Assembly: GCF_003696205.1 (NCBI RefSeq)
Contig: NZ_RFFI01000004.1
Coordinates: 1 to 64,000 of the forward strand
Direction of reading: 5' to 3'
DNA from: Cellulomonas triticagri
GTDB lineage: Bacteria > Actinomycetota > Actinomycetes > Actinomycetales > Cellulomonadaceae
DNA: 64,000 nucleotides
The notes under the pieces: model-generated
Database searches by the model: none
Seen by the model: the letters and a program-made list of their open reading frames with translations, nothing else
Told to the model about the DNA's origin: nothing
In this document: positions 1 to 64,000 of the stretch, in pieces
Numbering within the stretch: position 1 is the stretch's first letter
Layout of the letters: each line of letters starts with the position of its first letter
Position numbers and translations under genes: made by a program

Positions 1-327
1 CGGGTCGACCGCGCGCACCGCCCGGCCGCCCGCCGCCCGCAGCGCCGCCAGACCCTCGGCGTGCGGGGTGTCGGTCGTGCAGACGGCGAGCACCTGCACC
101 CCGCGCCGGGCCAGCACCGCGAGCGCGTGCAGCGCGTCCCCGCCGTTGTTCCCCGCGCCGACGAGCGCGACCACGGACGCCCCGCGCGCTCCCCCGGCGC
201 GTTCGGCCAGGGCGCCCAGGACGTGGGTGGCGAGCGCGGTGGCGGCCTGCTGCATCAGTGGCTCCCCGCGGGCGAGCAGCGGGGCCTCCGCCGCGCGGAC
301 CTCGGACGACGTGTACGCCAGGATCAT
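1..327 (-). CDS. nnr: NAD(P)H-hydrate epimerase/dehydratase, N-terminal part
   Basis: The visible 109 codons match the YjeF_N epimerase domain, which in bacteria is usually fused to an ADP-dependent NAD(P)H-hydrate dehydratase. The enzyme repairs hydrated NADH and NADPH. The glycine-rich motif VGAGNNGGDALHALAVL is plainly visible near residues 52-68. The gene runs off the left edge, so the dehydratase half cannot be checked. The ATG at 327 is preceded by CAGGAT and a 6-nt spacer (leaderless pattern), and it is divergent from the LLM oxidoreductase 65 bp away. Family assignment is firm; that the missing half is a dehydratase is inference. Confidence 0.85.
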   Translation of the reverse strand, partial: MILAYTSSEVRAAEAPLLARGEPLMQQAATALATHVLGALAERAGGARGASVVALVGAGNNGGDALHALAVLARRGVQVLAVCTTDTPHAEGLAALRAAGGRAVRAVDP

Positions 328-333
328 CCACCC

Positions 334-386
334 ATCCTGCCGACCGCCGTGCGGCTCGCGCGACCGGGGCGCCGCGGCGCTACGTT
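334..386. promoter_or_regulatory. Divergent leaderless promoter pair, nnr / LLM oxidoreductase
   Basis: Minus strand: CAGGAT (334-339) lies 6 nt before the nnr ATG at 327. Plus strand: TACGTT (381-386) lies 6 nt before the LLM ATG at 393. No Shine-Dalgarno sequence fits between either box and its start. At this distance a -10 box would place the transcript start on or next to the start codon. Confidence 0.6.
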
Positions 387-392
387 CGGCGC

Positions 393-1379
393 ATGCGATT
401 CGGACTTTTCATCCCCCAGGGCTGGCGGCAGGACCTCACCGGCATCGAGCCGCGCGACCACTGGTCCGTCATGAGCGGCCTCGCGACGTACGCCGACGAG
501 GGCGACGCCTTCGACTCGATCTGGGTCTACGACCACGTGCACGCCGTCCCCGAGCCGAACGGCGAGGCCACCCACGAGGCGTGGAGCCTGATCAACGCGT
601 ACGCCGCGACGACCCGGCGCGTCACGCTCGGCCAGATGTGCACCTGCATGGCCTACCGGAACCCGGCCTACCTCGCGAAGGTCGCCGCGACCGCCGACGT
701 CATCTCCGGAGGGCGCGTCCAGATGGGCATCGGCGCGGGCTGGTACGAGCACGAGTGGCGCGCCTACGGCTACGGCTTCCCGTCCGCGGGCGAGCGCATC
801 GCCATGCTCGACGAGGGCGTGCAGATCATGAAGCAGATGTGGACCAACGGGGTCGCGACCCTCGACGGCGTGCACTACCAGGTCGACGGGGCGCAGCTCG
901 CGCCGCTGCCGCTGCAGGTCGACGGTCCCCCGCTGTGGATCGCGGGCGGCGGCGAGCGCAAGACCCTGCGGGTGGCCGCGGAGCACGCGCAGTACACGAA
1001 CTTCGACGGCAGCCCCGAGGGTTTCGCCCACAAGTCGGCCGTGCTCGCCGAGCACTGCGCGGCCATCGGGCGCCCGTTCGAGGAGATCACGCGGTCCGCC
1101 AACTACAACGTCGTCATCGGGCGGACCGAGGCCGAGGTGGACGACCGGATCGCCTGGATCGAGGAGCACTACGCCCGCACCGTGCCCGCCAAGGCCCCGG
1201 AGGTCGCCGAGCAGTTCCGGCGTGGGCCGCTCGTGGGCACCCCGGAGCAGATCGTGGACACCCTGACGACGCTGCGCGACCTCGGGATGACCTACGCGAT
1301 CACGTACTTCGCGGAGGCCGCCTACGACCGCAGCGGCATCGACCTGTTCGCGCGCGAGGTCGTCCCGGCCCTGCGCTGA
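393..1379 (+). CDS. LLM-class F420-dependent oxidoreductase
   Basis: A 328-residue luciferase-like monooxygenase fold protein. The N-terminus MRFGLFIPQGWR and the overall length match the actinobacterial Rv1855c-like F420-dependent subfamily. Such enzymes bind coenzyme F420 in a TIM barrel and move hydride to or from an unknown substrate. TACGTT ends 6 nt before the chosen ATG, and no ribosome binding site is present, so the longer in-frame reading from 258 is not used. It is transcribed divergently from nnr and convergently with acpS. The family call is strong; the substrate is unknown. Confidence 0.88.
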   Translation: MRFGLFIPQGWRQDLTGIEPRDHWSVMSGLATYADEGDAFDSIWVYDHVHAVPEPNGEATHEAWSLINAYAATTRRVTLGQMCTCMAYRNPAYLAKVAATADVISGGRVQMGIGAGWYEHEWRAYGYGFPSAGERIAMLDEGVQIMKQMWTNGVATLDGVHYQVDGAQLAPLPLQVDGPPLWIAGGGERKTLRVAAEHAQYTNFDGSPEGFAHKSAVLAEHCAAIGRPFEEITRSANYNVVIGRTEAEVDDRIAWIEEHYARTVPAKAPEVAEQFRRGPLVGTPEQIVDTLTTLRDLGMTYAITYFAEAAYDRSGIDLFAREVVPALR

Positions 1380-1421
1380 CGGACGACGCGGGGCGCCGCA
1401 CCGCACGGGCGGCGGCGCGCG

Positions 1422-1775
1422 TCAGTCGCGCTCGGCGACGACCATGGCCGACGCGATGCCCGCGTCGTGGCTCAGGCTGAGGTGGAACCGGGTGACCCGG
1501 GCGGCCGCCGCCGCGGCGGCGACCGTCCCGCGGACCTCCACCACCGGCTGCTGGCCGCGGACGCGCCGGACGGTGGCGTCCTGCCACGACATCCCCGCGG
1601 GAGCGCCCAGCGCCTTGGCGATCGCCTCCTTGGCCGCGAACCGCGCGGCCAAGGAGGCGGGCGCCAGGTCCCGCTCCTCGGGGGTGAACAACCGCTCCCG
1701 CAGCGCGGGCACGCGCTCGACGGTCGCCAGGAACCGGGCGACGTCGACGACGTCGATCCCCACCCCGACGATCAC
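1422..1775 (-). CDS. acpS: Holo-[acyl-carrier-protein] synthase
   Basis: A 117-residue 4'-phosphopantetheinyl transferase of the AcpS family. It moves phosphopantetheine from CoA to the conserved serine of acyl carrier protein. The family motifs are visible: [10 protein letters not shown] (residues 6-15), with the first metal-binding aspartate, and [12 protein letters not shown] (46-57). Length is typical. The GTG start overlaps the glmS stop by four bases (GTGA), so translation is probably coupled to glmS. The pairing with glmS and nnr is common in actinobacteria. Confidence 0.93.
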
Positions 1776-3628
1776 TCGACGGTGACCGACTTCGCGAGGT
1801 TGCGCGGCTGGTCGACGTCCAGGCCGCGGGCGGTCGCGAGCTCGCACGCGAAGATCTGCAGCGGCACGACGGACAGCAGCGGGGCGAGCAGCGTCGGGCT
1901 CTGCGGCACGAAGAACACCTCGTCCCCAAACGCCTTCACCGCGTCGTCGCCGTCCTCCGCGATGACCAGGGTGCGGGCGCCGCGGGCGCGGATCTCCTGG
2001 ATGTTGGAGACGACCTTGGAGTGCAGCGAGTCGCGGCCGCGCGGGCTCGGGACGATGACGAACACCGGCTGCCCGGGCTCGATCAGGGCGATCGGGCCGT
2101 GCTTGAGCTCGCCCGCCGCGAAGCCCTCGGCGTGGATGTACGCGATCTCCTTGAGCTTGAGCGCGCCCTCCAGGGCCACCGGGAACCCGACGTGCCGGCC
2201 GAGGAACAGCACCGAGGAGGTGTCGGCCATCCAGCGCGCGATCTCCCGCACGCGCCCGGACCGGTCGAGGACCTCCTGGATCTTGCCGGGCATGGCCCGC
2301 AGGTCCTCGAGGATCTCGGCGATCTCGTCGGCGAACTTGTTGCCCCGCAGCTGCGCCAGGTACAGGCCCAGCAGGTAGGCGGCGGTGATCTGCGCGAGGA
2401 ACGCCTTGGTCGACGCGACCGCGACCTCGGGCCCGGCGTGCGTGTAGAGCACGGCATCGGACTCGCGCGGGATCGTCGAGCCGTGGGTGTTGCAGATCGC
2501 GAGGACCTTCGCGCCCTGCTCGCGGGCGTGCCGGACGGCCATGAGGGTGTCCATGGTCTCGCCGGACTGCGAGATCGCGACGACCAGGGTGCGGGCGTTG
2601 AGGATCGGGTCCCGGTAGCGGAACTCGTGCGCGAGCTCGACCTCGACGGGGATGCGGCACCAGTGCTCGATGGCGTACTTCGCGACGTGGCCGGAGTACG
2701 CCGCGGTGCCGCAGGCGATGACGATGATCTTGTCGACCGCGCGCAGCACGGACTCGTCGATCTTCAGGTCGTCGAGGACCAGGCGGCCCTGGGTGTCGGT
2801 GCGGCCGAGCAGGGTGTCCTGCACGGCCTGCGGCTGGTCCGCGATCTCCTTCTCCATGAAGGAGCGGAAGCCGCCCTTCTCGGCGGCGGCGGCGTCCCAG
2901 TCGATCGTGTACTCGCGGCCCTGCGCGGGGTTGCCGTCGAAGTCGGTGACGGCGACCGAGCGCGGGGTGATGACGACGACCTGGTCCTGCGCGAGCTCGA
3001 GCGCCCGGCGGGTCTCCGCGATGAACGCGGCGACGTCGGAGCCCAGGTAGTTCGCGCCGTCGCCGAGGCCGACGACGAGCGGGGAGTCGTGGCGGGCGCC
3101 GACGACGGTGTCCGGGTGGTCCTCGTGCACGGCGAGCAGCGTGAACGTGCCGTGCAGGCGGCGCACGACGGTCCGCATGGCCTCGGCGAGGTCCTTGACG
3201 TCGTCGTAGGCGCGGGACACGAGGTGGGCGACGACCTCGGTGTCGGTCTCGGACAGCAGCTCGGCGCCGGTCGCGAGGAGCTCCTCGCGCAGCACGGCGT
3301 AGTTCTCGACGATGCCGTTGTGGATCAGCGCGAGGCCGCCCGCGACGTGCGGGTGCGCGTTGACGTCGGTGGGACCGCCGTGGGTCGCCCACCGGGTGTG
3401 CCCGATGCCCGCGGTCGCGCCCGGCAGCGGCTGCTCGTCCAGCAGCCCGACCAGGTTCGCGAGCTTGCCCGCCTTCTTGGCCGTGGCGAGGCCGCCGGCC
3501 CCGGTGACCAGTGCGACCCCGGCCGAGTCGTACCCGCGGTACTCCAGGCGGCGCAGACCCTCCATGACGACGCCGAGCGGACGCGCGTCCGGCTCGTGGT
3601 CCCCGACATACCCGACGATTCCACACAT
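1772..3628 (-). CDS. glmS: Glutamine--fructose-6-phosphate aminotransferase (isomerizing)
   Basis: A 618-residue enzyme that makes glucosamine-6-phosphate from fructose-6-phosphate and glutamine, the entry step to UDP-GlcNAc and peptidoglycan. It begins [10 protein letters not shown], so Cys2 becomes the N-terminal nucleophile of the class II glutaminase domain. Two SIS isomerase domains follow, and the protein ends in the family-typical LAKSVTVE. This start is forced because the catalytic cysteine must follow Met1. TAGACT ends 7 nt upstream of the ATG and suggests a leaderless mRNA. glmM lies a few kilobases away and supplies the next step. No glmS ribozyme was seen. Confidence 0.97.
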
Positions 3629-3635
3629 GGGCGCG

Positions 3636-3716
3636 AGTCTAGCCGTGCGCTCCCGCGCCCCCGGCCCGCGCCTGTGGACGTCGTGTGCAGGCGGTGGCCG
3701 GGCCATCGGGCAGAAT
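3636..3716. promoter_or_regulatory. Divergent leaderless promoter pair, glmS / coaA
   Basis: Minus strand TAGACT (3636-3641) sits 7 nt before the glmS ATG. Plus strand CAGAAT (3711-3716) sits 6 nt before the coaA GTG at 3723. Neither start has a purine-rich ribosome binding site. The two -10-like boxes face away from each other across 69 bp. Confidence 0.55.
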
Positions 3717-3722
3717 CGTCGG

Positions 3723-4679
3723 GTGCGCGCCACCGACGTCCAGCCCTCGCCCTACGTCGAGCTCGACCGCGACGCGTGGGCGCGCCTGTCGGAGTCGACG
3801 CCGCTGCCGCTGACCGACGACGACGTGACCCGGCTGCGCGGCCTCGGGGACCCCATCGACCTGGCCGAGGTGGACGCGATCTACCGGCCGCTGTCCCGGC
3901 TGCTCGACCTGCACGTGACCGCGACCCGGCGCCTGCACGCGGCGTCCTCGACGTTCCTGCGCGAGGACACGCCCCGCACGCCGTTCGTGATCGGCGTCGC
4001 GGGCTCGGTCGCGGTGGGCAAGTCCACGACGGCGCGCCTGCTGCGGGAGCTGATGGCCCGCTGGCCCGCGACCCCGAACGTGGCGCTGATGACCACCGAC
4101 GGGTTCCTGCACCCCAACGCCGAGCTGGAGCGCCGGGGGCTGCTGGACCGCAAGGGCTTCCCGGAGTCGTACGACCGCCGGGCGCTGCTGCAGTTCGTCT
4201 CCCGCGTGAAGTCCGGTCAGGCCGAGGTCCGCGCACCCGTGTACGACCACCTGACGTACGACATCGTGCCTGGCGCGGAGGTCGTGGTGCGCCGCCCGGA
4301 CGTGCTGATCGTCGAGGGCCTGAACGTGCTGCAGCCCGCGCCGTCCGCGGCGGGGACGTCGACGACGTCGAACCTCGCGGTGAGCGACTTCTTCGACTTC
4401 TCGATCTACGTCGACGCCCGCACGCAGGACGTCCGGCAGTGGTACGTCGACCGGTTCCTGTCGCTGCGGTCCACGGCGTTCGCGCGGCCGGAGTCGTACT
4501 TCCACCGGTACGCGTCGCTGAGCGACGACGAGGCGCGCGCCCGCGCGGAGGGCATCTGGGACGCGATCAACGCCCCCAACCTGGTGCGGAACATCCTGCC
4601 GACCCGCAGCCGCGCGACGCTGGTGCTGACCAAGGGCACGGACCACGCGGTGCAGCGGGCCCGTCTGCGCAAGCTCTGA
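3723..4679 (+). CDS. coaA: Type I pantothenate kinase
   Basis: A 318-residue prokaryotic type I pantothenate kinase, the first and regulated step of CoA synthesis. The P-loop [12 protein letters not shown] spans residues 91-102, followed by [10 protein letters not shown] and the segment [10 protein letters not shown], all characteristic of the family. The GTG start at 3723 is preferred over far-upstream in-frame starts because the family usually begins shortly before the [12 protein letters not shown] helix and a CAGAAT box lies 6 nt upstream. It converges with the lipoprotein gene, with only 4 bp between their stops. Confidence 0.95.
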
Positions 4680-4683
4680 GGCG

Positions 4684-5331
4684 TCAGTCCGTCGTCGGTC
4701 CGGTCGAGGCACCGGGCGTCGGGGCGACGAGCGCGACCGGGTAGTGCTCGACGTCGACCGCGTCCAGGGCGGCGAGCCCGTCGGCGACGGGCGTCGGCAG
4801 CGGCTCGCACCCGCCACCGGGGAGCACGACGCGGACCGCGACGCCGAGCGCGTCGACCAGCCACAGCTCGCTGCGGTCGCCGTCCGGCGCGCAGGTCGGG
4901 GTCGCCCCGCCCGCGGCGGACAGGGTCGAGCGCCCGGACACGGCCTCGACGAGGGGGCGCACGTCGCCCTCCAGGCGGCTCGCGGTGACCGCGGCCCAGG
5001 TCCCGGCGGCGTCGGTCAGCGTCTCGCCGGTGCTGCACCGCACGGCGGAGGCGGCGGTGAACCCCTCCGGCAGGCCGGCCGCGTCGGGGACTTCGGGGTG
5101 CCGGGCACCCGTGTAGGCCGCCGGGTCGAAGCCCAGGTCGGCGAGCACCTGCGGGGCGAGGCAGTCGGCCCCGGCCTCGACCGTGCCGGGCTGGCCGACG
5201 CTGCTGGCCCCGGCCTCGCCGGCGGTGCTCGCGTCGCCGCCGCCGGAGCACGCGCCGAGGCCCAGGAGCACGACCGCGACGGCCGCGACCAGGCGGGTGC
5301 GCGCGGGCAGGCCGAGGTGCGGTCGTGCCAT
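4684..5331 (-). CDS. Putative lipoprotein of unknown function
   Basis: A 215-residue protein with a type II signal peptide: two arginines near residues 11-13, a hydrophobic segment (14-24) and the lipobox LGAC with Cys28, predicting export and lipid anchoring. A Gly/Ser/Ala-rich linker follows. The mature part contains several cysteines that could form disulfides, and it ends in a Thr/Pro-rich tail. GAGAGGG about 9 nt upstream of the ATG serves as ribosome binding site. I do not recognise the folded domain. Its neighbours give no clear functional clue. Confidence 0.8.
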   Translation of the reverse strand: MARPHLGLPARTRLVAAVAVVLLGLGACSGGGDASTAGEAGASSVGQPGTVEAGADCLAPQVLADLGFDPAAYTGARHPEVPDAAGLPEGFTAASAVRCSTGETLTDAAGTWAAVTASRLEGDVRPLVEAVSGRSTLSAAGGATPTCAPDGDRSELWLVDALGVAVRVVLPGGGCEPLPTPVADGLAALDAVDVEHYPVALVAPTPGASTGPTTD

Positions 5332-5364
5332 TGGTGCCGCCCTCTCGTCGCCCGTGCTGCCCGG

Positions 5365-5396
5365 GACGGAGGCGGGCGCTGGGCCCGGCCTCCGTC
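5365..5396 (-). terminator. Stem-loop downstream of the DedA gene
   Basis: GACGGAGGC (5365-5373) pairs with GCCTCCGTC (5388-5396), with extra G-C pairing inside the loop. It lies 78 nt past the DedA stop and before the lipoprotein start, so it can end DedA transcription. Confidence 0.45.
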
Positions 5397-5473
5397 GCTG
5401 GGGGCGACTCCGTCGTGGCCCGGATCGAGCCTAGGGGCGCACCCCGGTGCGGGACGCCGACGAGACCGGATCG

Positions 5474-6253
5474 TTAGCGGGGCGGCGCGGATCGTTGCCG
5501 CGGCGTGACCCGGGCGTCGGACGGTGCGGGGCCCGCGCAGGCGACGGCGGGGGTGGCGAGCGCGGCGACGCCCCGGGCGTCGGCGTCGGCCTCCTCGGTC
5601 ACCACCGACGCGTCCGCCGCCGCCGCCGCGTCCGCCCGCCGGCGGCCCAGCCCGGTCCAGCGCCGCAGCACCCAGTCGATCAGCAGGCCGACCAGGGTGC
5701 CGACGACCACGCCCGCGACGACGGCGATCAGCGGGTGGTCCTCCAGCCACAGCCCGGCCCCCGCGCCGACGAGCGTCCCGTAGGCCGCCCAGGTCACCGC
5801 GGCGAGGGCGGTGAGCCCCACGAACCGCTTGCGGGGGAAGCCGAGCGCCCCGGCGGTCATGTTCACCGCGACCCGGCCCACGGGGATGTACCGCGCCGCG
5901 AGGATGAACGACGACCCGCGCTGCGCGAGCGCGTTCTCGGCCCACGCGAGGGCCTTGCGGCCGCGCTCGGTCCGGAAGATCCGCAGCCGGTGCACGTCGA
6001 CCCGGGAGCCGATGGCGTAGGCGATCTGGTCGCCCACGAACGCGCCGACCGCACCGGCGAGGGCGACCAGCGCGAGGTTCGGCGAGCCGTGCGCGACGGC
6101 GAGCGAGGCGAGGGCGATCACGACGGACTCGCTCGGCACGGGCGGGAAGAAGCCGTCGACGGTCGCGAACAGCACGAGAGCGGGGTAGACCCAGAGCGAC
6201 TCCGCGAGGGTGGGCACCCACCCCTCGACGGCGCTGATCCAGTCCTGCAGCAC
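5474..6253 (-). CDS. DedA family (VTT domain) membrane protein
   Basis: A 259-residue multi-pass membrane protein of the DedA/SNARE-associated family. Family members are proton-coupled and have been linked to flipping of phospholipid or undecaprenyl-phosphate carriers. The signature PPVPSESVVIALASLA lies near residues 35-50, and the second re-entrant segment with AARYIPVGRVAVNMTAGALG is near 135-155. The C-terminal 60 residues are Ala/Asp-rich and variable. GGAG about 10 nt before the GTG start is a plausible ribosome binding site. Specific transport role unknown. Confidence 0.9.
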   Translation of the reverse strand: MLQDWISAVEGWVPTLAESLWVYPALVLFATVDGFFPPVPSESVVIALASLAVAHGSPNLALVALAGAVGAFVGDQIAYAIGSRVDVHRLRIFRTERGRKALAWAENALAQRGSSFILAARYIPVGRVAVNMTAGALGFPRKRFVGLTALAAVTWAAYGTLVGAGAGLWLEDHPLIAVVAGVVVGTLVGLLIDWVLRRWTGLGRRRADAAAAADASVVTEEADADARGVAALATPAVACAGPAPSDARVTPRQRSAPPR

Positions 6254-6563
6254 GGGTCATCAGCTCCTGGGTCGTGGCGGCTGGCCTGCATCGGCCTCGG
6301 GGCCGACCGGCGACGTCCACGCTAGGTGCGCGCCGCGGGCCGCGACATGGGGGACTCCCCCGAGTCCCCCCTGGTCCTCCCCCCATCCTCGCCCGGGGCC
6401 TCGCGCGGCGCGTCAGCCCCGGGGGCGACGTCCGGGCGCACCTCGTCCGCCCTGCGACGGACCCCGGCACGGGCCAGGAACGAGCCCGTGCGCACCAGTG
6501 CACCACGGGGTGCCGACAGGGCTCACGCCCTTTCCGTGACGGGAGGGTGAACGCTCGCCGGCG
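6254..6563. other. Intergenic region between def and the DedA gene
   Basis: No convincing gene was seen. It contains a hairpin with arms GGGGGACTC (6349-6357) and GAGTCCCCC (6362-6370). A weak -10-like TAGCGT on the minus strand (6319-6324) may start the DedA transcript. Confidence 0.4.
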
Positions 6564-6574
6564 TCAGGCGAGCG
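6552..6574 (-). terminator. Hairpin overlapping the def stop codon
   Basis: CGCTCGCC (6552-6559) pairs perfectly with GGCGAGCG (6567-6574) around a 7-nt loop that contains the def stop. A second hairpin follows at 6349-6370. Either could end def transcription. Confidence 0.45.
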
Positions 6575-7271
6575 GGAAGCCGAGGGTGCGCGCCGCGTCC
6601 TCGGGGCGGGGCTGCGACGCCCAGTGCGCACCGAGGTCGTCGGTGGCGGCGAGCGATCGGGTGTGCGCGCGGTCCAGGTACAGCGTGCCGTTCAGGTGGT
6701 CGGTCTCGTGCTGCACGATCCGCGCGGGCCACCCGGTGACGACCTCGTCCAGGGCGGTCCCGTGCTCGTCCTGCCCGGTGAGCCGCAGGCGGCGCAGGCG
6801 CGGCACGACCGCCTGGTACCCGACGACGCTGAGGCAGCCCTCGTAGAACGACACCTGCTCGACCGGCTCGTCGGGGACGGGTGCGTAGTGCGGGTTGACC
6901 AGCACCCGGAACGGCATCGCGGGCCGCTCGCGGACCTCGCCGTGCTCGGTGCCCTCGGCGCCGGGGTCGGCGAGCACCGTGAGGGCGAGCGGCAGCCCGA
7001 CCTGCGGGGCGGCGAGGCCCACGCCGGGCGCGGCGTGCATGGTGCGGCGCATCAGCGCGACCAGCGCGGTGAGCTCGGCGTCGTCCACCTGCCCGTCGAA
7101 CGGCACCGCGCGCAGGCGCAGCGCCGGGTGCCCGGCCTGCACGATCGGGACCGTGCCGGACGGGTCGGCCGCGGCGGTGTCGATCAGCCGCAGCACGTGC
7201 TCGCGGACGACCGCCGCGGGCCACGTCGCGCGCGGCGCGAGCGGCGAGGGGTCGTCGTGGTCGGCTGCCAC
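6564..7271 (-). CDS. def: Peptide deformylase
   Basis: A 235-residue deformylase that removes the N-formyl group from new proteins. All three metal-site motifs are intact: GVGLAAPQ (residues 83-90), EGCLS (144-148) and QHETDH (187-192), giving the Cys and two His metal ligands and the catalytic Glu. It has an N-terminal extension of about 40 residues compared with short deformylases. The GTG at 7271 lies 11 bp after the glmM stop, with GAGGGGCGG upstream, so it is read as the second gene of a glmM-def unit. Confidence 0.95.
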   Translation of the reverse strand: MAADHDDPSPLAPRATWPAAVVREHVLRLIDTAAADPSGTVPIVQAGHPALRLRAVPFDGQVDDAELTALVALMRRTMHAAPGVGLAAPQVGLPLALTVLADPGAEGTEHGEVRERPAMPFRVLVNPHYAPVPDEPVEQVSFYEGCLSVVGYQAVVPRLRRLRLTGQDEHGTALDEVVTGWPARIVQHETDHLNGTLYLDRAHTRSLAATDDLGAHWASQPRPEDAARTLGFPLA

Positions 7272-7282
7272 GCCGCCGCCCC

Positions 7283-8632
7283 TCAGAGCGCCAGGCGGGC
7301 GCGGACGACCTCGGCGAGGCCCCCGGCGACGCGGTCGGCGTCGTCCTGCGTCGCGGCCTCGACCATGACCCGCACCAGCGGCTCGGTACCCGAGGAGCGC
7401 AGCAGCACCCGGCCGGTGGTGCCGAGGACGGCCTCGGCGTCCGCGACCGCGGCGGCGACGTGCTCGTCGCTTCCCGCGCGGGCCTTGTCGACGCCGGGGA
7501 CGTTGATCAGGGTCTGCGGCAGGCGGCGCACGACGGCCGCCAGCTCGCTGAGCTTCTGCCCGGTGGCCGCGACGCGCGCGGCCAGCTGCAGCGCGGTGAG
7601 CGCGCCGTCGCCGGTGGTGGCGTGGTCGGCCAGGATGACGTGCCCGGACTGCTCGCCGCCGAGGTTGTAGCCCCCGGCGCGCATGGCCTCCAGCACGTAC
7701 CGGTCGCCGACGCCGGTCTCGACGGTGCGGACGCCCGCCGCCTGCATCGCGAGGCGCAGGCCGAGGTTGCTCATGACCGTGACGACGAGGGTGTCGTGGG
7801 CGAGGAGCCCGCGCTCGCGCAGGTCGAGGGCGAGGACGCCCATGATCTGGTCGCCGTCGACCAGCGCACCGGTGTGGTCGACCGCGAGGCAGCGGTCGGC
7901 GTCCCCGTCGAACGCCACGCCGAGGTCCGCCCCGGAGGCGACGACGGCGGCCTGCAGCTGCTCGGGGTGCGTGGACCCGCAGGCCTCGTTGATGTTGCGG
8001 CCGTCGGGCGACGCGTTGATGACGACGACGTCCGCGCCCGCCTCGCGCAGGGCGGCGGGGCCGACCTCGGAGGCCGCGCCGTTCGCGCAGTCCACCGCGA
8101 CGCGCAGGCCGGTGAGGTCGTGGCCCAGCGTCGAGACGAGGTGCTCGACGTACTGCTCGCCCGCGCGGCCGGTGTCCGAGCGGATGCGGCCGACGGCGGC
8201 GCCGACGGGGCGCTCCCAGTCCTCGCGCAGCCGCTGCTCGATGGCGTCCTCGAGCTCGTCGTCGAGCTTGTGCCCGCCGCGGGCCAGGAACTTGATGCCG
8301 TTGTCCGGCATGGGGTTGTGCGACGCGGACAGCACCACTCCGATGTCGACGCCCAGGGCGGCGGTGAGGTGCGCGACGGCCGGGGTCGGCAGCACGCCGA
8401 CATTGAGCACGTCGACGCCGGCGCTGGCGAGGCCCGCGGCGACGGCGGCCGACAGGAACTCGCCCGACGCCCGCGGGTCGCGGCCGACGACAGCGCGCGG
8501 CCGGTGCCCGGCGAACTCGCCGCGCGAGCCCAGCACGTGCGCCGCGGCGACGGACAGGTCGAGCGCGAGCTCCGCCGTCACGTCGCGGTTCGCGAGACCT
8601 CGCACCCCGTCGGTGCCGAACAGTCGTCCCAT
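7283..8632 (-). CDS. glmM: Phosphoglucosamine mutase
   Basis: A 449-residue alpha-D-phosphohexomutase that converts glucosamine-6-phosphate to glucosamine-1-phosphate, directly after the GlmS step. It begins [12 protein letters not shown]. The phosphoserine loop [13 protein letters not shown] lies near residue 100, and the metal-binding DGDADR near 240-245. The first in-frame Met at 8680 would add 16 unconserved residues, so 8632 is chosen. Purine-rich GAGGGGG lies upstream. The gene is followed by def and preceded by the rplM-rpsI terminator. Confidence 0.97.
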
Positions 8633-8740
8633 GGGATCGGACCCCCTCGTCGTGGCCGCACGCGCGACCCCCAGCATCATGCCGCCCTCCGCGCCTGCGC
8701 GGGGGCGGTCGGCGCCCGCGCAGACGCGTCGGGCACCAGA

Positions 8741-8784
8741 ACGGCCGATGGCCCCGGGGTCGGACCCCCGGGGCCATCGGCCGT
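8741..8784 (-). terminator. Terminator of the rplM-rpsI operon
   Basis: A 19-bp perfect inverted repeat with arms 8741-8759 and 8766-8784 and a 6-nt loop, starting 17 nt after the rpsI stop. The very stable GC-rich stem without a long U-tract is the usual form in high-GC actinobacteria. Confidence 0.85.
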
Positions 8785-8801
8785 CGTCGCTGATCCGCGG
8801 A

Positions 8802-9290
8802 TCAGCGCTTGGAGTACTGCGGAGCCTTGCGGGCCTTCTTGAGACCGGCCTTCTTGCGCTCCACGACGCGGGGGTCGCGGGTCAGGAAGCCGGCCTTCTT
8901 CAGCGCCGGGCGGTTGTGCTCCTCGTCGATCGCGTTCAGCGCGCGGGCGATGCCCAGGCGCAGCGCGCCGGCCTGGCCGGTGACGCCGCCGCCGTTGATG
9001 CGGGCGATGACGTCGAAGCGACCCTCGACGTCGACCAGCTTCAGCGGGGAGTTGACGAGCTGCTGGTGCACCTTGTTCGGGAAGTAGTCCTCGAGGGTGC
9101 GGCCGTTGATCGTCCACTGGCCGGTGCCGGGCACCAGGCGCACGCGGGCGATGGCCTCCTTGCGGCGGCCCAGCGCGCGGCCGGGGGCCGTCAGGCTCTG
9201 GCCGCGGCCCGTGGGGGCCTGCGTCTCGGAGGTGTAGCTGCTGGGCGTCTCGCCGCCCTCGAGGTCGATGTCGACCGTGGTCTCGGCCAT
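8802..9290 (-). CDS. rpsI: 30S ribosomal protein S9
   Basis: A 162-residue S9 protein whose C-terminal tail reaches the ribosomal P site. The family core [17 protein letters not shown] and the C-terminal YSKR with the conserved terminal arginine are visible. The first 35 or so residues (acidic, Ser/Thr-rich) are an extension common in actinobacteria. It is co-transcribed with rplM, 35 bp upstream, and the pair ends at a strong terminator. Confidence 0.97.
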
Positions 9291-9325
9291 GTGTCTCGCG
9301 TCCTGTTCCGGTGTGCTCGAGGGCG

Positions 9326-9772
9326 TCAGCCCTGCGCGACCTGGGTGATCTCGAAGGGCTTCGGCTGCTGGGCGGCGTGCGGGTGCTCCGCACCGGCGTA
9401 GACCTTGAGCTTGGTGAGCTGCTGGCGGGCCAGCGAGGTCTTCGGGAGCATGCCACGCACGGCCTTCTCGATCGCACGCTCGGGGTGCTTGTCGAGCAGG
9501 TCGGAGTACGTGGTCGCCCGCAGACCGCCCGGGAATCCCGAGTGGCGGTAGGCGAGCTTGGTCTCCCGCTTGTTGCCGGTCAGGGCCACCTTGTCCGCGT
9601 TGATGACGATGACGAAGTCGCCGCCGTCCACGTGCGGGGCGAAGGTCGCCTTGTGCTTGCCGCGCAGCAGGACTGCCACGTGGGAGGCCAGGCGGCCCAG
9701 GACGACGTCGGTCGCGTCGACGACGTACCAGTTCCGCTGGACGTCGCCGGGCTTCGGGGTGTACGTGCGCAC
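9326..9772 (-). CDS. rplM: 50S ribosomal protein L13
   Basis: A 148-residue L13, an early-assembly 23S rRNA binder. It begins [20 protein letters not shown] and contains the family segment [15 protein letters not shown]. The GTG at 9772, with AGAAGG about 8 nt upstream, is chosen over an in-frame start at 9919 that would add about 50 unconserved residues from the mRNA leader. It is the first gene of the rplM-rpsI operon behind a clear promoter. Confidence 0.97.
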
Positions 9773-9920
9773 GGTCGTTGCCTTCTCTATGTCTCTGACT
9801 GTGTCCACGGCAATCCCGTAGAAGCCGGGGTCAGCCGATGAGTACCGTCCGTGCGTCGTCCGTGGACCGGTGAGTGGGAACGCACCAGGGTCGACACCGA
9901 CGGACGCACAACGACTCACC

Positions 9921-9950
9921 AGGGTAGCCGCCGTGGCAGGCAGCGGTCAA
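9921..9950 (-). promoter_or_regulatory. rplM-rpsI promoter
   Basis: Minus strand: -35 TTGACC (9945-9950), an 18-bp spacer, and -10 TACCCT (9921-9926). It predicts a transcript start near 9914 and an untranslated leader of about 140 nt before the rplM GTG. This fits vegetative sigma recognition. Confidence 0.7.
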
Positions 9951-9961
9951 AGCGACCTCGG

Positions 9962-11662
9962 TCACCGGGTCCGCTGCACCCGACCGGCGTCCCACCGGGC
10001 CTCCGGCGTCTCCACCACGGCGCCGTCCTCGCCGAACACGAGGAACCGGTCGAAGCCGCGCGCGAACCACCGGTCGTGGGTCACCGCGAGCACCGTCCCC
10101 TCGAACGCCGCGAGCCCCGCCTCCAGCGCCTCCGCCGAGTGCAGGTCCAGGTTGTCGGTGGGCTCGTCGAGCAGCAGCAGCGTCGCCCCGCCGAGCTCCA
10201 GCAGCAGGATGTGGAACCGCGCCTGCTGCCCGCCGGACAGCGTCTCGTACCGCTGCTCCGCCTGCGCGACGAGCTCGTAGCGGTCCAGCGCCTTGCTCGC
10301 GGGCTCCCGGCCCATCCCCGCCCGGCGGCCCTCGCCGCGGTGCAGGATCTCCAGCAGCGTCCGCCCGGCGAACGCCGCGTCCTGCGCGTGCTGCCGGTTC
10401 TGCGCGAAGAACCCGGGGACGACGCGCGAGCCCAGCCGGGCCACGCCCGTGTGCCGCACCGGCTCGACCGGCGGCCCGCCGTCCGCGTCCTGCGCGCCCG
10501 AGCCCGGCTCAGGGTCGCTGCCGCCCGCGGCGAGCAGCCGCAGGAAGTGCGACTTGCCCGAGCCGTTGGACCCCAGCACCGCGACGCGCTCGCCGAACCA
10601 CACCTCGAGGTCGAACGGCTGCATCAGCCCGGTGAGCTCGAGGCGCTCGGCCACCACGGCCCGCTTGGCCGTGCGCCCGCCGCGCAGCCGCACCCGGACC
10701 TGCTGCTCACGCGCCACCACCTCGGGCGGCCCCGCCTCCTCGAACTTGCGCAGCCGCGTCTGGGCGGCCTGGTAGCGCGAGGCGAGGCCGTCGTTGAAGG
10801 CCGCCTTGTTCTTGAGCGTGTTCACCAGCGTGACGAGCTTGGCGTGCTCCTCGTCCCAGCGGCGCTGCAGCTCCGCCAGGCGCTCGATCCGCGCCTCGCG
10901 CGCCGCCTGGTAGGTCGTGAACGTCCCGCCGTGGATCCACAGGCCCGCGCCGGTGCGGGTGGGCTCCAGCGTCGCGACGTGCGTCGGCACCCGGGACAGC
11001 AGCTCGCGGTCGTGGCTGACCAGCAGCACGGTCTTGGGGCTCGCCACCAGGCGCTCCTCCAGCCAGCGCTTGGTCGGGACGTCCAGGGCGTTGTCCGGCT
11101 CGTCCAGCAGCAGCACCTCCTGCGGGCCGCGCAGCAGCGCCTCCAGCACCAGGCGCTTCTGCTCGCCGCCGGACAGCGTCCGCACCGAACGGTCCTGGAC
11201 GCGGTCGAACGGCAGCGACAGCACCGCGTCCGTCACCCGGTCCCAGTCCGCCTCGACCTCGTAGCCGCCGACGTCCGCCCAGTCCGCGAGCGCCTGCGCG
11301 TACCGCATCTGCGAGGGCTCGTCGTCGACCTCCAGCATGTGCAGCTCGGCGAGCGTGAGCTCGCGCGCCGCCGCGCCGACCGCGCCGGGCGTCAGCGAGG
11401 CGAGCAGGTCACGCACCGAGCGGTCGTCGGCGATCCGCCCGACGTCCTGCCGCATCACCCCGAGGCCGCCGGTGCGGACGACCGCGCCCTCGTGCGGCTG
11501 CTCGTCGCCCGCGACGATCCGCAGCAGCGTCGACTTGCCCGCGCCGTTCGGCCCGACCAGCGCCGTGCGCTGCCCCTCGCCCACCCGCAGGTCGATCCCG
11601 CCGAGCAGCGGACGTCCGTCGGGGAGCACGTAGCGCACGTCGTGCACCTCGAGATGACCCAT
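9962..11662 (-). CDS. ABC-F family ATP-binding protein
   Basis: A 566-residue soluble protein with two ATP-binding cassettes and no membrane segments, as in ABC-F translation factors. Cassette 1 has Walker A GPNGAGKST (37-45), signature LSGGEQKR and Walker B VLLLDEPDN. Cassette 2 has GSNGSGKSH, LSGGQQAR and LLLLDEPTDNLD. A charged linker with AELQRRWDEEHAKL joins them. ABC-F members act at the ribosomal E site, and some protect against antibiotics. The usual Thr after GKS in the second Walker A is His. The subfamily and any resistance role cannot be told from sequence alone. Confidence 0.9.
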   Translation of the reverse strand: MGHLEVHDVRYVLPDGRPLLGGIDLRVGEGQRTALVGPNGAGKSTLLRIVAGDEQPHEGAVVRTGGLGVMRQDVGRIADDRSVRDLLASLTPGAVGAAARELTLAELHMLEVDDEPSQMRYAQALADWADVGGYEVEADWDRVTDAVLSLPFDRVQDRSVRTLSGGEQKRLVLEALLRGPQEVLLLDEPDNALDVPTKRWLEERLVASPKTVLLVSHDRELLSRVPTHVATLEPTRTGAGLWIHGGTFTTYQAAREARIERLAELQRRWDEEHAKLVTLVNTLKNKAAFNDGLASRYQAAQTRLRKFEEAGPPEVVAREQQVRVRLRGGRTAKRAVVAERLELTGLMQPFDLEVWFGERVAVLGSNGSGKSHFLRLLAAGGSDPEPGSGAQDADGGPPVEPVRHTGVARLGSRVVPGFFAQNRQHAQDAAFAGRTLLEILHRGEGRRAGMGREPASKALDRYELVAQAEQRYETLSGGQQARFHILLLELGGATLLLLDEPTDNLDLHSAEALEAGLAAFEGTVLAVTHDRWFARGFDRFLVFGEDGAVVETPEARWDAGRVQRTR

Positions 11663-11668
11663 GCGCCG

Positions 11669-11741
11669 ATCGTCCCAGCCCGGCGCCCGGGGACCCAATC
11701 CATATCGCCCGGTGGCAGGCGGCGGGTGCCGGTGCCACGCT
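11669..11741. promoter_or_regulatory. Divergent leaderless promoter pair, ABC-F / DUF5709
   Basis: Minus strand GACGAT (11669-11674) is 6 nt before the ABC-F ATG at 11662. Plus strand CACGCT (11736-11741) is 6 nt before the DUF5709 ATG at 11748. The boxes are weaker matches to TANNNT than elsewhere, but the spacing is the same. Confidence 0.45.
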
Positions 11742-11747
11742 CGGGAC

Positions 11748-12161
11748 ATGAGCGAGGACACCCCTGCCACCAGCACCGACCCGGCCACCGGCACCGAGGG
11801 CGACGCCGACCAGCTCCCCGCGGAGGACACGCTCGCCGACCGCGGCGTGGACGACCTCCTGGACGAGGGCTACACCGTCCCGGAGCGCCCCCGCCCGGCC
11901 GCGAGCCACTGGGGCGAGACGCCCTGGGAGGAGTCGCGCGGCGAGACCCTGGACCAGCGCGTCGCCCAGGAGGAGCCCGAGGTCTGGGAGGACGACCGCC
12001 CCGCGGACGCCAGCCGCCAGACCGACCGCGCGGGTCGGCTCGCGGAGGACGACGACGCCGTCGAGGCGGGCGGCAACGACCAGTTCGCGGTCGACTCCGG
12101 CGTCGACGGCGGCGCCGCGAGCGCCGAGGAGGCCGCCGTCCACCTGGTCGAGGAGGACTAG
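11748..12161 (+). CDS. DUF5709 domain protein
   Basis: A 137-residue, strongly acidic, probably disordered protein. The segment [22 protein letters not shown], followed by a Trp-containing [16 protein letters not shown] segment, matches the actinobacterial DUF5709 family. No signal peptide or membrane segment was seen. Function unknown. Its TAG stop shares the palindrome CTAG with the truA stop on the other strand, so the two coding regions overlap by 4 bp tail to tail. CACGCT 6 nt upstream supports the ATG at 11748. Confidence 0.75.
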
Positions 12162-13111
12162 CCCCGCAGGGGGTGCGGGTCGACCTCCGCCGCGACGCGG
12201 GGCGCGCGGGTGCGCTCCTGGCGCGCCGCGAGCTCCGCGTCCGGCGGGTAGACGACCTCCTCCAGCGTGAGGCCGTGCGCCGCGACCACCGCGCTGCCGG
12301 GGTCGCGGCGCCCGCCCACCAGCAGCTCCGCGGGCCAGTCGACCGGGCGGCGCCCCTCCCCCACGGCGAGGCTGGCGCCGACCAGCGCCCGCACCATCGA
12401 GTGGCAGAACGCGTCCGCCCGCACCGTCGCCACCACCAGCCCCGCGTCCGGCCCGTCGGCGGGCCGCTCCCACGTGAGCTCGTCGAGCGTGCGGATCGTC
12501 GTGGCCCCCTCGCGCGGCTTGCAGTACGCCGCGAAGTCGTGCAGCCCCAGCACCCGTTGCGCCCCCTCGTGCATCGCCGCCTCGTCCAGCGGGCGCCGGC
12601 TCCACAGCACGTCGTGCCGCCGTAGCGGGTCCCGCCGGGCCGGGTCGTCGCACACCCGGTACACGTACCGCCGGGCGACCGCCGAGAACCGCGCGTCGAA
12701 CCCCGCCGGCGCGACCGCCACCCGCCGGGCGACGACGTCGTCCGGCAGGACCCCCGCCAGGCGGGTGAGCAGCGAGGCCGCGGGGGTGCGGTCGGAGCGG
12801 CCGGGGACGAGCCGCCACGCCGCCTCGGGGACGTCCACGTGGATCACCTGACCCCGCGCGTGCACACCGGCGTCGGTCCGCCCCGCCACCGTCACCCGCG
12901 GCGGCGGGTCCCCCCGGTGCGCGGAGCGGAGCACCAGCGCCAGCCCGTCCTCCACGACGCCCTGGACCGTGCGCAGCCCCGGCTGCCGGGCCCAGCCCGC
13001 GAAGTCCGTCCCGTCGTAGGCGAGGTCGACCCGCACCCGCACCACGGCGGCCACGTCGGTCTCGTCGCTCGGGGTCAGGTCCGGGGTCGGGTCAGCACTC
13101 AGGTCGGGCAC
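12158..13111 (-). CDS. truA: tRNA pseudouridine synthase A
   Basis: A 317-residue TruA that modifies uridines 38-40 in the anticodon arm. The catalytic aspartate lies in [10 protein letters not shown] (Asp80). [17 protein letters not shown] (29-45) is the family N-terminal strand. The GTG start at 13111 is supported by TACGCT 6 nt upstream. truA often closes the rpoA-rplQ operon, but here it is transcribed on its own about 3 kb further along. Tail-to-tail overlap with the DUF5709 gene. Confidence 0.95.
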
Positions 13112-13117
13112 CCGCCG

Positions 13118-13146
13118 AGCGTACGGTGCGCCCGCTGCTCTACCCT
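13118..13146. promoter_or_regulatory. Interlocked divergent leaderless promoters, truA / ROK kinase
   Basis: Minus strand TACGCT (13118-13123) is 6 nt before the truA GTG at 13111. Plus strand TACCCT (13141-13146) is 6 nt before the ROK GTG at 13153. Only 17 bp separate the two -10 boxes, so two polymerases could not occupy them together. Confidence 0.6.
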
Positions 13147-13152
13147 CGTCCG

Positions 13153-13920
13153 GTGCCCGTGCCGCCCCCCACCCCGTACACGCTCGCCGTCGACTGCGGG
13201 GGCGGGGGCATCAAGGCGTCCGTCCTCGACGCGTCCGGCACCCTGCACGCCCCTGCCGTGCGCGTCCCGACGCCGTACCCGCTGCCGCCCGAGCGCCTCG
13301 TGGACACCATCGCGGAGATCGGCTCGCGCCTGCCGCCGTTCCAGCGCGCCACCGTCGGCATGCCGGGGATGATCCGGCACGGCGTCGTCGTCGCCACCCC
13401 GCACTACGTGACCCGCTCCGGACCGCACACCCGCGTCGACCCCGAGCTCGTCGCGGCCTGGTCCGGCTACGACATCCGCGCGGCCGTCGAGCACCGCCTC
13501 GCGGTGCCTACGCTGGTCCTCAACGACGCCGAGGTGCACGGCGCGGGCGTCGTCTCCGGCACCGGGGTCGAGCTCGTCCTCACGCTCGGCACCGGTCTCG
13601 GCTCCGCGCTGTTCGACGGCGGCCGGGTCGCCCCGCACCTGGAGTGGTCGCACGCGCCCGTGCGGCGCAGCACCACCTACGACGAGTACATCGGGCAGAT
13701 CCAGCGCGCCCGCCTCGGCGACGCCCTGTGGTCCCGGCGCGTGCGCCAGGTGGTCGAGGGGCTGCGACCGGTCGTGCTGTGGGACCGGCTCTACCTCGGC
13801 GGCGGGAACTCCCGGCAGATCACCCCGCAGGTGCTCGCCCGGCTCGGGGACGACGTCGTCGTGGTCCCCAACCAGGCGGGCATCGTCGGCGGCGTCCGCG
13901 CCTGGCAGCTCGGGGTCTGA
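13153..13920 (+). CDS. ROK family sugar kinase-like protein
   Basis: A 255-residue actin-fold sugar kinase of the ROK type. The N-terminal phosphate loop reads [16 protein letters not shown], the second motif is [10 protein letters not shown] and the adenosine region is [15 protein letters not shown]. The zinc-binding Cys cluster of many ROK kinases and repressors is absent, and there is no DNA-binding domain. This fits the actinobacterial polyphosphate/ATP glucokinase group, but the substrate is inferred. GTG 13153 is chosen because TACCCT lies 6 nt upstream; an in-frame GTG at 13126 would begin upstream of that box. Confidence 0.75.
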
Positions 13921-13926
13921 CCCCGG

Positions 13927-14229
13927 TCAGGCGGCTCCGACGAGCACCGTGACCTCGGCGAGCGCCGCGGCGTCGCGGCTCCGCTCGACCTCGATGTCGT
14001 AGCCGTTCTGCGCGGTCAGCCAGTAGCGCTCGGACAACCCGAGCGCCTTGGACAGGCGCAGCGCGGCGTGCGGGGTGATCGAGCGGCGTCCGCGCAGGAT
14101 CTGCCCGAGGTGCGTCTGGGACAGCCCGGTCGCCTGCGCGAGGCGGTAGGCACTGATCCCCAGGGGGGTCAGGAACTCGTCGCGCAGGATCTCGCCGGGG
14201 TGTACCGGCGGGTAGAGCGTCTCGTCCAC
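13927..14229 (-). CDS. higA: HigA-type antitoxin, XRE family
   Basis: A 100-residue protein starting with the HigA hallmark PPVHPGEILRDEFL, followed by a helix-turn-helix: YRLAQATGLSQTHLGQIL. HigA binds and neutralises HigB and represses its own operon. It follows higB by 10 bp, the toxin-first order typical of higBA. GAGGAGG lies 5 nt upstream of the GTG start, giving the antitoxin a much better ribosome binding site than the leaderless toxin. It converges with the ROK gene. Confidence 0.88.
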   Translation of the reverse strand: MDETLYPPVHPGEILRDEFLTPLGISAYRLAQATGLSQTHLGQILRGRRSITPHAALRLSKALGLSERYWLTAQNGYDIEVERSRDAAALAEVTVLVGAA

Positions 14230-14239
14230 GGCGTCCTCC

Positions 14240-14521
14240 TCAGTGGTAGTCGGTGATCTCGACGTCGGCCGGCCCCGAAGGGGTCCACGTGAAGCAGATG
14301 CGGTACTGGTCGTTCACCCGGATCGAGTGCTGCCCGACCCGGTCCCCGGCCAGCTTCTCCAGCCGGTTCCCCGGCGGCACCCGCAGGTCGGATAGCCCTT
14401 CGGCCCACGCGAGCTGGAGCAGCTTCTTGTGCGCAGCACGGTGCTCGGCGACACCGAGCCTCGGGGTGTGCTGACGCCGCCACACCCGCTCCGTCGTACT
14501 ATCGCGGAACGATACTATCAC
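14240..14521 (-). CDS. higB: HigB-type mRNA interferase toxin
   Basis: A 93-residue RelE/HigB toxin that cleaves mRNA on the ribosome. The family pattern is visible: N-terminal VIVSFRDSTTERVW, GDRVGQHSIRVNDQYRICF and a C-terminal DVEITDYH with the conserved His. The GTG at 14521 is chosen because homologues begin at this SFRD strand and TACGCT lies 6 nt upstream. The in-frame ATG at 14548 would lie upstream of that box. The start overlaps the end of the hydrolase gene by 23 bp. Confidence 0.88.
   Translation of the reverse strand: MIVSFRDSTTERVWRRQHTPRLGVAEHRAAHKKLLQLAWAEGLSDLRVPPGNRLEKLAGDRVGQHSIRVNDQYRICFTWTPSGPADVEITDYH
14498..14516. promoter_or_regulatory. Candidate HigA operator
   Basis: Imperfect inverted repeat ACTATCG (14498-14504) / CGATACT (14510-14516) around a 5-bp centre, with 6 of 7 positions pairing. 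It lies just downstream of the predicted higB transcript start and within its first codons, the usual place for an autoregulatory HigA site. It stands out as AT-rich against its surroundings. Confidence 0.45.
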
Positions 14522-15266
14522 TGGTCGAGCGTACCGGCCGGTCACCACCTACCTCGGTCCGGGCGGCCACCTCCGCGTGGGCCACCAGGAGGGCCCGGGT
14601 GAACCCCACCGGGCGCACCAGGGACACCAGGTGGGTGGCCCCCGGGACGACCACCAGCCGCCCGTCGCGGCACGCGCGCAGGAACCGGCGCTCCTCGCCG
14701 CGGAAGTGGTCGTACCGCCCGTTGACGAGCCACACCGGCGCCGCGACGCGCGCGAGGTCGGCGACGGGCGTGGCGGCCCGCATCTCCCGCAGCACGTCGT
14801 CCACGACGTCCAGCGCGAACCCCCCGGCGGCGGCGTCCTGCGCGGCGTCCGCGGTCAGCACCCGGTCCACCATCCGCTGGTTCAGGCTCGCGCCCCGGTC
14901 GGGCAGGCGCGCGATGCCGCGGGCCGCGACGGCCCACCCGCCGACCAGCGCCGGGAGCGGGCGGGTGCAGCAGGACGCGGCGAGCAGCCCCGCGACCTGC
15001 CGCGGGTTCCGGGCGGCGTGGGCGATCGCCACGTACCCGCCGAGGGACAGGCCCACGACGAACGCCCGGCCCCCGACGGCGTCGACCGCGTCGCCGACCG
15101 CGGCCACGGCGCCGTCGAGCGTGAACCGCTCGCCGCGCCGCTCGCCGTGCCCGGGCAGGTCGACGGCCAGGGCGGGGACCCCCGCGCGGGCGAGCGCGTC
15201 CTGCTGCGCGCGCCACATGGTCCGGGACGTCCGCAGGCCGTGCACGAGGACGACGGGCAGGGTCAT
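14499..15266 (-). CDS. Alpha/beta hydrolase
   Basis: A 255-residue cytosolic alpha/beta hydrolase. The oxyanion HG motif is VVLVHGLRTSRTMW, the nucleophile elbow is VVGLSLGGY (Ser in GLSLG), the acid residue lies in VNGRYDHF and the catalytic His in GATHLVSL. The triad is complete, but the substrate (ester, lactone or other) is unknown. ATG 15266 is preferred to GTG 15269 because TAGCCT lies exactly 6 nt upstream of the ATG. The last codons overlap higB. Confidence 0.85.
   Translation of the reverse strand: MTLPVVLVHGLRTSRTMWRAQQDALARAGVPALAVDLPGHGERRGERFTLDGAVAAVGDAVDAVGGRAFVVGLSLGGYVAIAHAARNPRQVAGLLAASCCTRPLPALVGGWAVAARGIARLPDRGASLNQRMVDRVLTADAAQDAAAGGFALDVVDDVLREMRAATPVADLARVAAPVWLVNGRYDHFRGEERRFLRACRDGRLVVVPGATHLVSLVRPVGFTRALLVAHAEVAARTEVGGDRPVRSTSDSIVPR
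14528..14533 (-). promoter_or_regulatory. higBA leaderless -10 box
   Basis: TACGCT on the minus strand, 6 nt before the higB GTG at 14521, inside the 3' end of the alpha/beta hydrolase gene. Confidence 0.55.
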
Positions 15267-15272
15267 CACCCG

Positions 15273-15332
15273 AGGCTAGCGAGACCGGGGCTCCCGCTTC
15301 GCCCTGTGCGGCGGGCGCACCCGCGCTACGGT
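15273..15332. promoter_or_regulatory. Divergent leaderless promoter pair, hydrolase / 15339 gene
   Basis: Minus strand TAGCCT (15273-15278) is 6 nt before the hydrolase ATG. Plus strand TACGGT (15327-15332) is 6 nt before the GTG at 15339. Both match TANNNT. Confidence 0.6.
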
Positions 15333-15338
15333 GCCGCG

Positions 15339-16244
15339 GTGGGCCTCTTCCGCAGGCGGCGCCGGAAGCCGGAACCGTGGGACCTGGTCACCGAGGCGGT
15401 GGCCGCCTTCGGTCGCGCCGGCGTGCCCGTGACCCCGGGCGCCGACGGCGAGCTGCGCACGTCCGACGGTCACGTGTACGGGCTGCACAACCTGGAGCTG
15501 GTCCTGCGGACGGCGCCGCGCGCGCAGTGGCCGCGGATCGTCGACCACCACGCCCGCACGATGGCCGCCGCCCGCGAGGACGAGGCCCCGACCTCGGTCG
15601 AGAAGGTGCGGGACATCCTGCTGCCGCGGGTGGTGGACACCGGCGCGGCGGGTGGGACCCTGCCCGCCGCGGCCCTCGCCGCGGGTCGGCCGCTCGCGCC
15701 CGGGCTGACGGTGCTGCCCGCGCTCGACCGTCCCGCGACGGTCGCGACGCTGTCCGCCGTGGACGACCTCGGCGGCTGGGACGCGATCTGGCCGGTCGCC
15801 ACGGCGAACCTGCGCCACCTGCCGCTGCCCGAGCACCTGCCGGTGGACACCGAGACGGTGCCGTCGGCGCGGGTGCACGTGTTCCGCTCGGACGACTTCT
15901 TCGGGGCCAGCCGGGTGCTGGACCTGGACCACCTGCTCGCCGCCGTGCTCCGGCTGGAGCGTCCCGCGCACGGCACGCTGGTGGCGCTGCCCAACCGGCA
16001 CGTGCTCGCGGTGCACGTGGTCGACTCCGCAGCCGTGCTGCGGGCCGTCCCCGCGCTGCTGGCGTTCGCCGAGGCGCAGGTCGACGGGCCGGGCCCGCTG
16101 AGCCCGCACGTGTACTACCGCTCCCCCGACGGCCGCCTCGAGCAGGTGTCGCGCCGCGACCCCGACGGGTCCGTGCACGTGGACGCCACCGGGGCGCTCG
16201 GGACCGCCCTGTCCCGGCTCGGCCTCACCGGCGACGACGACTGA
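15339..16244 (+). CDS. Conserved hypothetical protein, possibly DUF1444-like
   Basis: A 301-residue soluble protein starting with an Arg-rich stretch (FRRRRRKPEPWDL). No signal peptide, membrane segment or recognised catalytic motif was seen. Segments such as VHVFRSDDFFGASRVLDLDHLL and the overall length recall DUF1444 (YtpQ-like) proteins, but this is a weak impression. The GTG at 15339 is fixed by TACGGT 6 nt upstream. It converges with rplQ across a shared bidirectional terminator. Confidence 0.6.
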   Translation: MGLFRRRRRKPEPWDLVTEAVAAFGRAGVPVTPGADGELRTSDGHVYGLHNLELVLRTAPRAQWPRIVDHHARTMAAAREDEAPTSVEKVRDILLPRVVDTGAAGGTLPAAALAAGRPLAPGLTVLPALDRPATVATLSAVDDLGGWDAIWPVATANLRHLPLPEHLPVDTETVPSARVHVFRSDDFFGASRVLDLDHLLAAVLRLERPAHGTLVALPNRHVLAVHVVDSAAVLRAVPALLAFAEAQVDGPGPLSPHVYYRSPDGRLEQVSRRDPDGSVHVDATGALGTALSRLGLTGDDD

Positions 16245-16252
16245 CACGACGA

Positions 16253-16297
16253 AGGGCCCGGCCCCCACGAGCGTGCTGCTCGTGCGGACCGGGCCCT
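16253..16297. terminator. Bidirectional terminator, rplQ / 15339 gene
   Basis: A long two-part stem: AGGGCCCGG (16253-16261) with CCGGGCCCT (16289-16297), and the inner CACGAGC (16266-16272) with GCTCGTG (16278-16284). It sits between convergent stops, 8 nt after one and 20 nt after the other. Confidence 0.8.
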
Positions 16298-16317
16298 CGC
16301 GTGCGTGGACCGGTCGG

Positions 16318-16824
16318 TCAGGCCTTGTCGGCCTCGTCCGCCGTGGTCTCCTCGGCCGGAGCCTCGGTCGCCTCGGTGGTCTCCTCGGCCTTCGGCTCCT
16401 CCGCCTTCGGCGCGGCCTTCGCGGCGGCCTTGGTGGCCTCGCGGACGACGGCCTGCTTCGGCGAGACGGGCTCGAGCACGAGCTCGATCACGGCCATGGG
16501 GGCGTTGTCGCCCTTGCGGGGGCCGATCTTCGTGATGCGGGTGTAGCCGCCCTGACGCTCGGCCATCTGCGGGGCGATCTCCACGAACAGCTCGTGGACG
16601 ACCGACTTGTCGCGGACGACGGTCAGGACGCGACGACGGGCGTGCAGGTCGCCGCGCTTCGCGAAGGTGACGAGGCGCTCGGCGAGGGGGCGCAGGCGCT
16701 TGGCCTTGGCCTCCGTCGTCGTGATGCGCTTGTGCTCGAACAGCGCCGTGGCCAGGTTGGCCAGGATCAGCCGCTCGTGCGCCGGGCCGCCACCGAGCCG
16801 GGGACCCTTGGTGGGCGTAGGCAT
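16318..16824 (-). CDS. rplQ: 50S ribosomal protein L17
   Basis: A 168-residue L17; the core (residues 1 to about 118) begins [20 protein letters not shown] and includes [20 protein letters not shown]. The C-terminal 40-50 residues form a low-complexity Ala/Glu/Lys/Thr tail not found in the roughly 120-residue E. coli protein but common in actinobacteria. It is the last gene of the infA-rplQ operon, 67 bp after rpoA. Confidence 0.96.
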
Positions 16825-16891
16825 GTCGTTACTCCTTGGTTCCAGTGATGGGCCGGCGGGTCACGCGGTCAGCGTGCCCGCCTCCCCGGCG

Positions 16892-17902
16892 TCAGTACTG
16901 CTCGTCCTCGGTGAAGTCGCCCTCGTCGCCGTCGTAGTACGCGGCGGCGCTCGGGTCGAAGTCGAGCGGGCTGTCCTTGAGGGACAGGTTCAGCTCGGAC
17001 AGCTTCTCCTTGACCTCGGTGATCGACTTCGCACCGAAGTTGCGGATGTCGAGCAGGTCGGCCTCGGAACGCGCCACGAGCTCGCCCACCGTGTGGATGC
17101 CCTCGCGCTTGAGGCAGTTGTACGACCGGATGGTCAGCTGCAGGTCCTCGATCGGCAGCGCCAGGTCCGCGGCCAGCGCCGCGTCCGTCGGCGACGGGCC
17201 GATCTCGATGCCCTCGGCCTCGACGTTCAGCTCGCGGGCGAGACCGAACAGCTCGACCAGGGTCTTGCCCGCCGAGGCGAGCGCGTCCCGCGGGCTGATG
17301 GCCGGCTTGGACTCGACGTCGACGATCAGCTTGTCGAAGTCGGTGCGCTGCTCGACACGGGTGGCCTCGACCTTGTAGGTCACCTTGAGGACCGGCGAGT
17401 AGATCGAGTCGACCGGGATGCGGCCGATCTCGGCCTCGAACGACTTGTTCTGGTTCGCCGAGACGTAGCCACGACCGCGCTCGACGGTCAGCTCGATCTC
17501 GAGCTTGCCCTTCTCGTTCAGGGTGGCCAGGTGCAGGTCGGGGTTGTGCACCTCGACGCCGGCCGGCGGGACGATGTCCGCCGCGGTCACGTCACCCGCA
17601 CCCTGCTTGCGCAGGTACATCACGACCGGCTCGTCGTTCTCCGAGGAGACGACGAGGTTCTTGATGTTGAGGATGATCTCGGTGACGTCCTCCTTGACGC
17701 CCGGCACGGTGCTGAACTCGTGCAGCACACCGTCGATCCGGATGCTGGTCACGGCCGCGCCCGGGATGGACGACAGCAGCGTGCGGCGCAGGGAGTTGCC
17801 GAGCGTGTAGCCGAAGCCGGGCTCGAGCGGCTCGATGGAGAACCGCGACCGGTACTCCGAGATGACCTCTTCGGTCAGGGTGGGGCGCTGTGCGATGAGC
17901 AC
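16892..17902 (-). CDS. rpoA: DNA-directed RNA polymerase subunit alpha
   Basis: A 336-residue alpha subunit. The N-terminal dimerisation domain starts [13 protein letters not shown] and contains the conserved [17 protein letters not shown]. The C-terminal domain with [18 protein letters not shown] and [14 protein letters not shown] contacts UP elements and activators. The tail is acidic ([11 protein letters not shown]). GTG 17902, with GAGAGG 9 nt upstream, is chosen; the in-frame Met further upstream would add about 32 unrelated residues. Confidence 0.98.
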
Positions 17903-18000
17903 TTCGGGGTTCCTCTCAGCGTGCGTCCGCCATATGACGCAGCGCAGGTACTCGCTGGCCGACTCGGGTCTCGGTCCACCCGGACGACCGGCCGGCACCG

Positions 18001-18032
18001 CGGTGGGCGGGGGATCGCTCCCCCGCCCACCG
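18001..18032 (-). terminator. 14-bp hairpin with GCGA loop between rpsK and rpoA
   Basis: Perfect arms 18001-18014 and 18019-18032. In the mRNA the loop reads GCGA, a GNRA tetraloop. It begins 18 nt after the rpsK stop. It may act as an attenuator or processing site that sets RpoA levels apart from the ribosomal proteins. Confidence 0.6.
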
Positions 18033-18050
18033 GGGCCCGGCTACGGGATG

Positions 18051-18452
18051 TCAGACGCGGCGGCGCTTCGGCGGACGGCAGCCGTTGTGCGCCTGGGGCG
18101 TCACGTCCTGGATGGAGCCGACCTCGAGGCCGGCGGCCGTCAGCGAGCGGATCGCCGTCTCGCGGCCCGAGCCGGGGCCCTTGACGAAGACGTCGACCTT
18201 CTTCATGCCGTGCTCCGCGGCCTTGCGCGCGGCGGCCTCGGCGGCCATGCCCGCGGCGTACGGGGTGGACTTGCGCGAGCCCTTGAAGCCCACGTCGCCG
18301 CCCGACGCCCAGGAGATCACGGCGCCGCTCGGGTCGGTGATCGACACGATCGTGTTGTTGAAGGTGCTCTTGATGTGCGCCTGGCCGTGGGAGATGTTCT
18401 TCTTCTCCTTGCGGCGCGGCTTGCGCACGGAACTGCGGGTCTTGGGAGGCAT
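18051..18452 (-). CDS. rpsK: 30S ribosomal protein S11
   Basis: A 133-residue S11 of the 30S platform. [30 protein letters not shown] and the C-terminal [15 protein letters not shown] are diagnostic. It lies 98 bp downstream of rpsM. In many bacteria rpsD follows here; in this genome rpoA follows directly after a hairpin-bearing gap of 148 bp. Confidence 0.98.
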
Positions 18453-18550
18453 CTGCTCGTTCTCTCTCGCTGCTGCTCAGTCGGGTCGGTGCGCCGGGCG
18501 GTCCCGGCCGGCTCGTCCGTGCGGACGGCGGCGCGGCGGACCGCGGCGGG

Positions 18551-18931
18551 CTACTTCCGGCCGGCCTTCTTCTTGCCGGCGACGGTGCGCTTCGGACCCT
18601 TGCGGGTACGCGCGTTGGTCTTCGTGCGCTGGCCGCGCACGGGGAGCCCGCGACGGTGGCGCAGACCCTCGTAGCTGCCGATCTCGACCTTGCGGCGGAT
18701 GTCCGCGGCGACCTCACGGCGGAGGTCACCCTCGAGCTTGAAGTTGCCCTCGAGGTAGTCACGCAGCGTGACGAGCTGGGCGTCGTCCAGGTCCTTGACC
18801 CGGACGTCCGGGCTGATGCCCGTCGCGGCCAGCGTCTGCTGGGCGCGGGTACGGCCGACGCCGTAGATGTAGGTGAGCGCGATCTCGAGCCGCTTCTCGC
18901 GGGGGAGGTCGACGCCGACAAGACGTGCCAT
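18551..18931 (-). CDS. rpsM: 30S ribosomal protein S13
   Basis: A 126-residue S13 of the 30S head. [20 protein letters not shown] at the N-terminus, [20 protein letters not shown] near residues 90-110 and the basic KKKAGRK tail are typical. It is separated from rpmJ by about 200 bp in the infA-rpmJ-rpsM-rpsK-rpoA-rplQ order. Confidence 0.98.
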
Positions 18932-19133
18932 GTGCCTTTCGGCTCCTTGGACTTCGTCCGGAGGTCTGCCGCACCGTCCTCCCGCGGATCTGCGGGCCCC
19001 GGCCTCCGGGCCAGGGGTTCACCGGTCGCGACCCGCGGGGCGGGTGCGCTGCCGGTTCGGCGGTGCGCTGGTGCCGGGCCCCTCGGGGACCGGCGGGTGG
19101 TGCTGTGCTCGGACCGTGCCGAGCGTCAGGGCA

Positions 19134-19247
19134 TCAGCCCTGGCGCTGCTTGTGGCGCAGGTTCTCGCAGATCACCTGGACGCGACCGTGCCGGCGGATC
19201 ACCTTGCACTTGTCGCAGATCTTCTTGACGCTGGGCTTGACCTTCAT
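19134..19247 (-). CDS. rpmJ: 50S ribosomal protein L36
   Basis: A 37-residue L36 read directly from the minus strand: [20 protein letters not shown] at the start and a C-terminal [11 protein letters not shown]. Cys11, Cys14, Cys27 and His32 form the zinc ribbon of the C+ type. It lies between infA (79 bp upstream) and rpsM, the standard place. AGGAACAGGCC precedes the ATG. Confidence 0.97.
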
Positions 19248-19326
19248 GGCCTGTTCCTCCGCCGCCGATGCGCCGCCGACCCGCTCACGCGGACCGGCGA
19301 CCGACGGCGATGCTCGTGCGGTCGAT

Positions 19327-19548
19327 TTACTTGTAGCGGTAGACGATGCGCCCGCGGGACAGGTCGTACGGGCTCAGCTCGACCACCACGCGGTCCTCGG
19401 GGAGGATCCGGATGTAGTGCTGGCGCATCTTGCCCGAGATGTGGGCGAGCACCTTGTGGCCGTTGGTGAGCTCCACGCGGAACATCGCGTTCGGCAGGGC
19501 CTCGACCACGCTGCCCTCGATCTCGATGACACCGTCCTTCTTCGCCAT
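19327..19548 (-). CDS. infA: Translation initiation factor IF-1
   Basis: A 73-residue OB-fold factor that binds the 30S A site. [20 protein letters not shown] and the C-terminal [15 protein letters not shown] match the family end to end. GCGGAGGAC precedes the ATG at 19548. It heads the rpmJ-rpsM-rpsK-rpoA-rplQ series. Its usual upstream partner map is more than 9 kb away because the adhesin gene sits between them. Confidence 0.98.
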
Positions 19549-19854
19549 GTCCTCCGCTAACTGTTGTCTGGCTGCTGGACCCACGCGGCCGCGCCGCCGG
19601 CGGACCGGCGGGGATGCTGCTGCGTGGTCGGGTGCGCGTGGCTCCCACGGACCGCCGGACCCCCGCGCGGGCGCACCCGTACGCGACGGACGTGCTCGGA
19701 CGGACGCGCGACGACGACTGGGCGCACACCCAACGGACCATGGTACGCCATCGGGACGCATCGGAGAAACCGGGGCGGGGACCCTACGGCACGAGGCCTC
19801 CGGTCGCCCCGCACCCGGGCGTGACACGCCGGGCAGGGTCCGTGGGCAGAACGC
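19549..19854. other. Intergenic region upstream of infA
   Basis: About 300 bp with no convincing gene between the adhesin terminator and infA; it must hold the infA promoter. TACCAT on the minus strand, with a weak TTTCTC 18 bp upstream, and TAGGGT further up are the only -10-like boxes I could find. Neither is convincing. Confidence 0.35.
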
Positions 19855-19889
19855 CCGCGGGCCCCGGGATCTTCCCCCGGGGCCCGCGG
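19855..19889 (-). terminator. Terminator of the adhesin gene
   Basis: Perfect 14-bp arms 19855-19868 and 19876-19889 around a 7-nt loop, starting 10 nt after the adhesin stop at 19900. It should isolate the adhesin transcript from infA. Confidence 0.85.
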
Positions 19890-19899
19890 ACGTCAGCCC

Positions 19900-22800
19900 T
19901 CAGGCGCGGTGCCGACGGCGCGCCACCCGCGCGGGCGTGCCGACCACAGTCCGCGTCCGCCCGCCGACGGCGAGCAGCACGGCCCCCAGCGCGAGCAGCG
20001 CGGCGGCTAGGCCGAGCGGGCCCGCGAGGGTCGCACCGGTCACCGCGAGCGGCGAGCCGGCCGCGCCGGTGCCGCTGCCGGACGGGTCGGCGACCGGGTC
20101 GCTCCACGCGTCGTCCTCGGCCGCCAGCACCTCGAACCGGTACCCGCGCCCGTCGACGTTCACCGACGCGGTGTTGGTGACGTCGGCGGCGCCGGCGGCG
20201 ACCCCCGTGACGATCCGCACGGTGGCGGACTCCCCGGCGGCGAGCGACCCGTCGTGGTCGCAGGTGACCAGGCGGTCCACCGCGGCGCACGCGAACCCGG
20301 TGCCCTGGGCGGTCCGGAAGGTCAGCGACCCGGGCAGGGCGTCGATGACGGTGAACCCGGCGTAGGCGTCCTGGGTGCCGGTCGAGGCGACCGTGACGTC
20401 CCAGGTGATGGTCGTCGCCGTGCGGGCGACCGCCGTCTTGCGCAGCGCGAGCTGCACGTCGCTGGCGAGGACCATGCCGAAGTCGAGCGTCGGGTCGTCC
20501 TCGCCGCCGACCAGGACGCGGGAGCCCGCGGACCAGGTCGAGGAGTCGAGGGCGCGGTCGGCGCCCGCTCCCGCGACGGTCGGGGCGTACCCGGCCAGCG
20601 CGGTGCGCGAGGCGATCCGGTCGACGCGGACGACGTACTCGCCGGGCAGCAGCCCGGTGAACACGTACCGCCCGTCGGCGTCCGTGGTGACCGGGGCGAC
20701 CGGGGTGCCGTCGGCGGCGACGACGTCGCGGCCGTCCGGCGTCCGGAGCTCCAGCACGACCCCGGCGATGCCGGGCTCGCCGGCGTCCTGCACGCCGTCG
20801 CCGTCCCGGTCGAACCAGACCAGGTCACCCACCGAGACCGGGCGCTCCACGAGGCCCGCGTCCCAGGTCGGGTCGACGTACGGCGCGGTGACGCCGTCGG
20901 CGGGGGTGGTCGCGCGCAGCCCGGGGGCGTCCGGGCCGAGCGTGATCAGCGGGGTGCGCCCGAGGCCGGGCGTCCCGGCGTCCTCGACGTCGGAGTCGGC
21001 GTCGGCGCGCGGCGCGTCGGCCGAGCGCGGGACGGTCCAGCCGTAGCGGGCGGCGTCGGCCGGGGCGAGCTCGACCTCGACGCGGTAGTCGCCGGGCTCG
21101 AGCAGGTCGAACCACCACAGGCCGTCGGCGTCGGTCGTGGTGGTGCCGAGCACCGCCCCGCCCGCGTCGAGCAGCCGGACGGTCGCACCCGCGAACCCGG
21201 GCTCGCCCGGATCCTGCACGCCGTCCCGGTCGGAGTCGAGCCAGACGCGGTCGCCGAGCGCCCGCAGCGGCCGGTAGCCGAAGTCGAGCGTCAGGTCGGC
21301 CCCGCCGCCGACCAGCGTGGCGGAGGTGGCCGTGCCGGTCGAGGAGTCCGTCGCCGGGTCGCCGACGCCCGCGGGCGTGGTGACGTAGCCGGTGAGCGCG
21401 GGCGCCGAGGCGACCTCGTCCACGGTCACGACGTACGCGCCGGGGAGCAGCCCGTCGAACAGGTACGCGCCGTCGGCGGCGGTGGTCACCGGGCCGACCG
21501 GCTGCCCGGCGGCGTCGGTGACGGGGTCGCCGGACGGGGTGGTCAGGACGAGGACCACGCCGGGCAGGCCGGGCTCGCCGGTCTCCTGCACGCCGTCGCC
21601 GTCGAGATCCGCCCAGACGCGGTCGCCGACGCGCACCGGGCGCTCCACGAGGCCCGCGTCGCGGGTCGGGTCGGCGTAGTCGGCGTCGGCCCCGGACCAG
21701 ACCGGGTCACCGGCCAGGTCGGACACCCGGACCAGGCCCGCGCCGGGGGCGAGCGCGAACGCCGCCGTCCGGCCGAGCCGCGCGGTCACGGCCTCGACGT
21801 CGGAGTCGGTGGCGATGTCGCCCGTGAGCGGGGTGGTGAACGTCCACCGGTCCGCGAGGGCGTCGGGCAGCTCGACCTCGACCCGGTAGGTGCCGGGGTC
21901 GAGGCCGTCGAACCGGTAGCCGCCGTCCGCGCCGGTGGTGGTCGTCGCCAGCACCGTGGTGCCGGTGCCGTCCGCGCCGCCGTCCAGCAGGCGCACGGTC
22001 GCGCCGGGCACGGCGTCCTCCCCCGGGCCCTGCACGCCGTCGCGGTCGGCGTCGAACCAGACCCGGTCGCCCACGGCGACGGGCCGCCACTGCACGCCCG
22101 CGTCGCGGGTCGCGTCCACGGACGTCGCGGTCAGCCCGGGGTGGGCGTCGCGCCACGCGGCGGGCATGTCCGCCACGGCGACGACGGTCGGCTGCGCGGT
22201 GGTCAGCACGACGTCGGCGATGCTGCCCGCCGCGGGGTCGGCGCCGTCGGGGACGACGTCGGAGTCGACGTCGTCGGCACCGGCGTCCGTCGTGGTGAAC
22301 CGGTAGACCTCGGCCAGGGCCGGGCGCAGGGTGACGCGCACCTGGTACGTCCCGGCCGGGAGGCCGTCCACCACCCAGTCGCCCGCGGCGTCCGTGGTGG
22401 CCGAGGCCGCCCAGACGGCCGACGGGCCGCTGCCCTGGAAGACGTCGACCAGCGCGCCCTCGACCCCGCTCTCCCCGGGGCCCTGCACGCCGTCGCGGTC
22501 GGTGTCGAGCCACACCCGGTCGCCCACCGCGAGCAGCGGGTCACCGGTGGGCGGGGCCACGGCGTAGCGCGCGCCCGCCTTCAGCGGCACGGAGGTGACG
22601 TCGGCCGGACGCCCGGCGCCCGCGTCGGCGGGCACCCGGAACGCGAAGGAGTTCCACGCGTCGGTCGCGACGGGCGCGCCGGTCAGCGGGGTCCGCATGG
22701 ACCACCCCACCCGCACGCGCTCGCCGTTGGAGAACCGGTCGCCGGACGCGAACGTCACCACGAACTTGAAGCCGGTGACGCGCGCGGCCTGCGCGGCGGG

Positions 22801-25800
22801 CACCGTGGACCCGGGGGTCAGCGGCGTCGCGCTCCACGTGCCGGGCACGGGGTCGAACGACCCGCTGGGCGCCGAGCCGCCCGCCCGGTAGTCGGCCGTG
22901 GTCGTGTACACCTGCAGGGTCGCGCCGGCGGGCAGCCCGCTGACGGCGGCGAGGGTCGGCACGACGCCGTCCCACACCGGGCGCCACTGGCTGCCACGGC
23001 GGCCGGACGCGCTGCCGTCCATCGCCGGGTAGTCGCCGACGGTCGGCAGCATGTCGACCATCTCGAGCCGGTCGGTGGTCACGCTGGCGCGGCTGGCGAC
23101 CTGGATCTGCCAGTCGGTGCGCGAGCCCGCGGTGGTGACCACGGAGCACGGGTAGCGGTACCAGCCCGCGTCGGCGCCGGTGCCGCGCGGCGCGCAGGCG
23201 GCCGAGCGGCCGGGCTTGGCGGGGACGGTGCGCACGGCGCCCTCGGTGGACGCGGCGTCGCGCACCCACTTCTCGGACACGTAGACGTTGGCGCCGCCGA
23301 TGGTCAGCGCGCCCGCCGTCGCGAGGCACGCCTGCGCGTCGGCGTCGTAGGTGCCGGGGGTGCAGGTGGTGCCGCCGTCGGTGCCGCCGGACACGGCGAC
23401 CACCGGGCGGGACGCGGAGCCCGCGGTGGCGGTGTTCACGACGGAGGTCGTGGACAGCGCGTCCGCGATCCGCACCCAGAGCAGCACCTCGACCTGCTGG
23501 CCCGGGGCCAGGCGGTCGTCGGCGCCGAAGGTGAGCACGATCGTGTCCTCGTCGGCGGTCACCACGGGGGCGTCGAGCGGGCTCGCACCGCCGCCGGGCG
23601 CCTGGACGACCACCGGCTGCTCGCCGTCGGGCGGCGTGCCGTAGACCAGGGAGCCGTCCTCGGGCAGCCGGTCGGTGACGACCAGGCCGGTGAGGTCGGC
23701 CGCGCCGGTCCCCGTCGCGGTGTTCGCCACCGTGATCCGGTAGCGGACGGCATCGCCGGGCTTGCGCGCGGCGGCGTCGACCTCGGCCTTGGTGACCTGC
23801 ACCGTGGCCGCCCCGGCGTGCACCGCGGTCGTGACGTCGCCGGTGGTCTGCTCGGTGGACGCGAGCTGGTCACGCACGGCCTGGGCGGTGATCCGGTTGC
23901 TGATCTCGCCGCGGACGGACTCGCCCGGGTTCACGGTCAGCTCGGGGGCCCCGTCGTGACGCCAGCCGTCGGCGCCGACCGCGCTGGGCAGCCCGCCCGT
24001 GCGCAGCTCCGTGCGCAGCACGCCCGCGAGGGTCGCCTGCCCGTAGCCCTCGCCGGGCGCGGTGAGGCGGCCGCCGCCGGTGTCGACGAACCGGATCCGG
24101 ACGCCGATGACGTCGTCGGCGGTGACGCCGTTCGCCCCGGCCAGCGCGGCGAGGTCCCAGGTGGCGCCGGCGGTGGCGCCGGTCGCCCAGGTCGCCCACG
24201 CCTGCGTGCCGTCGTAGGCGCCGTCGGCGCCGATGTCGAGGGCGTCCCCGGCGACCAGCACCTCCAGGGTGGCGGCCTCCGCACCGGTGGGCAGCCGGTC
24301 CACGCGCAGGGTGCGCGCGGCGACCGCGTTGAAGTAGCGCGGGTCGGCGTCGGTGACCACGAGCTGGTCGGCCTCGGTGACGCCGAAGTTCTGCGCGGAC
24401 AGCACCGACGTGACCGGCGCGCCGCCGGTGGCGTCACGCTGGACGTCGACGGGGGTGACGTCGAGCTCGGGGAACGCGACGACCTCGGGGTCGCGCACGG
24501 TGACCGTGGCGGCCGCGGTGCGCCGCAGCACGTCGGCGGTGCAGCCGGCCGCGGCGGTCGGGTCACCGGACTCGTCGGCGCAGACGCGCGCGTCCGAGAC
24601 GCGGGTCTCGACCTCGTTGGTGACGCTCAGGCCGGTGGGCGTGGGGGTGCCGGTGACCCGGTTCTCGGCCAGCAGGCGCGTGGTGGCCGACAGCCGGACG
24701 GTGCCGACCGTGGTGATCCGGCCGGTGTAGCGCGCCTGGACCCCGACGACGTCGGCCAGGTCCGTCTCCGAGGCGGCCAGCGCGACGTCCCGGGTGACCG
24801 GGGCGTCGGCGGTGAGGCCGTCCTGGGCGTCCCACCGGTACAGCACCACCATCGGCGCGGCGGCGCCGTCGATGTCCGTGAGCACCGACAGGTCGGTGAT
24901 CGCGAACTGCGCGAACGGCGAGTCCGCGTCGAGGTCGGTGGCGGTGTCGATGCCGGCGGGCTCGGTGAGCGTCAGCGAGTCGACGCGGGTGGTCGAGGTG
25001 CTGCGCCCGGTGACGGTCATGCGGGCCGACGGCCACGCCTCCGCCGGTGCGCCCGGGCCCTCGACGGGCAGCGCGAGCTGGTCGAGGTCGGTGCTGGGCT
25101 CCAGCGGCGTGCCGTTCTCGACGCGCAGCCAGGACTTGTTGGTCGCGACGCCCAGGGCGCCCGGCTGGATCCGGTAGGTCCACCAGCCCGAGGGGTTGAT
25201 CGGCCCGCCCAGGTCGGTGGCCGTGCCCGCGCCGCCGACGGCGGTCCAGCCGGTGACCCGGCCGGAGTTCGCGACGTGCCCGGCGGATGCCGTGGTGTAG
25301 CGGAACGCGTTGTTCACCGGGGTCCCGGTCGAGCGCGACAGGTCACGCAGCCGCAGGCCGAGCTGGATCTCGCGGGCCGGGCCGTCCGTGCTGGCGACGG
25401 CACCGTCGGTGAGGGTGCCGAGCAGCGCCCGGCGCCAGTCGCCCGCGGGCACGGCGGCGTCGCGCTGCGGCCCGGTGCGGGGCTCGACGACGAGCTCGAT
25501 CCCGCCGACGCGGCCCTGCAGCGCGGAGCCGACCGTCATGCCGGGGAACGCCCCCACGAACGGGAACGTCCCGGCGGCGAAGGTCACGTCGTTCCGGCCG
25601 CCCGCGGCGGCGCCCCAGGCACCGCCGGACCACTCCTCGGTGCGCAGCGAGTGCCAGGTGCCGTCCACGGTGTCGAACACCCGGACGTCGGTGATCTGGT
25701 CGAACACGAGGTAGGGGTCATAGGCGCTGCCGCCGACCGGCGCGGCGCCCGAGGTGATGGGCAGCACGCGGGTCAGGTCGAAGGAGTCCCAGAAGCTCTG

Positions 25801-28509
25801 GTCGCCCCCGGTCGCCGGGGTGCGGTCGCCCGCGGCCAGGCCGTTGGCGTCGGCGACCACCACGGAGGTGTGCGCCTGGCCGTCGGTGCCCCAGGTGAGC
25901 GTGGCGGTGGGCGTGGTGCCCGTGCCCTCGGTGCCGGTCCGGCTGTTCAGCACCTTGACCAGGGCGGTGGTGCCGTCCGGGCCGGGCGCGACGCCGGTGA
26001 CGACGTCGGAGACGCGGGTCGGCGTGCTGCTGACGACGTTGCCCTCGATCGACGCCGAGGAGGTGATCTGCGCGACGTTGGTCAGCTGCCCGTCGACGGC
26101 CCAGGTCCGGCCGTTCAGGAACGGCGCGCGGGTCGCGAAGGTGATCCGCGCGCGGGCGGTGGTGCCGTCGGCGAAGGTCGTACCGTCGGCGGCCGTGGTG
26201 ACGACCCGCATGCCGCGCCAGGTGGCGGAGCCCTGCAGGTCGGTCAGCGAGGCGGCGTACTCCTGCCACACCGGTGCCCCGGTGGTGTTGGTGTAGTACT
26301 CGACGCGCACGTCCGCCCCGGCGGGGGCCTCGCCGTCGACGGCGGTCGGGCGGAACACGTCCCACCAGGCGGCGCCGGTGGTGCCGCCGGAGGTGGCCGC
26401 GCGGGCGCTGTCCTCGACCAGCAGCGTGTCGGGCAGGTGGCCGCTGGCACCGGGCCGGGCGATCCCCTCGAGGACCACGGTGGCGGTGCCGCCGGTGACG
26501 GCGACGTAGGGCTCGACCACGTACTTCGAGCCCGCGACGCCGACCGTCGGGACGGCCACGGGGATCGTCGCGGCGGTCACCGGGCGGTTGCCGCTGCGCG
26601 CCGCGCGCGGGGTGATCGCGGAGGTCTCGGCGCCGAGGACGGTGCGCACGGAGGTGTGGGCGGCGTAGGTCTGCGCCTGCGCGGACGTCGCGGCCCGCAG
26701 CAGGTACGGCAGGGTCACGGTCGCGCCCAGGGGCACGGCGGCCCCGGTGCCCCGCAGCACGGCGGAGAACCCGGTGACCTCGGACCAGGACGTGAGCCCG
26801 AACGCCGCGGGGTCGGTCGGGACGGCCGGGGCGGTGGCGTCGAGGTCGACGACCGGGGAGGTGCCGGACGCGGAGGTCACGGTGAGCTGCAGGCGCGCGG
26901 GACCGGTCAGGCCGGTGACGACGACCCCGGAGCCGTCGGCCGACGTGCCACCGCCGCGGGCGGCGCCGAAGCCGGCGAACGCCAGGCCGGAGCCGAGGAC
27001 GCGGGTGTCGCGCGCGGGCAGGTCGGGGTCGAGCGCGGCGTTGGTCGCGGTGATGTCGGCCGTGGCCGCGGGGACCGTGAGCACGAGCTGGTCGACCGCG
27101 CGGCGGGACCAGTTGGTGCCCGCGGCGGTCGCGGCGACGAACCCGCCGCCGTAGACCGTCCCGGCGACCAGACCCGTGAGCGCGGTGCGGGACCCGGCGT
27201 ACGGCCGGGGGTCGAGCACGCGGAACCCGCGGCTGTCCGCCACCGGCGACGAGGTCGTGGCGCCGCGCACGGCCGAGGAGGTCGCGGTGCCGGTCACGGT
27301 GAGCGTGTTGAGGTCCGAGGCCGGGTCGAACGTCGCCGCGGGGGCGTCGGTGACGTAGGACGCCGCGGCGCCCGCACGGGTCACCGGGGTCGAGCCCGCG
27401 CTGGCGTGCTCGCGCACGCCGACGACGACCGTCGCGGTGGCGCCGGACGGCAGGGTGCTGCCGGAGGCGGCGGTGAACGCGAGGCGCAGGCCGGTGAGGG
27501 CCGAGCGGACCGCGGGGTCGATCCCGGCGAGCAGGTCGGCGGCCGCCTGCGGGCTGCCCGCGGCGACGGTGCCGATCGCGACCTGGGCGGGGGCGGAGGA
27601 CGCACCGGTCCAGCGCCAACCGGTGACCGTGACCGACGCGGCGTCGGTGGGCCAGCCGGTGACCGTCACGTCGGTGAGGTCCGTGAGCATGCCGACGGTC
27701 CCCGCCGCCGGGCGCTGGGTCGGGTCGGTGCCGCCCCACTGGACCGTGAACGTCTCGGCCGGGTCCCCCGTGAGGCGGGCGGTGACGGTCGCGGTGTTGG
27801 TCGGGCTGTCCGTGCCGTCGTCCACGCCGGACAGGTACGCCGTCCGCGCCCAGGCGAGCGCGGTCGTCGTGGCGAGGTTCACCGGGAACGCGCCCGTGAC
27901 GCGGACGCGCGACGGGGTGCCCGCGCCGACCTCGGACGACGGGGTGATCACGGCGCTGCCCTGCTGGGTCCCGCCTCCGGACGGGGTGACCAGCGCGGCG
28001 GCGAAGGTGAACGTCCCGGTGGTGCCCGCGAGCAGGCCGGAGCCGCCCTCGGTGAGCTCCTCGGCGAACGCCACCCGGAACGCGATCGCGGCCGCGGGGT
28101 CGGCCGTGACCTGGGTCGCCGCGGCGTCGGTGAAGTAGGTGACCGTCGGCGCCGGGTCGAGGCCCGCGACCGACACCGGCGCCGTGAGGCGGAACCGGTC
28201 GAGCACGACCGTGCCCGCGGCGTCGACGCAGTCCTCGGTGTCGCTGGCGCAGCGGTACGCCACCTGCGTGGTGGTCGTCGAGCCCGCCGGGGTCGCGGTG
28301 TACGCGAGGTCCGAGGCGTAGGCCGGGTCCGCGGCGGGGGCCGGGGTCGTCGCGGCCGCACCCGCGGTCACGGAGAACCCGGTGACCTGGAGGGTCGGCT
28401 CGTCGGCCGCGACGGCGACGGTGGCCGACGCGGCGAGGGCGAGGGGGGCGAGGAGAGCGCCGACCGTGACGAGCACGGCAGGGCGGCGCAGGGTGTGCCA
28501 GAGGCGCAT
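19900..28509 (-). CDS. Giant cell-wall-anchored adhesin with SdrD_B-like repeats and LAVTG sorting signal
   Basis: About 2869 residues. A signal peptide (RRPAVLVTVGALLAPLALA, cleaved near AVAADEP) is followed by about 1900 Thr/Ala/Val-rich residues of apparent beta domains. A DUF11-like domain lies near residues 1570-1680. Five SdrD_B-like repeats starting near 1993, 2143, 2290, 2418 and 2560 each contain GDxVWxDxDxDGVQxxGE, a calcium-binding pattern. A second DUF11-like domain lies near 2685-2785. The C-terminus has LAVTG (about 2821), a hydrophobic helix and an Arg-rich tail. LAXTG is the signal for class E sortases. ATG 28509 starts directly at the signal peptide; a GTG at 28548 is the alternative. 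The gene splits map from infA. Confidence 0.85.
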   Translation of the reverse strand: MRLWHTLRRPAVLVTVGALLAPLALAASATVAVAADEPTLQVTGFSVTAGAAATTPAPAADPAYASDLAYTATPAGSTTTTQVAYRCASDTEDCVDAAGTVVLDRFRLTAPVSVAGLDPAPTVTYFTDAAATQVTADPAAAIAFRVAFAEELTEGGSGLLAGTTGTFTFAAALVTPSGGGTQQGSAVITPSSEVGAGTPSRVRVTGAFPVNLATTTALAWARTAYLSGVDDGTDSPTNTATVTARLTGDPAETFTVQWGGTDPTQRPAAGTVGMLTDLTDVTVTGWPTDAASVTVTGWRWTGASSAPAQVAIGTVAAGSPQAAADLLAGIDPAVRSALTGLRLAFTAASGSTLPSGATATVVVGVREHASAGSTPVTRAGAAASYVTDAPAATFDPASDLNTLTVTGTATSSAVRGATTSSPVADSRGFRVLDPRPYAGSRTALTGLVAGTVYGGGFVAATAAGTNWSRRAVDQLVLTVPAATADITATNAALDPDLPARDTRVLGSGLAFAGFGAARGGGTSADGSGVVVTGLTGPARLQLTVTSASGTSPVVDLDATAPAVPTDPAAFGLTSWSEVTGFSAVLRGTGAAVPLGATVTLPYLLRAATSAQAQTYAAHTSVRTVLGAETSAITPRAARSGNRPVTAATIPVAVPTVGVAGSKYVVEPYVAVTGGTATVVLEGIARPGASGHLPDTLLVEDSARAATSGGTTGAAWWDVFRPTAVDGEAPAGADVRVEYYTNTTGAPVWQEYAASLTDLQGSATWRGMRVVTTAADGTTFADGTTARARITFATRAPFLNGRTWAVDGQLTNVAQITSSASIEGNVVSSTPTRVSDVVTGVAPGPDGTTALVKVLNSRTGTEGTGTTPTATLTWGTDGQAHTSVVVADANGLAAGDRTPATGGDQSFWDSFDLTRVLPITSGAAPVGGSAYDPYLVFDQITDVRVFDTVDGTWHSLRTEEWSGGAWGAAAGGRNDVTFAAGTFPFVGAFPGMTVGSALQGRVGGIELVVEPRTGPQRDAAVPAGDWRRALLGTLTDGAVASTDGPAREIQLGLRLRDLSRSTGTPVNNAFRYTTASAGHVANSGRVTGWTAVGGAGTATDLGGPINPSGWWTYRIQPGALGVATNKSWLRVENGTPLEPSTDLDQLALPVEGPGAPAEAWPSARMTVTGRSTSTTRVDSLTLTEPAGIDTATDLDADSPFAQFAITDLSVLTDIDGAAAPMVVLYRWDAQDGLTADAPVTRDVALAASETDLADVVGVQARYTGRITTVGTVRLSATTRLLAENRVTGTPTPTGLSVTNEVETRVSDARVCADESGDPTAAAGCTADVLRRTAAATVTVRDPEVVAFPELDVTPVDVQRDATGGAPVTSVLSAQNFGVTEADQLVVTDADPRYFNAVAARTLRVDRLPTGAEAATLEVLVAGDALDIGADGAYDGTQAWATWATGATAGATWDLAALAGANGVTADDVIGVRIRFVDTGGGRLTAPGEGYGQATLAGVLRTELRTGGLPSAVGADGWRHDGAPELTVNPGESVRGEISNRITAQAVRDQLASTEQTTGDVTTAVHAGAATVQVTKAEVDAAARKPGDAVRYRITVANTATGTGAADLTGLVVTDRLPEDGSLVYGTPPDGEQPVVVQAPGGGASPLDAPVVTADEDTIVLTFGADDRLAPGQQVEVLLWVRIADALSTTSVVNTATAGSASRPVVAVSGGTDGGTTCTPGTYDADAQACLATAGALTIGGANVYVSEKWVRDAASTEGAVRTVPAKPGRSAACAPRGTGADAGWYRYPCSVVTTAGSRTDWQIQVASRASVTTDRLEMVDMLPTVGDYPAMDGSASGRRGSQWRPVWDGVVPTLAAVSGLPAGATLQVYTTTADYRAGGSAPSGSFDPVPGTWSATPLTPGSTVPAAQAARVTGFKFVVTFASGDRFSNGERVRVGWSMRTPLTGAPVATDAWNSFAFRVPADAGAGRPADVTSVPLKAGARYAVAPPTGDPLLAVGDRVWLDTDRDGVQGPGESGVEGALVDVFQGSGPSAVWAASATTDAAGDWVVDGLPAGTYQVRVTLRPALAEVYRFTTTDAGADDVDSDVVPDGADPAAGSIADVVLTTAQPTVVAVADMPAAWRDAHPGLTATSVDATRDAGVQWRPVAVGDRVWFDADRDGVQGPGEDAVPGATVRLLDGGADGTGTTVLATTTTGADGGYRFDGLDPGTYRVEVELPDALADRWTFTTPLTGDIATDSDVEAVTARLGRTAAFALAPGAGLVRVSDLAGDPVWSGADADYADPTRDAGLVERPVRVGDRVWADLDGDGVQETGEPGLPGVVLVLTTPSGDPVTDAAGQPVGPVTTAADGAYLFDGLLPGAYVVTVDEVASAPALTGYVTTPAGVGDPATDSSTGTATSATLVGGGADLTLDFGYRPLRALGDRVWLDSDRDGVQDPGEPGFAGATVRLLDAGGAVLGTTTTDADGLWWFDLLEPGDYRVEVELAPADAARYGWTVPRSADAPRADADSDVEDAGTPGLGRTPLITLGPDAPGLRATTPADGVTAPYVDPTWDAGLVERPVSVGDLVWFDRDGDGVQDAGEPGIAGVVLELRTPDGRDVVAADGTPVAPVTTDADGRYVFTGLLPGEYVVRVDRIASRTALAGYAPTVAGAGADRALDSSTWSAGSRVLVGGEDDPTLDFGMVLASDVQLALRKTAVARTATTITWDVTVASTGTQDAYAGFTVIDALPGSLTFRTAQGTGFACAAVDRLVTCDHDGSLAAGESATVRIVTGVAAGAADVTNTASVNVDGRGYRFEVLAAEDDAWSDPVADPSGSGTGAAGSPLAVTGATLAGPLGLAAALLALGAVLLAVGGRTRTVVGTPARVARRRHRA

Positions 28510-28601
28510 GGGGGCAGGTCCGGAGGTCGCGCGGGCGCGCGACGACACAGGCCTTCACGCGGGAGACGACCTACCTTCGGCAGCGAGCGCCGCCCGCTTC
28601 A

Positions 28602-28668
28602 GTCCGGTATCGGGTGAAAGCACCCAGAACGCGCCCTATGTCCGGTTTTCGCCCGGGTGGTAGCACCC
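28602..28668. repeat. Two tandem 38-bp-spaced repeats with GGGTG-NNNN-CACCC hairpins
   Basis: Copy 1 at 28602-28625 and copy 2 at 28640-28668 share GTCCGGT followed by GGGTG, four bases and CACCC. The start-to-start distance is 38 bp. They lie after map and upstream of the adhesin start. They could be paired regulator sites or short RNA hairpins ending map transcription. Confidence 0.5.
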
Positions 28669-28718
28669 GCGCGGGGGACCCCTTTCACCCGCACGTGGCG
28701 GGCGAGCGCTCTCCCCCG

Positions 28719-29579
28719 CTACGCCAGCGGGGCCACCGTGACCCCGCGGGCCGCGAGCTCCGCCGCGCCCCCGTCCACGGCCGTGAGCACCCAGATGCCA
28801 CCCTCGTGCAGCGCCACCGAGTGCTCCCAGTGCGCGGCGCGGGACCCGTCGGCGGTGACGACCGTCCAGTCGTCCTCCAGCACCTCGGTGGCCTGCTCGC
28901 CCCGGGTGATCATCGGCTCGACCGCCAGGCACATGCCCGGGCGCAGCCGCAGGCCCCGCTCGCGGGTCCGGTAGTTCAGCACGTCCGGGGGCTGGTGCAT
29001 GGCCGAGCCGATGCCGTGCCCCACGTAGTCCTGCACGATGCCGAACGGGACGCCGTCGTTCGCCGCGGACCCGAACGCCTCGACGGCGTCCTCGACCGCG
29101 TCGCCGACCACGCCGAGGCGCTCCGCGATGCCCGGGACCCCCGGGGTGCCCGCCAGGGCGGCGATGCCGTCCCACATGGCGCGCTCGGTCACCGCCGCCA
29201 GCGCCACGTCGGCCGGGTCGGCCTCGGGCAGCACCACCGTCAGCGCCGAGTCGCCGTGCCAGCCCTCGACCACGGCCCCGCAGTCGATCGACACGACGTC
29301 GCCCGGCTCCAGCACCCGGTCGCCCGGGATGCCGTGCACGACCTCGTCGTTCACCGACACGCAGATCGTCGCCGGGTACCCGTGGTACCCCAGGAACGAC
29401 GGGGTCGCCCCCGCGTCCGCGATCACGCCCGCCGCGACGGCGTCCAGGTCGGCCGTCGTCACGCCCGGGCGCGCGGCCGCGCGGGTCGCCGCCAGGGCGT
29501 CCGCCACGACCAGGCCCGCACGGCGCATCAGCAGCACCTGCTCCGGCGTCTTGAGCTCGATCTTCTCGCGGCCGAACAC
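28719..29579 (-). CDS. map: Methionine aminopeptidase, type I
   Basis: A 286-residue type I enzyme that removes the initiator Met after deformylation by Def. Metal ligands are visible in SIDCG, HGDSA, VGHGIGSAMHQPPDVLNY and LAVEPM. Length and the lack of an insert fit type Ia. GGAGGGGAC precedes the GTG start. It follows adk by 17 bp in the secY-adk-map unit. The normal downstream neighbour infA is displaced by the adhesin. Confidence 0.97.
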   Translation of the reverse strand: MFGREKIELKTPEQVLLMRRAGLVVADALAATRAAARPGVTTADLDAVAAGVIADAGATPSFLGYHGYPATICVSVNDEVVHGIPGDRVLEPGDVVSIDCGAVVEGWHGDSALTVVLPEADPADVALAAVTERAMWDGIAALAGTPGVPGIAERLGVVGDAVEDAVEAFGSAANDGVPFGIVQDYVGHGIGSAMHQPPDVLNYRTRERGLRLRPGMCLAVEPMITRGEQATEVLEDDWTVVTADGSRAAHWEHSVALHEGGIWVLTAVDGGAAELAARGVTVAPLA

Positions 29580-29596
29580 GGTCCCCTCCCCCGGTG

Positions 29597-30199
29597 TCAG
29601 GCGACGCGCGACGCGAGGGCGGCCAGCAGCCGCTCCGTCACCGCGTCGACCTCGCCGATGCCGTCGACCCGCACCAGCAGGTCGCGCTCGGCGTACCGGC
29701 CGGACACCGGCGCGGTCTGCTCGGCGTACACGTCCAGGCGGCGGCGGATCACCGGCTCGGTGTCGTCCGCGCGACCCTCGATCTCGGCGCGCTTCAGCAG
29801 GCGCTCCACGACCACGTCCGCGTCGGCGGTGATCTCCAGCGCCGCGTCCAGGGTCGTGCCCAGGTCCGCGAGGATCGCCTCGAGCTCGTCGACCTGCGCC
29901 ACGTTGCGGGGGTAGCCGTCCAGCAGGAAGCCGCCCGCGGCGTCCTCCTGGGCCAGGCGGTCCCGCACCATCGCGTTGGTCACCGAGTCCGGGACCAGCT
30001 CGCCGCGCGCGGTGTACTCCTGCGCCGTGCGGCCGAGCTCCGTGCCGCCCTTGATGTTCGCCCGGAAGATGTCGCCGGTCGAGATCGCGGGGACGCCCAG
30101 GTGCTCCGCCAGGCGCGCGGCCTGGGTGCCCTTGCCGGCCCCGGGAGGGCCGAGCAGGACGAGACGGGCGGTGTGCGGCGCGGTCGACGCGTCGGTCAT
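29597..30199 (-). CDS. adk: Adenylate kinase
   Basis: A 200-residue kinase interconverting ATP plus AMP and two ADP. The P-loop is [14 protein letters not shown], the AMP-binding segment is [11 protein letters not shown] and DGYPRNVAQ is conserved. The LID is the short form without zinc cysteines, typical of actinobacteria. Its ATG overlaps the secY stop as ATGA, indicating coupling. Upstream in-frame starts lie inside secY and are rejected. Confidence 0.97.
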
Positions 30200-31494
30200 C
30201 GGAGGAACCCTTCGTAGTGACGCTGCTCGAGCTGCGACTGGATCTGCTTCACCGTCTCCAGGCCGACGCCCACGACGATGAGGATCGACGAGCCGCCGAA
30301 CGGCACGTTGGTGCCGACGCCGAGCACGATGAACGCGATGGTCGGGATGAGCGCGACCAGGGCGAGGTACAGCGAGCCGGGGGCCGTGATGCGGGTGATC
30401 ACGTAGTCCAGGTACTCGGCCGTCGGACGGCCCGCGCGGATGCCCGGGATGAAGCCGCCGTACCGCTTCATGTTGTCCGCGACCTCGTCCGGGTTGAACG
30501 TGATCGCCGTGTAGAAGTAGCAGAAGAAGATGATCATCACGACGTACAGCGCGACGTGCAGCGGGGCGCCCGGGTCGGCGATGTTCACCGCGACCCACTG
30601 CCGCCACCCGGCGGTCTGGTCGCCGAAGCCGGCGAGCAGCGCGGGGACCTGCAGGATCGACGACGCGAAGATCACCGGGATCACGCCGGCCATGTTGATC
30701 TTGATCGGGATGTACGTGGACGAGCCGCCGTACGTGCGCCGACCGACCATGCGCTTGGCGTACTGCACCGGGATGCGGCGCTGGGACTGCTCGACGAAGA
30801 CGACCAGCGCGATCACCAGGACGATGATCGCCATGATGATCAGGAACGCGCCGATGCCGCCGGAGCCGCCCGCGATCGACCACATCGCGCCCGGGAAGGA
30901 CGCGGCGATCGAGGTGAAGATGAGCAGCGACATGCCGTTGCCGACACCGCGCTCGGTGATGAGCTCGCCCAGCCACATGATCAGACCGGTACCGGCGGTC
31001 ATCGTGATGATCATGATGAGCGTCGTGAGGATGCTGCCGTCCGGGATCACGTCCACGGAGCAGCCGACGAACAGCTGGCCGTTGCGGGCGGTGATGATGA
31101 CGGTCGTCGACTGCAGGACCGCGAGGCCGATCGTCAGGTAGCGCGTGTACTGCGTGAGCTTCGCGGTGCCGGACTGGCCCTCCTTGTGCAGGGCCTCGAA
31201 CTTGGGGATCACCACGCGCAGCAGCTGGATGATGATGCTCGCCGTGATGTACGGCATGATCCCGAGCGAGAACACCGACAGCTGCAGCAGGGCGCCGCCG
31301 CTGAACAGGTTCACCAGCCCGAGCAGGGTGTTGTCCTCGCCCATCTGGTCGATGCAGACCTGGACGTTGGGGTACGACACCCCGGGCGTCGGCAGGAACG
31401 AGCCCGCCCGGAACACCACCATGATCCCGATGGTGAACAGCAGCTTGCGCCGCAGGTCGGGTGTCCGGAACGCCCGCACGAATGCGCTGAGCAC
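30196..31494 (-). CDS. secY: Protein translocase subunit SecY
   Basis: A 432-residue, ten-helix channel subunit of the Sec translocon. It begins [20 protein letters not shown]; the plug and pore regions and the cytoplasmic loop with [15 protein letters not shown] are recognisable. The GTG at 31494, with AGGAGG 4 nt upstream, is chosen; the longer in-frame reading to 31638 covers the leader. It starts a secY-adk-map unit separated from rplO by a terminator. Confidence 0.97.
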
Positions 31495-31591
31495 GTGTCC
31501 TCCTGCTCCGCCGAAGCGGGATGTCGTCTGACCGGCGCGGCGCACCTGGCCGGCCTCTGCGGTGTCGTCGGAGCGACACACACCGCCGTGA

Positions 31592-31597
31592 ACCCTA
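31592..31597 (-). promoter_or_regulatory. Possible secY -10 box
   Basis: TAGGGT on the minus strand (31592-31597), about 98 nt upstream of the secY GTG and after the rplO terminator. No good -35 was seen; an inverted repeat GGACGGAAGTCC abuts it. Confidence 0.35.
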
Positions 31598-31688
31598 ACG
31601 GACTTCCGTCCGTGGGTGGGGAACGCCCCACCGGCCACGAAGCCGGTAGGTGGCGGTCACGCGGAGCGCGCGACCCCCGGGGACGCAG

Positions 31689-31728
31689 AACGGGGCCGGC
31701 GAGGCGTGGAGCCCTCGCCGACCCCGTT
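31689..31728 (-). terminator. Terminator after rplO
   Basis: A 16-bp stem, arms 31689-31704 and 31713-31728, with one position that becomes a G-U pair in the minus-strand RNA, starting 8 nt after the rplO stop. It ends the long S10-spc transcript before secY. Confidence 0.8.
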
Positions 31729-31736
31729 CGTCAGGA

Positions 31737-32420
31737 TCAGTCCTGCGCGACGCTGCCGCCGGCCGCCAGGATCTTCTCCTTGGCGGAACCGGAGTACGCG
31801 TCGACGGCCACGGCCACCTTCACCGTGATCTCGCCGGTGCCGAGCACCTTGACGGGCTGGCCCTTGCGGACCGCGCCCTTCGCGACGAGGTCGGCGACGG
31901 TGACGTCGCCGCCCTGCGGGTACAGCGCCGACAGCTTGTCCAGGTTCACGACCTGGTACTCGACCCGGAACGGGTTCTTGAAGCCGCGGAGCTTGGGCAG
32001 CCGCATGTGCAGCGGCATCTGCCCACCCTCGAAGCGCTCCGGCACCTGGTACCGGGCCTTGGTGCCCTTGGTACCGCGACCGGCGGTCTTGCCCTTGGAC
32101 GCCTCACCACGACCCACGCGGGTCTTGGCGGTCTTGGCGCCCGGAGCCGGACGCAGGTGGTGCACCTTGAGGGTGCCGCCCGCGCCCACCTCCTCGGCGG
32201 GCTTCTCGGCCTTGGCCTTCGGAGCGGCCTTCGCCTTGGCGGCGGGCTTCTCCTCCGCAGCCGCCTCGGCCTTGGCCTTGGTGGTGCGGGTGGCGGGCTT
32301 CTTCGCGGCCGGCTTCTCGGCGGCGGCCTCGGTGGCCGTCGCCTTCTTGGCGCGCGTGGTCTTCGGAGCCGCGGCAGCGGTCTCCTCGACCTTCTCGGTC
32401 TCCTTCTCCGCCATCGTCAC
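31737..32420 (-). CDS. rplO: 50S ribosomal protein L15 with long N-terminal extension
   Basis: A 227-residue protein. The L15 core begins near residue 82 ([19 protein letters not shown]) and includes [19 protein letters not shown] and [19 protein letters not shown]. The first 80 residues are almost only Ala, Lys, Glu and Thr with repeated AKAKAA-like runs, unlike the roughly 145-residue typical L15 and resembling histone-H1-like tails. The GTG at 32420 overlaps the rpmD stop (GTGA); the ATG at 32414 is an equally good start with GGAGG 10 nt upstream. Confidence 0.95.
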
Positions 32421-32599
32421 TCCACCTCCTCGACCGCGACGAGGTGCGTCACCGTCTTGACCATGCCGCGGATCTCAGGACGGTCCTCCTTGACGACGAC
32501 GTCGCCGATCCGCTTCAGGCCCAGGGTGCGCAGCGTGTCGCGCTGGTTCTGCTTGCCGCCGATGGCGGACCTGGTCTGGGTGACCTTCAGACGGGCCAT
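32417..32599 (-). CDS. rpmD: 50S ribosomal protein L30
   Basis: A 60-residue L30: [20 protein letters not shown], then [12 protein letters not shown], complete and of typical length. The ATG shares one base with the rpsE stop (TGATG) and the stop overlaps rplO, so all three are probably translationally coupled. Confidence 0.97.
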
Positions 32600-33246
32600 C
32601 AGGCACCCACCTTCTCGGTCTTGGCCGCGATGCCGGCAGCCTGCGCGCGGAGCAGCGGCGCCGGGGCGACGTGCTCGAGCGGCAGACCACGGCGAGCGGC
32701 GACAGCCGCCGGCTCCTCGAGACCCTGCAGCGCCGCCACCGTGGCGTGCACGATGTTGATGGCGTTGGAGGAGCCCAGGGACTTCGACAGGATGTCGTGG
32801 ACGCCGGCGCACTCCAGCACCGCACGCACCGGACCACCGGCGATCACACCGGTACCCGGCGACGCGGGACGCAGGAAGACGACACCGGCAGCGGCCTCAC
32901 CCTGGATGGGGTGCGGGATGGTGCCCTGGATGCGGGGGACGCGGAAGAAGTTCTTCTTCGCCTCCTCGACACCCTTCGCGATCGCGGCGGGCACCTCCTT
33001 GGCCTTGCCGTAGCCGACACCGACCGTGCCGTCGCCGTCGCCGACGACCACCAGGGCGGTGAAGCTGAACCGGCGACCACCCTTGACGACCTTGGCGACG
33101 CGGTTGATGGACACGACGCGCTCGAGGAACGCGCTCTTCTCTGCGGCGTCGCCCCGGCGGCCGTCACGACGACCACCGTCGCGGCGGTCACCGCCGCCCT
33201 GACCCTGGGGAGCACCGCCCGTGTTGCTGCGCTGAGGAGCAGCCAT
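32599..33246 (-). CDS. rpsE: 30S ribosomal protein S5
   Basis: A 215-residue S5, important for decoding fidelity. The core from about residue 35 contains [19 protein letters not shown] and [16 protein letters not shown], and [14 protein letters not shown] lies near the C-terminal third. The first 34 residues are a Gly/Arg/Asp-rich low-complexity extension, common in actinobacteria. Confidence 0.97.
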
Positions 33247-33286
33247 CAGTGGATCCTCTTCTTCGATGCGGGAATGGTCGTCGTCG

Positions 33287-33658
33287 TCACAGGGACAGCC
33301 CGCCCTCGCGAGCAGCGTCTGCGACAGCGGCCACCCGGCCGTGGTACTTGTTGCCGCCGCGGTCGAAGACCACCGCGTCGATGCCGGCCGCCTTGGCGCG
33401 CTCGGCGATCAGCTCGCCGACGCGCGTGGCCTTGGCCGTCTTGTCGCCCTCGGCGCCGCGCAGGTCGACCTCGAGCGTCGAGGCGGAGACCAGCGTGCGA
33501 CCCACAGCGTCGTCGACGACCTGCGCGACGAGGTTGCGGTTCGACCGGGTGACGACCAGGCGCGGACGCGCGGCGGTGCCGACGACCTTCTTGCGCAGAC
33601 GCAGGTGGCGGCGCTTGCGGGCCTTGAACTTGCCCTTGCCGATAACCGTGATCGCCAT
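33287..33658 (-). CDS. rplR: 50S ribosomal protein L18
   Basis: A 123-residue 5S rRNA-binding protein: [20 protein letters not shown] near the N-terminus and [20 protein letters not shown] at the C-terminus. It lies 2 bp after rplF and 40 bp before rpsE. Confidence 0.97.
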
Positions 33659-33660
33659 GG

Positions 33661-34200
33661 CTACTTACCAGCCTTTCCGACCTTGCGGCGGACGTTCTCG
33701 CCCGCGTAGCGCACACCCTTGCCCTTGTACGGCTCGGGCTTGCGGATCTTGCGGATGTTCGCGGCGACCTCGCCCACCTGCTGCTTGTCGATGCCCGACA
33801 CCGAGAACTTGGTGGGGCTCTCGACCGCGAAGGTGATGCCGGCGGGCGGCGTCACGGACACGGGGTGGCTGAAGCCGAGCGCGAACTCCAGGGAGTCGCC
33901 CTTCGCGGCCACGCGGTAACCGGTGCCGACGATCTCGAGCTTCTTCTCGTAGCCCGCGGTGACGCCGGTGACGAGGTTCGCGAGCAGCGTGCGCGTGAGG
34001 CCGTGCAGCGACCGCGAGAGGCGCTCGTCGTTCGGACGGGTGACCACGAGGGCCCCCTCGTCGTCACGCGCGACCTCGATGGGGGACGCCACCGTGTGCG
34101 TGAGGGTGCCCTTGGGGCCCTTCACCGTCACGACGGCTCCGTTGATGGACACATCCACGCCGGCCGGGACCGAGACGGGAATTCTGCCGATACGAGACAT
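33661..34200 (-). CDS. rplF: 50S ribosomal protein L6
   Basis: A 179-residue L6, near the factor-binding site. It starts [20 protein letters not shown] and ends with the conserved [19 protein letters not shown]. Two tandem alpha/beta domains are of usual length. AAAGGAGCTAGCC precedes the ATG. Confidence 0.98.
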
Positions 34201-34225
34201 TGGCTAGCTCCTTTCCGTCTCGGAC

Positions 34226-34624
34226 TTACCAGACGTAGGCGAGGACTTCCCCACCCACGCCCTTCTTGGAGGCCTGCTTGTCGGTCAGGAGGCCGGAGGA
34301 CGTGGACAGGATCGCCACGCCCAGGCCGCCGAGGACCTTCGGCAGGTTGGTGGACTTCGCGTACACCCGGAGGCCGGGCTTCGACACGCGCTTGATGCCG
34401 GCGAGCGCACGCTCGCGGCTCGGGCCGTACTTCAGCTCGACCACGAGGTTCTTGCCCACGCGGGCGTCCTCGACGGTCCAGCCGGAGATGTACCCCTCGG
34501 CCTGCAGGATCTCCGCGATGTGCGACTTCAGCTTCGAGTACGGGATGGACACCGTGTCGTGGTGCGCCGAGTTCGCGTTGCGCAGACGCGTCAGGAAGTC
34601 TGCGATCGGGTCGGTCATCGTCAT
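34226..34624 (-). CDS. rpsH: 30S ribosomal protein S8
   Basis: A 132-residue S8: [19 protein letters not shown] at the N-terminus and a C-terminal [20 protein letters not shown]. In enteric bacteria S8 represses the spc operon; whether it does so here cannot be seen. The second ATG (34618) is an equally possible start. Confidence 0.97.
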
Positions 34625-34706
34625 GGGGGCTATCGCCCTTCCTCGCCGCGGTTTCCGCGGCGGCCGCCCTCACGGGACGGTCCGCCGCGGACCTTCGACG
34701 TCGTTG

Positions 34707-34892
34707 TTACCAGCTGCTCTTGGTCACACCGGGGAGCTGACCCGCGTGGGCCATCTCCCGCACGCAGATGCGGCACAGGCCGAACTTGCGGTACACGGAG
34801 TGCGGACGGCCGCACCGCTGGCACCGGGTGTAGGCCCGCACGGCGAACTTCTGCTTGCCCGCGGCCTTGTTGATCAGGGCGGTCTTCGCCAT
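34707..34892 (-). CDS. rpsN: 30S ribosomal protein S14, type Z
   Basis: A 61-residue zinc-binding S14. Cys24, Cys27, Cys40 and Cys43 (CQRCG and CRIC) form the zinc site and distinguish it from the longer zinc-free paralogue. [20 protein letters not shown] is typical. It follows rplE by 1 bp. Some actinobacteria carry a second zinc-free copy elsewhere for zinc starvation. Confidence 0.98.
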
Positions 34893-34893
34893 G

Positions 34894-35472
34894 TCAGTTG
34901 TCCTCCTTGAACGGGAAGCCCAGGTGCTTCAGCAGCGCCCGGCCCTCCGCGTCGGTGGTGGCGGTGGTGACCACCGTGATGTCCATGCCGCGGACACGGT
35001 CGATCTTGTCCTGGTCGATCTCGTGGAACATCGACTGCTCGGTCAGACCGAAGGTGTAGTTGCCGTGGCCGTCGAACTGCTTCGCCGACAGGCCGCGGAA
35101 GTCGCGGATGCGGGGAAGGGCCGTCGACAGCAGGCGGTCCAGGAACTCCCAGGCACGGTCGCCGCGCAGCGTGACGTGCGCGCCGATCGGCATGCCCTCG
35201 CGCAGCTTGAACTGCGCGATGGACTTGCGGGCCTTGGTGACCTGCGGCTTCTGGCCGGTGATGTGCTGGAGGTCGCGGATCGCGCCCTCGATCAGCTTCG
35301 AGTCCTTGGCGGCGTCACCGACACCCATGTTCACGACGACCTTCACCAGGCGCGCGACCTGGTTGATGTTCTCGTGCGCGAACTCGGTGTGCAGAGCGCC
35401 GCGGATCTCCTCGTTGTACCGCGTCTTCAGGCGCGGCACCGGGTAGGCCCGGGTGGTCTCGTCGACGGTCAT
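34894..35472 (-). CDS. rplE: 50S ribosomal protein L5
   Basis: A 192-residue L5 that binds 5S r[36 protein letters not shown] and [20 protein letters not shown] are clear family segments. The ATG overlaps the rplX stop by one base, so coupling is likely. Confidence 0.98.
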
Positions 35473-35819
35473 CAGATGTCCTTACCGGAACGCTTGGCGA
35501 CGCGGACCCGCACGGAGCGGGTCCGGCCGTCGCGCTCGACCTGCTCGGTGCGGTAGCCGACCCGGGTACCACGCTTGGTCTCCGGGTCCACCAGCATCAC
35601 GTTGCTGATGTGGATGGGCGCCTCGACCGTCTCGATGCCACCGGTGCGGGAGCCACGGGTGCTCTGGCCGACCTTGGTGTGCTTCGTGACGCGGTGGATG
35701 CCCTCGACCAGGACGCGGTCGCGGTCCGTGAGGACCTCGAGGACGCGCCCCTGCTTGCCCCGGTCCTTGCGGGAGCCGGAGATGACGACGACGAGGTCGC
35801 CCTTCTTGATCTTCGCCAT
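35472..35819 (-). CDS. rplX: 50S ribosomal protein L24
   Basis: A 115-residue assembly initiator. The KOW motif [20 protein letters not shown] is at the N-terminus, then [14 protein letters not shown] and [20 protein letters not shown]. It begins 2 bp after rplN. Confidence 0.98.
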
Positions 35820-35821
35820 GG

Positions 35822-36190
35822 TCAGAGCACCTCCGGCGCCAGCGAGATGATCTTCATGAACTTCTTGTCGCGCAGCTCGCGGCCCACGGGGCCGAAGATG
35901 CGCGTGCCACGGGGCTCGCCGTCGTTCTTGAGGATCACCGCGGCGTTCTCGTCGAACTTGATGTACGAGCCGTCCACGCGCCGGCGCTCCTTGCGGGTGC
36001 GCACGACGACCGCCTTGACGACGTCGCCCTTCTTGACGTTGCCGCCGGGGATCGCGTCCTTGACGGTGGCGACGATGGTGTCACCGATACCGGCGTAGCG
36101 ACGGCCCGAGCCACCGAGAACGCGGATGCAGAGGATCTCCTTGGCACCCGTGTTGTCGGCGACACGAAGTCGCGACTCCTGCTGAATCAT
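35822..36190 (-). CDS. rplN: 50S ribosomal protein L14
   Basis: A 122-residue L14: [40 protein letters not shown] and a C-terminal [16 protein letters not shown]. In classic operon maps it begins the spc operon; here an 80-bp gap with a small hairpin separates it from rpsQ. Confidence 0.98.
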
Positions 36191-36217
36191 CTACAGAACT
36201 CCTGTCGTCTGCCGGTT

Positions 36218-36234
36218 CTCGCACGAGGTGCGAG
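36218..36234 (-). other. Small hairpin in the rpsQ-rplN gap
   Basis: CTCGCAC (36218-36224) and GTGCGAG (36228-36234) around a 3-nt loop in the 80-bp S10/spc junction. It may mark a processing or regulatory point; no promoter was clearly seen. Confidence 0.35.
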
Positions 36235-36270
36235 CCTGGCCGAACGGATAAGTGGTGAGGAGGGCGCGGA

Positions 36271-36564
36271 CTACTTCGCCTTCTCGAGGATCTCCACCAC
36301 GCGCCACCGCTTGGTCGCGGACAGCGGGCGGGTCTCCATGATGAGGACCAGGTCGCCGACACCGGCGTTGCCGGCCTCGTCGTGCGCCTTGACCTTGCTC
36401 GTGCGCCGGATGACCTTGCCGTAGAGCGGGTGCTTGACCCGGTCCTCGACCTCGACCACGACGGTCTTCTGCATCTTGTCGCTGACCACGTAGCCCCGAC
36501 GCGTCTTGCGGTAGGCGCGAGCCTCCGCGACGGCGGTGGTGGTCTCGTTGGTGTTCTCAGTCAT
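36271..36564 (-). CDS. rpsQ: 30S ribosomal protein S17
   Basis: A 97-residue S17. [20 protein letters not shown], the basic [20 protein letters not shown] and [20 protein letters not shown] are typical. ATG 36564, with GAGGG 5 nt upstream, is preferred to the in-frame GTG at 36576, which overlaps rpmC by 4 bp. Confidence 0.96.
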
Positions 36565-36572
36565 CGAGTCCC

Positions 36573-36812
36573 TCACTCGCTCGCGCTGGGCGCGGTCCGG
36601 ATGCCGAGCTCGCGCTCACGCAGGATCGTGTAGATCCGCGCGATGTCGCGACGCACGGCCTTCAGGCGGCCGTGGCTCTCGAGCTGACCGGTGGCCGACT
36701 GGAAGCGCAGGTTGAACAGCTCCTCCTTGGCCTTCTTCAGCTCGGCCACGAGGCGCTCGTCGTCGAAGGCGTCCAGCTCGGTGGGAGCCAGGTCCTTGGT
36801 GCCGATAGCCAT
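36573..36812 (-). CDS. rpmC: 50S ribosomal protein L29
   Basis: A 79-residue L29 at the polypeptide exit tunnel. [20 protein letters not shown] and a [18 protein letters not shown] helix are diagnostic. The ATG shares one base with the rplP stop. Confidence 0.97.
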
Positions 36813-37228
36813 CAGTTACCACCCTCGCGAACCACAAAACGGGTCTTCATCGGGAGCTTGTGCTGCGCGCGGCGCATGGCCTCGCGAGCCAGGGGCTCCG
36901 GGACGCCGGCGAGCTCGAACATCACTCGGCCGGGCTTGACGTTGGCGATCCACCACTCCGGCGAACCCTTACCGGAACCCATGCGGGTCTCGGCAGGCTT
37001 CTTGGTGAGCGGACGGTCCGGGTAGATGTTGATCCAGACCTTGCCGCCACGCTTGATGTGGCGGGTCATCGCGATACGAGCAGCCTCGATCTGGCGGTTC
37101 GTGACGTACGCCGGCTCCAGGGCCTGGATGCCGAACTCGCCGAACGAGATCGCGGTGCCACCGGTCGCGGCGCCGGAGCGCCCCGGGTGGTGCTGCTTGC
37201 GGTGCTTCAGCCTGCGCGGGATCAGCAC
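36812..37228 (-). CDS. rplP: 50S ribosomal protein L16
   Basis: A 138-residue L16: [39 protein letters not shown], and [20 protein letters not shown] at the A-site-facing loop. It starts 3 bp after rpsC. Confidence 0.98.
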
Positions 37229-37231
37229 GGC

Positions 37232-38071
37232 TCAGGCCTCCGTTCCGGTCTCAGGAGCCGACGTCTCCGCAGCGGCAGCAGCCGGGGCGGCCTCGGCCGC
37301 GGGGGCCTCGGTGCGCTCGGTGCGACGGCCGCCGCCACGGGGGCCACGGTCGCCGCCGCGGTCGCCACGGTCACCGCGGGGGCCGCGGTTCTGCCGGGGC
37401 GCCTGCGTCGCCTGCTCGCGAGCGAAGTCGCGCTCGGTCATGTCGCCCTTGTAGACCCAGACCTTCACGCCGATGCGGCCGAAGGTCGTGCGGGCCTCGA
37501 AGAAGCCGTAGTCGATGTTCGCGCGGAGCGTGTGCAGGGGCACGCGGCCCTCGCGGTAGAACTCCGTGCGGCTCATCTCCGCGCCACCGAGGCGGCCGGA
37601 GACCTGCACGCGGATGCCCTTGGCGCCGGCGCGCTGCGCGGACTGCATGCCCTTGCGCATCGCACGACGGAAGGACACACGGCTCGCCAGCTGCTCGGCG
37701 ATGCCCTGGGCGACCAGCTGGGCCTCGATCTCGGCGTTCTTGACCTCGAGGATGTTCAGCTGGACCTGCTTGCCCGTGAGCTTCTCGAGCTCGCCGCGGA
37801 TGCGGTCCGCCTCGGCGCCGCGGCGACCGATGACGATGCCCGGGCGCGCGGTGTGGATGTCGACGCGGACGCGGTCACGCGTGCGCTCGATCTCCACCTT
37901 CGCGATGCCCGCGCGCTCCAGGCCCGTGGCCATGAGCTTGCGGATCTGCACGTCCTCGCGGACGTAGTCCCGGTACCGCTGACCCGGCTTGGTCGAGTCG
38001 GCGAACCACCGCGAACGGTGGTCGGTCGTGATGCCCAGGCGGTACCCGAGCGGGTTGACCTTCTGTCCCAC
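37232..38071 (-). CDS. rpsC: 30S ribosomal protein S3
   Basis: A 279-residue S3 with the KH domain ([20 protein letters not shown]) and a C-terminal domain containing [20 protein letters not shown]. From about residue 222 the tail is Arg/Gly/Asp-rich (RGG-like) and then Ala/Glu/Thr-rich, roughly 55 residues beyond the E. coli length, as in other actinobacteria. It starts 2 bp after rplV. Confidence 0.97.
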
Positions 38072-38073
38072 TG

Positions 38074-38439
38074 TCAGGCCCTTCCCTTCGTCTCACGCTC
38101 AGCGATGACCACGGTGATGTGGCTCGTCCGCTTGAGGATCTGGCTCGCACGGCCCTGCGCCCGGGGGCGGAACCGCTTGAGCGTCGGGCCCTCGTCCACG
38201 TACGCCTCCGCGACGTAGAGGTTGCCCTCGTCGAAGCGCTCGCCGGCACGCTTGGCGCCCTCACGGGCGTTGGCGATCGCGGACTCGACGACCTTGAGGA
38301 CCGTCTCGCCCGCGGCCTGCGGCGCGAACTTCAGCGTCGACACGGCCTCGCCGGCCTGCTTGCCACGGATGAGGTCCACGACGCGCCGGGCCTTCTGGGG
38401 CGTGACGCGGACGAACCGCGCCTTCGCCTTGGCTTCCAT
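38074..38439 (-). CDS. rplV: 50S ribosomal protein L22
   Basis: A 121-residue L22 lining the exit tunnel. [20 protein letters not shown] and [20 protein letters not shown] are conserved; the tunnel-loop residues look standard. AAGAAGGCAGGACAGCA precedes the ATG. Confidence 0.98.
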
Positions 38440-38495
38440 TGCTGTCCTGCCTTCTTGTCTCTGCCGTCAGGGCAGTCGCTCTGCTGACCCGGGGG

Positions 38496-38777
38496 TCAGC
38501 GGCGACGGCCCTTCCGGTCGTCCTTCTCGTGGCCGCGGAACGTCCGCGTCGGAGCGAACTCGCCGAGCTTGTGCCCGACCATCGACTCCGTGACGAACAC
38601 CGGCGTGTGCTTGCGACCGTCGTGCACCGCGAACGTGTGACCCAGGAAGTCGGGCGTGATCATCGATCGGCGCGACCAGGTCTTGATGACGTTCTTGGAG
38701 CCGGCCGCGTTCTGCGCGTCGACCTTCTTCTGCAGGTGCCCGTCGACGAAGGGCCCCTTCTTGAGGCTGCGAGGCAT
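38496..38777 (-). CDS. rpsS: 30S ribosomal protein S19
   Basis: A 93-residue S19: [19 protein letters not shown], then [20 protein letters not shown] and a C-terminal [16 protein letters not shown]. Full length, 15 bp after rplB. Confidence 0.98.
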
Positions 38778-38792
38778 TCTCCCGGCTCCCTA

Positions 38793-39629
<837 letters not shown>

Positions 39630-39662
39630 GGGGATCTGTCCTCAATCTGCTCTCGGGCCCGG

Positions 39663-39965
39663 TCAGCCGACCGGTCCGCCGAAGATGTCGATCGTGCCCT
39701 CGCGGAGGGTGACGACCGCGCGCTTCGTGTCCTTGCGCTTGCCGAGGCCAGCACGAGTCCGCCGGGACTTGCCCTTGCGGTTGATCGTGTTGACGGAGTC
39801 GACCTTCACGGAGAAGACCTGCTCGACCGCGATCTTGATCTCGGTCTTGTTGGCCCGCGGGTCGACGATGAAGGTGTACTTGCCCTCGTCGAGCAGGCCG
39901 TAGCTCTTCTCGGAGACGACCGGCGCGATCAGGATGTCGCGGGGGTCCTTGGCGACGGTGGTCAC
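39663..39965 (-). CDS. rplW: 50S ribosomal protein L23
   Basis: A 100-residue L23 at the tunnel exit, docking site for SRP and trigger factor. [20 protein letters not shown] and [19 protein letters not shown] are typical. The GTG at 39965 overlaps the rplD stop as GTGA; the longer in-frame reading to 40154 lies inside rplD and is rejected. Confidence 0.97.
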
Positions 39966-40654
39966 TTGGCGTCCTCCTCGGCCTCGGACGACGTCGCGAC
40001 GGCGCTGGCGCCGCGGCCCTTGGTGGGACCGGCGAGGAACGTGTCGAGCGCGCCCTGGGTGAACACGACGTCGTCGGAGACGAGCACGTCGTAGGTGTTG
40101 AGCTGGTCGGCGACGAGCAGGTGGACCCGCTCGACGTTCCGCAGCGACTTCCACGCCAGCTCGTCGTCCCGCTCCACGACCACGAGGACGTGCTTGCGGC
40201 CGGACAGCTGGTCCAGGACCGCGAGGGCGGCCTTGGTCGACGGGGCCTCGTTGATGCCGAAGCCGGTCACGACGTGGACGCGGCCGGCACGCGCGCGGTC
40301 CGAGAGAGCACCGCGGAGCGCCGCGGCCTTCATCTTCTTCGGGGTCCGCTGCGTGTAGTCGCGGGGGGTCGGGCCGTGGACGGTGCCACCGCCGGCGAAC
40401 TGCGGCGCACGGGTCGAGCCCTGACGGGCGCGGCCGGTGCCCTTCTGCTTGTACGGCTTCTTGCCGCCACCACGGACCTCGCCACGGGTCTTCGTGTCGT
40501 GGGTGCCCTGGCGCGCCGCGGCGCGCTGCGCCACGACGACCTGGTGGATCAGCGGGATGTTCGTCTGCGCGTCGAACACCTCACCGGGCAGGTCGGCCGT
40601 GCCGGCCTTCTTGCCCGTGGTGTCGACGACGTCGACGGTCAGCGTCTCGGACAT
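39962..40654 (-). CDS. rplD: 50S ribosomal protein L4
   Basis: A 230-residue L4 whose loop reaches the exit tunnel: [20 protein letters not shown] and [20 protein letters not shown]. The start is 4 bp after rplC. The last 12 residues (SSEAEEDAK type) are acidic. In E. coli L4 also represses the S10 operon; no such site was identified here. Confidence 0.97.
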
Positions 40655-40658
40655 GGGT

Positions 40659-41318
40659 TCATGCCCCCTTCACTGCGGTACGCACGACGACGATGCCGCG
40701 CTTCGGGCCCGGAACCGCGCCCTTGAGCAGCAGCAGACCCTTCTCGGCGTCGACCGCGTGCACGGTCAGGTTCTGGGTGGTCTGGCGGGCGGCGCCCATG
40801 CGACCGGCCATCCGCAGGCCCTTGAACACGCGCGACGGCGTCGAGGCGCCACCGATCGAGCCCGGCTTGCGGTGGTTGCGGTGCGCACCGTGCGAGGCGC
40901 CGACACCGGAGAACCCGTGGCGCTTCATGACACCGGCGGTGCCCTTGCCCTTGGTGGTGCCGATCACGTCGACCAGCGCGCCGGCCGCGAAGGCCTCCGC
41001 GGTGATCTCCTGGCCGAGCGTGAACTCGGAGGCGTCGGACGTGCGGATCTCGGCCACGTGCCGGCGGGGGGTGACCCCGGCCTTCTCGAAGTGGCCCTTC
41101 AGCGGCTTCGTGACCTTGCGCGGGTCCACCTGGCCGTAGGCCAGCTGCACCGCGGCGTAGCCGTCGGCCTCAGCGGAGCGCACCTGGGTCACGACGTTGG
41201 TGCCGACAGCGACCACGGTGACGGGGACGAGACGGCCGTCGGCGTCCCAGACCTGCGTCATACCGAGCTTCGTGCCGAGCACCGCCGTGACGGGGCGCGC
41301 GTTCTGCTGGGTAACCAT
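40659..41318 (-). CDS. rplC: 50S ribosomal protein L3
   Basis: A 219-residue L3: [40 protein letters not shown] and the peptidyl-transferase loop [20 protein letters not shown]. It starts 22 bp after rpsJ. Confidence 0.98.
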
Positions 41319-41340
41319 GAAGATCAGTTCCTTCCCAGCG

Positions 41341-41649
41341 TCAGAGCTTGATCTCGATGTTCACGTCGGCGGGCAGGTCGAGACGCATGAGCGAGTCGAC
41401 CGCCTTCGGCGTGGGATCGATGATGTCGATGAGCCGCTTGTGCGTGCGCATCTCGAAGTGCTCGCGGCTGTCCTTGTACTTGTGGGGCGACCGGATGACG
41501 ACGAAGACGTTCTTCTCCGTCGGGAGCGGCACCGGGCCCACGACCGTCGCACCAGCGCGGCTCACCGTGTCGACGATCTTGCGCGCCGAGCTGTCGATGA
41601 CCTCGTGGTCGTAGGACTTGAGCCGGATGCGGATCTTCTGTCCCGCCAT
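41341..41649 (-). CDS. rpsJ: 30S ribosomal protein S10
   Basis: A 102-residue S10 (NusE), also a partner of NusB/NusG in antitermination. [40 protein letters not shown] and the C-terminal [11 protein letters not shown] are standard. The ATG at 41649 is chosen by homology; the long in-frame extension to 41952 is untranslated leader. First gene of the S10-spc cluster. Confidence 0.98.
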
Positions 41650-41907
41650 GGCGTCGTCTTCTTCTCTCTCTTCGAACTGCAGGGGTCCGACCCCCGCGCT
41701 CGGGCGTGTCGCGTTTTGCGACGTACCTTCACGCCGGTCCTCCGCCGGTGCGCGGGGCGCGGTGGCGGGGACGAGGTCGTTGGTGGTGAGCGATCCCGAC
41801 GCCGGGTGACCCCGGGCTGGAGCTGGGCTCGCAACGCGTCCCTGCCCGGTCGACCCGGGGTCCTGAGCGCACGCGCGCAGGCACCCCCGTCGTCGGGCAA
41901 CTTGTCT
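41650..41907 (-). promoter_or_regulatory. rpsJ (S10 operon) mRNA leader
   Basis: About 250 nt of untranslated leader if the promoter at 41908-41937 is right. It contains a small hairpin GTCGC/GCGAC (41708-41712 and 41718-41722). No gene is seen here. Its length leaves room for autogenous control. Confidence 0.4.
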
Positions 41908-41937
41908 AGTGTGCCAGGGCCGGGCCGAAAGGTCCAA
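41908..41937 (-). promoter_or_regulatory. Candidate S10 operon promoter
   Basis: Minus strand -35 TTGGAC (41932-41937), an 18-bp spacer and -10 CACACT (41908-41913), overlapping an alternative TAGACA. It lies in the divergent gap to the DUF485 gene. Confidence 0.45.
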
Positions 41938-42103
41938 CCGGACCTGCGTCACACCCGCGTGATCACGCGGCGGAGGGCCCCCACCATCCTCCCCCGCGGA
42001 CCGCCCGCGCGCCAGGTACGGGTTGCGGACCCGTGGGGGTGCCCGTCAGGGTCGTGCGCAGGGACCCGCGAGGGGGCGGGTCCACGACGGAAGGGCGACG
42101 ACG

Positions 42104-42463
42104 ATGTCGCAGCACCCCGATCCCGAACCCCGGCGCGCACCCGGACCCGAGCCCGACCCGGTCGACTGGGAGCAGGTCCAGGCGTCCGCCGAGTTCACCG
42201 ACCTGCGCCGCCGGTTCCGGCGGTTCGCGTTCCCCATGACCGCGGCGTTCCTCGCCTGGTACCTGCTGTACGTCCTGCTCTCGACCTACGCGGTCGACCT
42301 CATGGCCAGGCCCGTCGTGGGCGCGCTCAACGTCGGCCTCCTGCTCGGCCTCGGCCAGTTCGCCTCGACGTTCCTCATCACCTGGCTGTACGTCCGGCAC
42401 GCCGACCGGCGGCTCGACCCGCCCGCCGAGGCGCTGCGGCACGGGCTGGAGGGCAGGGCCTGA
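42104..42463 (+). CDS. DUF485 membrane protein, symporter partner
   Basis: A 119-residue protein with two predicted transmembrane helices: FPMTAAFLAWYLLYVLLSTY and GLGQFASTFLITWLYVRHAD. It belongs to the DUF485 (YjcH) family, almost always encoded just before the ActP acetate symporter, as here. GGAAGGG lies 9 nt upstream of the ATG. Its stop overlaps the symporter ATG (TGATG). Role in ActP assembly or regulation is inferred from linkage. Confidence 0.88.
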   Translation: MSQHPDPEPRRAPGPEPDPVDWEQVQASAEFTDLRRRFRRFAFPMTAAFLAWYLLYVLLSTYAVDLMARPVVGALNVGLLLGLGQFASTFLITWLYVRHADRRLDPPAEALRHGLEGRA

Positions 42464-44045
42464 TGGACGTCGGCAACGCCTGGGTCAACATCGCCATCTT
42501 CGCGGCGTTCGTCGTCGTCACGCTCGTCATCGTCGTCCGGGTCTCCCGGGGTCCGCGCGAGGCCGGGGACTTCTACCACGGCGGCCGCGCCTTCTCCGGG
42601 CGGCAGAACGGCATCGCCATCGCCGGCGACTACCTGTCCGCCGCGTCGTTCCTCGGCATCGTCGGCGCCGTCGCCGTCTACGGGTACGACGGGCTGCTCT
42701 ACTCCATCGGGTTCCTCGTCGCGTGGCTCGTCGCGCTGCTGCTCGTCGCGGAGCCGCTGCGGAACACCGGCAAGTACACGATGGCCGACGTGCTGTCCTT
42801 CCGGATGCGGCAGCGCCCCGTGCGCACCGCCGCCGCGATCTCCACGCTCGCGGTGTCGTTCTTCTACCTGCTCGCGCAGATGGCCGGGGCAGGCGGGCTC
42901 GTCGCGCTGCTGCTCGGGGTGCAGGACCAGTTGGGGCAGTCGCTCGTCATCGCCGTCGTCGGCGCGCTCATGATCGTCTACGTGCTCGTCGGCGGGATGA
43001 AGGGCACGACCTGGGTGCAGATCATCAAGGCCGTGCTGCTCATCGTCGGCGCCGGGGCGATGACCGTGTGGGTGCTCGTGCTCAACGGCGGCAGCCTGTC
43101 CCGGCTGCTCGAGCGCGCGGCCGCCGACCACCCCGAGGGCAACGCCATCCTCGCGCCGATGCTGCAGTACGGCGGCTCGGAGGCGTCCAAGCTCGGGTTC
43201 ATCTCCCTGGCGCTGGCGCTCTGCTCGGCGCCGCCGGGCTCCCCCACGTGCTCATGCGGTTCTACACGGTGCCCACCGCCAAGGAGGCCCGGCGGTCCGT
43301 CACCTGGGCGATCGGGCTGATCGGGGCGTTCTACCTGTTCACGCTCATCCTCGGGTTCGGGGCGGCGTACCTGGTCGGCGTCGACGAGATCCTCGCCGCG
43401 CCCGGCGGGGCCAACTCCGCGGCCCCCGCGCTCGCCTACGAGCTCGGCGGCACGCTGCTGCTCGGGGTCATCGCCGCGGTGGCCTTCGCGACGATCCTCG
43501 CCGTGGTGGCGGGGCTGACCATCACCGCGGCGGCGTCGTTCGCCCACGACGTCTACAACGGCGTCCTGAAGGACGGGAAGGCGAGCCCGGAGAAGGAGGT
43601 GCGCGTCGCCCGGACGACCGCGGTCGTCGTGGGGCTGGTGTCCATCGTCGGCGGCGTGCTCGCCAACGGGCAGAACGTCGCGTTCCTCGTGTCGCTGGCG
43701 TTCGCCATCGCGGCCAGCGCGAACCTGCCGTCCATCCTGCTGTCGCTGTACTGGCGGCGGTTCAGCACCCGGGGCAGCGTGTGGAGCATCTACGGCGGCC
43801 TGGTCTCGGCGCTGGTGCTGATCGTGTTCTCCCCGGTCGTGACGGGCTCGGAGACGGCGATGTTCCCGGGCGCGGACATCGCGTGGTTCCCCCTGTCCAA
43901 CCCCGCGCTGGTCAGCGTCCCGGTCGGCTTCCTGGCCGGCTGGCTAGGCACGATGACCCGCCCCGACGCGGACGCGAGCAAGCAGGCGGAGATGGAGGTC
44001 CGCGCCCTGACGGGCGCGGGCGCCGAGCGCGCGACCCCCCACTGA
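42463..44045 (+). pseudogene. actP: Cation/acetate symporter ActP, frameshifted
   Basis: A solute:sodium symporter family permease, about 527 residues if repaired. Frame 1 runs from MDVGNAWVNIAIFAAF to LGFISLALALC and then becomes nonsense, stopping at 43320. The correct sequence resumes in another frame as LGAAGLPHVLMRFYTVPTAK and continues to the end at 44045. Loss of one base near 43221-43222 explains it: homologous proteins read LALALVLGTAGLPH at this point. All other helices look intact and codon use is normal, so the lesion is recent, a sequencing error, or (less likely) programmed. The gene overlaps the DUF485 stop. Confidence 0.85.
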
Positions 44046-44052
44046 CCACCAG

Positions 44053-44113
44053 GGTGCACGAGACACGTCGCCGGTGCCCTCAGCGCGGGCACCGGCGACG
44101 TGTCTCGTGCACC
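44053..44113. repeat. 27-7-27 palindromic element, copy 1
   Basis: Perfect 27-bp arms (44053-44079 and 44087-44113) with a 7-nt loop. Outer part GGTGCACGAGACACGTC is shared with copies 2 and 3; the inner 10 bp differ but still pair. It lies exactly 7 nt past both convergent stops (actP and the AbiEi-like gene), so it should act as a bidirectional terminator. Confidence 0.9.
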
Positions 44114-44120
44114 GTCGTGG

Positions 44121-45038
44121 TCACGGTGCCGGGCGGAGGCCGGCCGTGGCGAGGCGGGTCGCCAGGCGGGGGGTGTCCAGGGCGTCCGCCCAGGTCCACC
44201 GCACCACCCGTAGGCCCAGCGCACGGATCCTGTCCTCGCGCTGCTTCTCGGCCCAGAGCCGATCCTCGACCGCGCGGCGGTCGGGCACGCCGTCCGTCCG
44301 GTACTTCAGGCGACCGTCGAACTCTCCGACGAGGCCGAGATGCTCCCACCAGAAGTCGACCCGCGCGACGAGGCCGTCGGCGTCACGGAGCTCGTGCTGG
44401 AGCACCGGTGGCGGCACGCCGAGCTCGATCATGCGCGCACGGCTCAGCGACTCCCCCGGCGACTCCGCCTCCGCGCGTGCCTCCGTGACCACCCGACGGG
44501 CGCGGCGCACGCCGGGCTCGCCCCCTGCGGCCTCCGACTCCCGCCGCAGCTCGTCCGGCGTGGCGATGCCGGTACGCAACGCGTGGTCCGCGGCCACGAG
44601 GGCCCCGGCGAACCGGTCGCGGCGGGCCAGGTCGACGACGGTGCGCGCGGCCTCCGTCACGTGCACGCCGCCCTGGAGCACGACGGCGGGCCGACGTGCC
44701 GTCCGGTGCCGGACGACGCCGCGCGACGACCGCACGGTCGAGGACGCCCCGACGAGCACCTCGACGAACTGCGGCCAGGCGCCCAGGCGCGGCAGCCGCC
44801 ACAGGGCGGCCGCGGACGCGTGGCTGAAGACCGCGCGCCGCATCCGCCGGGACGCGGCGACCACTAGGGCGCGGTAGCGGCCGTCGGCGTCCAGCGCCGC
44901 CCACCCGTCCGCGTCCGCGTAGGCCCCGTACCGCACGCGCACGAGCGACCCGGCGTCGCGCGCATCCCGCAGGTCCTCGCCCGAGAGCCCGGTGCGCGGC
45001 TCGTCCTCCGGCGTCAGCACCTGCACGTCCCTGTCCAC
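44121..45038 (-). CDS. AbiEi-like / DUF559-like protein
   Basis: A 305-residue soluble protein. The N-terminal 60 residues (GLSGEDLRDARDAGSLVRVR, then YGAYAD) resemble the winged-helix start of type IV AbiEi antitoxin proteins common in actinobacteria. The C-terminal part, with ARVDFWWEHLGLVGEFDGRL followed by QREDRIRALGLRVVRWTWAD, resembles a Vsr/DUF559 endonuclease-like fold. No AbiEii toxin partner is next to it. GTG 45038 with GAAGGTGG upstream is chosen; the longer reading to 45170 runs through palindrome copy 2. Function unknown; toxin-antitoxin activity is unproven. Confidence 0.7.
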   Translation of the reverse strand: MDRDVQVLTPEDEPRTGLSGEDLRDARDAGSLVRVRYGAYADADGWAALDADGRYRALVVAASRRMRRAVFSHASAAALWRLPRLGAWPQFVEVLVGASSTVRSSRGVVRHRTARRPAVVLQGGVHVTEAARTVVDLARRDRFAGALVAADHALRTGIATPDELRRESEAAGGEPGVRRARRVVTEARAEAESPGESLSRARMIELGVPPPVLQHELRDADGLVARVDFWWEHLGLVGEFDGRLKYRTDGVPDRRAVEDRLWAEKQREDRIRALGLRVVRWTWADALDTPRLATRLATAGLRPAP

Positions 45039-45075
45039 GCGCCCACCTTCCCGCGCGAAAACACGGGTAGGCCGG

Positions 45076-45084
45076 TTATCCACA
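45076..45084 (+). promoter_or_regulatory. DnaA-box-like nonamer
   Basis: TTATCCACA, an exact match to the classical DnaA box, between the AbiEi-like start and palindrome copy 2. A single site; chance occurrence is possible. Confidence 0.35.
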
Positions 45085-45110
45085 GGTTGGCTTGCGAGCG
45101 GTCCGCCCCG

Positions 45111-45171
45111 GGTGCACGAGACACGTCGGGGGTGCCCCCAGTGAGGGCACCCCCGACGTGTCTCGTGCACC
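45111..45171. repeat. 27-7-27 palindromic element, copy 2
   Basis: Perfect arms 45111-45137 and 45145-45171 with a 7-nt loop and the same outer GGTGCACGAGACACGTC. It begins 4 nt after the chemoreceptor stop at 45176 in the direction of transcription, fitting a terminator. Confidence 0.9.
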
Positions 45172-45175
45172 TGGG

Positions 45176-46795
45176 TCAGAGGCGGAAGCGGGTGACCTCG
45201 CGCTCCAGGGTGGTCGCCAGGGTGGCCATGGTCTCGGCCTGCTGGCGGGTGGCCTCGCCGCTCGCCGACGTGACCGCGGCCTGGGACTCGACGTCGTCGA
45301 TGCCGCTGGCGATCTGGGTGGCGCCCGCCGCGGTCTGGGCGATGCTGCGGCTGATCTCCGTCGTGGTGGCGTTCTGCTCCTCGACGGCGCTGGCGATCGT
45401 CGCCTGGTAGTCGTTGATGCGGGCGATGACCTCGGCGATCTCCGCGATGGCGCCGGCCGCGTCGGCGGAGTCGCCCTGGATGGCCTGGACACGCGTCGCG
45501 ATGTCCTCGGTGGCCTTCGCGGTCTCCTGCGCGAGCTCCTTGACCTCGCTCGCCACGACGGCGAAGCCCTTGCCGGCCTCACCCGCGCGGGCCGCCTCGA
45601 TGGTGGCGTTCAGGGCCAGCAGGTTGGTCTGCTCGGCGATCGTGGTGATCACCTTGATGACGTTGCCGATCTCCGCGGACGAGTCGCCGAGCTTGCCGAC
45701 GGTCGCGTTGGTGGTCTCGGCGGTGGCGACGGCCTGGTTGGCGACGCGCGCGGCCTCCTGCGCGGACTGCGAGATCTCGCGGATCGCCGCGCCCATCTGC
45801 TCGGCACCCGTGGCGACCGTCAGCACGTTGGCGGACACGTCCTTGGCGGCGACACCCAGCGCGCGGGTCTGGCCGGTGGTGGCCTCGGAGGTCCCGGCGA
45901 TCTCCTCGGCGCGCTCCAGCAGCGCCGCGGAGCCCTGGGACAGCGCGGTCGAGCTCTGCGACAGGGTGGAGACCGTGCCGCGCAGGCTCTCGGCCGCGGC
46001 CTGGGCGGCGCGGCCCATCTGGCCGACCTCGTCGGAGCCCGCGGGGACGAGCCGCTCGGTGAGGTCGCCGTCCGCGAGGGCGACGAGCACGTCCCGGACC
46101 TGGCCGACGCGGCGCGCGGTGGACCGGCCGACCAGCAGCGACGCGACCACCGCGCCCGCGAGGCCGACGACGAGCAGCACGACCACGACGACCTGCGACT
46201 GCTGCGCCTGCGCGTGACCCGCGGCCGAGGCCTCGGTGGTCAGCGTGGTCTCGTACTCGCCGAGCGCGTCGGCCGCCTCGGCGAGCTCGGTCTCGGCGCC
46301 GTCGAACGCCGCGACCAGCGCCGTCGGCGCCGGGGAGGTGTAGCCCGCGGGGGCGGTCTGCCCCAGGACCTCGGTGTTGAACAGGTCCAGGTACGCGGAC
46401 CAGGCGGCGTCGAACCGGTCGACGTTGGCCTGCCACGTCGGGTCGGTGTCCACCACGGCGGCGTACGCCGCGAACGAGTCCGAGACCCCGGCCTCGGCGT
46501 CGAGGGTCTGCTGCAGCGCGGTCTGCGACCCGAAGGTCTCGCCCGGGGTGGTGTACCGGATGGTGCCCTTGTACGTCGCGGCCAGCGACTGCTGGATGCC
46601 GACCAGCGCGTCGAGCCGCGTGACGTTCTCGCTCTGGATCCGCTGCATCTGCTGGTCCAGGGACCCGAGGCGCGCGAGGGCGACCGCACCCGTGGCGACG
46701 GCGACCGCGCCCATGATGGCGACGCACAGCAGGATCTTCGCCGCGATCCCGGAGAACCGGGCTGACGGCGTGGGGGTGGATCGGCCAGCAGGCAC
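45176..46795 (-). CDS. Methyl-accepting chemotaxis protein
   Basis: A 539-residue transmembrane chemoreceptor. TM1 is near residues 19-41 ([20 protein letters not shown]); an extracytoplasmic four-helix-type sensor follows (42-198); TM2 is near 199-222; then a HAMP domain and a signalling domain to the end. The hairpin tip [19 protein letters not shown], near 385-405, binds CheA/CheW. No C-terminal pentapeptide for CheR. GTG 46795 with GAGGAG 6 nt upstream is chosen. Ligand unknown. It implies a motile organism. Confidence 0.93.
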
Positions 46796-46945
46796 GGCGG
46801 ACTCCTCGGGACGCAGGTGGGGACGAAGGTCCCATCGTCCGCGCCGGGCGCCGGGTGACCGGTCGTGCCCCAGGTCACAGCCCCGCTGCTCCGACCGGGC
46901 GTCCCCGCTCCCCCGTCCGGGCGACACCCGCCCGGGAACGGCAGA

Positions 46946-46975
46946 AGGGCCCGGGTGCCGAAGCACCCGGGCCCT
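46946..46975 (-). terminator. tuf terminator
   Basis: Perfect 13-bp arms 46946-46958 and 46963-46975; in the mRNA the loop is UUCG, a very stable tetraloop, followed by UUCUG. It starts 34 nt after the tuf stop. Confidence 0.9.
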
Positions 46976-47009
46976 CCCGGTCGATCACGTCGCCCCTGAG
47001 GGGCTCAGA

Positions 47010-48200
<1,191 letters not shown>

Positions 48201-48242
48201 TGGGTCCTCCTCAGGACTCTGGTGTAGAGATTGCCGAACGAT

Positions 48243-48266
48243 GCGGGGGGGCTCATCGCCCCCCGC
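48243..48266 (-). other. Hairpin in the fusA-tuf gap
   Basis: GCGGGGGG (48243-48250) pairs with CCCCCCGC (48259-48266), loop 8 nt, in the 122-bp gap. It may attenuate or process the transcript so that tuf is expressed differently from fusA. Confidence 0.5.
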
Positions 48267-48322
48267 GGACGTGCGGTCCTACGGGTCGGGTTGATTGGTC
48301 GTACTCGGTTCGACCTGTGGGA

Positions 48323-50440
48323 CTACTCGCCCCGGGTCTTCTTGATGATCTCGTCGGCAACATTCCGAGGAACCTCGGCGTAGCTGTCGAACTGCATCGA
48401 GTACACCGCGCGACCCTGGGTCTTCGACCGCAGGTCACCGACGTACCCGAACATCTCGGAGAGAGGAACCTGGGCGCGGATCACCTTCACGCCCGTCGCG
48501 TCCTCCATGGACTGGATCATGCCGCGGCGCGAGTTCACGTCGCCGATGACATCACCCATGTACTCCTCGGGCGTCCGGACCTCGACGGCCATGATCGGCT
48601 CGAGGAGGACGGGGTCCGCCTTGCGGACGGCCTCCTTGAGGATCATGGAACCGGCGATCTTGAACGCCATCTCCGAGGAGTCGACGTCGTGCGCGGCACC
48701 GTCGAGCAGCGTGGCCTTGATCCCGACCAGCGGGAAGCCGGCCAGCACGCCCAGCTGCATCGCGGACTGGATGCCCTGGTCCACGGACGGGATGTACTCG
48801 CGAGGCACGCGACCACCGGTCACGGCGTTCACGAACTCGTACATCGAGCCGTCCTCGGACTCGAGCGGCTCGAAGGTCATCTGGACCTTGGCGAACTGCC
48901 CGGAGCCACCGGTCTGCTTCTTGTGCGTGTAGTCGATCTTCTCCACCGTGCGGCGGATCGTCTCGCGGTACGCCACCTGCGGCTTGCCGACGTTGGCCTC
49001 GACCTTGAACTCGCGACGCATGCGGTCGACGAGGATGTCGAGGTGGAGCTCGCCCATGCCGCCGATGACGGTCTGGCCGGTCTCCTCGTCCAGCTTGACG
49101 CGGAAGGTCGGGTCCTCCTCGGCGAGCTTCTGGATCGCCGTGGAGAGCTTCTCCTGGTCGCCCTTGGTCTTCGGCTCGATCGCCACGTCGATGACGGGCT
49201 CCGGGAAGGTCATGGACTCGAGGACCACCGGCGCGTCGAGGGCGCAGAGGGTGTCACCGGTGGTGACGTCCTTCAGGCCGATGAACGCGTAGATGTGGCC
49301 GGCGGTGGCCTCGTCGACCGGGTTCTCCTTGTTGGCGTGCATCTGGAAGATCTTCCCGATGCGCTCCTTCTTGCCCTTGGTCGAGTTCATGACCTGGGCG
49401 CCCTGCACGACCTTGCCCGAGTAGACCCGGATGAAGGTGAGCTTGCCGAAGAACGGGTGCGCGGCGATCTTGAACGCCAGGGCCGAGAACGGCTCGTTGG
49501 CGTCCGGGTGACGCTCGATGACCTTCTCCTCGTCCTTGACGTCGTGGCCCTGGATGGCCGGGACGTCGAGGGGCGACGGGAGGTAGTCGACGACGGCGTC
49601 GAGCATGGGCTGGACGCCCTTGTTCTTGAACGCCGAGCCGCACAGGACCGGGAAGGCCTCGCCGGAGATGGTGAGCTTGCGGATGCCGGCCTTGATCTCG
49701 GCGACCGTGAGCTCCTCACCGCCGAGGAACTTCTCGAGGAGGGCGTCGTCGGTCTCGGCGACGGCCTCGAGCAGCTCGCTGCGGAACTGCTCGACGCGGT
49801 CCTGGAGGTCCGCGGGGATCTCCTCGACCTCGTACTTGGCGCCCATCTCGGTCTCGCCGCGCCACACGAGCGCGCGCATCTCAACCAGGTCCACGACGCC
49901 GATGAAGTCGTTCTCGGCACCGATCGGCAGCTGGATGACCAGCGGCTTGGCCTTGAGGCGGTTCACGATGGTGTCGACCGTGAAGTAGAAGTCCGCGCCC
50001 AGCTTGTCCATCTTGTTGACGAAGCAGATGCGGGGGACCTCGTACTTGTCGGCCTGGCGCCAGACGGTCTCCGACTGGGGCTCCACGCCCTCCTTGCCGT
50101 CGAACACCGCGACCGCGCCGTCGAGGACGCGGAGCGAGCGCTCCACCTCGACCGTGAAGTCGACGTGACCGGGCGTGTCGATGACGTTGATCTGCGTCTC
50201 GTTCGACTTGCCCTTGTTCCAGAAGGCGGTCACAGCAGCGGACGTGATCGTGATGCCACGCTCCTGCTCCTGCTCCATCCAGTCCGTCGTCGAGGCGCCG
50301 TCGTGGGTCTCGCCGATCTTGTAGTTGACGCCCGTGTAGTACAGGATCCGCTCGGTCGTCGTGGTCTTGCCGGCATCGATGTGCGCCATGATGCCGATGT
50401 TGCGGACCTTGTTCAGGTCCGTCAGCACGTCCAGTGCCAC
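48323..50440 (-). CDS. fusA: Elongation factor G
   Basis: A 705-residue translocase with GTPase motifs [19 protein letters not shown] (17-35), DTPGHVDF and [10 protein letters not shown], then domains II-V including [18 protein letters not shown] start 42 bp after rpsG. Of typical length; no internal break. Confidence 0.98.
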
Positions 50441-50482
50441 AGGTTCAGCCCCTCGGTAGTGGGGTCCGCCCTACTGCTGGGA

Positions 50483-50953
50483 TTACCAGCGGTAGTGGGC
50501 GAACGCCTTGTTGGACTCGGCCATCTTGTGCATGTCCTCGCGACGCTTCACCGCGGCGCCGAGGCCGTTGGACGCGTCGAGGATCTCGTTCATCAGACGC
50601 TCGGTCATCGTCTTCTCGCGACGGGCGCGGGAGTAGTCGGTGAGCCAGCGCAGCGCGAGGGTGGTCTGGCGGACGGGGCGGACCTCGACCGGGACCTGGT
50701 AGGTCGCGCCACCGACACGACGCGAGCGGACCTCGAGCGACGGGCGGACGTTGTCCAGCGCGCGCTTGAGGACGACGACGGGGTCGCCCTGGGTCTTCTC
50801 GCGGACGCCCTCGAGGGCGCCGTAGACGATGGCCTCGGCGACGGACTTCTTGCCGTCGAGGAGGACCTTGTTGATGAGCTGCGTGACGACCGGCGAGCCG
50901 TAGACGGGGTCGACGATCAGCGGACGGCGGGGGGCGGGACCCTTACGAGGCAT
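50483..50953 (-). CDS. rpsG: 30S ribosomal protein S7
   Basis: A 156-residue S7 that nucleates 30S head assembly. [40 protein letters not shown] and a C-terminal [20 protein letters not shown] are standard. It starts 4 bp after rpsL. Confidence 0.98.
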
Positions 50954-50957
50954 CGGT

Positions 50958-51326
50958 TCAGCCCTTCTTCGCGCCGTAGCGGCTGCGCGCCTGCTTACGG
51001 TTCTTCACGCCCTGGGTGTCCAGCGCGCCACGGATGATCTTGTACCGCACACCGGGGAGGTCCTTCACACGACCGCCGCGGACGAGCACGATGGAGTGCT
51101 CCTGCAGGTTGTGGCCCTCACCGGGGATGTAGGCCGTGACCTCGATGCCCGAGGAGAGCTTGACGCGCGCGACCTTCCGGAGAGCCGAGTTCGGCTTCTT
51201 CGGGGTGGTCGTGTACACGCGGGTGCAGACGCCGCGGCGCTGCGGGCTGCCCTGCAGCGCAGGGGTCTTCGACTTGTTCGTCTTCGGCGTCCGGCCCTTG
51301 CGGACCAGCTGCTGGATCGTAGGCAC
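50958..51326 (-). CDS. rpsL: 30S ribosomal protein S12
   Basis: A 122-residue decoding-centre protein: [40 protein letters not shown] and [20 protein letters not shown]. The lysines in KKPNS and RVKDLP that change in streptomycin-resistant strains are wild type. GTG 51326 is chosen by homology over the extended reading to 51374. First gene of the str operon. Confidence 0.98.
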
Positions 51327-51594
51327 TACGTCTCCGTCGCTAGGTGAACTCTGGTCTGACCGGCTCCCCGTCACCCTGGACGGCCGGCGTGGCCCGGATC
51401 GTCGCCCGTCGTGCGACTACCCCGGAGGGGTCTTGCGTCCCGAACCGACCCCCGCACCCGGGCGTGTCGTCCCCCTCCTGCTCCGCACACCGGCCCCCGG
51501 TCTCCCGGGGTCTGAGGTGCGGTCTGGGGTTCGCCAGCCTGCGCCCGACCATGTCGAGCGCGCGCGAGGGCCCGACGGCGCGGGCACGGTGTCC
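51327..51594 (-). promoter_or_regulatory. str operon mRNA leader
   Basis: About 260 nt between the predicted transcript start and rpsL, with no convincing gene. It contains a hairpin CCCCGG (51495-51500) / CCGGGG (51505-51510) with a 4-nt loop. The length suggests post-transcriptional control. Confidence 0.45.
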
Positions 51595-51595
51595 C

Positions 51596-51624
51596 ACGTT
51601 ACCGGTGCGTCCGCGCACCGTCAA
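51596..51624 (-). promoter_or_regulatory. rpsL-rpsG-fusA-tuf promoter
   Basis: Minus strand -35 TTGACG (51619-51624), a 17-bp spacer and -10 TAACGT (51596-51601). The spacer holds a small palindrome GTGCG/CGCAC. The best promoter match in this part of the window. Confidence 0.75.
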
Positions 51625-51738
51625 AGCAACTGGGTGGCGGGCCGGGAGGTGGGCTCGTGGGGGTCAACACCCGGCAGGGCCGCGGTGTTCCCGGGGTCGT
51701 GCGCGGTTCACCACCGGTTCACGTCCCCCACGCCCGAG

Positions 51739-51769
51739 GGGGCCCGCCGCGACCAGCGCGGCGGACCCC
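51739..51769 (-). terminator. rpoC terminator
   Basis: 13-bp arms 51739-51751 and 51757-51769, loop 5 nt, with one G-U pair in minus-strand RNA. It starts 25 nt after the rpoC stop and ahead of the str promoter. Confidence 0.8.
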
Positions 51770-51794
51770 TTCGGGTCGGATCAGGAGCTCGAGA

Positions 51795-55664
<3,870 letters not shown>

Positions 55665-55744
55665 GGGGTCCTACTTCCTTCGCTTGCCGGGTCGCGCGGG
55701 GCGCTGACCGGCGGAATGGAGTTGCTGCAAGGGGTGCGGGCGGC

Positions 55745-55770
55745 CCGCCGGCCCCCTGGGGGGCCGGCGG
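55745..55770 (-). other. Hairpin in the rpoB-rpoC gap
   Basis: Perfect 12-bp arms 55745-55756 and 55759-55770, directly after the rpoB stop at 55781. Unusual inside the rpoBC pair; may be a processing or attenuation site. Confidence 0.55.
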
Positions 55771-55780
55771 ACGCTCGGCG

Positions 55781-59287
<3,507 letters not shown>

Positions 59288-59363
59288 GAGGGGTCCTTCC
59301 CAGCAGATCGAGTTCCCTGCAGCGGGCCCGGCGGTTCGCGACCCCCCGGCCTCGGACCCCCGT

Positions 59364-59382
59364 GCATCGCGTACTACGATGC
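59364..59382 (-). other. Leader hairpin upstream of rpoB
   Basis: GCATCG (59364-59369) and CGATGC (59377-59382) with a 7-nt loop, about 77 nt before the TTG start and inside the predicted rpoB leader. Confidence 0.4.
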
Positions 59383-59433
59383 CGGTGGGCGCGGGTTATA
59401 CGGGGTCGCGGGCACAGGCCAGCGCAAAGCGCT

Positions 59434-59462
59434 AGCGTAGTCCAGGACTGGCCGGAAGTCCA
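59434..59462 (-). promoter_or_regulatory. rpoBC promoter
   Basis: Minus strand -35 TGGACT (59457-59462), a 17-bp spacer and -10 TACGCT (59434-59439). It predicts a leader of about 140 nt. It lies downstream of the three hairpins after rplL. Confidence 0.6.
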
Positions 59463-59555
59463 GCGGGCGTGCTATGGCGCACGCCGCACCCGCTGCGCCG
59501 CCCGCCGCCCCCTCCCCCGCGCGCACTCCTGCGCGGCGCCGACCCCCGCGCCGAG

Positions 59556-59616
59556 GGTGCACGAGACACGTCCGGAGTGCCCGCAGCGGGGGCACCCCGG
59601 ACGTGTCTCGTGCACC
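59556..59616. repeat. 27-7-27 palindromic element, copy 3
   Basis: Arms 59556-59582 and 59590-59616 with a 7-nt loop and the shared outer GGTGCACGAGACACGTC. One position is an A-C mismatch on the plus strand but becomes G-U in minus-strand RNA, so folding is preserved only for transcripts coming from rplL. Confidence 0.88.
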
Positions 59617-59635
59617 TACGCGAGCCGGGCACAGC

Positions 59636-59669
59636 GCAGGCCCGCACCCCCGAGGGGGTGCGGGCCTGC
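59636..59669 (-). terminator. Hairpin 2 after rplL
   Basis: Perfect 16-bp arms 59636-59651 and 59654-59669 with only GA between them, 52 nt after the rplL stop. Confidence 0.75.
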
Positions 59670-59681
59670 GCTTGAGGCGTC

Positions 59682-59714
59682 CCGGGTCTCAGCGCGCTAG
59701 TGCGCTGAGCCCGG
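59682..59714 (-). terminator. Hairpin 1 after rplL
   Basis: CTCAGCGC (59688-59695) pairs with GCGCTGAG (59702-59709), extended by CCGGG (59682-59686) with CCCGG (59710-59714) past one bulged base. It begins 6 nt after the rplL stop. Confidence 0.65.
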
Positions 59715-59720
59715 AGCGGG

Positions 59721-60113
59721 TCACTTGAGGGTGACGGTGGCGCCGGCGCCCTCGAGGGCGGCCTTCGCCTTGTCCGCGGCGTCCTTCGCGACGTTCTCGA
59801 GGACGGGCTTCGGGGCGCCGTCGACGAGGTCCTTGGCCTCCTTCAGGCCGAGGGAGGTCAGGGCGCGCACCTCCTTGATGACCTGGATCTTCTTGTCACC
59901 AGCGGCCTCGAGGATGACGTCGAACTCCGACTTCTCCTCCTCGGCGGCACCGGCGTCACCGGCACCGCCGGCGGGGGCGGCGACGGCCACGGCGGCCGGG
60001 GCCGCGGCGGTGACCTCGAAGACGTCCTCGAACGCCTTCACGAACTCGGAGAGCTCGATGAGGGTGAGGCCCTTGAACTGCTCGATGAGCTCGTCGGTGG
60101 TGAGCTTCGCCAT
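59721..60113 (-). CDS. rplL: 50S ribosomal protein L7/L12
   Basis: A 130-residue stalk protein that recruits GTPase factors: N-terminal dimerisation [20 protein letters not shown], an Ala/Gly hinge near residues 37-57, and the C-terminal domain with [20 protein letters not shown]. The ATG at 60113 is by homology; an upstream in-frame reading is leader. Confidence 0.98.
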
Positions 60114-60194
60114 GATGGCGGTTCCTTCCGTTCGGTCCGCGCCGGTCACGTCGACCAGGCGGGGCAGTGTGGGGAGCGCTGGAGCCGGGGTGGC

Positions 60195-60725
60195 TCAGGC
60201 AGCGGTGTCGGCAGTCTCCTGCTTGGCCCGCAGGGCCTCGACGGTGCGCACAGCCTGAGAGGCGGGCGCGGTGAAGAGGTAAGCCGCCTGGAACAGCTTG
60301 GCCTTCATCGCACCGGCCGCCTTGGCCAGCAGGACCTCGCGGGACTCGAGGTCCGCGAGCTTGGTGACCTCCGCAGCGGTCAGGGCGCGCCCGTCGAGGA
60401 CACCACCCTTGATGACCAGTGCGGGGTTCGCCTTGGCGAAGTCACGCAGACCCTTGGCCGCCTCGACCGGGTCACCGGTGACGAAGGCGATCGCGGACGG
60501 GCCCTTGAGCTCGTCGGAGATCCCCTCGATCCCGGCTTCCTTGGCCGCGATGGCGGTCAGCGTGTTCTTCACCACGGCGTAGTTCGCGTTGCCGCTGAGC
60601 GACCGACGCAGCGTCTTGAGCTGCGCGACGGTGAGCCCGCGGTACTCGGTCAGCACGGCCGCGTTCGACTCGCGGAACTGGTCCGCGAGCTCTGCGACAG
60701 CGGCTGCCTTGTCCGGCCTCGCCAT
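60195..60725 (-). CDS. rplJ: 50S ribosomal protein L10
   Basis: A 176-residue stalk base: [38 protein letters not shown] and [27 protein letters not shown] precedes the ATG. It is followed 81 bp later by rplL. The usual upstream genes rplK-rplA are not here; a FAD/Fe-S oxidase gene occupies that side. Confidence 0.98.
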
Positions 60726-60956
60726 GGCAATCCTTCCGAATGGTGGTGCCGCCGGTCGTCGTCCTCGACCCCGAACACGAGAAGAGCCCCGGCGCCGGCG
60801 CCGGGGCTCGCGGGACGCACGCTGTCGCGTGCCACCATCGAACTTCGTCACCTGCGCGGGTCTCCGCCGGAGCGGGACTTCGGGCGGCCCCTGGACGCGC
60901 CCCGCGGAGGCGGGACGAGCACGGGAGCCGACGACCTGCGGTCTTGGGCAGCGACC
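60726..60956 (-). promoter_or_regulatory. rplJ leader (L10 leader-like)
   Basis: About 225 nt of leader. It contains a perfect 24-bp palindrome (AGCCCCGGCGCC at 60785-60796 with its complement at 60797-60808) followed in the RNA by CUCUUCUCG, like an attenuator. Autogenous control by L10/L12 is known for this operon in other bacteria; here it is inferred. Confidence 0.5.
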
Positions 60957-60986
60957 AGACTACGGCACGGTCGCCACGATCCCCAA
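60957..60986 (-). promoter_or_regulatory. rplJ-rplL promoter
   Basis: Minus strand -35 TTGGGG (60981-60986), an 18-bp spacer and -10 TAGTCT (60957-60962). Confidence 0.55.
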
Positions 60987-61038
60987 ATCCGCCCGGGCCC
61001 CGGCGCATGCCCGGCATCCGGGGGCCGCGCCGGAGGCC

Positions 61039-61105
61039 GAGGTCGTCACACGCGGACGAGGCCGTCACATCGGATGTGACGACCTCGTCGACGAGTGACG
61101 ACCTC
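61039..61105. repeat. Symmetric four-half-site palindrome
   Basis: Half-sites GAGGTCGTCAC (61039-61049), GAGGCCGTCAC (61058-61068), GTGACGACCTC (61076-61086) and GTGACGACCTC (61095-61105) are symmetric about 61072. Each arm has two copies 19 bp apart. It lies between the oxidoreductase stop and the rplJ promoter; either a terminator or a tandem operator. Confidence 0.6.
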
Positions 61106-61160
61106 GCCGCACGGGCCGACGCACCGCCGCCCGGGCCGTCGCACCGCCGCACGTGCGCAC
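61105..61160. repeat. Tandem 20-bp repeat after the oxidoreductase gene
   Basis: Two 20-bp units beginning CGCCGC and ending CGCAC (61105-61124 and 61125-61144), 18 of 20 identical, plus a partial third (61145-61160). Directly downstream of the oxidoreductase stop. Confidence 0.55.
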
Positions 61161-61166
61161 CGCGTC

Positions 61167-64000
61167 CTACAAGCGCGCCGCCAGGAGCTCCGCGAGGTGC
61201 ACGCCCTGGACCCCGGCGAGCTGGTCGGCCTGGGTGCGGCACGAGTACCCGTCGGCGAGGAAGACGTCCCCCGGGGCGGCGTCCCGCAGCGCGGGCAGCA
61301 GCGCGTGCTCGGCGACCTGCACGGACACGTCGTAGTGCCCCTTCTCCATGCCGAAGTTCCCCGCCAGGCCGCAGCAGCCCGCGAGCGTCGAGAACGACGC
61401 CCCGGCGTCGCGCAGCAGCGCCTGGTCCGGGGTGTACGTCATCACCGCGTGGTGGTGGCAGTGCGGCTGCACGACGGCCGTCACGTCGGAGAGGTCCGGC
61501 GGGGTCCACCGCTCCCCCGGCCCGATCGGCGCGGGCGCCGTGAGCAGCTCGGCGAGCGTCCGGGTCGCGCGGGCGACCGCGACGGCGCGCGGGTCGTCGG
61601 GCAGCAGGTCGAGCAGGTCGGAGCGCAGCACCGCGGTGCAGGACGGCTCCAGGCCCACGATCGGCACGCCGTTGACGGCGTACGGGCCGAGCACCTCGAG
61701 CAGGTGGGTGAGGCGCTTGCGGGCCCCGTCGAGCTGACCGGTGGAGATCCAGGTCAGGCCGCAGCAGGCGTCGTGGTCGGGGACGACCACCTCGTACCCG
61801 GCGTCCCGGAGCACCCGGACGGCGGCCACGGGGATGGACGGGGCGAGCGCGTCGCTGAACGAGTCCGTCCACAGCAGCACCGGCGGACGCCCCGACGTCC
61901 CGGAGACCGACAGCGTCGTGCCGTCGGAGGTCGCCGGACGCCCCCCGGGGACGTGCCCGCGCCGGACGTCGACCTCGCCCCGGCGCACCCGCGACCGGAA
62001 CGGCGCCGGGGAGAAGTCGACCATCTTCCGCCGGGTGTCCATGCCGCCGAGCCGGAGCACGACCTTCGCCAGCGGGCGCACGCCGAGCACGGCGTTCGCG
62101 ACCCGCGCGAGGCCGGGGATGCCGGTGACCAGGCGCGTCCAGCGGGGCAGCCAGCCGAGGGCGTAGTGGTTCACGGGGCGCAGCCGACCCCGGTACGTCT
62201 GGTGCAGGGCCTCGGCCTTGTACTGCGCCATGTCGACGCCGGCCGGGCAGTCCGAGGAGCACGCCTTGCAGGACAGGCAGAGGTCGAGGGCCTCGTGCAC
62301 CTCCGGGGAGGACCAGCCGCGCGACACCAGCGTGCCGTTGGCCATCTCCTGCAGCACGCGCGCCCGGCCCCGGGTGCTGTCCTTCTCGTCGCGGGTCGCG
62401 AGGTAGGACGGGCACATGAACCCGCCCGCGGCCGAGGAGTCGGCGCGGCACTTGCCGACGCCCACGCACCGGTGCACGGCCGTGGTGAAGTCCCCGCCGT
62501 CGTGCTCGAACGCGAAGCCGCCGCGGGACGCGGGCAGCGGGTGCGCGTGCGGTCGGCGCAGGTCCGCGTCCAGCGGGCGCGGGCGGACCAGCACGCCGGG
62601 GTTGAGCAGGTCGTCGGGGTCGAGCAGGTCCTTGAACGCGCCGAACGCGGCGATGGCCCGCTCGGAGTACATGACCGGCAGCAGCTCGGAGCGGGCCCGC
62701 CCGTCGCCGTGCTCGCCGGACAGCGAGCCGCCGTGCGACGCGACCAGGTGCGCGGCGTCCGTCATGAACGCGCGCAGCGGGTCGCCGGAGCGCTCCATGG
62801 GCACGTCGAGCCGCAGGTGCACGCAGCCGTCGCCGAAGTGCCCGTACGCGAGGCCGTCGACGCCGTGCGTGGCCATGAGGGCCTCGAGGTCGCGCAGGTA
62901 CGCGCCCAGCCGCTCGGGCGGCACGGCGGAGTCCTCGAACCCGGGCCAGGCCTGCTCGCCGGACGGGGTGCGGCCGCCGAGCCCGGCGCCGTCCTCGCGG
63001 ATCCGCCACATCGCGGCGGCCTCGGGGCCGGGCGGGAACACGCCGACCGCGCGGGTCCCGGCGTCGGCGGCGAGCGCGTGCGCGCGCTCCAGCGCCTCGT
63101 CCAGGGTGTCGCCGCCGACCTCGACCATCATCCAGCCCGCGCCCTCGGGCAGCGGCGGCACGGCCGCGGCGCCCTTGACGCGGCGGACGACGTCGACCAG
63201 GCGGGCGTCCATGCCCTCGATGGCGAGCGGCCGGTGGGCGAGCAGCGCGGGGACGGCGTCCGCGGCGGTCGCCATGTCCGGGTAGCCGAGCACGACCAGC
63301 ACCGGCGCGGCGGACACCGGCACCAGCCGCACGGTCGCGCCGAGCAGCGTCACCACGGTGCCCTCGGTGCCGACCAGGGCCTTGGCGAGGTCGGCGCCGT
63401 TCTCCGGCAGCAGGTGCTCCAGCGAGTACCCGGACACCTGCCGCCCGAACCGGCCGAGCTCGGTGCGCAGCGTCGCCATCTCGGCCCGCACCAGCGCGTC
63501 CAGGCCCGGCACGGGGTCGAGGCCCTTGCCGGCGGTGAACCGGCGGCCGCGGCCGTCGACCACGTCGAGCTCCAGCACGTTGTCCGCCGTGCGTCCGTAC
63601 GCCACCGCGCGCGGCCCGCAGGCGTTGTTGCCGATCATGCCGCCGAGGGTCGCGCGCGCCTGGGTCGACGGGTCCGGGCCGAACCGCAGGCCGTGCGGCG
63701 CGGCCTCGCGCTGCAGCGCGGCCATCACCACGCCCGGGTCGACGCGCGCGGTGCGGGCCTCCGGGTCGATCTCCCGCACCCGGTTCACGTGCCGCGACCA
63801 GTCGAGGACGACGCCGGTGCCGACGGCGTTGCCCGCCACGGACGTGCCGCCACCGCGGGACGTCACGGGCGTGCCGAGCCCGCGGGCGACCTCCAGGGCC
63901 GCGAGGGCGTCGTCCACGTCGCGCGGGAACACCACGACGGACGGGACGACGCGGTAGTTGGACGCGTCGGTGGAGTACTCGGCGCGGCGGCGGGTCGAGT
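61167..64000 (-). CDS. FAD-linked oxidase / Fe-S fusion dehydrogenase (GlcD-GlcF type), 5' end missing
   Basis: At least 944 residues; the reading frame continues past the right edge (EYSTDASNYRVVPS is visible upstream of 63935). Order: a vanillyl-oxidase-type FAD domain (PVTSRGGGTSVAGNAVGTG, GGMIGNNACGPRAVAYG), FAD-oxidase C domain, ferredoxin-like centre 1 (Cys in CVGVGKC and MCPSY, 62410-62490), centre 2 (CLSCKACSSDCPAG, 62240-62290), then two CCG domains (CCGLTW near 61760, CCGLAGNFGMEKGHYD near 61350). This matches D-lactate or D-2-hydroxyglutarate dehydrogenases of the YdiJ type. Substrate inferred only. Confidence 0.9.
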   Translation of the reverse strand, partial: STRRRAEYSTDASNYRVVPSVVVFPRDVDDALAALEVARGLGTPVTSRGGGTSVAGNAVGTGVVLDWSRHVNRVREIDPEARTARVDPGVVMAALQREAAPHGLRFGPDPSTQARATLGGMIGNNACGPRAVAYGRTADNVLELDVVDGRGRRFTAGKGLDPVPGLDALVRAEMATLRTELGRFGRQVSGYSLEHLLPENGADLAKALVGTEGTVVTLLGATVRLVPVSAAPVLVVLGYPDMATAADAVPALLAHRPLAIEGMDARLVDVVRRVKGAAAVPPLPEGAGWMMVEVGGDTLDEALERAHALAADAGTRAVGVFPPGPEAAAMWRIREDGAGLGGRTPSGEQAWPGFEDSAVPPERLGAYLRDLEALMATHGVDGLAYGHFGDGCVHLRLDVPMERSGDPLRAFMTDAAHLVASHGGSLSGEHGDGRARSELLPVMYSERAIAAFGAFKDLLDPDDLLNPGVLVRPRPLDADLRRPHAHPLPASRGGFAFEHDGGDFTTAVHRCVGVGKCRADSSAAGGFMCPSYLATRDEKDSTRGRARVLQEMANGTLVSRGWSSPEVHEALDLCLSCKACSSDCPAGVDMAQYKAEALHQTYRGRLRPVNHYALGWLPRWTRLVTGIPGLARVANAVLGVRPLAKVVLRLGGMDTRRKMVDFSPAPFRSRVRRGEVDVRRGHVPGGRPATSDGTTLSVSGTSGRPPVLLWTDSFSDALAPSIPVAAVRVLRDAGYEVVVPDHDACCGLTWISTGQLDGARKRLTHLLEVLGPYAVNGVPIVGLEPSCTAVLRSDLLDLLPDDPRAVAVARATRTLAELLTAPAPIGPGERWTPPDLSDVTAVVQPHCHHHAVMTYTPDQALLRDAGASFSTLAGCCGLAGNFGMEKGHYDVSVQVAEHALLPALRDAAPGDVFLADGYSCRTQADQLAGVQGVHLAELLAARL

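Follow-up and report, generated by a model that had tools for sequence, protein, structure and literature searches.

The window, i.e., the whole stretch of 64,000 nucleotides of Cellulomonas triticagri that was analyzed (contig NZ_RFFI01000004.1, positions 1 to 64,000), carries a 69-bp palindrome at 61038-61106, between the 3′ end of a FAD-oxidase gene and the rplJ operon, with both neighbors on the minus strand. Four half-sites CGAGGTCGTCAC make it up: a pair of direct copies, the second of which differs at a single position, and then a pair of inverted ones. Their starts lie 19, 23, and 19 bp apart, and the arrangement is perfectly centred on 61072. The features, with their basis, are:

61038-61106, no strand: whole quadruple half-site element, 69 bp (sequence; covariance-model R2 matches on both strands at 61038-61106)
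61038-61049, plus strand: half-site 1, CGAGGTCGTCAC (sequence)
61050-61056, no strand: outer spacer, 7 bp, letters free within the family (sequence; family alignment and spacer test)
61057-61068, plus strand: half-site 2, CGAGGCCGTCAC, one change (sequence)
61069-61075, no strand: centre, ATCGGAT (sequence)
61076-61087, minus strand: half-site 3, inverted, reading GTGACGACCTCG on the plus strand (sequence)
61088-61094, no strand: outer spacer, 7 bp (sequence)
61095-61106, minus strand: half-site 4, inverted, reading GTGACGACCTCG on the plus strand (sequence)
61167-63935, minus strand: FAD-linked oxidase with 4Fe-4S domains, its gene end 60 bp before the element (protein-family scan)
60195-60725, minus strand: rplJ (ribosomal protein L10), its start 312 bp beyond the element

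The first-pass annotation had described four 11-bp half-sites, three exact and one with a single change, centred on 61072, and its coordinates and count are correct (GAGGTCGTCAC at 61039-61049, GAGGCCGTCAC at 61058-61068, and GTGACGACCTC at 61076-61086 and again at 61095-61105). The true repeat unit is 12 bp (CGAGGTCGTCAC), hence the element boundaries at 61038-61106. The 19-bp repeat reported for each arm is likewise real, being the period at which the unit recurs, with the inner half-site starts 23 bp apart. The same annotation placed the spacing near two helical turns, which does not hold: B-DNA has ~10.5 bp per turn, and 19 bp corresponds to ~1.8 turns. A search of the window returned one further exact 11-mer, at 6736, and no second quadruple. 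The quadruple architecture was seen once in the window and in none of 60 order-3 Markov copies of the window; a looser architecture accepting any half-site was seen twice in 30 Markov copies.

Other hairpins lie in the window. A second family, of long perfect hairpins with GTGCACGAGACACGTC arms, is represented five times in the 4.39 Mb genome, and the window contains three of these copies (44053-44113, 45107-45175, and 59556-59616); in the rplL-rpoB gap such a hairpin is found in C. triticagri and in genome G030, i.e., in 2 of 30 loci scanned (two loci being incomplete). A GC-rich hairpin at 59632-59673 lies directly 3′ of rplL, and 28 of the 30 scanned loci carry, at about this place, a stem of at least 17 bp whose sequence changes; of the remaining two, one is an incomplete locus.

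Family size and distribution

The window palindrome is one copy of a dispersed intergenic family located at gene ends, and not a private operator of rplJ. Covariance model R2 returned 73 strand-wise matches up to E = 1 in the C. triticagri genome. Considering the 33 places with matches at E ≤ 0.01, and excluding two without the architecture (C88 and C272), left 31 aligned copies common in architecture. These copies split into a TCAC type and a GGGGAAC type, and some are mixed (e.g., G000:C12, with the outer pair of one type and the inner pair of the other). Model R3 returned matches in 49 of 81 Cellulomonas genomes (E ≤ 0.001, at most 62 candidates scored per genome) and in 22 of 297 genomes of the order, representing 12 of 94 genera including Cellulomonas (E ≤ 1e-6, with 17 candidates per genome scored). 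Of 17 remote or distant examples examined, most retain the geometry with different half-sites. A match in Nocardioides albus was rejected as a family member, being a single inverted pair and no quadruple. Other occurrences, whose absence was to have told against the first-pass reading, are many, both in the same genome and in relatives. The exact 11-mer makes a poor probe when used by itself: the genome has 64 copies of it, of which, by our own count, 20 lie within quadruple elements. Word searches of open-access papers, judged from the result listings, turned up no account of elements of this kind in Cellulomonas or its order.

Core, spacing, and arrays

Across 119 elements from four genomes, each arm combines a near-invariant core (~11 bp) with a variable stretch after it. 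The putative recognition site is CGAG(G/A/T)TCG plus three to four subfamily-specific letters, and the half-site types seen are CGAGGTCGTCA, TGAGGTCGTCAC, CGAGATCGGTG, CGAGTTCGGCA, and CGAGGTCGGGG, and every one of the four genomes carries two of them. Each type has its own geometry (19/22/19; 19/23/19; or 19 on one side and 20 on the other, with 22) and is retained in 115 of the 119 elements. Because the element detector took only spacings of 18-20 and 21-24 bp, we ran an open spacing search with gaps of 2-32 allowed. Its counts cover the places listed for genomes G012 and G058 (150 direct and 75 inverted pairs): the spacing was 19 in 53 of 100 and 30 of 50 direct pairs (83 of 150 together), and 22 in 38 of 50 and 20 of 25 inverted pairs (58 of 75 together), for G012 and G058, respectively.

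In three genomes, 74 of 93 arrays were two-and-two and the remaining 19 were all unequal, up to six against two; at least three units stood on one side in 15 of the 93 and on both sides in none, with one-and-one hairpins left out and with some outer units carrying a mismatch and possibly due to chance. A match at 1501-1565 of locus L335 (G124, another genus of the same family) belongs to a longer array built from a related unit, CGAGGTAGGCAAC..., that seems to extend to either side of the centre; this counts against the pattern of one-sided extension.

Conservation of cores and drift of spacers

For G058 and G063, we compared eight pairs of orthologous elements of the same type; a ninth such row was set aside, being a second partner of an element already counted. 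Core positions differed at 6 of 352 and other positions at 18 of 193 (P = 8e-5), a contrast tilted somewhat toward conserved cores because both copies had to be detected. Between paralogues, the outer spacers differ by 41%. Within subfamilies, spacers showed no pairing covariation (540 matches against 537.1 expected; here and in the other within-subfamily tests, 116 of the 119 elements were used, a group of three being excluded). Taken together, the ortholog, paralogue, and covariation comparisons indicate that the core is kept and that the spacer letters are free, with spacer length constrained. C-G exchanges make up 52% of spacer substitutions, and frequent C/G swaps of this kind could have pointed to shape readout; we rejected this idea, as C-G transversions also make up 67% of the 2247 substitutions in the flanks of G058 and G063. 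Such a background must be allowed for in any covariation test in the genus.

When types were pooled, 86.3% of cells were paired, against 77.1% after shuffling. This pooled covariation is largely a type effect, since within types core agreement was positive for every pairing, being highest for the nested pairs (z = 4.0 and 4.1) and lower for the other pairings (z = 1.4-3.0). Where core arms disagreed, nested symmetry was kept in 17 cases and broken in 1 (164 elements), which is an upper estimate because the models reward pairing; both element sets behind the nested-pairing results were found with such models. The family's core letters and exact spacing appear to be under selective protection, which suggests that some cellular factor recognizes the element at gene ends.

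Placement at gene ends and fold

Elements were placed relative to genes called with our own simple codon-score gene finder rather than a standard annotator. Of the 119 copies in four genomes, 112 lie in gaps with both flanks called; 4 inside a called gene and 3 with one flank missing were excluded from the placement counts. The 112 gaps comprise 56 convergent, 52 tandem, and 4 divergent ones, at least one gene is followed by the element in 108 of 112, and the median distance to the nearest stop codon is 34 nt. Other gaps of at least 100 bp in the same loci comprised 7 convergent, 49 tandem, and 36 divergent ones (convergent vs. divergent, P = 2.6e-16), a background biased by the choice of loci for containing the element. 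In a second set of 30 elements from other genomes, the 26 with both flanks called fell into 9 convergent, 15 tandem, and 2 divergent gaps, and 24 of the 26 follow a gene.

Ten proteins were scanned, including eight near other copies and the window oxidase. Besides the oxidase, they were a uracil-DNA glycosylase, BioY, an ABC ATPase, a sigma factor, an acylphosphatase, a transporter component, a TetR regulator, a class II aldolase, and one protein without a family. A copy made autonomous by its own transposase was considered and rejected, the ORFs scanned near copies being ordinary genes.

The folded strand is far more stable than its shuffles on both strands (z = -6.9 to -9.9), as would be the case for any palindrome. 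As in a classical intrinsic terminator, the stem-loop comes shortly after a stop codon. No T-run follows the stem of the window element, and at least four T in the next 10 nt were present at only 1 of 164 directed ends. Promoter and terminator scans of the element region returned no match, and an Rfam search of 59400-61500 gave ten matches up to E = 1, none overlapping the element. In tandem settings, G.U mismatches favored the sense strand, 39 to 19 (P = 0.012), and in the second set only 10 to 9, so that the asymmetry was not accepted as proof of RNA function; the sense strand of the flanks is itself richer in T than in A (450 vs. 351).

Turnover and copying

A match to rplJ was found in 76 genomes, and 41 of these loci were examined, 3 of them without an anchor match. 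Not one of the 37 relatives scanned has the element there, and in 12 of them the same end of the oxidase gene is visibly retained. A given gene end may differ in subfamily between sister species: among 16 G063 elements with both flanks matching a G058 element, 8 were of the same type and 8 of a different type. Of the 8 that differ in type, four (G063_11, 12, 13, and 14) either lie close to a second element or align poorly with their surroundings, and for a fifth (G063_9) one partner keeps a possible remnant half-site; part of the difference may thus be explained by the loss of one of two neighbors. Recent copying is indicated in G012, where 13 of the 50 centres listed are identical, and nearest paralogues are slightly closer than shuffled ones.

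Candidate explanations

The explanation that we prefer, tentatively, is a REP/BIME-like gene-end element with four putative protein sites, helping to end or insulate transcription. Just downstream of genes, a host DNA-binding protein would recognize the four sites in duplex form, two opposite two, and the resulting complex, whether or not a transcript hairpin contributes, would block or insulate transcription between neighboring genes; the window copy would separate the FAD-oxidase gene from the rplJ operon. We infer the protein, its binding to duplex DNA, and the termination or insulation as follows: the conserved core, constant spacing, freely varying spacers, and unequal arrays point to a protein on the duplex more than to a bare hairpin, and location together with fold suggests a role in ending or insulating transcription. 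Conserved half-sites, fixed spacing, and free spacer sequence are also what is expected of a multi-site protein operator on duplex DNA. Four observations run counter to the protein model, namely the nested pairing of cores, the seemingly two-sided L335 array, the identical centres in G012, and a period of 19 bp that does not make whole turns, and the few neighbor proteins scanned included no binding protein for the element. We rank this explanation above a plain RNA hairpin, and the hairpin above a selfish palindrome, with weights assigned by judgement.

A transcribed hairpin acting without any dedicated DNA-binding protein, as a stem-loop that either terminates transcripts arriving from both sides with no need of a U-run or shields the 3′ ends of mRNAs, is our second choice and a rather unlikely one. 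It would account for the location after stop codons, the very stable fold of both strands, the core changes that keep nested symmetry, and the sense-strand bias of tandem G.U mismatches in the first set, and a poly-U run is reportedly unnecessary for intrinsic termination according to a study of 13 genomes (PMC8355165). However, that bias nearly vanishes in the second set and the flanks have a T excess of their own, the spacers keep their length without pairing covariation, the core is conserved in its letters and not merely in its pairing, and arrays of six against two cannot pair fully. The first-pass claim that the element is more than a simple hairpin is supported by the conserved core, the fixed spacing, the free spacers without covariation, the one-sided extra units, and the lack of a T-run. 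Third in rank, and improbable in our judgement, is a selfish REP-like palindrome spread by some enzyme and tolerated at gene ends, with core and spacing reflecting what the enzyme requires. Presence/absence differences at the rplJ locus, the subfamily differences between sister species at shared gene ends, the many identical G012 centres, and the closeness of nearest paralogues would fit such spread, but retention of the core at single loci between species is not expected of dead copies, and the ORFs near copies are ordinary genes. Moreover, in a search restricted to one transposase family, the RAYT domain (Y1_Tnp, PF01797) was found in 1 of 81 genomes, not that of C. triticagri, and in 5 of 14 controls.

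Least probable by far is a specific operator at which a cooperating pair of dimers would regulate either rplJ or the oxidase gene. The element does sit between the two genes, but it stands at the end and not at the start of the oxidase gene, other copies come after unrelated genes, and it is not kept upstream of rplJ in any of the relatives scanned (0 of 37), so that an operator of the rplJ operon was rejected. The earlier interpretation keeps its sequence-specific sites at a fixed distance and loses its connection to rplJ.

A further proposal, which we regard as doubtful, is a protein-dependent gene-end system in Cellulomonas and other Actinomycetes. Dedicated DNA-binding proteins, with specificities diverging between and within species as the half-site subfamilies do, would occupy four sites, fixed in geometry and located after genes, where they would serve as road-block terminators or insulators; over short evolutionary times, a gene end would swap one specificity for another. 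Each genome studied has two or more putative specificities, and some gene ends have one type in one species and another in its sister. Short palindromes downstream of genes have been described chiefly in other phyla, and what they do is still under debate. A family that keeps core and geometry at single loci while its spacers drift helps to separate a selected site from a selfish repeat.

Comparison with known systems

Binding by gyrase or other host proteins is one criterion for REPs and BIMEs. In the broad sense, the family resembles them as a dispersed, multi-copy intergenic palindrome (31 copies) located mainly after genes (108 of 112 and 24 of 26). REPs, including the GTAG- and CGTC-tagged super-families, share the placement after genes and the coexistence of subfamilies, and CGTC REPs occur without a dedicated transposase (PMC3733652); the available text of that paper contains neither "Actinobacteria" nor "Cellulomonas". 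The likeness covers dispersed intergenic palindromes in dozens of copies, mostly after genes in tandem or convergent gaps, with several subfamilies per genome. In contrast, REPs are single hairpins of 20-40 bp (PMC3733652), whereas here four half-sites stand at a fixed 19/22(23)/19 bp, the Cellulomonas subfamilies share no tag, and the RAYT domain is missing in 80 of 81 genomes. No GTAG or CGTC tag was found at an unpaired end: the element ends are the paired CGAG/CTCG core, and CGTC was found only inside the paired core of TCA types. Because tag and RAYT features are lacking, we call the element REP-like, and not a member of the tagged super-families. It also resembles REPINs with their RAYTs (PMC3116915), in that both consist of short, inversely paired repeats present many times per genome, but here no RAYT was found in the element's own genome. 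With intrinsic terminators lacking a U-run, it shares a stable GC-rich stem-loop shortly after stop codons (PMC8355165), and it differs from them in having a conserved core in four arms, fixed spacing, and unequal arrays.
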